Shown here: positions 1 to 24,143 of the stretch, in pieces
Position numbering within the stretch: position 1 is the first letter of the stretch
Layout: every line of letters starts with the position of its first letter
NCBI GenBank assembly: GCA_002428445.1
Contig: DIWJ01000037.1
Span: 1-24,143 of the forward strand
Reading direction: 5' to 3'
Length of the DNA: 24,143 bases
Origin: Syntrophaceae bacterium UBA6109
GTDB taxonomy: Bacteria; Desulfobacterota; Syntrophia; Syntrophales; UBA6109
Translations under genes and position numbers: made by a program
The notes under the pieces: model-generated
What the model was told of the DNA's origin: nothing
Seen by the model: only the letters and a program-made list of their open reading frames with translations
Databases searched by the model: none

Positions 1-48
1 AGTTTTTCAACAACCTGCTAAAGAGAACAGCCAGAATTGTCTTACTTA

Positions 49-77
49 TTGACATAGAATATTGATCCTCTTATAGT
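49..77 (+). promoter_or_regulatory. sigma70-type promoter of the ankyrin-caspase locus
   Basis: TTGACA (49-54) and TATAGT (72-77) are separated by exactly 17 bases, a near-consensus housekeeping promoter. The same pair with the same spacing lies at 10284-10312 before the second caspase-like gene, and the flanking bases are also recognisably related. The promoter now reads through a broken gene fragment into the ankyrin-caspase gene. Seen directly in sequence; activity is inferred. Confidence 0.75.
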
Positions 78-121
78 CTTGCTCAGAAAGCTCTATCCCT
101 TTGCAACCCAAGGAATCGGCC

Positions 122-243
122 ATGAAAAGGGATACTATCCTGTTCATCCGCTGCTGTTCCCTCTGGCATTTGTCGTACCAGCCGTCTCATACACCGCCCG
201 TGATCTCCGCACGGCCGTCGTTATCGGCAACAGCCCCGGTTAA
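122..243 (+). pseudogene. frameshifted 5' remnant of a secreted caspase-like gene
   Basis: This stretch is homologous to the first ~40 codons of the caspase gene at 10355. It opens with the same ATG-AAA-AGG start and is preceded by a similar leader. After about ten codons the frame shifts. In the new frame it encodes PAVSYTARDLRTAVVIGNS, matching PAVSYAVPELRTALVIGNG of the intact paralogue (end of signal peptide and first strand of the caspase fold). The reading frame stops at 241-243, and similarity fades there. The ankyrin-caspase gene starts 22 bases later. It is best read as the leftover of a duplicated caspase gene whose body was lost or replaced. A 68-codon frame can be read through it but does not preserve the protein. 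Confidence 0.7.
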
Positions 244-264
244 AACCCTCTGTGGAGCGTTATT

Positions 265-1608
265 GTGGAGGTGCCTGTGCGAAGACATGGCGTATCAATC
301 ACAATAATCATGATGATCGGCCTCCTTGCAGGATGCGCGGGGCATTTAGTGACTGCGGCCGAGAAAGGTAATGACCAGGAAGTTAAAGCTCTGCTCAATG
401 GTGGAGCTGATGTGAATATCAAAGAAGGCGGTTCAACACCATTAACCAAGGCAATATGGTATCGCCATAGCAGCACGGCGAAACTGCTGATAGAGCGGGG
501 GGCAGATGTGAATCAACCAGCTGCCATGATTCATGGCTTTGACACACCGTTAATTGTTGCCGCAGTAAGGGGTAATTCTGAAATAATGAACTTGTTGATT
601 CATAAGGGTGCCGATCTGGAATATGCTCTATCCATGTGTCAGCAAAAATCCGATCTGATGCTGGTCGGCCATCACTACCAGAATTGTCAGGCCACATTAA
701 GATCGTTGAAAATCAAACAGGAAGCCGCAAAAGCTCAAGACATCTCGAAAAATGACCTCGCGAAGACGGTGCAATCCGCCGTCGAGAACGTTGCCAAAGA
801 TCAAGAAAGAAGTGCCAGACCTTCTTCTGTCAAATCAGATATCAACACGCCCTCTTTCGGTACCTCTGATCGTATTATGGCCGATGATGATCTTGCGGTC
901 ATCGTCGGGATCGAGAGCTATCAGAACCTGCCCAGGTCTGATTATTCATCCAATGACGCCAAACTGGTAAAGCAATATGTAAAGGCTCTTGGATTCAAGG
1001 AGCGGAACATCCAGGTCATTACCGATGACAAGGCAACAAAATCCTCTATCGAAAAATCTCTGGAAGCATGGCTGAAGAACAGGGTCAAGAGCAGCAGTCG
1101 GATCCTTTTCTATTACTCGGGCCATGGAGCGCCTGACCCTGCAAATGGTGAAGCTTACCTTGTTCCTTATGACGGCGACCCGAATTATCTCTCCATAACA
1201 GGTTATCCTCTTAGGCGGCTCTATGATACGCTCGGCAGGCTGCGGGCGGCCGAGGTTACGGTTGTTCTCGATTCCTGCTTTTCAGGAGCAGGTGGAAGAA
1301 GCGTGCTCGCGAAAGGCGCACGCCCTCTCGTGATGTCGGCGGCACCTTTGTCCATAACCTCCAATATGGCTGTTCTTACAGCAACGCAGGGAGCGCAGAT
1401 CAGCACATCTTCTTCCGAGAAGGGCCATGGGATCTTCACATATTATTTTCTGAAGGCGCTGAAGGACGGGAAGAAGAACATCGCCGAGATCTACGAATAT
1501 CTGAAGCCGCAGGTGGAGGATGACGCGAAGGCGATCAATGTCCAGCAGAGCCCGAGCCTGAATCCTGCGCCGGAAGAGATCGCAGGCAGATTCCAGCTCC
1601 TGAAATAA
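265..1608 (+). CDS. ankyrin-repeat, caspase-like (peptidase C14) lipoprotein
   Basis: This 447-residue protein starts at GTG 265, with GGAG seven bases upstream. The N-terminus is a short lipoprotein signal with lipobox LLAGC (Cys24). Ala at +2 would favour the outer membrane under the E. coli Lol rule. Residues ~28-125 form about three ankyrin repeats, with GADVN and GADLE turn signatures. Residues ~140-205 are a polar linker. Residues ~208-447 are a caspase p20-like domain with the catalytic pair His287 (YYSGHG) and Cys338 (VVLDSCFSG). Members of this family are cysteine endopeptidases, often cleaving after basic residues. The substrate is unknown; the ankyrin part probably binds a partner at the envelope. 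Its promoter appears to be borrowed from the remnant upstream, and a degenerate terminator repeat follows. The domain call is secure; the role is not. Confidence 0.88.
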   Translation: MEVPVRRHGVSITIIMMIGLLAGCAGHLVTAAEKGNDQEVKALLNGGADVNIKEGGSTPLTKAIWYRHSSTAKLLIERGADVNQPAAMIHGFDTPLIVAAVRGNSEIMNLLIHKGADLEYALSMCQQKSDLMLVGHHYQNCQATLRSLKIKQEAAKAQDISKNDLAKTVQSAVENVAKDQERSARPSSVKSDINTPSFGTSDRIMADDDLAVIVGIESYQNLPRSDYSSNDAKLVKQYVKALGFKERNIQVITDDKATKSSIEKSLEAWLKNRVKSSSRILFYYSGHGAPDPANGEAYLVPYDGDPNYLSITGYPLRRLYDTLGRLRAAEVTVVLDSCFSGAGGRSVLAKGARPLVMSAAPLSITSNMAVLTATQGAQISTSSSEKGHGIFTYYFLKALKDGKKNIAEIYEYLKPQVEDDAKAINVQQSPSLNPAPEEIAGRFQLLK

Positions 1609-1618
1609 CGTTGTCCAT

Positions 1619-1669
1619 CCCTCAGCTGAAGAAAGAACAGGGTTCCGAGATCAGCCTGTTTAAATCTTT
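1619..1669 (+). terminator. degenerate terminator repeat after the ankyrin-caspase gene
   Basis: AACAGG (1636-1641) can pair with CCTGTT (1655-1660), followed by TAAATCTTT. The block CCCTCAGCTgAA..AACAGGgTTCCG..TCAG..CCTGTTT aligns with the repeat at 11655-11708 after the other caspase gene, minus part of its stem. As a terminator it is weak here. Its interest is that both caspase loci share related 3' as well as 5' flanks. Confidence 0.4.
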
Positions 1670-1819
1670 GGATCGAGGAGGACTCTTTATTCCTGGAGAA
1701 TAAGCCTCGCACGCGGGGAAAATCTGCATAAAGAGATATTCAGATCCCTCATCCTAACAGGCCTTATTTCGATACGTCATTATTCGAAAATCAAAAACGA
1801 CAAACAATTTTCTTATCCA

Positions 1820-1881
1820 CCCCCCAGCTGAAAAACAACTCAGGGGGTCCCAGCATGGATCCCGATCCATGCTCGCAGGGA
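1820..1881 (-). terminator. probable terminator of the leftward lipoprotein gene; third copy of the repeat
   Basis: On the minus strand the inverted repeat AGCATGGATC/GATCCATGCT (1873-1852) is extended by TCCC/GGGA across a small bulge. It is followed by GACCCCCTGAGTTGTTTTTC, giving a five-T run at 1835-1831. The flank resembles the repeats at 1619 and 11655. It sits 33 bases beyond the lipoprotein stop codon. Confidence 0.55.
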
Positions 1882-1913
1882 AGTCGAATAAGTCCGCGGT
1901 GGGATCCGTACGC

Positions 1914-2783
1914 TTAATAGAGTTCACCGAATTTTTTTGCGTCGATCTTGTCTTCCAAAAATGCATCGAGGATTTTCGAACGGGGGGTCCTTCCGCCCTC
2001 CTCAAGCGCCCGGCTCAACTGCTCCACCGAGATGGCGCCCTTCTCGAAAGCGTCTTTGAGCTTTACCCTGACCGACGCCAAGTCCACCGGAGGCTGGGCA
2101 ACCGCTCCCGTCGGCGCAGTCCCGGCCGGCTGAGGGGGTCCGCCTGAATCGCCGGACCTGTTCTTCGCATACGCCCGGATCTCCCCGGAATCTGCAAGAC
2201 TGCGGGTAGCCTTGAGAAGTGTATCATTCACCGCGGACGCCATCACATCCGCCCAGTTGTCAATATAGGCACTCTCGGAGTAGACTGCCTGGAAGGTTTT
2301 TTTTGTCTCCGTCGCCGTTTCGTCGGAGAACAAGACATTGCCGGCGGCATCGGTCACCGTATTTTTCAGGTGCAATTGCGCGATCAGCGTCTGTTGGGAG
2401 AGGCTTTGTGCGCCGGGTTCAAATGAAAAATCCTTGATCGACGGTGTACAGATCAGATCAACTCCAGAAGGATAGGATTTGCCGGTAAACATATCGGCCC
2501 TGTCAAATACTGCAGGAAAGATATTCTGCGCGGCGTTCTTCATCAACTTGCCGAAAGGAATGGTTTGGGTCATCGTGTTGCTTTCAGCCGCGGGATTGAC
2601 CCATGTCTTCGTGAGCGTGTAATTCTCATCGGGCAGAAGAATCGCCACCTTCAGCGGAATCTTGACTCCTGATAATCCCGCCGTGTCGACCGAAATGACC
2701 TTCTCCGGAATCGTATAGGTCACGGCGCATCCGGAAACTGCAAATAGCGCAAGGGAAAGCAGAGAGAAGAAGTTTTTACTCAT
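1914..2783 (-). CDS. lipoprotein of unknown function with a short C-terminal helical repeat
   Basis: This 289-residue protein has a classic lipoprotein signal: MSKNFF, a hydrophobic stretch, then VSGC with Cys19. Ala at +2 suggests the outer membrane. Residues ~30-195 look like a mixed alpha/beta domain with no motif I recognise. Residues ~205-235 are a Pro/Gly/Ala-rich linker. The last ~50 residues hold two short amphipathic units (around LKDAFEKGAISVEQL and LDAFLEDKIDAKKF) that resemble the SHOCT type of short C-terminal helical domain. AAAGG lies just before the ATG. The 5' leader carries the tRNA-Arg fragment described separately, so the gene's upstream region has been rearranged. I do not assign a function. 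Confidence 0.72.
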   Translation of the reverse strand: MSKNFFSLLSLALFAVSGCAVTYTIPEKVISVDTAGLSGVKIPLKVAILLPDENYTLTKTWVNPAAESNTMTQTIPFGKLMKNAAQNIFPAVFDRADMFTGKSYPSGVDLICTPSIKDFSFEPGAQSLSQQTLIAQLHLKNTVTDAAGNVLFSDETATETKKTFQAVYSESAYIDNWADVMASAVNDTLLKATRSLADSGEIRAYAKNRSGDSGGPPQPAGTAPTGAVAQPPVDLASVRVKLKDAFEKGAISVEQLSRALEEGGRTPRSKILDAFLEDKIDAKKFGELY

Positions 2784-2836
2784 AACCTTTAATACAACTC
2801 CCCGAATTACGAATCACCGATTTGGTCGTCCAGAAA

Positions 2837-2860
2837 CAGGGGCCTTCGGATTCGTAGTCC
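2837..2860 (-). repeat. exact 24-base copy of the tRNA-Arg(ACG) anticodon region (att-like)
   Basis: These 24 bases are identical, in the same orientation, to 11737-11760 inside tRNA-Arg(ACG). They cover part of the anticodon stem, the whole anticodon loop, the 3' stem, the variable loop and the first T-stem bases. Similarity continues with small gaps for about six bases on the right. The acceptor, D-arm and T-arm are absent, so this is not a tRNA gene. An exact copy of this length suggests an integration attachment site or recombination scar. Confidence 0.7.
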
Positions 2861-3013
2861 TGACCTCAAAAAAATTACCTGCAGACGCAAAGGAAAGCCG
2901 ATTCAACTGACATATAACGGATTGTTTATGCATATGAATTCATCACCGGTGGATGAACCTTCCATTCTGACTCGTGTTCAAGATCCCGATTCGGCTGAAT
3001 CCGATGCCTGCCG

Positions 3014-3922
3014 TTAATGTTGATCATTGTGGCTCTTTGGCCCGATGACGGCAGCTACATCCTTCACGATTCCAAAGGCCCTTTCCAGATCGAACTCGCG
3101 GAAATCCTTTTCGCGCAGGACCGTCTTCAATTCCCTGTCGAGCTGTCGTTGAAGCATGGATAAACGCTCCGAAGACACGTCAAGAGGTTCATTGCCGGGA
3201 ACGGCGAGCTTTTCTCTGACGAGTTTGATCATATTTTTCGCCAGCGGCAGGAAATCTCGCTTTCGCACGGCATAATCGATATCGTAGAAATCACGAATGG
3301 CCACTTCACGTCGCGACAGGGCTGCCCGCAGCTTTTCCGCCATTGCCTCGTCCCAGGAAATACAGTGTATCGACATCGGCGGAATGATTGGTTTCCCGGA
3401 TATGGGATTAAGGAGAAGCGTTTGGGAAGGCTCCGTCACTGGTTGTGTCAGCAGCGGTTCGCGCAATCCCAACTCAATCTTGATCGTTTCCTCCTGGGGG
3501 TTAATCAACGATCTATAACCGACGACGGCAATATACTGGGTCGAATTGTTTGCGCCCATAAGCGGCTTGACGATCCGGAAGGTGCCTATTTTCTTCGACA
3601 GTTGAGAAATGGCCTCTTTTAGTCCTTCCGCCATCAGGCTGCGTTTGGACCGGGGAGTGGCGTACGGTACCGGGATGATGAAATCCAGATCCTCGCTGAG
3701 TCGATAGAACCCGGCGTGAACTTTTGCCAGATAAGTCCCCCCTTTGAACACGAGCGAACTATCCGCTGCCGACAGGTACCCGAGCAGTAGTGTGCAGAAA
3801 TAATCCTTTTCGATCAAGCGAGGGGAAAACCGGGTTTCCGACGCCGTAAAACGAACGGCTTCCTCAAACCGTTCAGCATCTTCATGAAGCCGCGGCAATG
3901 ACGGTGGCTCAGGTCTGGTCAT
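3014..3922 (-). CDS. abiEii: AbiEii-type nucleotidyltransferase toxin
   Basis: This 302-residue protein belongs to the AbiEii/AbiGii family (DUF1814, nucleotidyltransferase fold). Visible motifs are EKDY (38-41), the FKGGT glycine loop (59-63) and RLSEDLDF (74-81), whose acidic residues are the presumed metal ligands. The length is normal for the family. Characterised members are GTP-binding or tRNA-modifying nucleotidyltransferases that stop growth in type IV toxin-antitoxin systems and can abort phage infection. Its ATG lies inside the last codons of the upstream antitoxin gene (14-base overlap), so translation is probably coupled. The motifs appear intact. The family is clear; the exact substrate is not known here. 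Confidence 0.9.
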   Translation of the reverse strand: MTRPEPPSLPRLHEDAERFEEAVRFTASETRFSPRLIEKDYFCTLLLGYLSAADSSLVFKGGTYLAKVHAGFYRLSEDLDFIIPVPYATPRSKRSLMAEGLKEAISQLSKKIGTFRIVKPLMGANNSTQYIAVVGYRSLINPQEETIKIELGLREPLLTQPVTEPSQTLLLNPISGKPIIPPMSIHCISWDEAMAEKLRAALSRREVAIRDFYDIDYAVRKRDFLPLAKNMIKLVREKLAVPGNEPLDVSSERLSMLQRQLDRELKTVLREKDFREFDLERAFGIVKDVAAVIGPKSHNDQH

Positions 3923-4709
3923 TCAGCACAACCCCCCAGCGGCGGTCGATCTTGCCCCGTTTCGGTTTCGTCGGGATCCACGGGATCAGGCCCGTGGACG
4001 GCGACAAGACCTTTTCCAGCTTTCGCAGCAGGCTGGGCTCCGCGCCTTGTATTTCCAGAAGGGCTCCAATCCGTCGTATGGAGCCCTTGTCACCGTAACG
4101 CAAGGCCACATCCACGAACTCAGCCGCACCGACACGATTCGCGGCCAGTTCTCCTCGAATCCAATCATAGCCGCGGGGAAGCGAATTGAACCGGGACCAG
4201 TCGTACACGGCGTCCACCAGCGTCCGCACCCGCGAACTGTAGACGGCGATCTGACCTTCGGCGGTTTGCAGCTCCTCTGTTTCGCCCAGCCTTTCGTCCG
4301 ACACCTTGATCAGGGTCAGTTCGACCGCGCCGATCGTCCGATCGCCGGAGATCCGGTTATTGTATGCGTAGACCCGGTTGGGAATCTGATCATCAAAACC
4401 AAAGCGGTTGAAGGCGTTCGGTCCACAGATTTGGTAACGCCCACCGCTGTCTCCGATAAGCGTATTTAGCGCTAGGGCCTCGTCCGGGGTCCAGGAAGCA
4501 CCGAGAGGCAGCCGCGCCGGCACGAGATAGAACCCGGGGCGGACCCTTGCGATCAATCCCCCGCGCATCATCCGACGGAACAGTTCCCGTTCCTGTTCAC
4601 GGCTCAACTGTAGCGGATCGGTCAATTCTCCGGTTTTAGCTGTCTGACGCTTACGCATCTGCAGATAGGCAAGCATCTGCATTTCCTGCTTTCCCAATTT
4701 CGTTTTCAT
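3909..4709 (-). CDS. abiEi: AbiEi-type antitoxin / transcriptional autorepressor
   Basis: The 266-residue product has the AbiEi antitoxin layout. Residues ~5-60 form a winged-helix region ending in the RVRPGFYLVP hairpin typical of the family. The rest is the C-terminal antitoxin domain (for example CGPNAFNRFGFD and the YDWSRF segment). In type IV systems this protein counteracts the toxin without stably binding it and represses its own promoter. It is first in the operon and overlaps abiEii by 14 bases. A consensus-like promoter puts the expected transcription start at or next to this ATG, giving a leaderless mRNA. Alternatively Met12, preceded by AGGA at seven bases, could be the real start. 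Confidence 0.87.
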   Translation of the reverse strand: MKTKLGKQEMQMLAYLQMRKRQTAKTGELTDPLQLSREQERELFRRMMRGGLIARVRPGFYLVPARLPLGASWTPDEALALNTLIGDSGGRYQICGPNAFNRFGFDDQIPNRVYAYNNRISGDRTIGAVELTLIKVSDERLGETEELQTAEGQIAVYSSRVRTLVDAVYDWSRFNSLPRGYDWIRGELAANRVGAAEFVDVALRYGDKGSIRRIGALLEIQGAEPSLLRKLEKVLSPSTGLIPWIPTKPKRGKIDRRWGVVLNDQT

Positions 4710-4715
4710 GGATGC

Positions 4716-4743
4716 ATTGTATTTCTTTTAGATGGTTTGTCAA
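4716..4743 (-). promoter_or_regulatory. promoter of the abiE operon
   Basis: On the minus strand TTGACA (4743-4738) and TACAAT (4721-4716) are 16 bases apart. Only six bases separate the -10 box from the annotated ATG, so transcription would begin at about the A of the start codon. An AbiEi operator would be expected here, but I could not define one beyond the short palindrome ATGCAT at 4712-4717. Confidence 0.65.
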
Positions 4744-4867
4744 GCCGGCTGTGCGAAATAGAATGTTCTCACTCTATGGTCCTTTCGAACGGTATTCAAT
4801 AAGCTCGGGATAGCCCGGACGAAGACAAAGAAATAAGAATAGATGTCCCCTCCCTTCAAGGCATTCC

Positions 4868-4901
4868 CCTCAATATATTGAGGCTCCGCTATGTATTGAG
4901 G
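4868..4901. promoter_or_regulatory. operator-like palindrome with an extra half-site
   Basis: CCTCAATATATTGAGG (4868-4883) is a perfect 16-base palindrome. Its half-site TATTGAGG recurs at 4894-4901, 18 bases after the first (4876). A palindrome plus a spaced direct half-site is typical of a dimeric regulator's site. It lies ~125 bases upstream of the abiE promoter and ~330 bases before the HD-GYP gene, so its target is uncertain. Confidence 0.4.
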
Positions 4902-5047
4902 CCAAATGAATCTTTTCACCCGTTTCCGATGTGCTCTCCTGTCACAATAACCTATTGTTATTAAAGCAGAATTGTAACATCTTGACTTTATTCGGCTATT
5001 GGCAGGTTTCTTGCTTTTTCTACAATTGTTTCCGTCTCAGTTAACCA

Positions 5048-5167
5048 CCACCGACTTTGTCGGTGGCTTTAGAAGGAAGGTTAAATTTCCAACGGCGCGC
5101 CAACAGTGTTGGCTCGCTAAATGAGTGGGGCCTCCGCCCCCCACCCCACCCCTGACGATGTCAGGGG
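5048..5167. repeat. cluster of four short strong hairpins (REP-like or structured RNA)
   Basis: Four stem-loops follow each other: CCACCGAC-ttt-GTCGGTGG (5048-5066), GCCAAC-agt-GTTGGC (5099-5113), GTGGGG/CCCCAC (5125-5144) and CCCCTGAC-gat-GTCAGGGG (5149-5167). The first and last have perfect 8-base stems with three-base loops. No reading frame covers them. They could be a REP-type element, the 5' UTR structure of the HD-GYP gene, or a small RNA. It matches no riboswitch class I recognise. Confidence 0.55.
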
Positions 5168-5230
5168 ATTAGCGGAGATTTAAGGCGAATTCTTCTCAAT
5201 GCGGTTCGCGGCCTGTCTCGTGGTGACCTT

Positions 5231-7873
5231 GTGAAAGATGATCAAAAGACAAAGAAGCAGCTCGTAGGTGAACTGAGGGACTTACGTTCGCAAAATGCCG
5301 CGCTGGAAAAATCAGCAAGTCCAGAGAAATACAGGAGTCTGGTAGAAAATCTCAGAGATGTCATCTGTGAATTGGACAGTCAGGGTGTGATCCTTTATAT
5401 CAGTCCGGCCGTCCGGGATATGCTGGGATTTGACTCGACTGAAATCATCGGGAAGAACTTCACCGAGTTGGTGTATAAAGATGATCTGAGTCGTCTGGAG
5501 AAGTGGTATTCTGAGCTCCGCAAAGGTCGAGAATCTCCATCTGAGTATAGAATCATTGATAAATCCGGTGAGCCTAGATGGACGCAGACGCGAGTCAGAC
5601 CAATCATGGAAGACAATCAGTTCAGGGGTGCCCGCGGAATACTCTTGGACGTAACGAAACAAAAGCAGGCGGAGGAAGCACTTAACAAGGCCAAGACATT
5701 ACTAGATAAAACATTTTCCAGCATAGAGGAAGCAATTATTATAGTAGATTCAAACACTCGAAGGATCATTGCTTGCAATCACGCGACAGAGGTTATCTTC
5801 GGCTTTGGAGAGAAAGACCTGATTGGTTGCAGCACCGATGTCTTGCATGTGGATAAATTATCGTACGAACTTTTTGGTCAAGAACTCTTTCCTGCTCTGG
5901 ACGCAAATGGAGTGTTTCGTACCGAATTTCAAATGAGACGAAAAGACGGAAGCGTCTTTCCCACCGAGAATACGGTAACAGAAATTCTCGATGACTTAGG
6001 CCACCGGACCAGTGTCGTAAGTTTGGTCCGCGACATTACCGACCGCAGGATGGCCGCGAAAAAATTGAAGCAAACAAACATCTTTCTTGATTCGATCATC
6101 GAGAATATTCCGAATATGATCTTCCTCAAGAATGCCAGAGATCTCCGGTTCATCCGGTTGAACCGGGCGGGAGAGGATCTGCTGGGTTATTCTAGGGACA
6201 ACCTACTGGGGAAGAGCGATTACGATTTCTTTCCAAAGGAACAGGCCGACCACTTTACGAAGAAGGATCGGGAGGTTCTAAACGGAAAGGAGGTTGTGGA
6301 TATCCCGGAAGAATCGCTGCAGACCCGCACCAAGGGAGAGCGCATCGTGCACACAAAGAAGGTGCCGCTCCTGGACGAGAAAGGAGAACCCGAGTTTCTA
6401 CTTGGGATCTCGGAGGACATCACCGAGCGTAATAAGATGGACGAGAAGCTGCGGCAACGTGACATCCAACTAAAGAAACTTACTTCCTGGGCGCCCGGAA
6501 TGATGTATCAGTTTACGAAGAGGACTGACGGAACATTATGCGTGCCGTTCACCACAGAAGCTGTCAAAGATATTTTTGGATGTTCACCAGAAGATATACG
6601 CGAGGATTATTCTCCAATTGCCAGAGTAATATTGCCCGAGGATTTAGATAAAGTTATTGACTCCATTGAATACTCAGCCAAACATCTGACTATCTGGGCA
6701 TTGGAATATAGAGTACAGATTCCGGGTCAATCAATCAGGTGGATATTAGGCAAATCAACACCCGAGAAGTTGGCTGATGGTAGCATAACCTGGTATGGCT
6801 TCAATACTGACATCACCGAGACCAAGAAGGCGGAGGAGGCGCTGCGGCATGAAAAGATACTTTATGAGGATTTGGTAACCACTCAACCCTCAGGCGTTTA
6901 CCGCTTGCGTGTCAAGTTCCGCGGCGATTGGCAAGCAGAAAAATGGAGATCGATGATGGAATCTACGTATTCCGTTGATATGGCCAGTGACCGCTATTGC
7001 AACATTTTAGGCATATCACACGAAGAGTTCGTAGCCAATCCTGGGGTCGTACCTGATAGGATCCATCCTGACGATAAACAGGATTTCAACGCGAAAAACG
7101 CGCAAGCGATGACCAGTCTGAGTCCTTTTACATGGGAGGGGCGAATAACCCGCCATCACCAAACCAGATGGGTTCATCTTGAATCAATTCCCCGTGTGCT
7201 AGATTCCGAAACTGTTCTCTGGACGGGCATTGTTTATGATATCACCGACCGCAAGCGGACGGAGGAGCATCTCCAGCAGACCCTCGGAAGTCTCAGGAAG
7301 GCTGTTGCAACCACCATTCAGGTCATGGTGTCTGCCGTAGAAGCAAGAGATCCCTATACCGCTGGTCACCAGGTTCGAGTTGCCGATCTTGCCCGTGCTA
7401 TTGCCACAGAGATGGGACTGCCCCAAGAGCAAATCAATGGCATCCATATGGCCGGCACCATCCATGACCTTGGAAAACTGTCCATCCCCGCGGAGATATT
7501 ATCCAAACCGACGAAGCTGTCGGAAAACGAGTTTTCCCTAATTAAAGAACACTCAAGGGGTGGATACGAGATTCTGAAGAACGTGGAATCCCCGTGGCCG
7601 CTTGCACAAATTGTCTATCAGCATCATGAACGGATGGATGGTTCAGGCTATCCCAGAAATCTGAAAGGGAATGACATTCTGATAGAGGCCCGCATTATGG
7701 CTGTTGCTGACGTGGTGGAATCCATGGCTTCACACCGACCTTATCGTCCAGCTATAGGCATTGAGGCAGCCCTTGAGGAGATCGAAAAGAATAAGGGAAT
7801 CCTTTATGACGACGCGGTTGCAGATGCCTGCCTGAGACTATTCCGGGAAAAAGGGTTTCAACTTCTATCTTGA
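5231..7873 (+). CDS. multi-PAS HD-GYP cyclic-di-GMP phosphodiesterase (motif intact)
   Basis: This 880-residue cytoplasmic protein shows no membrane segment or signal peptide. After a short coiled coil come five PAS/PAC sensor units at about 33-150, 155-280, 282-405, 412-540 and 545-680, several ending in DITE/DITD linkers. Residues ~690-880 are an HD-GYP domain with HDLGK (His745-Asp746) and HHERMDGSGYP (His798 onward), the full metal-binding and signature motif. It should hydrolyse cyclic-di-GMP to pGpG or GMP, so the PAS array probably tunes second-messenger levels. The start is GTG 5231 behind a weak GGTGA; upstream in-frame codons offer nothing better. The stop is 60 bases before the preferred start of the next HD-GYP gene, so the pair is probably one transcript. 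Confidence 0.9.
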   Translation: MKDDQKTKKQLVGELRDLRSQNAALEKSASPEKYRSLVENLRDVICELDSQGVILYISPAVRDMLGFDSTEIIGKNFTELVYKDDLSRLEKWYSELRKGRESPSEYRIIDKSGEPRWTQTRVRPIMEDNQFRGARGILLDVTKQKQAEEALNKAKTLLDKTFSSIEEAIIIVDSNTRRIIACNHATEVIFGFGEKDLIGCSTDVLHVDKLSYELFGQELFPALDANGVFRTEFQMRRKDGSVFPTENTVTEILDDLGHRTSVVSLVRDITDRRMAAKKLKQTNIFLDSIIENIPNMIFLKNARDLRFIRLNRAGEDLLGYSRDNLLGKSDYDFFPKEQADHFTKKDREVLNGKEVVDIPEESLQTRTKGERIVHTKKVPLLDEKGEPEFLLGISEDITERNKMDEKLRQRDIQLKKLTSWAPGMMYQFTKRTDGTLCVPFTTEAVKDIFGCSPEDIREDYSPIARVILPEDLDKVIDSIEYSAKHLTIWALEYRVQIPGQSIRWILGKSTPEKLADGSITWYGFNTDITETKKAEEALRHEKILYEDLVTTQPSGVYRLRVKFRGDWQAEKWRSMMESTYSVDMASDRYCNILGISHEEFVANPGVVPDRIHPDDKQDFNAKNAQAMTSLSPFTWEGRITRHHQTRWVHLESIPRVLDSETVLWTGIVYDITDRKRTEEHLQQTLGSLRKAVATTIQVMVSAVEARDPYTAGHQVRVADLARAIATEMGLPQEQINGIHMAGTIHDLGKLSIPAEILSKPTKLSENEFSLIKEHSRGGYEILKNVESPWPLAQIVYQHHERMDGSGYPRNLKGNDILIEARIMAVADVVESMASHRPYRPAIGIEAALEEIEKNKGILYDDAVADACLRLFREKGFQLLS

Positions 7874-7933
7874 GAGCAAAGATCATCAAGTATGAGCACT
7901 CATTGTGCCCATAAACCGTGGGCAGGGGGGGAA

Positions 7934-9856
7934 ATGATTGGAAAGATTCGCACTCCCAGATTAGGGATTTTTCTAAATGTCGGCATTGGCATTGTATTCA
8001 TTATTGCTGCTGTTATCATTATCATAATCGTAAATTACAGCATGCGCCAACAAGCGCACATCGAGGCGCAAGCAAAAGCCCGCATCATCCTCGACAGGAA
8101 CCTTGCCACCCATACCTACTTCTCGGAGATTATGAAACCCAGTATTTTCGCCTGGAGTGAGCCATTCCGGTCAAAGGAATACTTCGACCACACGTGGATG
8201 TCCTCAACCTATGCGATACGCGAGATTGAGAAGTACTTCAAGTCTCTCAATCCTTCAGGATATTCCTTTAAAGATGCTGCCATAGATGCGAGGAGTCCTG
8301 AAAATGAAGCAGATGAATATGAGCGCGTATTTCTTGAGAAATTGGCTATGGACAAGAAACTGGAATCCGATATCACGGTCCGTAACATTGATGGAAAGCC
8401 CTATCTCGTTGTTTTGAGAAAAGGCGAGGTCATGGAGGCATCCTGTCTTCGATGCCATAGTACTCCCCAAAATGCCCCCAAAGGATTGACCGATCATTAC
8501 GGTTCGGAAAGGAGTTTTAACCGCAAGGCAGGCGATGCGGTCAGCGCTGTTTCCCTGCGCATTCCTCTCTCGGAAGCCTATGCAGCGGCAAATATCTTTT
8601 CCTTAAAGCTTTCCGCCATCCTGATCGGCATCCTTATCTGCATTTTTACCATTCAATACTGGTTTTACAGACGTTACCTTCTGGAACCACTGAATGTCAT
8701 GCGGGACAAAGCGAAAAAGATTGCAACACATGAAGATCATCTGGGCGAACAAATCCCTGAACCGTTTGGAAGAGAATTAACCGAACTCACGGCCAGTTTT
8801 AATGCAATGTCGGTAAAGCTCCGTCATGAGAGAAATCATCTGGAAGAACTTGTTGATCACCGAACGGAAGAGTTGCGTAAAGAGAAAGGTTTTGCCGAAA
8901 GCCTGATTCAAACAGCACAAGCCATTGTCTTGGTCCTCGATACAACAGGGTATATTGTCAGTATCAATCCCTACATGGAAGAGATCTCGGGCTACCGATT
9001 GGAGGAGGTTCAGGGGAAGGATTGGTTCTCTACGTTCTTACCGGAGCGTGATCGAAATTCAATAAGAGAACTGTTTCTCACAGCCATTGGTAACATTCAT
9101 ACACAGGGTAATGTCAATCCAATCGTGACGAAGGACGGTCGTGAAATTGATATTGAATGGAGCGACAAGACCCTCAAGGATGAGAAGGGTAACGTGTTAG
9201 GCTTACTCTCAATTGGACAAGACATCACCGAACGCAAACGGGCGGAGATAGCTCTCCAGGAGAGCCATACCAGGTTGGAGAGAAACCTGAAGGGCACAAT
9301 TGATGTCATCTCTGAAACGATTGAAGCGAAGGGTCCCTATGCTCCCGGTCACCATCGGCATGTATCGACTTTAACGTCTGCAATCGCCCGGGAGTTGGGA
9401 CTAACCGGTTTTCAGGTGCAGGGCATCGAACTGGCGGCGGCCGTTTATGACATCGGCCTGATGACGATCCCCATCGAATTTCTCCAAGATAGCGAACGGT
9501 TGGACGGTGTCAAATTGACCCTGTATCAAGGCTACCCCAAAACCGGACATGACGCCCTAAAAAAGATTGAATTTCCTTGGCCAATTGCAGAGATCATTCT
9601 CCAGCATCGAGAGTGTTATGACGGATCAGGTTTCCCACAGGGGATAAGAGGCGAAGAGATCCTTATTGAGGCCAGGATTCTGGCGGTTGCCAATGCCATC
9701 GAGGACTTAACGACCCACAAGAGTTTCAGGAAGGCCTTTCCTGTAAATGAGGTTTTGGAAAAAATATCAGCCCATAGCGGCACAAAATACGACCCCGATG
9801 TCGTGGCTGCATGCCTGAGGCTTTTCAAGGAGAAGGGCTATAATATGGAAGGCTGA
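7934..9856 (+). CDS. membrane c-type haem sensor with PAS and degenerate HD-GYP domain
   Basis: The preferred start is ATG 7934, behind a G-rich AGGGGGGG; ATG 7892 would add 14 residues. Numbered from 7934 (640 residues): transmembrane segment ~9-33; a periplasmic domain of the DUF3365/Tll0287 haem-sensor kind to ~220 with CLRCH (Cys171, Cys174, His175); transmembrane segment ~223-244; HAMP ~248-304; PAS ~320-441; HD-GYP-like domain ~450-636. In that last domain HDxGK has become YDIGL (Tyr505-Asp506), HHExxDGxGYP has become HRECYDGSGFP, and the next conserved His (KEHS in the neighbour) is Tyr. Hydrolysis of cyclic-di-GMP is therefore unlikely. It may bind the nucleotide or regulate the active HD-GYP protein encoded just upstream. 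Domains are clear; the partnership is inference. Confidence 0.86.
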   Translation: MIGKIRTPRLGIFLNVGIGIVFIIAAVIIIIIVNYSMRQQAHIEAQAKARIILDRNLATHTYFSEIMKPSIFAWSEPFRSKEYFDHTWMSSTYAIREIEKYFKSLNPSGYSFKDAAIDARSPENEADEYERVFLEKLAMDKKLESDITVRNIDGKPYLVVLRKGEVMEASCLRCHSTPQNAPKGLTDHYGSERSFNRKAGDAVSAVSLRIPLSEAYAAANIFSLKLSAILIGILICIFTIQYWFYRRYLLEPLNVMRDKAKKIATHEDHLGEQIPEPFGRELTELTASFNAMSVKLRHERNHLEELVDHRTEELRKEKGFAESLIQTAQAIVLVLDTTGYIVSINPYMEEISGYRLEEVQGKDWFSTFLPERDRNSIRELFLTAIGNIHTQGNVNPIVTKDGREIDIEWSDKTLKDEKGNVLGLLSIGQDITERKRAEIALQESHTRLERNLKGTIDVISETIEAKGPYAPGHHRHVSTLTSAIARELGLTGFQVQGIELAAAVYDIGLMTIPIEFLQDSERLDGVKLTLYQGYPKTGHDALKKIEFPWPIAEIILQHRECYDGSGFPQGIRGEEILIEARILAVANAIEDLTTHKSFRKAFPVNEVLEKISAHSGTKYDPDVVAACLRLFKEKGYNMEG

Positions 9857-10046
9857 TGCGTTTTGCGCAGCTTATAAATGGCATTCTTCACACCAATTCA
9901 AGATTGGGAACCGTTTGTTTGTGAAGAAGCGAGAAGTACGCATCAACCTGCTGACCCGCTGTCCAACTTTTGGTCCCCAAAAACTCAGAGGGCCATGTTT
10001 CCTGCCCAATCTTCTGGTATTATCGGCATGTCCGCCGGGGGCCGAC

Positions 10047-10085
10047 GGCCTTCGGATTTTAATCCGACGTTCGACGAATATGGGT
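10047..10085 (-). repeat. degenerate partial copy of tRNA-Arg(ACG), anticodon arm and 5' side
   Basis: GGCCTTCGGATT (10047-10058) is identical to 11741-11752 in tRNA-Arg, and TCCGACG (10063-10069) to 11758-11764. The loop between them is one base shorter and altered. A further TATGGG match (10080-10085) corresponds to 11781-11786 on the tRNA's 5' side if the D-arm is partly deleted. The stem CGGAT/ATCCG is kept but the anticodon is lost. It looks like a decayed attachment scar or tRNA pseudogene. Confidence 0.5.
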
Positions 10086-10209
10086 GAAAAAATAGCACCG
10101 GAAAATGCTTAACGATTTGATTTAATTGGCATACACTGAATTAAGCGTGTCAGTTCTTGCGTTCTTCCTGTACTACAAGCCTGCTTATCTTAGTGGATTA
10201 TGCATGATC

Positions 10210-10248
10210 ACAGACGGGAATGATGACGTCTGTTTCATCTTCTTTTTC
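10210..10248 (+). terminator. possible terminator of the HD-GYP pair
   Basis: ACAGACG (10210-10216) pairs with CGTCTGT (10227-10233) around a ten-base loop, and a T-rich tail (TTcaTCTTCTTTTT) follows. It lies between the HD-GYP genes and the caspase promoter, where a terminator is expected, but it is over 350 bases past the HD-GYP stop. Confidence 0.35.
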
Positions 10249-10283
10249 AGTGAACATCAAGATTGTCTGACGCTTTCCCTCCC

Positions 10284-10312
10284 TTGACACAAGAAATTGA
10301 TCCTCCTATAGT
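10284..10312 (+). promoter_or_regulatory. sigma70-type promoter of the secreted caspase gene
   Basis: TTGACA (10284-10289) and TATAGT (10307-10312) with a 17-base spacer, 42 bases before the ATG. It is the same promoter as at 49-77, with ATTGATCCTC in both spacers. Preservation of both hexamers and spacing while nearby bases changed suggests it is functional. Confidence 0.75.
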
Positions 10313-10354
10313 TGCGCTAACAAGCCTTATCCCTTACAATTAAAGGACTCGGTC

Positions 10355-11623
10355 ATGAAAAGGGGTACCATCCGCACCATCTTCTCCTTACTGTTCTTGA
10401 CCCTTGCCTTACCAGCCGTCTCATACGCGGTCCCTGAACTCCGGACAGCGCTCGTTATCGGCAACGGTGCCTATACGACCGGGCCCCTAAAGAACCCAAT
10501 GAACGATGCAGCCGACATGGCTGCCGCCCTTCAGCGGACGGGCTTTGCGGTGACCCTCAAGAAGAACGCGAAGCTTCAGGAGATGGAAGAGGCTATCGAA
10601 AATTTCGGCATCACCCTCCGGCGTGGCGGCGTGGGCCTCTTTTACTTCGCCGGCCATGGAGTGCAGGTCAACGGCGTCAACTACCTTCTGCCTATCGGAG
10701 CGAAGATCAACAAGGAGTCGGACGTAAAATACCAAGCCGTCGACGCCAACAGAGTGCTGGACGAGATGGCCAACGCCAACAACGGCCTCAATATCGTGAT
10801 GCTGGATGCTTGTCGGGACAACCCATTTGCGAAAAGCTTTCGCAGTGCCTCCCGAGGGCTGGCGATCGTGAGTTCCGCGCCCACAGGGACGTTCATCTCG
10901 TATTCCACTGGTCCCGGGCAGGTTGCGCGGGACGGCGGGGGACGCAACAGTCCTTACACGGGAGCCCTCCTTCAGTACATGAAAGAACCAGGAATCCCCA
11001 TCACCGATATGTTCATGAGGGTGCGTCAGAAACTTCGTCAGGAGACCGGGCAGGTTCCGTGGGAACTCTCGTCATTGGAAGGAAAGTTCTTCTTTGTCCC
11101 AAGAAAGAGCGGGTTCACGGAGGGGACGATAGTACCTGAAAGAAAAAGCGTTGCCGATGATGAGTTGCAGGCCGAACGTGCGAAACTGGAAGCCGAGCGG
11201 GCGCAGTTGCAGAAAGAAAAAGAGCTGCTTGAACAACGGAAATCTCTGGATGAGGAAAGGCGGAAACTTGAGGAGGAAAGAAGGCAGCTAGCCGTTATCA
11301 AGACGCCTGTTGAGGACAAAGGCAATGATATCTTTAAAGGAACGTGGAAGAATTCAAATGGTAGCATTGTGAAGGGTGACGGCAACCAATTTGTTGTTGT
11401 TGAGCCACGGGACAAGGGTAGGACTAATGCAGTTGCAATGAAGGATATCAGAAATGTCGGTGGCAAATGGGTTGCGCGCAGAGCGGCTTTTGACAACCAG
11501 GGAAGAATTACCAAATGGATTGACGCAGAGCTGGAGATAAGTGGCAATAAGATAACAAGATATATCATGAAAGATGATGGCTACACGCGTATCAAGGATA
11601 TAGAGTATGAAAAAATAGATTGA
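10355..11623 (+). CDS. secreted caspase-like (peptidase C14) protein with coiled coil
   Basis: This 422-residue protein has AAAGGA seven bases before its ATG. A Sec signal peptide ends at SYA (cleavage after about residue 25). Residues ~28-250 are a caspase p20-like domain with catalytic His101 (YFAGHG) and Cys153 (LDACRDNPF), the signature of a common bacterial caspase-homologue group. Residues ~268-313 are a highly charged coiled coil rich in Glu, Arg and Lys. Residues ~325-422 look like a beta-rich domain with no family I can name. The protein should act in the periplasm as a cysteine protease, perhaps oligomerising through the coiled coil. It is monocistronic, with its own promoter and a hairpin 46 bases after the stop. 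Its first ~40 codons match the remnant at 122-243. The substrate is unknown. Confidence 0.88.
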   Translation: MKRGTIRTIFSLLFLTLALPAVSYAVPELRTALVIGNGAYTTGPLKNPMNDAADMAAALQRTGFAVTLKKNAKLQEMEEAIENFGITLRRGGVGLFYFAGHGVQVNGVNYLLPIGAKINKESDVKYQAVDANRVLDEMANANNGLNIVMLDACRDNPFAKSFRSASRGLAIVSSAPTGTFISYSTGPGQVARDGGGRNSPYTGALLQYMKEPGIPITDMFMRVRQKLRQETGQVPWELSSLEGKFFFVPRKSGFTEGTIVPERKSVADDELQAERAKLEAERAQLQKEKELLEQRKSLDEERRKLEEERRQLAVIKTPVEDKGNDIFKGTWKNSNGSIVKGDGNQFVVVEPRDKGRTNAVAMKDIRNVGGKWVARRAAFDNQGRITKWIDAELEISGNKITRYIMKDDGYTRIKDIEYEKID

Positions 11624-11654
11624 TATGCCCTAAAGTCAACCCGAATTATCCGCC

Positions 11655-11710
11655 CCTCAGCTAAAAAACAAACAGGGGGTTCCGCCTCAGCAGCGGAACC
11701 CCCTGTTTGT
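11655..11710 (-). terminator. strong terminator of the serS-tRNA operon (may serve both strands)
   Basis: ACAAACAGGGGGTTCCGC (11668-11685) and its exact complement (11693-11710) form an 18-bp stem with a seven-base loop. Read leftward, the lower stem and what follows give TTTGTTTTTTAGC, a good U tract, three bases after tRNA-Arg ends. For the rightward caspase gene the hairpin lacks a proper U run, so it is less efficient in that direction. It belongs to the repeat family also seen at 1619 and 1820. Confidence 0.75.
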
Positions 11711-11712
11711 CT

Positions 11713-11789
11713 TGGCGCGCCCACCTGGGTTCGAACCAGGGGCCTTCGGATTCGTAGTCCGACGCTCTATCCAGCTGAGCTATGGGCGC
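11713..11789 (-). tRNA. tRNA-Arg(ACG)
   Basis: A full 77-base cloverleaf: acceptor GCGCCCA/TGGGCGC, discriminator G, encoded CCA, D-arm GCTC..GAGC, anticodon stem TCGGA/TCCGA with loop CTACGAA (anticodon ACG), and T-stem CCTGG/CCAGG with TTCGAAC loop. A34 is expected to be deaminated to inosine to read CGU, CGC and CGA. Fragments at 2837 and 10047 copy its anticodon region, so it was probably an integration target. Last tRNA of the serS run. Confidence 0.95.
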
Positions 11790-11802
11790 GCTGTGTTCAA
11801 TA

Positions 11803-11897
11803 TGGCGGAGAGAGCGGGATTTGAACCCGCGGTACACCTTTAAGGGGCGTACAATCGCTTAGCAGGCGATCGCTTTCGGCCACTCAGCCATCTCTCC
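11803..11897 (-). tRNA. tRNA-Ser(GCT)
   Basis: A class II tRNA of 95 bases with a long variable arm, acceptor GGAGAGA/TCTCTCC, encoded CCA, T-loop TTCAAAT and anticodon loop CTGCTAA (GCT), reading AGC/AGU. It is 13 bases upstream of tRNA-Arg and ~100 bases downstream of the other tRNA-Ser, same strand. Confidence 0.95.
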
Positions 11898-12000
11898 GCG
11901 TGGTCGACGATGATGCGGCTCCGCTCCGCTTTCCCGAAGCCGCTTTCGGCCCTGCTTCCGGGGAACTTCTCGGAGACGCATCCTTTCCATCTCAGTAATC

Positions 12001-12086
12001 TGGCGGAGGGAGCAGGATTCGAACCCGCGAACCTTTCGGTCTGCGGTTTTCAAGACCGCCGCCATAGACCACTCGGCCATCCCTCC
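12001..12086 (-). tRNA. tRNA-Ser(TGA)
   Basis: A class II tRNA of 86 bases, acceptor GGAGGGA/TCCCTCC, encoded CCA, anticodon stem GCGGT/ACCGC with loop CTTGAAA (TGA), reading UCN codons. It begins only 19 bases after the serS stop on the same strand, so it is very likely cut from the serS transcript. About 100 bases with no evident feature separate it from tRNA-Ser(GCT). Confidence 0.95.
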
Positions 12087-12105
12087 GTCGATGTCCGCTG
12101 ACCGG

Positions 12106-13392
12106 TCATGCTACCCTTGCGGTTGGAATCCTGTCAATTCCTTTCATGTAGGGACGGAGCACCTCCGGAAGAAGGACGCTGCCGTCGGCCTGCTGCCCGT
12201 TCTCAAGGACCGCAACGACCGTCCGTCCCACGGCCAGACCGGACCCGTTGAGGGTGTGTACGAACTCGACCTTGCCCTGCTCTCCCCGGCGAAAGCGGAT
12301 CGACGCGCGCCGCGCCTGGAAATCCTCGAAGTTGCTGCACGAGGAGATTTCCCGGTAGGCGTCCTGGCCGGGCATCCACGCCTCTACGTCGTAGGTCTTC
12401 GCCGACGAGAAACCCAGATCCGCCGTGCAGAGGCTCACCGTCCGGAAGGGAATCTTCAGCCTCCGGAGGACTTCCTCGGCATTGCCTGTCAGCCTCTCCA
12501 GTTCGTCATAGGAGTTTTCCGGCGCCGTGAACTTCACCATCTCCACTTTGTTGAACTGGTGCTGCCGGATGAGGCCGCGCGTGTCCTTCCCGTAGGAACC
12601 GGCCTCCGCCCGGAAGCAGGGCGAGTAGGCCACGTAGCAGACCGGGAGATCCTTCTCTGCGAGGATTTCGTCGCGATGGATATTCGTCACCGGCACTTCG
12701 GCCGTCGGGATCAGGAAGTAATCCGTCTTGTCCACACGGAAGAGGTCTTCTTCGAACTTCGGCAACTGGCCCGTTCCCGTCATGCTGGTGCGGTTCACCA
12801 TGAAGGGCGTCAGCACCTCCGTGTAGCCGTGCTCGGAGGTGTGCAGATCCAGCATGAAATTGATGATCGCCCGCTCGAGCATCGCGCCGAGACCGCGGTA
12901 GAGCGTAAAGCGCGCCCCGGTGATCTTCGCGCCGCAGGCAAAATCGAGGATGCGCAGGTTTTCGCCGATCTCCCAGTGCGGCTTGGGCTGAAAGTCGAAG
13001 GCCGGCTTTTCCCCCCAGGACCGCACGACGGGGTTGTCGTCGGAACCCGCCCCGCAGACGACGGATTCGTGAGGCAGATTGGGGATCGTCAGCATCAGAT
13101 TCTGCAGATCCTCCTCCGCCTGCTTCAGCGCATCTTCCAATGCCTTGATCCGGGCCGATACCTCGCCCATCCTGGCGATGATGGCGGAGGCGTCTTCCTT
13201 GCGTTTCTTCTTTTCCCCGATCTCCTTGGAAACGGTATTGCGCTCGCTGCGCAGGGCCTCCACTTCCACGAGGATGTCTCGTCTCCTGCCGTCGAGATTC
13301 GCAAATGCGTCAAAGTCGATTCTCTGGCCGCGTTCCTGCATCTTCTTGCGGACGAGGTCGAGATTTTGCCGTAAAATTTTGATGTCCAGCAT
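12106..13392 (-). CDS. serS: seryl-tRNA synthetase
   Basis: This 428-residue protein, the usual length, charges tRNA-Ser (and tRNA-Sec if present) with serine. Residues 1-~105 form the antiparallel coiled-coil arm that grips the long variable arm of tRNA-Ser. The class II catalytic core follows, with motif 2 around [20 protein letters not shown] (259-278) and motif 3 [12 protein letters not shown] (389-400). The TAEVP segment (230-234) of the active site is present. Two tRNA-Ser genes follow immediately on the same strand, so enzyme and substrates are probably co-expressed. A weak TTGACT-containing promoter may lie in the 87 bases upstream. The call is secure. Confidence 0.97.
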
Positions 13393-13479
13393 GGGACGGC
13401 CCTTTCGTTATCTCACGGTTTCAGCAGGGAAAATCCCCCTATCACTTTGAATCCTTGAAGTCAAACCTTTTTCGGCCCG

Positions 13480-14316
13480 TCAGCGGGTCTCCCGGGCCGG
13501 TCCGATACGGACCTCCAGGAACAGGTCGCCGCTGGTGCCGTCGCCTCTGCGGTTTCCCCGGCCGCGGACGCGCAGTTTCGTGCCCTCCCTAACGCCCGGC
13601 GGAACCGTCACCGAGAGCTTCTGGACCCCTCCGTTGCTTGAATAGGACAGGAGGACCGGTTTCCCCCGGACGGCGTCCCCGGGCGAGAGGTGGATCGTAT
13701 ACCGGATGTCTCCGCCGCCGGCCTCCCGGACTCGCGCTGCGGTCGGAGGCCGGATGGCGAACAGTCCTCCGATCTTGTCGACGACTGTTCCCAGCAGGCC
13801 TTTGGACCGGGCGGCGGACCGGGAGGCGTCGACTGTCTTCCGCGACTCCGTGGAAAAGGTGACGCGGTCGCCGTCGCCGGCCCGGCGGAATCCGAAGGGG
13901 CCGCCGAAAAAGACACCTGCGAAAAAAAAGCCCGTTCCCGAGAAGAAGAGATTGCGGATATACTTTTCGTCGAAGCGGAAACCCTGGCGCTCGAATTCCC
14001 TCCTCAGTTCATGCAGGAATTCGCTGTCCCGCGGATTGTGAAATACGTCGCGGAAGATGTCTTCGGGCCTGTAGGTGAAGCCGCCCTGTCCCCTCGGCGA
14101 TGGACCGCTTCCCGACGAGAGGTCGAAGATCCGGCGCTTTTCCGGATCGATCAGGACGCCGTACGCCTCGGCGATGTTCTTGAAGCGCTCCTCAGCCTGC
14201 CGGTCGCCGGGGTTCCGGTCGGGGTGATAGCGGAGGGCAAGGGTCCGATAAGCCTTCTTGATCTCGCTTTCACCGGCGTTCTGCGGCACGCCCAGTATCC
14301 CGTAATAGTCCTTCAT
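13480..14316 (-). CDS. J-domain co-chaperone, short DnaJ-like, no zinc finger
   Basis: This 278-residue protein has an N-terminal J domain (1-~66) with the HPD motif at 31-33, so it should stimulate a DnaK ATPase. There is no CxxCxGxG zinc finger. Residues ~203-275 match one DnaJ C-terminal substrate-binding beta domain, including the [19 protein letters not shown] segment. The middle is unusual: a Phe/Gly-rich hydrophobic stretch at ~123-143 long enough to touch or cross a membrane, within a poorly conserved linker. It is shorter than DnaJ (~375) and CbpA (~305). It lies 27 bases after murJ in the same run. I call it a type B/C J-protein with moderate certainty about substrate binding. Confidence 0.85.
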
Positions 14317-14343
14317 GGTTCTCCTGCTGTATCGAAAAGCCGT

Positions 14344-15933
14344 TTATCGTCTTCCCATCCTTGTCTGGAGGATGCGGATCAAGTCCATCATCTCCCCGCA
14401 ACGGACGAGGTATGCCGCCGCGGCGAAGGCGATGCCGCCGCTGCCGATATAGACGGCCAGCGCCGCCAGCCGCCGGCCGATAGCCGCCTCCACGTTCCAG
14501 GGGAAAAGATGCCAGGCGATGCCGATGCAGACTCCCATGATCGCGGAAGCAGCCGCCGTTCTGCCCAGCGAGGGCAGGAACGTGCTGCCGAAGAATGGCC
14601 CGATCCGCCGTCTCAGCACGACCGTCAGGATCGCCACATTGGCGGCGGAGGCGATCGATGTGGCAAGGGCAAGCCCGCCGTGCTGAAGGGGGAACATCAG
14701 GATCACGCTCGCCGCGACGTTGACGACGAGGGCGACGGCGGCCGCCCGCATCGGCAGCTTCGTATCCTGCAGTGCGTAAAAGGCGGAAACGACGACGCGG
14801 ATCGTGGAGAAGGCCCAGAGGCCCAGTGCGTAATACAGGAGGGCCTGTGCGGTGAGCGCCGTCGAGTGGGCATCGAACTGCCCCCGCTGGAAGAGGACGG
14901 AAATGATCGGTTCCCGGAGGACGATGAGCGCCACCGTCGCCGGAATTGTGATGAAGAGGATGAGCCGGAGCGAAAACGAGATCGTCTGCTTGAATTCTTC
15001 GGTAAGTCCCTGGGCGGCCTGTCCGGAAAGGCTGGGCAACGCCGCCGTCCCCACGGCGATGGCGAACACCCCGAGCGGCAGTTCGACGATCCGGTCGGCG
15101 TAGTACAGGTAGGACACGCTCCCCGCCGGGAGCAGCGAGGCGAGGATCGTCGCGACGAAGATGTTGATCTGGTAGATCGCCGCCCCGAAGAAGGCGGGCA
15201 GAAAGAGAAGGCCCATCTGCCTGATTCCCGGGTGGCGGAAGGCAAATGCGGGCCTCAACTTCACGCCGAGCCGAAGGAGAAAAGGCCACTGCATGGCGAG
15301 CTGCAGAACACCTCCCGCCATGACGCCGACGGCAAGGGCGGTGATGGGTTCCCGGAAAAGACCGCGGAGCGAAAGCGCGGCAATGATCATGCAGAGATTC
15401 AGGACGACGGGCGACAGCGCCGGCGCCGCAAAGTGACGGAGCGAATTGAGGATCCCCATGCAGAGCGCGACGAGCGAGATGAGAAAGATGTAGGGGAACA
15501 TGAAGCGCGTGAGAAAGACGGCGAGTTCGTACTGTTCGGGGGAGCGGGAAAACCCGGGGGCCATGATCGTGACGATGAAGGGCGAAAAAAGCACGCCCAG
15601 TACGGATACGACGGCAAGGAGAATCGACAGGAGCGTGAAGGCGACGTTCGCCAGTTCCAGTGCCTCCGCTTTCGACCGGCGGTTGAGATACTCCGTGAAG
15701 ACCGGGACGAAGGAAACCGTCAGCGAACCTTCGGCCAGCAGCCTGCGCAGCATGTTGGGGATGCGGAAGGCGACGAAGAAGGCGTCCGTCGTCAATCCCG
15801 CGCCGAAAAAGGCGGCGACGACCATGTCCCGCAGGAAGCCGAAAACGCGCGAGAGCATCGTCGCCGCGCCGACGATGCCGGCGGCCCTGGCGACCTTCGC
15901 ATTCTCGCTTCCCGTTCGGACGGCTTCCGTCAT
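14344..15933 (-). CDS. murJ: lipid II flippase MurJ (MviN family)
   Basis: This 529-residue inner-membrane protein of the MOP exporter superfamily flips the peptidoglycan precursor lipid II to the periplasmic face. Many hydrophobic segments fit the 14-helix fold. The family's N-terminal signature is visible: TMLSRVFGFLRDMVVAAFFG, then DAFFVAFRIPNMLRRLLAEG, including the Arg residues of the central cavity. It starts 19 bases after yggU with a G-rich GAGGGG site and ends 27 bases before the J-domain gene, so all are probably co-transcribed. The length is typical and nothing is broken. Confidence 0.96.
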   Translation of the reverse strand: MTEAVRTGSENAKVARAAGIVGAATMLSRVFGFLRDMVVAAFFGAGLTTDAFFVAFRIPNMLRRLLAEGSLTVSFVPVFTEYLNRRSKAEALELANVAFTLLSILLAVVSVLGVLFSPFIVTIMAPGFSRSPEQYELAVFLTRFMFPYIFLISLVALCMGILNSLRHFAAPALSPVVLNLCMIIAALSLRGLFREPITALAVGVMAGGVLQLAMQWPFLLRLGVKLRPAFAFRHPGIRQMGLLFLPAFFGAAIYQINIFVATILASLLPAGSVSYLYYADRIVELPLGVFAIAVGTAALPSLSGQAAQGLTEEFKQTISFSLRLILFITIPATVALIVLREPIISVLFQRGQFDAHSTALTAQALLYYALGLWAFSTIRVVVSAFYALQDTKLPMRAAAVALVVNVAASVILMFPLQHGGLALATSIASAANVAILTVVLRRRIGPFFGSTFLPSLGRTAAASAIMGVCIGIAWHLFPWNVEAAIGRRLAALAVYIGSGGIAFAAAAYLVRCGEMMDLIRILQTRMGRR

Positions 15934-15952
15934 TGCCCCTCAGAAGATCCTT

Positions 15953-16273
15953 TCATTCCCAAAGCGACTGCTGCGGCACAAGGGCGGAGTGCAGGTCCGC
16001 TGCCGTCATGCCCCTCACAAGCACGGTCTTTCTTCTCGATGTCTGTCCGGCGATGATGGAGACATCGGCCTTCCTCAGACCGAGGATGCCGGCCAGGAAA
16101 CGGACGATTTCCTCGTTGGCCTTTCCCTCCACCGGCGGGGCCGCAATCCTCAGTTTCAAGGCGTCGCCGTGGAGTCCGGCGATCTCCGTCCGGCTCGCCC
16201 GCGGCACGACGTGGACCTGAACGGCTGCGCCCTTTTCCGTTTGATGGATTTCCAACCGGCCGATTTCCGGCAT
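15953..16273 (-). CDS. yggU: DUF167 / YggU family protein
   Basis: This 106-residue protein matches the YggU/DUF167 family: VVPRASRTEIAG near the N-terminus, then LRIAAPPVEGKANEEIVRFL and a QTSRRKTVLVRG strand. The family has a known small alpha/beta structure but no settled function. The frame is open far upstream (to 16636), but that extension only reads yggT out of frame. The ATG at 16273 begins the conserved protein, with GGAGG upstream at a longish spacing. It lies between yggT and murJ; yggT-yggU pairs are common in Proteobacteria and relatives. Confidence 0.92.
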   Translation of the reverse strand: MPEIGRLEIHQTEKGAAVQVHVVPRASRTEIAGLHGDALKLRIAAPPVEGKANEEIVRFLAGILGLRKADVSIIAGQTSRRKTVLVRGMTAADLHSALVPQQSLWE

Positions 16274-16308
16274 GGCGTTTTCTTCGCCTCCGCGGCGTCC
16301 GTCACTTT

Positions 16309-16608
16309 CTACCGCATGCGCACCGCGATCTCGATCAGGGTCTGAACCAGGAACTGCTGAAGGAAGAGGATGACGACGATCACGATGACCGGCGAAAAGT
16401 CGATGCCGAAGCCGCCGACGGGAAGCCGCCGCCGGATGGCCCCGAGCACCGGCTCGGTCACCTGGTAGAGCAGGCGGACGATGGGGTTGTAGGGGTCGGG
16501 ATTCACCCAGGACAGGATCGCCCGGATGATGATGACCCAGAGGTACATCGTGAGCAGGAGGTCGAGAATCTTGGCCGCGGCAGCAAGAAAGTTTCCCAGG
16601 ACGAACAT
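16309..16608 (-). CDS. yggT: YggT family membrane protein
   Basis: This 99-residue protein has two hydrophobic clusters (~8-32 and ~70-92) around a conserved polar loop with SWVNPDPYNPIVRLLYQVTEP, the YggT signature. The family is a small integral membrane protein, single-repeat here (some homologues carry two). It has been linked to cell-division or osmotic functions, but no mechanism is established. An AGGA-type site precedes the ATG. It sits 24 bases after the hydrolase gene and 35 before yggU. Confidence 0.93.
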   Translation of the reverse strand: MFVLGNFLAAAAKILDLLLTMYLWVIIIRAILSWVNPDPYNPIVRLLYQVTEPVLGAIRRRLPVGGFGIDFSPVIVIVVILFLQQFLVQTLIEIAVRMR

Positions 16609-16632
16609 GGATTTCCATCCTTCCCGATAAAG

Positions 16633-17409
16633 TCAATCAAGGGTGTCGACGAAGGCGCACAGAATCCGGTTAAACGCCTCCGGCTCTTCCATCATGACGA
16701 AGTGCCCGGCGTTTTCGACCAGTTCCAGCCGCGCCCCCGGTATCCGCCTTTCCAGATCCTGCGACAGGGAAGGCGGCGTCATCTTGTCTTCCGTTCCGCA
16801 GACGATCAGTGCCGGGATGCGTATATCGCCGGCCTCCGCCGCGACGTCGAAGCGGCCGCAGGCAGCGAGGTTCCTGTAGAGGACATCGGTATTGAGATCG
16901 CAAAGCCTCCCTGCGAGGACCGACCCGATGCGTTCGCGGTTCTTCTTGGCGACGGCAAAGCGCGGGATCATGGCGACGATGGCGGCCGGATCGCTCTTGA
17001 GTCCCGTCAGGATCGTCGGATTGACCGGCATCTTCGCACCGCCGCCGACGAGAACGATGCCGCCGAGCCGCTCGCCGTGTCGCAGCGCAAAGGCGAGCGT
17101 GATGGCCGCGCCGATGGAGTGGCCGACGAGGACCGGCTTTTCGAAGGGCAGTAGGTCCAGCAGTCCCTTCACCCAGGGGATATGGAACGCGATCTCCCCC
17201 GGGGTGTCCCCCGATGATGCGCCGTGTCCGGGAAAATCCGGTGCGGCGATATCGTAGTGGTCTTTCAGCCGGCCGTACTGGTGCGCCCAGACGGTATGAT
17301 CGCCGCTCGATCCGTGAAGGAAAACGAGCGACCGGCCGCGCGGCGCGTCCTCATGAAGGGCGACCCGGCAGGCGATGGTTTGTCCCTCGATGGCGAAGGT
17401 GCGAAGCAT
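16633..17409 (-). CDS. alpha/beta-fold hydrolase
   Basis: This 258-residue protein has a complete alpha/beta hydrolase set: oxyanion segment FLHGSSGDH, nucleophile elbow GHSIGAA, acid in CGTEDKMTPP and histidine in NAGHF near the C-terminus. It has no signal peptide, so it is cytoplasmic. The substrate cannot be read from the sequence; relatives include carboxylesterases, lactonases and ring-fission hydrolases. The open frame extends 60 codons further (to 17589), but the ATG at 17409 has GGAGGA about six bases upstream, and the upstream residues look non-coding. It is the first gene of the run leading to serS and is divergent from proC across ~200 bases. Confidence 0.88.
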   Translation of the reverse strand: MLRTFAIEGQTIACRVALHEDAPRGRSLVFLHGSSGDHTVWAHQYGRLKDHYDIAAPDFPGHGASSGDTPGEIAFHIPWVKGLLDLLPFEKPVLVGHSIGAAITLAFALRHGERLGGIVLVGGGAKMPVNPTILTGLKSDPAAIVAMIPRFAVAKKNRERIGSVLAGRLCDLNTDVLYRNLAACGRFDVAAEAGDIRIPALIVCGTEDKMTPPSLSQDLERRIPGARLELVENAGHFVMMEEPEAFNRILCAFVDTLD

Positions 17410-17610
17410 GCAATTCCTCCATGGTCGTCGGCTGCCTTGATGCCTAACATATCGGCGGACCGATGTGCAAACGGAAATCGGCCGGCTTCCCGGGCGGAGC
17501 GCCGTCATGACAAGGCGGGACGGGAGCATCTTTCGTATTGACAGGATCGTGCCGATGGGGGCAGAAAGCATCGAGCAGGATATCCGCATTCAAAGAAGGA
17601 GGGTCGGACC

Positions 17611-18432
17611 ATGGCATTGGATAAGAAAGTGGGGATGATCGGCGGAGGAAAGATGGGGAGCGCTCTGATCGGCGGCATGATATCCGCCGGGGTGATCGAA
17701 CCTCGTAACATCACCGTATCCGATGTGATGGCCGAACGCCTCAACGACCTGAAGAAGAGCTTCGGCGTGAAGGCCGTGAACGACAACGGCCGGGCTTTGA
17801 AGGCCGCGGACATTCTGATTCTGGCGGTCAAACCCCAGAATGTCGCCGGTGTCCTCGAAGAAATCCGCGGAGCGATCGACAGGAAGACGCTTCTTCTTTC
17901 TATTGCCGCCGGCATCCCGACCCGCTTCATCGAGGAACGGATGGAAAAGGGCGCGCGTGTGGTGCGGGTCATGCCGAACACGCCGGCGCTGGTAGGCGAG
18001 GGGATGGCGGCGATTGCGGGCGGGCGCGCCGCGACCGGGAAGGATGTGCGGCTCGTCGAGCAGATCTTCGCGACCGTCGGGAAGGCGGTCATCCTGAAGG
18101 AGGATCTCCTGGATGCCGTGACCGGGTTAAGCGGAAGCGGACCCGCCTACGGCTTCGTCATGATCGAAGCCCTGGCCGACGCCGGAGTGCGCATGGGATT
18201 GAGCCGCGACGTGGCGCTGCAGCTTGCCGCGCAGACGCTGCTTGGCGCGGCCAAGATGTTTCTCGTCACCGGAAAGCACCCCGCCGAGCTGAAGGACATG
18301 GTGGCGTCCCCCGCCGGGAGCACGATCGCGGGACTTCAGGCCCTCGAAGAGGGGAAACTCCGGGCGACGCTCATGGCGGCCGTCGAGGCGGCCACCCTGC
18401 GGTCGCGCGAGCTGGGCGAGACCGTCCGCTGA
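17611..18432 (+). CDS. proC: pyrroline-5-carboxylate reductase
   Basis: This 273-residue enzyme catalyses the last step of proline synthesis, reducing 1-pyrroline-5-carboxylate with NAD(P)H. The Rossmann motif GMIGGGKMGSALIGGM is at the N-terminus. The C-terminal dimerisation and substrate region has LSGSGPAYGF and the signature SPAGSTIAGLQALEEGKLR. GGAGG lies eight bases before the ATG. It is the only rightward gene of the core half. A TTGACA occurs at 17538-17543, but no matching -10 follows, so its promoter is unresolved. It converges on rng with only five bases between the stops and no terminator in the gap. Confidence 0.96.
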   Translation: MALDKKVGMIGGGKMGSALIGGMISAGVIEPRNITVSDVMAERLNDLKKSFGVKAVNDNGRALKAADILILAVKPQNVAGVLEEIRGAIDRKTLLLSIAAGIPTRFIEERMEKGARVVRVMPNTPALVGEGMAAIAGGRAATGKDVRLVEQIFATVGKAVILKEDLLDAVTGLSGSGPAYGFVMIEALADAGVRMGLSRDVALQLAAQTLLGAAKMFLVTGKHPAELKDMVASPAGSTIAGLQALEEGKLRATLMAAVEAATLRSRELGETVR

Positions 18433-18437
18433 CGGTT

Positions 18438-20372
18438 TCAGTCCTCCGATTCGAAGGCCTGCTGAAGAAGCTTCAGTAGATCGCTCCGATCGCCGCGAGG
18501 TCCCTTTTCCGCCGGGGCCGGTTTTGCCGGTTCGACGGAAGGAGGGGGCGCCGAGGATGCGTCCGGAGGCGTTGCGCTTGCAGGCGGGGCAGTGCCGGCC
18601 GGCGTCTCAGCCGCCTTGATCATGCCCGGGGCATGCTCGGCTTCTTCAGGCGCCTTCTGTTCCGCCTTTTTTGCGCCGGATCTCCGGCGGCGATGCCTGG
18701 GTCTCCGGCGGCTCTTCTTGACCGTTCCCTCCGGCGGCTGCGCGGCGCGTTCCTCGGGCCGTTCCTCAGTCTTCCTGGCGGCGCGTTCTTCCTCCTCGGC
18801 CGGCGTTGCCTCGTCTTCCGTTTCCGCTTCCACCCCGCCTTCCACGACCGGATGCGCCTCCGGTTCCGCCGGCGTTTCGGAGGGGGTTTCCTTGATGGTC
18901 GTTTCGATCCGGATCTCGTCCCAGGTCATGTCCGGGCTTCCGCAGATGTGAATGGACATGTCGTACGTCGCTTCCAGCCCGGCCAGCTCATTCCGCTTGT
19001 GATTGAGGAGATAGTCCGCGACCGGGGCCGGAAGGGTGACCCGGAAGGCGGCGTAGGTGCCCTTGACGGCCTGCGTCGTGATCTTCCGCAGCGCGCCGAG
19101 GGCCGCGTATTCCAGGGAAGGTCTCGTTCCCGTGCCGCGGCAGTGGGGACAGGCGGTGTAGCTGATCTCCTGGATGGTGGATTGCTTCTTCTGGCGCGAC
19201 AGTTCGAGGATGCCGAACTTCGAGATGTGGGCAAGCTGGACACGCGCCCGGTCGACGCTCATCGCCTTCTTGAACGCCTTTTCGATCTCGGCGACGTTCT
19301 TGCGGTCCATCATGTCGATGAAGTCGATGACGATGAGCCCCCCGAGGTCGCGGAGCCGGAGCTGGCGCGCGATTTCCTCGGCGGCATCGAGATTCGTCTT
19401 GAAGGCGGTCTCCTCGACGTTGCGCTTGTGGGAGGCCTTGCCGGAATTGACGTCGATCGTGATCATGGCTTCTGTCGGGCTGATGACGATGTGGCCGCCG
19501 GAACGCAGATCCACCCGCTCCTGGTAGATCGCCTTGATCTGATCTTCCAGCTGGAACTTGTCGAAGAGGGGGACCTTGTCCTTGTAAAGCTTGATGATCC
19601 TCATGGTGCGGGGGGAGACGGCCTTGCAGTAGGCGCGGACCTTGCGGAAGGTCTCCATCTCGTCCACGAGGATCTCCTGAATCTCGGAGGTGAAGTAGTC
19701 CCGAACGGAACGGACGCCGAAGTCGCTCTCCTGATAGATGAGGGCCGGGGCGCAGGTGGTTTCGGCGCGCTTGACGATCTCCTTCCAGAGGCGCCAGAGA
19801 TGCTGGTAATCCCGGGAAAGCTCCTGCTTGGTGCGGTTCATGCCCGCCGTCCGGACGATGAACCCGGCATCCTCCTCCACCTTGATCTGCTCCACCAGCG
19901 CCTTGAGCCGCTTGCGGTCCTCTTCATCCTCGATCTTGCGCGAGATGCCGCCTCCCGGCTTGTTGGGCAGGAGAACGAGGTAGCGGCCGGGAAGGGAGAT
20001 ATACGTCGTCAGCAGGGCGCCCTTGCGCTCCCCGACTTCCCGGAGCACCTGGACGAGTACCGTCTGCCCCACCTTGAGGGTGTGCCTGCCGCGGGAATTC
20101 CCATCCTTGCCGTCCTTCCCGTTGTCTTTCGCCTCGCCGAAGTATTCCGGGCTCACATCCCGCAGGGGGAGGAAGCCGTCCTTCTTGCCGCCGTGGTTCA
20201 CGAAGGCCGCCTGCAGGCCTCTCTCCACCTTCATCACGGTTCCCTTGTAGATGTTTCCCGTGATGGGCTCCCGGACGGCCATCTGGATATTGTATTCGAT
20301 GAGCTTCCCTTCATCGACGACGGCCATCCGTCTCTGCTCGTGGTGGACGGCGTTGATCAGCATCTGTTTCAT
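18438..20372 (-). CDS. rng: ribonuclease E/G family endoribonuclease with disordered tail
   Basis: This 644-residue protein starts at ATG 20372, with AAGGA eight bases upstream. The frame is open to 20519, but that extension runs into the yciO stop. An S1 RNA-binding domain (~36-125) is followed by the RNase H-like and DNase I-like catalytic parts. The metal ligands Asp307 (ITIDVNSG) and Asp350 (IVIDFIDM) are present, with the zinc-link CPHC (408-411). The core ends near residue 495, as in RNase G. Beyond it is a ~150-residue low-complexity tail: acidic, then an Arg/Lys-rich patch (~552-569), then Pro/Ala-rich, ending in a short amphipathic helix (DLLKLLQQAF). The tail resembles RNase E scaffold regions. 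It processes rRNA, tRNA and mRNA 5'-monophosphate substrates. Confidence 0.94.
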   Translation of the reverse strand: MKQMLINAVHHEQRRMAVVDEGKLIEYNIQMAVREPITGNIYKGTVMKVERGLQAAFVNHGGKKDGFLPLRDVSPEYFGEAKDNGKDGKDGNSRGRHTLKVGQTVLVQVLREVGERKGALLTTYISLPGRYLVLLPNKPGGGISRKIEDEEDRKRLKALVEQIKVEEDAGFIVRTAGMNRTKQELSRDYQHLWRLWKEIVKRAETTCAPALIYQESDFGVRSVRDYFTSEIQEILVDEMETFRKVRAYCKAVSPRTMRIIKLYKDKVPLFDKFQLEDQIKAIYQERVDLRSGGHIVISPTEAMITIDVNSGKASHKRNVEETAFKTNLDAAEEIARQLRLRDLGGLIVIDFIDMMDRKNVAEIEKAFKKAMSVDRARVQLAHISKFGILELSRQKKQSTIQEISYTACPHCRGTGTRPSLEYAALGALRKITTQAVKGTYAAFRVTLPAPVADYLLNHKRNELAGLEATYDMSIHICGSPDMTWDEIRIETTIKETPSETPAEPEAHPVVEGGVEAETEDEATPAEEEERAARKTEERPEERAAQPPEGTVKKSRRRPRHRRRRSGAKKAEQKAPEEAEHAPGMIKAAETPAGTAPPASATPPDASSAPPPSVEPAKPAPAEKGPRGDRSDLLKLLQQAFESED

Positions 20373-20499
20373 GAGTTCCATCCTTTTTTTGTATTTTTTG
20401 CATTCCCGCCGCGCCGTCCCCCATTTCGCGCTTGCGGGGCGGGGCAGGAATGTCGCGTTCCGTGTTCGATCAGCCTGTGCAAAATCCTTGATCCAGTTG

Positions 20500-21108
20500 C
20501 TACTGGAAAGAGGATACATCTCCTTTCCCGGCCCTCAGGACCTCGATCACGTCGTCCACGAGGCTGATGACGCTCGAAGGCTCCGGCGCGATCACGCCGC
20601 CGTCGAGGATGATGTCCACTCGCTTGCCATACTGTTCCGCGATCTCGCGGGGGTCGCTCATCAACTCTCCGTCGTGGGACTCCACGGACGTGCTGATGAT
20701 CGGCTGGCCGAATTCCTGGACCAGCATCAGGCAGATGCGGTTGTCGGGAACGCGGATGCCGGTGGTCTGACGCTTGGGCAGAATGATCTTCGGCACGAGA
20801 CGGGAGGCCTGGAGAATGAAGGTGTAGGGGCCGGGCAGGAGCCGCTTCATGGTCCGGTAGGCGTAGTCCGTCACGAGCGCGTAGCGGCTGATGTCCTTGA
20901 GGTCGGCGCAGACGAAACTGAGCGGCTGCTTCTTGTCGCGGTGTTTGATCTCGTAGATCCGCTCGATCGCGTGCTTGTTGTAGAGATCGCAGCCCAGGCC
21001 GTAGACCGTGTCCGTCGGATAGATGATGAGACCTCCGTCCCGGAGGACCTCGACGGCCTTCCGGATCAGGCGCAACTGCGGATTGTCGCTGTGGACCGAC
21101 AGGATCAT
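20500..21108 (-). CDS. yciO: Sua5/YciO/YrdC family protein, YciO-like
   Basis: This 202-residue protein has the YrdC-like fold. YPTDTVYGLGCD near residue 30 is the nucleotide/threonine-binding signature, and KHRDKKQPLSF is the basic loop. The length and the start DNPQLRLIRKAVEVLRDGG match the YciO subfamily rather than TsaC or two-domain Sua5. TsaC/Sua5 make threonylcarbamoyl-AMP for the t6A modification of tRNA; YciO's exact task is less settled. It lies between cimA and rng on the same strand, with a 13-bp inverted repeat overlapping its ribosome-binding region. Confidence 0.9.
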   Translation of the reverse strand: MILSVHSDNPQLRLIRKAVEVLRDGGLIIYPTDTVYGLGCDLYNKHAIERIYEIKHRDKKQPLSFVCADLKDISRYALVTDYAYRTMKRLLPGPYTFILQASRLVPKIILPKRQTTGIRVPDNRICLMLVQEFGQPIISTSVESHDGELMSDPREIAEQYGKRVDIILDGGVIAPEPSSVISLVDDVIEVLRAGKGDVSSFQ

Positions 21109-21117
21109 CCCGTTTCC

Positions 21118-21160
21118 CTTATCTTTCTGAAACCCGAATATTTTCTATCAGAAAGATAAG
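21118..21160 (-). repeat. perfect 13-bp inverted repeat between cimA and yciO
   Basis: CTTATCTTTCTGA (21118-21130) and TCAGAAAGATAAG (21148-21160) pair perfectly around a 17-base AT-rich loop. In the leftward transcript the last stem bases (AAG) merge into AAGGG, the best ribosome-binding site for yciO nine or so bases before its ATG. No U tract follows, so it is not a normal terminator. It may be an RNA processing site, a 3' end protector for cimA, or a translation control for yciO. Confidence 0.6.
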
Positions 21161-21166
21161 GTCTTA

Positions 21167-22762
21167 TCAACGAGCTTGTTTGTTGCGGTTGAGCCTGTCC
21201 TTGCTGAGCTTGTACTGGATGCTGTCCACCAGCGCATGCCAGCTCGCCTCGATGATGTTCGTCGAGACGCCGACCGTGCTCCAGATGTCGCGGTCGTCCT
21301 GTGAATCGAGCAACACGCGCACCTTCGCCGCCGTCCCTTCGCTGCCCTCCAGCGTGCGGACCTTGAAGTCCACCAGATGCATCTCGCGGATCTGCGGGTA
21401 GAACTTGGCCAGGGCCTTCCGCAGGGCGTGGTCGAGGGCATTGACGGGGCCGTTCCCTTCGGCCGCCGTCAGTTCCTCTTCCCCGCCGACGGAGACCTTC
21501 ACCATCGCCTGCGACAGTGACGCCCGGTCGCCCGTCTTCGAATTGAGGACCTGGAAGCACTCCAACCGGAAGGGTTCCTTGAAGGCGCCGGTGATCTTCT
21601 TGACCACCAGCGACAGAGAGCCGTCGGCGGCGTCGAAGGAATATCCTTCGTTCTCCATCTTCTTGATCTCCCGGACGATCTTCCGGCTGATCCGGGGATC
21701 GTCGCCGAGGGGAATCCCCAGTTCCCTGGCCTTGTAATCGATGTTGCTTTTTCCGGCCAGGTCCGAGACGAGAACGCGGCGCTCGTTGCCCACGCGCTCG
21801 GGGGCGATGTGCTCATAGGCGGCGCTGTTCTTGATGATGGCGCTGACGTGGACGCCCCCCTTGTGGGCGAAGGCGCTGCGCCCGACGAAGGGGCGGCTGC
21901 GAAGCGGTTTCACATTGGCCGTTTCGCTCACGAAGTTCGAAAGAGCGGTCAACTGCGGCAGGGAGGATTCGGGGAGACAGCGGAGGCCCATCTTCAGCTG
22001 CAGATTTGCGACGACCGGAATCAGGTCGGCGTTCCCGCATCGCTCCCCCAGGCCGTTGATCGTGCCCTGGACCATCCGCGCGCCCAGGCGGACCGCCGTG
22101 AGGGTGTTGGCGACGGCCAGGTCTCCATCGTTGTGGGTATGGATGCCGGTCCGTTCCGCGGGGATCAGCGACAGGACCTCTCCGGCGATGGCGGCGATCT
22201 CGTGCGGAAGCGTGCCGCCATTGGTATCGCACAGGACGATCCAGTCCGCGCCGGCGGAGAGCGCCGTCTCGACGGTCTTGCAGGCGTATTCCGGGGAGTT
22301 CTTGAAACCGTCGAAGAAGTGCTCGGCGTCGTAGACGACTTCCTTTCCCCGGGCCTTCAGGTATTCGACGGACTCCCGGATCATGAGGAGATTCTCCGCA
22401 AGCGGGATGTTCAGGATCTCGTGAAGATGGAGGTCCCAGGATTTGCCGAAGATGGTGACGACCGCCGTCCCCGCCTTCAGCAGGGTCTGGATGTTCCGGC
22501 ACCGGGAGGGGCGGGTCCGGGGCCTGCGGGTGCTGCCGAAAGCCGAGAGCTTCGCCTGCCGGAAGGGGGTGGCCTTGGCGAGCTCGAAGAAACGCATGTC
22601 CTTCGGATTGGAACCGGGCCATCCGCCTTCGATGTACGGAAATCCCAGTTCGTCGAGGCGCAGCGCGATCCGCAGTTTTTCCTCCGCGGAAAAGTTGATC
22701 CGCTCGCCCTGGTTCCCGTCGCGAAGCGTGGTGTCGTAGATCCTTACCGGTCTTTCTTTCAT
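21167..22762 (-). CDS. cimA: (R)-citramalate synthase
   Basis: This 531-residue enzyme condenses pyruvate with acetyl-CoA to (R)-citramalate, opening the threonine-independent route to isoleucine. It has the DRE-TIM metallolyase motifs: YDTTLRDGNQGE at the start, HTHNDGDLAVAN for metal binding, and NGLGERCGNADL. CRNIQTLLKAGTAVVTIFGKSWDLH is typical of CimA rather than LeuA or homocitrate synthase. The C-terminal ~130 residues are a LeuA-type allosteric domain, normally for feedback by isoleucine. The frame is open to 22837, but the ATG at 22762 follows GGAGG by five bases, and the extension would run through the attenuator hairpin. An Ile-rich leader peptide and terminator immediately upstream point to attenuation control. 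Confidence 0.94.
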   Translation of the reverse strand: MKERPVRIYDTTLRDGNQGERINFSAEEKLRIALRLDELGFPYIEGGWPGSNPKDMRFFELAKATPFRQAKLSAFGSTRRPRTRPSRCRNIQTLLKAGTAVVTIFGKSWDLHLHEILNIPLAENLLMIRESVEYLKARGKEVVYDAEHFFDGFKNSPEYACKTVETALSAGADWIVLCDTNGGTLPHEIAAIAGEVLSLIPAERTGIHTHNDGDLAVANTLTAVRLGARMVQGTINGLGERCGNADLIPVVANLQLKMGLRCLPESSLPQLTALSNFVSETANVKPLRSRPFVGRSAFAHKGGVHVSAIIKNSAAYEHIAPERVGNERRVLVSDLAGKSNIDYKARELGIPLGDDPRISRKIVREIKKMENEGYSFDAADGSLSLVVKKITGAFKEPFRLECFQVLNSKTGDRASLSQAMVKVSVGGEEELTAAEGNGPVNALDHALRKALAKFYPQIREMHLVDFKVRTLEGSEGTAAKVRVLLDSQDDRDIWSTVGVSTNIIEASWHALVDSIQYKLSKDRLNRNKQAR

Positions 22763-22770
22763 GGCTTCCT

Positions 22771-22813
22771 CCGAAAATAAAAAACCGTTACCAGGAGGCC
22801 TGATAACGGTTTT
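22771..22813 (-). terminator. attenuator terminator hairpin before cimA
   Basis: In the leftward transcript AAAACCGTTATCAGG (22813-22799) pairs with CCTGGTAACGGTTTT (22795-22781), a 15-bp stem with one G-U pair and a CCT loop. TTTTTTATTTT follows (the T run overlaps the lower stem). It lies between the leader peptide stop and the cimA ribosome-binding site, so it would end transcription before cimA unless disrupted. Confidence 0.88.
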
Positions 22814-22833
22814 GCTGTGAGTGTGTGCGGATG

Positions 22834-22929
22834 TCACGAAGCGGCGGTCAGGTCTCCACGGTATGCGGGCCCGGTAATGATGCCCGCGGGAATAATGGAT
22901 ATGACGATGCCGATCGTGATCTTCGTCAT
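22834..22929 (-). CDS. Ile-rich leader peptide of the cimA attenuator
   Basis: This 31-codon frame starts at ATG 22929, with AGGA eight bases upstream, and ends TGA at 22836-22834. It encodes eight isoleucines (positions 4, 6, 8, 10, 12, 13, 17, 18) plus Val9, all in the first 18 codons, using ATC, ATT and one ATA. Thr is also frequent. No such density is expected by chance, and the product is too short for a normal enzyme. The codons sit 27 or so bases after the expected transcription start and ~20 bases before a terminator hairpin. By analogy with the leaders of ilv, leu, thr and his operons, ribosome stalling at Ile codons when Ile-tRNA is scarce should allow readthrough into cimA. Too short for most gene finders. 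Confidence 0.82.
   Translation of the reverse strand: MTKITIGIVISIIPAGIITGPAYRGDLTAAS
22865..22887 (-). promoter_or_regulatory. pause-type hairpin within the leader peptide
   Basis: In the transcript GCGGGC (codons 15-16) pairs with GCCCGC (codons 20-22) around an 11-base loop that holds the Ile17-Ile18 codons. A ribosome stalled at the Ile run would melt it. CCTGA in codons 26-28 is also complementary to TCAGG in the terminator's 5' arm, a possible short antiterminator contact. Pairings are seen; their role is inference. Confidence 0.45.
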
Positions 22930-22962
22930 GCTGCCTGTCCTTCCCCCTTTCGAGGAGGGTTC

Positions 22963-22991
22963 CCTATAGAATGCCGCCTTTTATTTGTCAA
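22963..22991 (-). promoter_or_regulatory. sigma70-type promoter of the leader-cimA transcript
   Basis: On the minus strand TTGACA (22991-22986) and TATAGG (22968-22963) are 17 bases apart. Transcription would start near 22956, giving a short leader before the leader-peptide ATG. The promoter begins only five bases after the polX terminator's T run. Confidence 0.75.
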
Positions 22992-22996
22992 CAGCT

Positions 22997-23034
22997 AAAA
23001 AAATCCCGCCCGGCTCTCCGGGGCAACCCGGCGG
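22997..23034 (-). terminator. terminator of polX
   Basis: Reading leftward from the polX stop, CCGCC (23034-23030) pairs with GGCGG (23010-23006), with an internal CCCGG/CCGGG stem. The structure is followed by ATTTTTTT (seven T at 23003-22997). It is a standard intrinsic terminator 13 bases past the gene, separating polX from cimA. Confidence 0.75.
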
Positions 23035-23046
23035 CGGATGCGCCGG

Positions 23047-24143
23047 TCACGCCGGTTTCCTGAGCCAGGCAAGGACATCGCCGAGGCTTCGCGTATTGAG
23101 GACGTTTTCCGAGCCGCACCAGCCGCGGCGCGCCGTGCCGACGCCGAAGCGCATCAGGGAAAGGTGGGCGGCGGCATGGGCGTCGGTTCCGATCGCGAGC
23201 ATGACCCCCCGTTCGCGGGCCTGGCGGATATGCGCGCCGTTGAGGTCCAGGCGGTCCGGCATGGCGTTGATTTCCAGCGCCTTGCCGAAACGGGCGGCTG
23301 CGGCGAGGACGGCTTCCATGTCCAGGTTGGCGGGTTCGCGCCGGCCGATGAGGCGCGAGGTCGGATGGGCGAGGATATCCACGTGGGGATTTTCCAGGGC
23401 CGCGACAATGCGCCGCGTCATTTTCTGCTCGTTCTGGTCCAGGGAGGAGTGGACGGCGGCGACGACGACATCGAGTTCCGCAAGCGCTTCATCGGGAAGG
23501 GCGAGCCGTCCGTCGGCCCTGATGTTGACCTCGACACCCGCGAGGAGCCGCGTTCGCTTCCGCGCGCCGTTGACCGCGCGGATGTGCGCCGCCTGGTCGC
23601 GGAGCCGGTCGGCGGCAAGGCCGTTGGCGATCCCGAGGCCCGCCGAGTGGTCGGTGACGACGAGGTACTCGTAGCCGAGGGCCTCGGCGGCGGCCGCCAT
23701 CTCCTCGATCGTTGCCTGCCCGTCGCTCCAGTTGCTGTGGGTGTGGAAGTCTCCGCGGATGTCCCCGGCCTTCAGGAGCCTGGGCAGCATTGCCCGGGCG
23801 GCAAGGTCGATTTCGCCCTGGTTTTCCCTCACTTCCGGGGGGATGAAGGAGAGGCCCAGCCGGCCGTAGAAGGACGCCTCGTCGGTGAAGGTCTCGATTT
23901 TTCCCATGTCGTCCGCGATCCCGTATTCGCTCAGGCTGAGCCCCATCTTCTGGGCGAAGGCGCGCAGGGCGATGTTGTGGTCGCGGCTTCCGGTGAAGTG
24001 CTGGAGCAGCGATCCGAAGGATTCGTGCGCGACGATCCGCATGTCCGCCTGGAGGTTTCCCGCGAGAAGGACGCTGGCCTTCGTCGTTCCCCTGGCGAGC
24101 ACCTCCGCCACCTGCGGCAGGCCGGCGAAGGCGGCGATGGCCG
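23047..24143 (-). CDS. polX: PolX family DNA polymerase/3'-5' exonuclease, C-terminal part (gene runs off the window)
   Basis: The frame stays open to the window edge, so the gene is cut at its 5' end. What is seen (about 365 codons) starts in the end of the polymerase-beta-like part: LPQVAEVLARGTTKASVLLAGNLQADMR, with the LQADMR strand resembling the palm region. From ~residue 120 of the visible 354-residue frame it is a PHP domain with metal ligands in DFHTHSNWSDG, VTDHS, the VHSS strand, ILAHPTSR and GTDAHAAAHL. Full-length bacterial PolX is ~570-580 residues; it fills short gaps in base-excision repair and has PHP-based 3'-5' exonuclease activity. An apparent GTG start at 24111 is internal. 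Confidence 0.9.
   Translation of the reverse strand, partial: AIAAFAGLPQVAEVLARGTTKASVLLAGNLQADMRIVAHESFGSLLQHFTGSRDHNIALRAFAQKMGLSLSEYGIADDMGKIETFTDEASFYGRLGLSFIPPEVRENQGEIDLAARAMLPRLLKAGDIRGDFHTHSNWSDGQATIEEMAAAAEALGYEYLVVTDHSAGLGIANGLAADRLRDQAAHIRAVNGARKRTRLLAGVEVNIRADGRLALPDEALAELDVVVAAVHSSLDQNEQKMTRRIVAALENPHVDILAHPTSRLIGRREPANLDMEAVLAAAARFGKALEINAMPDRLDLNGAHIRQARERGVMLAIGTDAHAAAHLSLMRFGVGTARRGWCGSENVLNTRSLGDVLAWLRKPA

Follow-up and report, generated by a model that had tools for sequence, protein, structure and literature searches.

A putative isoleucine-responsive leader-peptide attenuator upstream of the citramalate synthase gene cimA in a Syntrophaceae bacterium

The citramalate synthase gene cimA is very probably controlled by a ribosome-mediated transcription attenuator that senses isoleucine in the 24,143-nucleotide stretch of Syntrophaceae bacterium UBA6109 DNA analysed here (the window). 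An isoleucine-responsive attenuator of cimA had been put forward in the initial annotation of this DNA, and its recurrence among relatives now supports that reading, together with the parts of the region, their order, spacing and conservation, the covariation of both stems and the match between the sensor amino acid and the pathway. From these sequence features we infer the start of transcription, the translation of the leader, the stalling of the ribosome and the readthrough of the terminator.

According to the proposed mechanism, transcription would begin at the promoter-like site, with immediate translation of the leader peptide. When Ile-tRNA is ample, the ribosome would reach the leader stop codon and cover region 2, region 3 would be free to pair with region 4, and the resulting terminator would switch cimA off. 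When Ile-tRNA is short, the ribosome would stall in the isoleucine run and region 2 would be open; regions 2 and 3 would then pair before region 4 has been made, no terminator would form and cimA would be transcribed.

In this class of bacteria cimA is likely the main entry to isoleucine and a sensible point of control. The threonine deaminase models TIGR01127 and TIGR01124 scored above the cut-off in 4 and 0 of 154 class genomes, respectively. Weaker matches to the PALP superfamily (E ≤ 0.001), which could be threonine deaminases, occurred in 151 of the 154, and thus a second isoleucine route is possible. If our reading is correct, the threonine-independent (citramalate) route to isoleucine gains a regulatory switch of its own, and leader-peptide attenuation is extended to anaerobes known largely from metagenome-assembled genomes.

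Organization of the region upstream of cimA

On the minus strand, the promoter-like site, the leader ORF and the terminator hairpin follow one another in this order between the end of a polX-like gene at 23047 and the cimA start at 22762 (Table 1). The polX-like gene has a terminator-like hairpin of its own at 23022-23009, which suggests that a separate transcript begins with the leader. The promoter with a 17-nt spacing that had been annotated earlier was recovered (TTGACA-17-TATAGG), its 10 of 12 consensus bases comparing with 7.4 in shuffles. Across 113 loci the best promoter-like site had on average 9.7 consensus bases versus 8.2 in shuffled sequences, and 69 of the 113 reached 10/12. A stricter promoter scan listed nothing at this site of the window because it requires the final T in the -10 element. 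The leader RNA of the window was predicted to fold more stably than 199 of 200 shuffled sequences (z -3.55).

Table 1. Positions of the leader elements and neighbouring genes in the window.
Feature	Position	Strand	Basis or remark
Promoter-like site, TTGACA (22991-22986), 17-nt spacer, TATAGG (22968-22963)	22963..22991	-	10/12 consensus bases
Leader peptide ORF, 31 codons, MTKITIGIVISIIPAGIITGPAYRGDLTAAS	22834..22929	-	8 Ile in codons 4-18
Sensor stretch, first to last Ile codon (ATC ATC ATC ATA ATT ATT ATC ATT)	22876..22920	-	
Region 2 (antiterminator 5' side), CCTGACCGCCG, within the final leader codons	22842..22852	-	conserved place
Region 3, CCGTTATCAGG, common to antiterminator and terminator	22799..22809	-	commonest form, 64/125 loci
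Intrinsic terminator hairpin (regions 3 and 4), 15 pairs, then TTATTTT	22781..22813	-	scan; covariation in 40 aligned loci
GGAGG ribosome-binding site of cimA	22768..22772	-	by eye
cimA, citramalate synthase, 531 aa	21167..22762	-	TIGR00977, 728 bits (cut-off 450)
tsaC/sua5-like gene, 58 nt behind cimA	20500..21108	-	TIGR00057, 222 bits

The isoleucine codons of the leader ORF occupy positions 4, 6, 8, 10, 12, 13, 17 and 18, which confirms the earlier count of eight within the first 18 codons of a 31-codon peptide. When all small ORFs of the window were compared (8-60 codons, longest per stop; n = 466), the leader ORF was the only one with at least 6 Ile in 18 codons, and when the 150 nt preceding the hairpin were shuffled 2000 times with dinucleotides preserved, no shuffle reached 8 Ile. 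Such a run of end-product codons in a short ORF between a promoter-like site and the gene was present both in the window and in its relatives. In addition, the ATA codon made up 283 of the 918 Ile codons in the leaders of 115 loci versus 273 of 1985 in the cimA bodies, hinting that a minor Ile tRNA may be part of the sensor.

The hairpin preceding cimA (15 pairs including one G-U, a 3-nt loop and a T tract) ends 18 nt from the cimA start, in agreement with the 15-bp terminator and U tract annotated directly before the gene. The number of terminator-like sites in positions 22500-23300 was not above that in shuffled sequences (2 versus a mean of 1.3), and therefore the case rests on the length, place and conservation of the hairpin.

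The order of cimA and the tsaC/sua5-like gene is matched in locus L002, and the two genes are presumably co-transcribed. Elsewhere in the window, a gene for a caspase-like domain protein (PF00656; 10355-11623, plus strand) lies near genes for sensor-like proteins with PAS and HD domains (5231-7873 and 7892-9856), and three tRNA genes, tRNA-Arg(acg), tRNA-Ser(gct) and tRNA-Ser(tga), stand directly behind serS (11713-12086, minus strand), so that the seryl-tRNA synthetase gene adjoins two serine tRNA genes.

Conservation and pairing of the leader elements

The genome-collection scan supplied the 80 best loci of 587 confirmed relatives. By whole-genome search, 131 of the 155 genomes searched from the class holding L002, a Syntrophaceae bacterium (presumably the class Syntrophia), had cimA, as did 211 of the 247 genomes drawn from the whole phylum. 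We compared 213 non-redundant upstream stretches by eye and scored 210 of 220 loci for the enrichment of all 20 amino acids in the leader against dinucleotide shuffles, 4 being too short and the rest duplicates. The scored loci were split at 61.5% cimA identity; for the 1.1-kb loci the identities rest on the N-terminal part of cimA. At or above this identity, 123 of 125 upstream regions, that of the window included, had a strong intrinsic terminator between the leader ORF and the first structural gene, and the most enriched leader residue in these 123 loci was Ile in 94, Leu in 8, Val in 2 and another residue in 4, with none in 15; the loci are related to one another and these counts are not independent. 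Below 61.5% identity a strong terminator was found in 8 of 85 loci, with Ile as the top residue in 5. The residues other than Ile and the lengths of the leader peptides varied among relatives when inspected by eye.

Among 37 distant cimA loci of the phylum, comprising the best-ranked of the phylum draw and hand-picked lower ones, none of the 36 readable ones combined an Ile leader with a terminator (the 37th had too little upstream sequence). In most of these loci a gene whose end reads like that of a putative aspartate kinase extended up to or near cimA, and in six loci the gene was a different one. Since the leaderless distant cimA mostly stands right behind another gene, the putative device appears to go with cimA where cimA opens a transcript of its own. 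The initial annotation had named the absence of an Ile-rich frame or a terminator from homologous cimA genes as the finding that would speak against attenuation; the close relatives favour the attenuator, and the expected conservation of Ile codons and stems thus held among them but not in more distant cimA.

Regions 2, 3 and 4 were similar to CCTGATAATGG, CCGTTATCAGG and CCTGATAACGG, respectively. Pairing was evaluated in 125 loci, namely 136 at ≥59% identity minus 11 without a fitting terminator arm, a set which differs from that used for residue enrichment. Besides the form listed in Table 1, the terminator arm had a second main form, CCGCTGCCAGG, in 33 loci. Region 2 tended to change with the arm: leaders ending in GLIM (CCTGATAATG) accompanied CCGTTATCAGG, and those ending in GGLAVE (CCTGGCAGTG or CCTGGCCGTG) accompanied CCGCTGCCAGG. 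At least 9 of 11 antiterminator pairs could form in 104 of the 125 loci versus 14 of 125 for a control stretch; region 2 was taken to be whichever 11-mer of a 70-nt stretch paired best, which favours pairing, and the control stretch was handled in the same way. In 107 of 124 loci (≥58% identity, terminator present, ORF with at least 3 Ile), no more than 5 of 100 shuffles, which keep base composition only, gave a duplex as good as or better than the antiterminator. Moreover, region 2 is part of the reading frame in some leaders, and in others it follows the stop codon and still pairs, which points to selection on the RNA. A protecting 1:2 hairpin found modest support: it ranked among the best 3 of 60 shuffles in 39 of 115 loci, and the window ranked 32 of 60.

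Covariation was measured in 40 diverse loci out of the 125 after loci with fewer than 8 pairs (3 of 125: L095, L167 and L159), near-identical loci and those with spans outside 60-95 nt had been dropped. In the terminator stem 95.8% of the cells were paired and 42 cells were changed on both sides (shuffled mean 12.8); the corresponding values for the antiterminator stem were 89.3% and 28 cells (shuffled mean 11.6). None of 500 shuffles reached the pairing, the both-side cell counts or the covariation scores of either stem, so that on three of the five measures both stems covary, a check that the initial annotation had proposed. The remaining two measures were weaker: the number of pairs changed on both sides was reached in 14 (terminator) and 3 (antiterminator) of 500 shuffles, and the number of pair types in 42 and 43 of 500. 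When either stem was slid by 1-3 columns, its pairing fell below 50%; the antiterminator slid by +3 equalled or exceeded the real one in both-side-changed pairs and pair types. Because the loci for this analysis were partly chosen for pairing, the comparison with the control stretch given above is the fairer figure.

The position of region 2 relative to the leader codons is consistent with control by a translating ribosome. The median distance from the last Ile codon to the beginning of region 2 is 19 nt, and region 2 extends to the vicinity of the stop codon (median, 5 nt before its end). We modelled stalling by removing the ribosome-covered stretch (assumed to reach 10 nt ahead of the A-site codon) and folding the rest up to region 3 in 114 loci; 97 loci without a leader or an arm were skipped, and L114 had no Ile codon far enough upstream. 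With the ribosome placed on the last Ile codon, the predicted 2:3 pairing had a mean of 0.82 and exceeded 0.5 in 102 of 114 loci; with the ribosome on the stop codon the mean was 0.03 and 4 loci exceeded 0.5, the value being zero by construction where the footprint covers region 2. With the assumed footprint, a ribosome at the stop codon would thus cover region 2, and one in the sensor run would leave it free.

The window's own copy pairs less well than those of its relatives. Its region 2 stands 28 nt before the hairpin (median 30 in relatives) and forms 8 of 11 pairs with region 3, the same number as the control stretch, and the 2:3 duplex, at about -7.4 kcal/mol, reached a pairing of 0.33 in the stalled model. 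An open search for an antiterminator in the window gave nothing above shuffles, 65 of 100 being as good, and we agree with the earlier view that the antiterminator is only partly resolved. At the same time, the CCTGA/TCAGG core and its position are kept. In the fold of the window, a segment around the leader start codon pairs with region 3. The window copy may therefore switch less sharply or use another pairing. As far as sequence comparison goes, the putative class of device is well supported by the relatives, and the exact antiterminator of the window copy is not.

An Ile-rich ORF was also noticed in L071 (BRC1 record), where MTGLTAYSIFISCGIIIGPPQVR overlaps a hairpin about 170-245 nt before cimA. 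Because of this overlap and the distance of both from cimA, the locus was set aside as a lead; the arrangement is possibly due to chance or unrelated.

Leaders of ilvB and leuA and the operon content of cimA loci

The upstream regions of ilvB and leuA were examined in the 30 best-scoring loci each from 59 searched genomes of the same class. Among the 26 ilvB loci with a terminator, the most enriched leader residue was Val in 16 and Ile in 3, and no residue stood out in 5; Leu was the top residue in 19 of the 26 leuA loci with a terminator (none in 5). Because these leaders come from the same lineage, were analysed with the same method and differ in the fitting amino acid, they serve as an internal control for the cimA leaders. 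By inspection, the ilvB upstream regions (L220-L249) have Val-rich leaders (e.g., ...VLVLVVVVLTGSAALYL), many with two successive and sometimes overlapping terminator-like hairpins (GCCGC...GCGGC twice), and the leuA upstream regions (L250-L279) have Leu-rich leaders with a well-conserved GGCCATGGGC...GCCCATGGCC-T terminator. In two ilvB loci (L242 and L245, of genomes G115 and G118, in which leuA is directly behind cimA) the leader is rich in Ile and has few Val codons (IIIIGVLIITSF...), in contrast to the Val-rich ilvB leaders of other loci.

The genes behind cimA were tabulated for 212 of the 220 loci, of which 95 had no leader and terminator by the rule of the table; for L112 and L213 the table holds the wrong ORF. 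The downstream sequence was readable in 99 of the 117 loci with a leader and a terminator, and leuA stood behind cimA in 21 of these. In 5 of the 21 the gap between cimA and leuA was long; all five had a separate Leu-rich ORF and a terminator before leuA, and their cimA leaders were rich in Ile and had 0-2 Leu per 12 residues. In 15 of the 16 short-gap loci, leuA was preceded by no Leu-rich ORF and by no terminator; the sixteenth, L025, has a hairpin before leuA and an Ile-only cimA leader. At least 3 Leu in 12 residues were counted in 14 of the 16 short-gap cimA leaders versus 8 of the 80 remaining non-ilvB loci (Fisher P = 1.3e-9, which is overstated because the loci are related); both are hand counts, and the split into short and long gaps was set after the table had been seen. 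In L010, L011 and L016 an ilvD-like gene and ilvB follow cimA, and Ile and Val codons occur together in the leader, with some Leu; ilvB was identified by tblastn in all three, and ilvD was tested in L010 and L016 and taken from a like protein start in L011. Exceptions were L120 and L121, which have Leu codons and no leu gene seen within 1.5 kb, and L007, which has Leu codons and leuC as the next gene.

The occurrence of Leu codons where leuA is close behind and of Val codons before ilvD-ilvB thus indicates that the sensor codons follow the operon content. We are reasonably confident that this class runs three separate leader-peptide attenuators (Ile for cimA, Val for ilvB and Leu for leuA) and that sensor codons are gained and lost with operon fusion. 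If so, a leuA fused behind cimA brings Leu codons and an ilvD-ilvB pair brings Val codons, and the leader becomes a readable record of what the operon produces. The Ile, Val and Leu leaders with their operon arrangements would then amount to a natural experiment in which the evolution of sensor codons can be followed as operons differ in content. This suggests the rule that leader codons could help to tell cimA from leuA among these look-alike synthases.

Alternative explanations and comparison with known systems

The hairpin by itself is a standard intrinsic terminator, and the antiterminator of the window is weak, which would fit a fixed terminator that merely insulates cimA from the upstream gene, the Ile-rich ORF being coincidental. 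However, a fixed terminator at a distance of 18 nt from the start codon would shut off cimA expression from every promoter that precedes the hairpin, the polX-like gene already has its own terminator-like hairpin, and the ORF, unmatched in the 2000 shuffles, recurs with the hairpin across relatives; we therefore regard insulation as exceedingly unlikely. It is also improbable, though slightly less so, that the ORF encodes a small functional hydrophobic peptide or that regulation takes a route other than termination. The runs of Ile, Leu and Val resemble membrane segments when judged by eye, and there is a precedent in Streptomyces coelicolor, where mutated leaders of similar appearance, those of ilvB and leuA, reportedly failed to act in the manner of classical attenuation (PMC1262725). 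These possibilities are difficult to reconcile with peptides whose non-Ile residues and lengths vary, whose last residues tend to go with the form of the pairing arm in the RNA (GLIM with CCGTTATCAGG and GGLAVE with CCGCTGCCAGG), whose region 2 in some leaders lies past the stop codon and still pairs, and whose sensor amino acid changes with the operon, as well as with the covariation of terminator and antiterminator.

A further explanation, which we consider doubtful but which deserves more weight, accepts attenuation in the group and holds that the copy in the window has decayed or employs another antiterminator, for example the leader-start segment that pairs with region 3 in the fold. The weak region 2 of the window and this alternative pairing speak for it, whereas the retained core and position and the residual 2:3 pairing in the stalled model speak against it.

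The proposed attenuator resembles those of the enterobacterial ilvGMEDA, ilvBN, leu and thr operons, which likewise have an ORF with codons for the end product, competing antiterminator and terminator structures, a U tract and the gene just behind. It differs from them in its target, which is cimA of the citramalate route, and in Ile as the main sensor where no leu or ilv genes follow cimA. T-box leaders respond to a shortage of charged tRNA as well, the same signal as in our reading of the cimA leader, and they bind the tRNA directly and need no ORF; a T-box element was considered for the window and rejected, as there was no match to the Rfam T-box model. None of the Rfam leader families matched in the window, and only tRNAs reached gathering scores in the loci of eight relatives; hits to mir-451 and RybB in the window were far below the gathering scores and were discarded. 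We found no cimA attenuator among the matches listed (titles and abstract starts) in the literature searched, most subscription papers lying outside it; the survey of attenuation in proteobacteria by Vitreschak and others (2004) would be the likeliest place for a precedent.

In the literature searched, citramalate synthase, attenuation and a leader peptide occurred together in one paper, with cimA only as a deletion (PMC13158618). Classical leader-peptide attenuators include those of trp, his, leu, thr, ilvGMEDA, ilvBN and pheA (PMC1183508). According to a comparative survey, the amino acid attenuators in Rfam were then only those for His, Leu, Thr and Trp, the Ile/Val and Phe motifs being described elsewhere, and that T-boxes occur in Geobacter (PMC3766115); T-box leaders of branched-chain genes in Bacillota are likewise described (PMC12452182). 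In Actinobacteria, leader peptides or RNA elements are reported at ilvB, leuA and trp operons in PMC1262725, in which the terms 'cimA' and 'citramalate' are absent, and reportedly also at ilvBNC of Corynebacterium (PMC11857589 and PMC10272879). The actinobacterial leaders resemble ours in placing leader ORFs before branched-chain amino acid genes outside the gammaproteobacteria, but they concern other genes, another lineage and other stems. Compared with these systems, the mechanism that the sequences suggest would be classical, and what would be new is the target gene, the lineage, isoleucine as the main sensor and sensor codons that follow the content of the operon.
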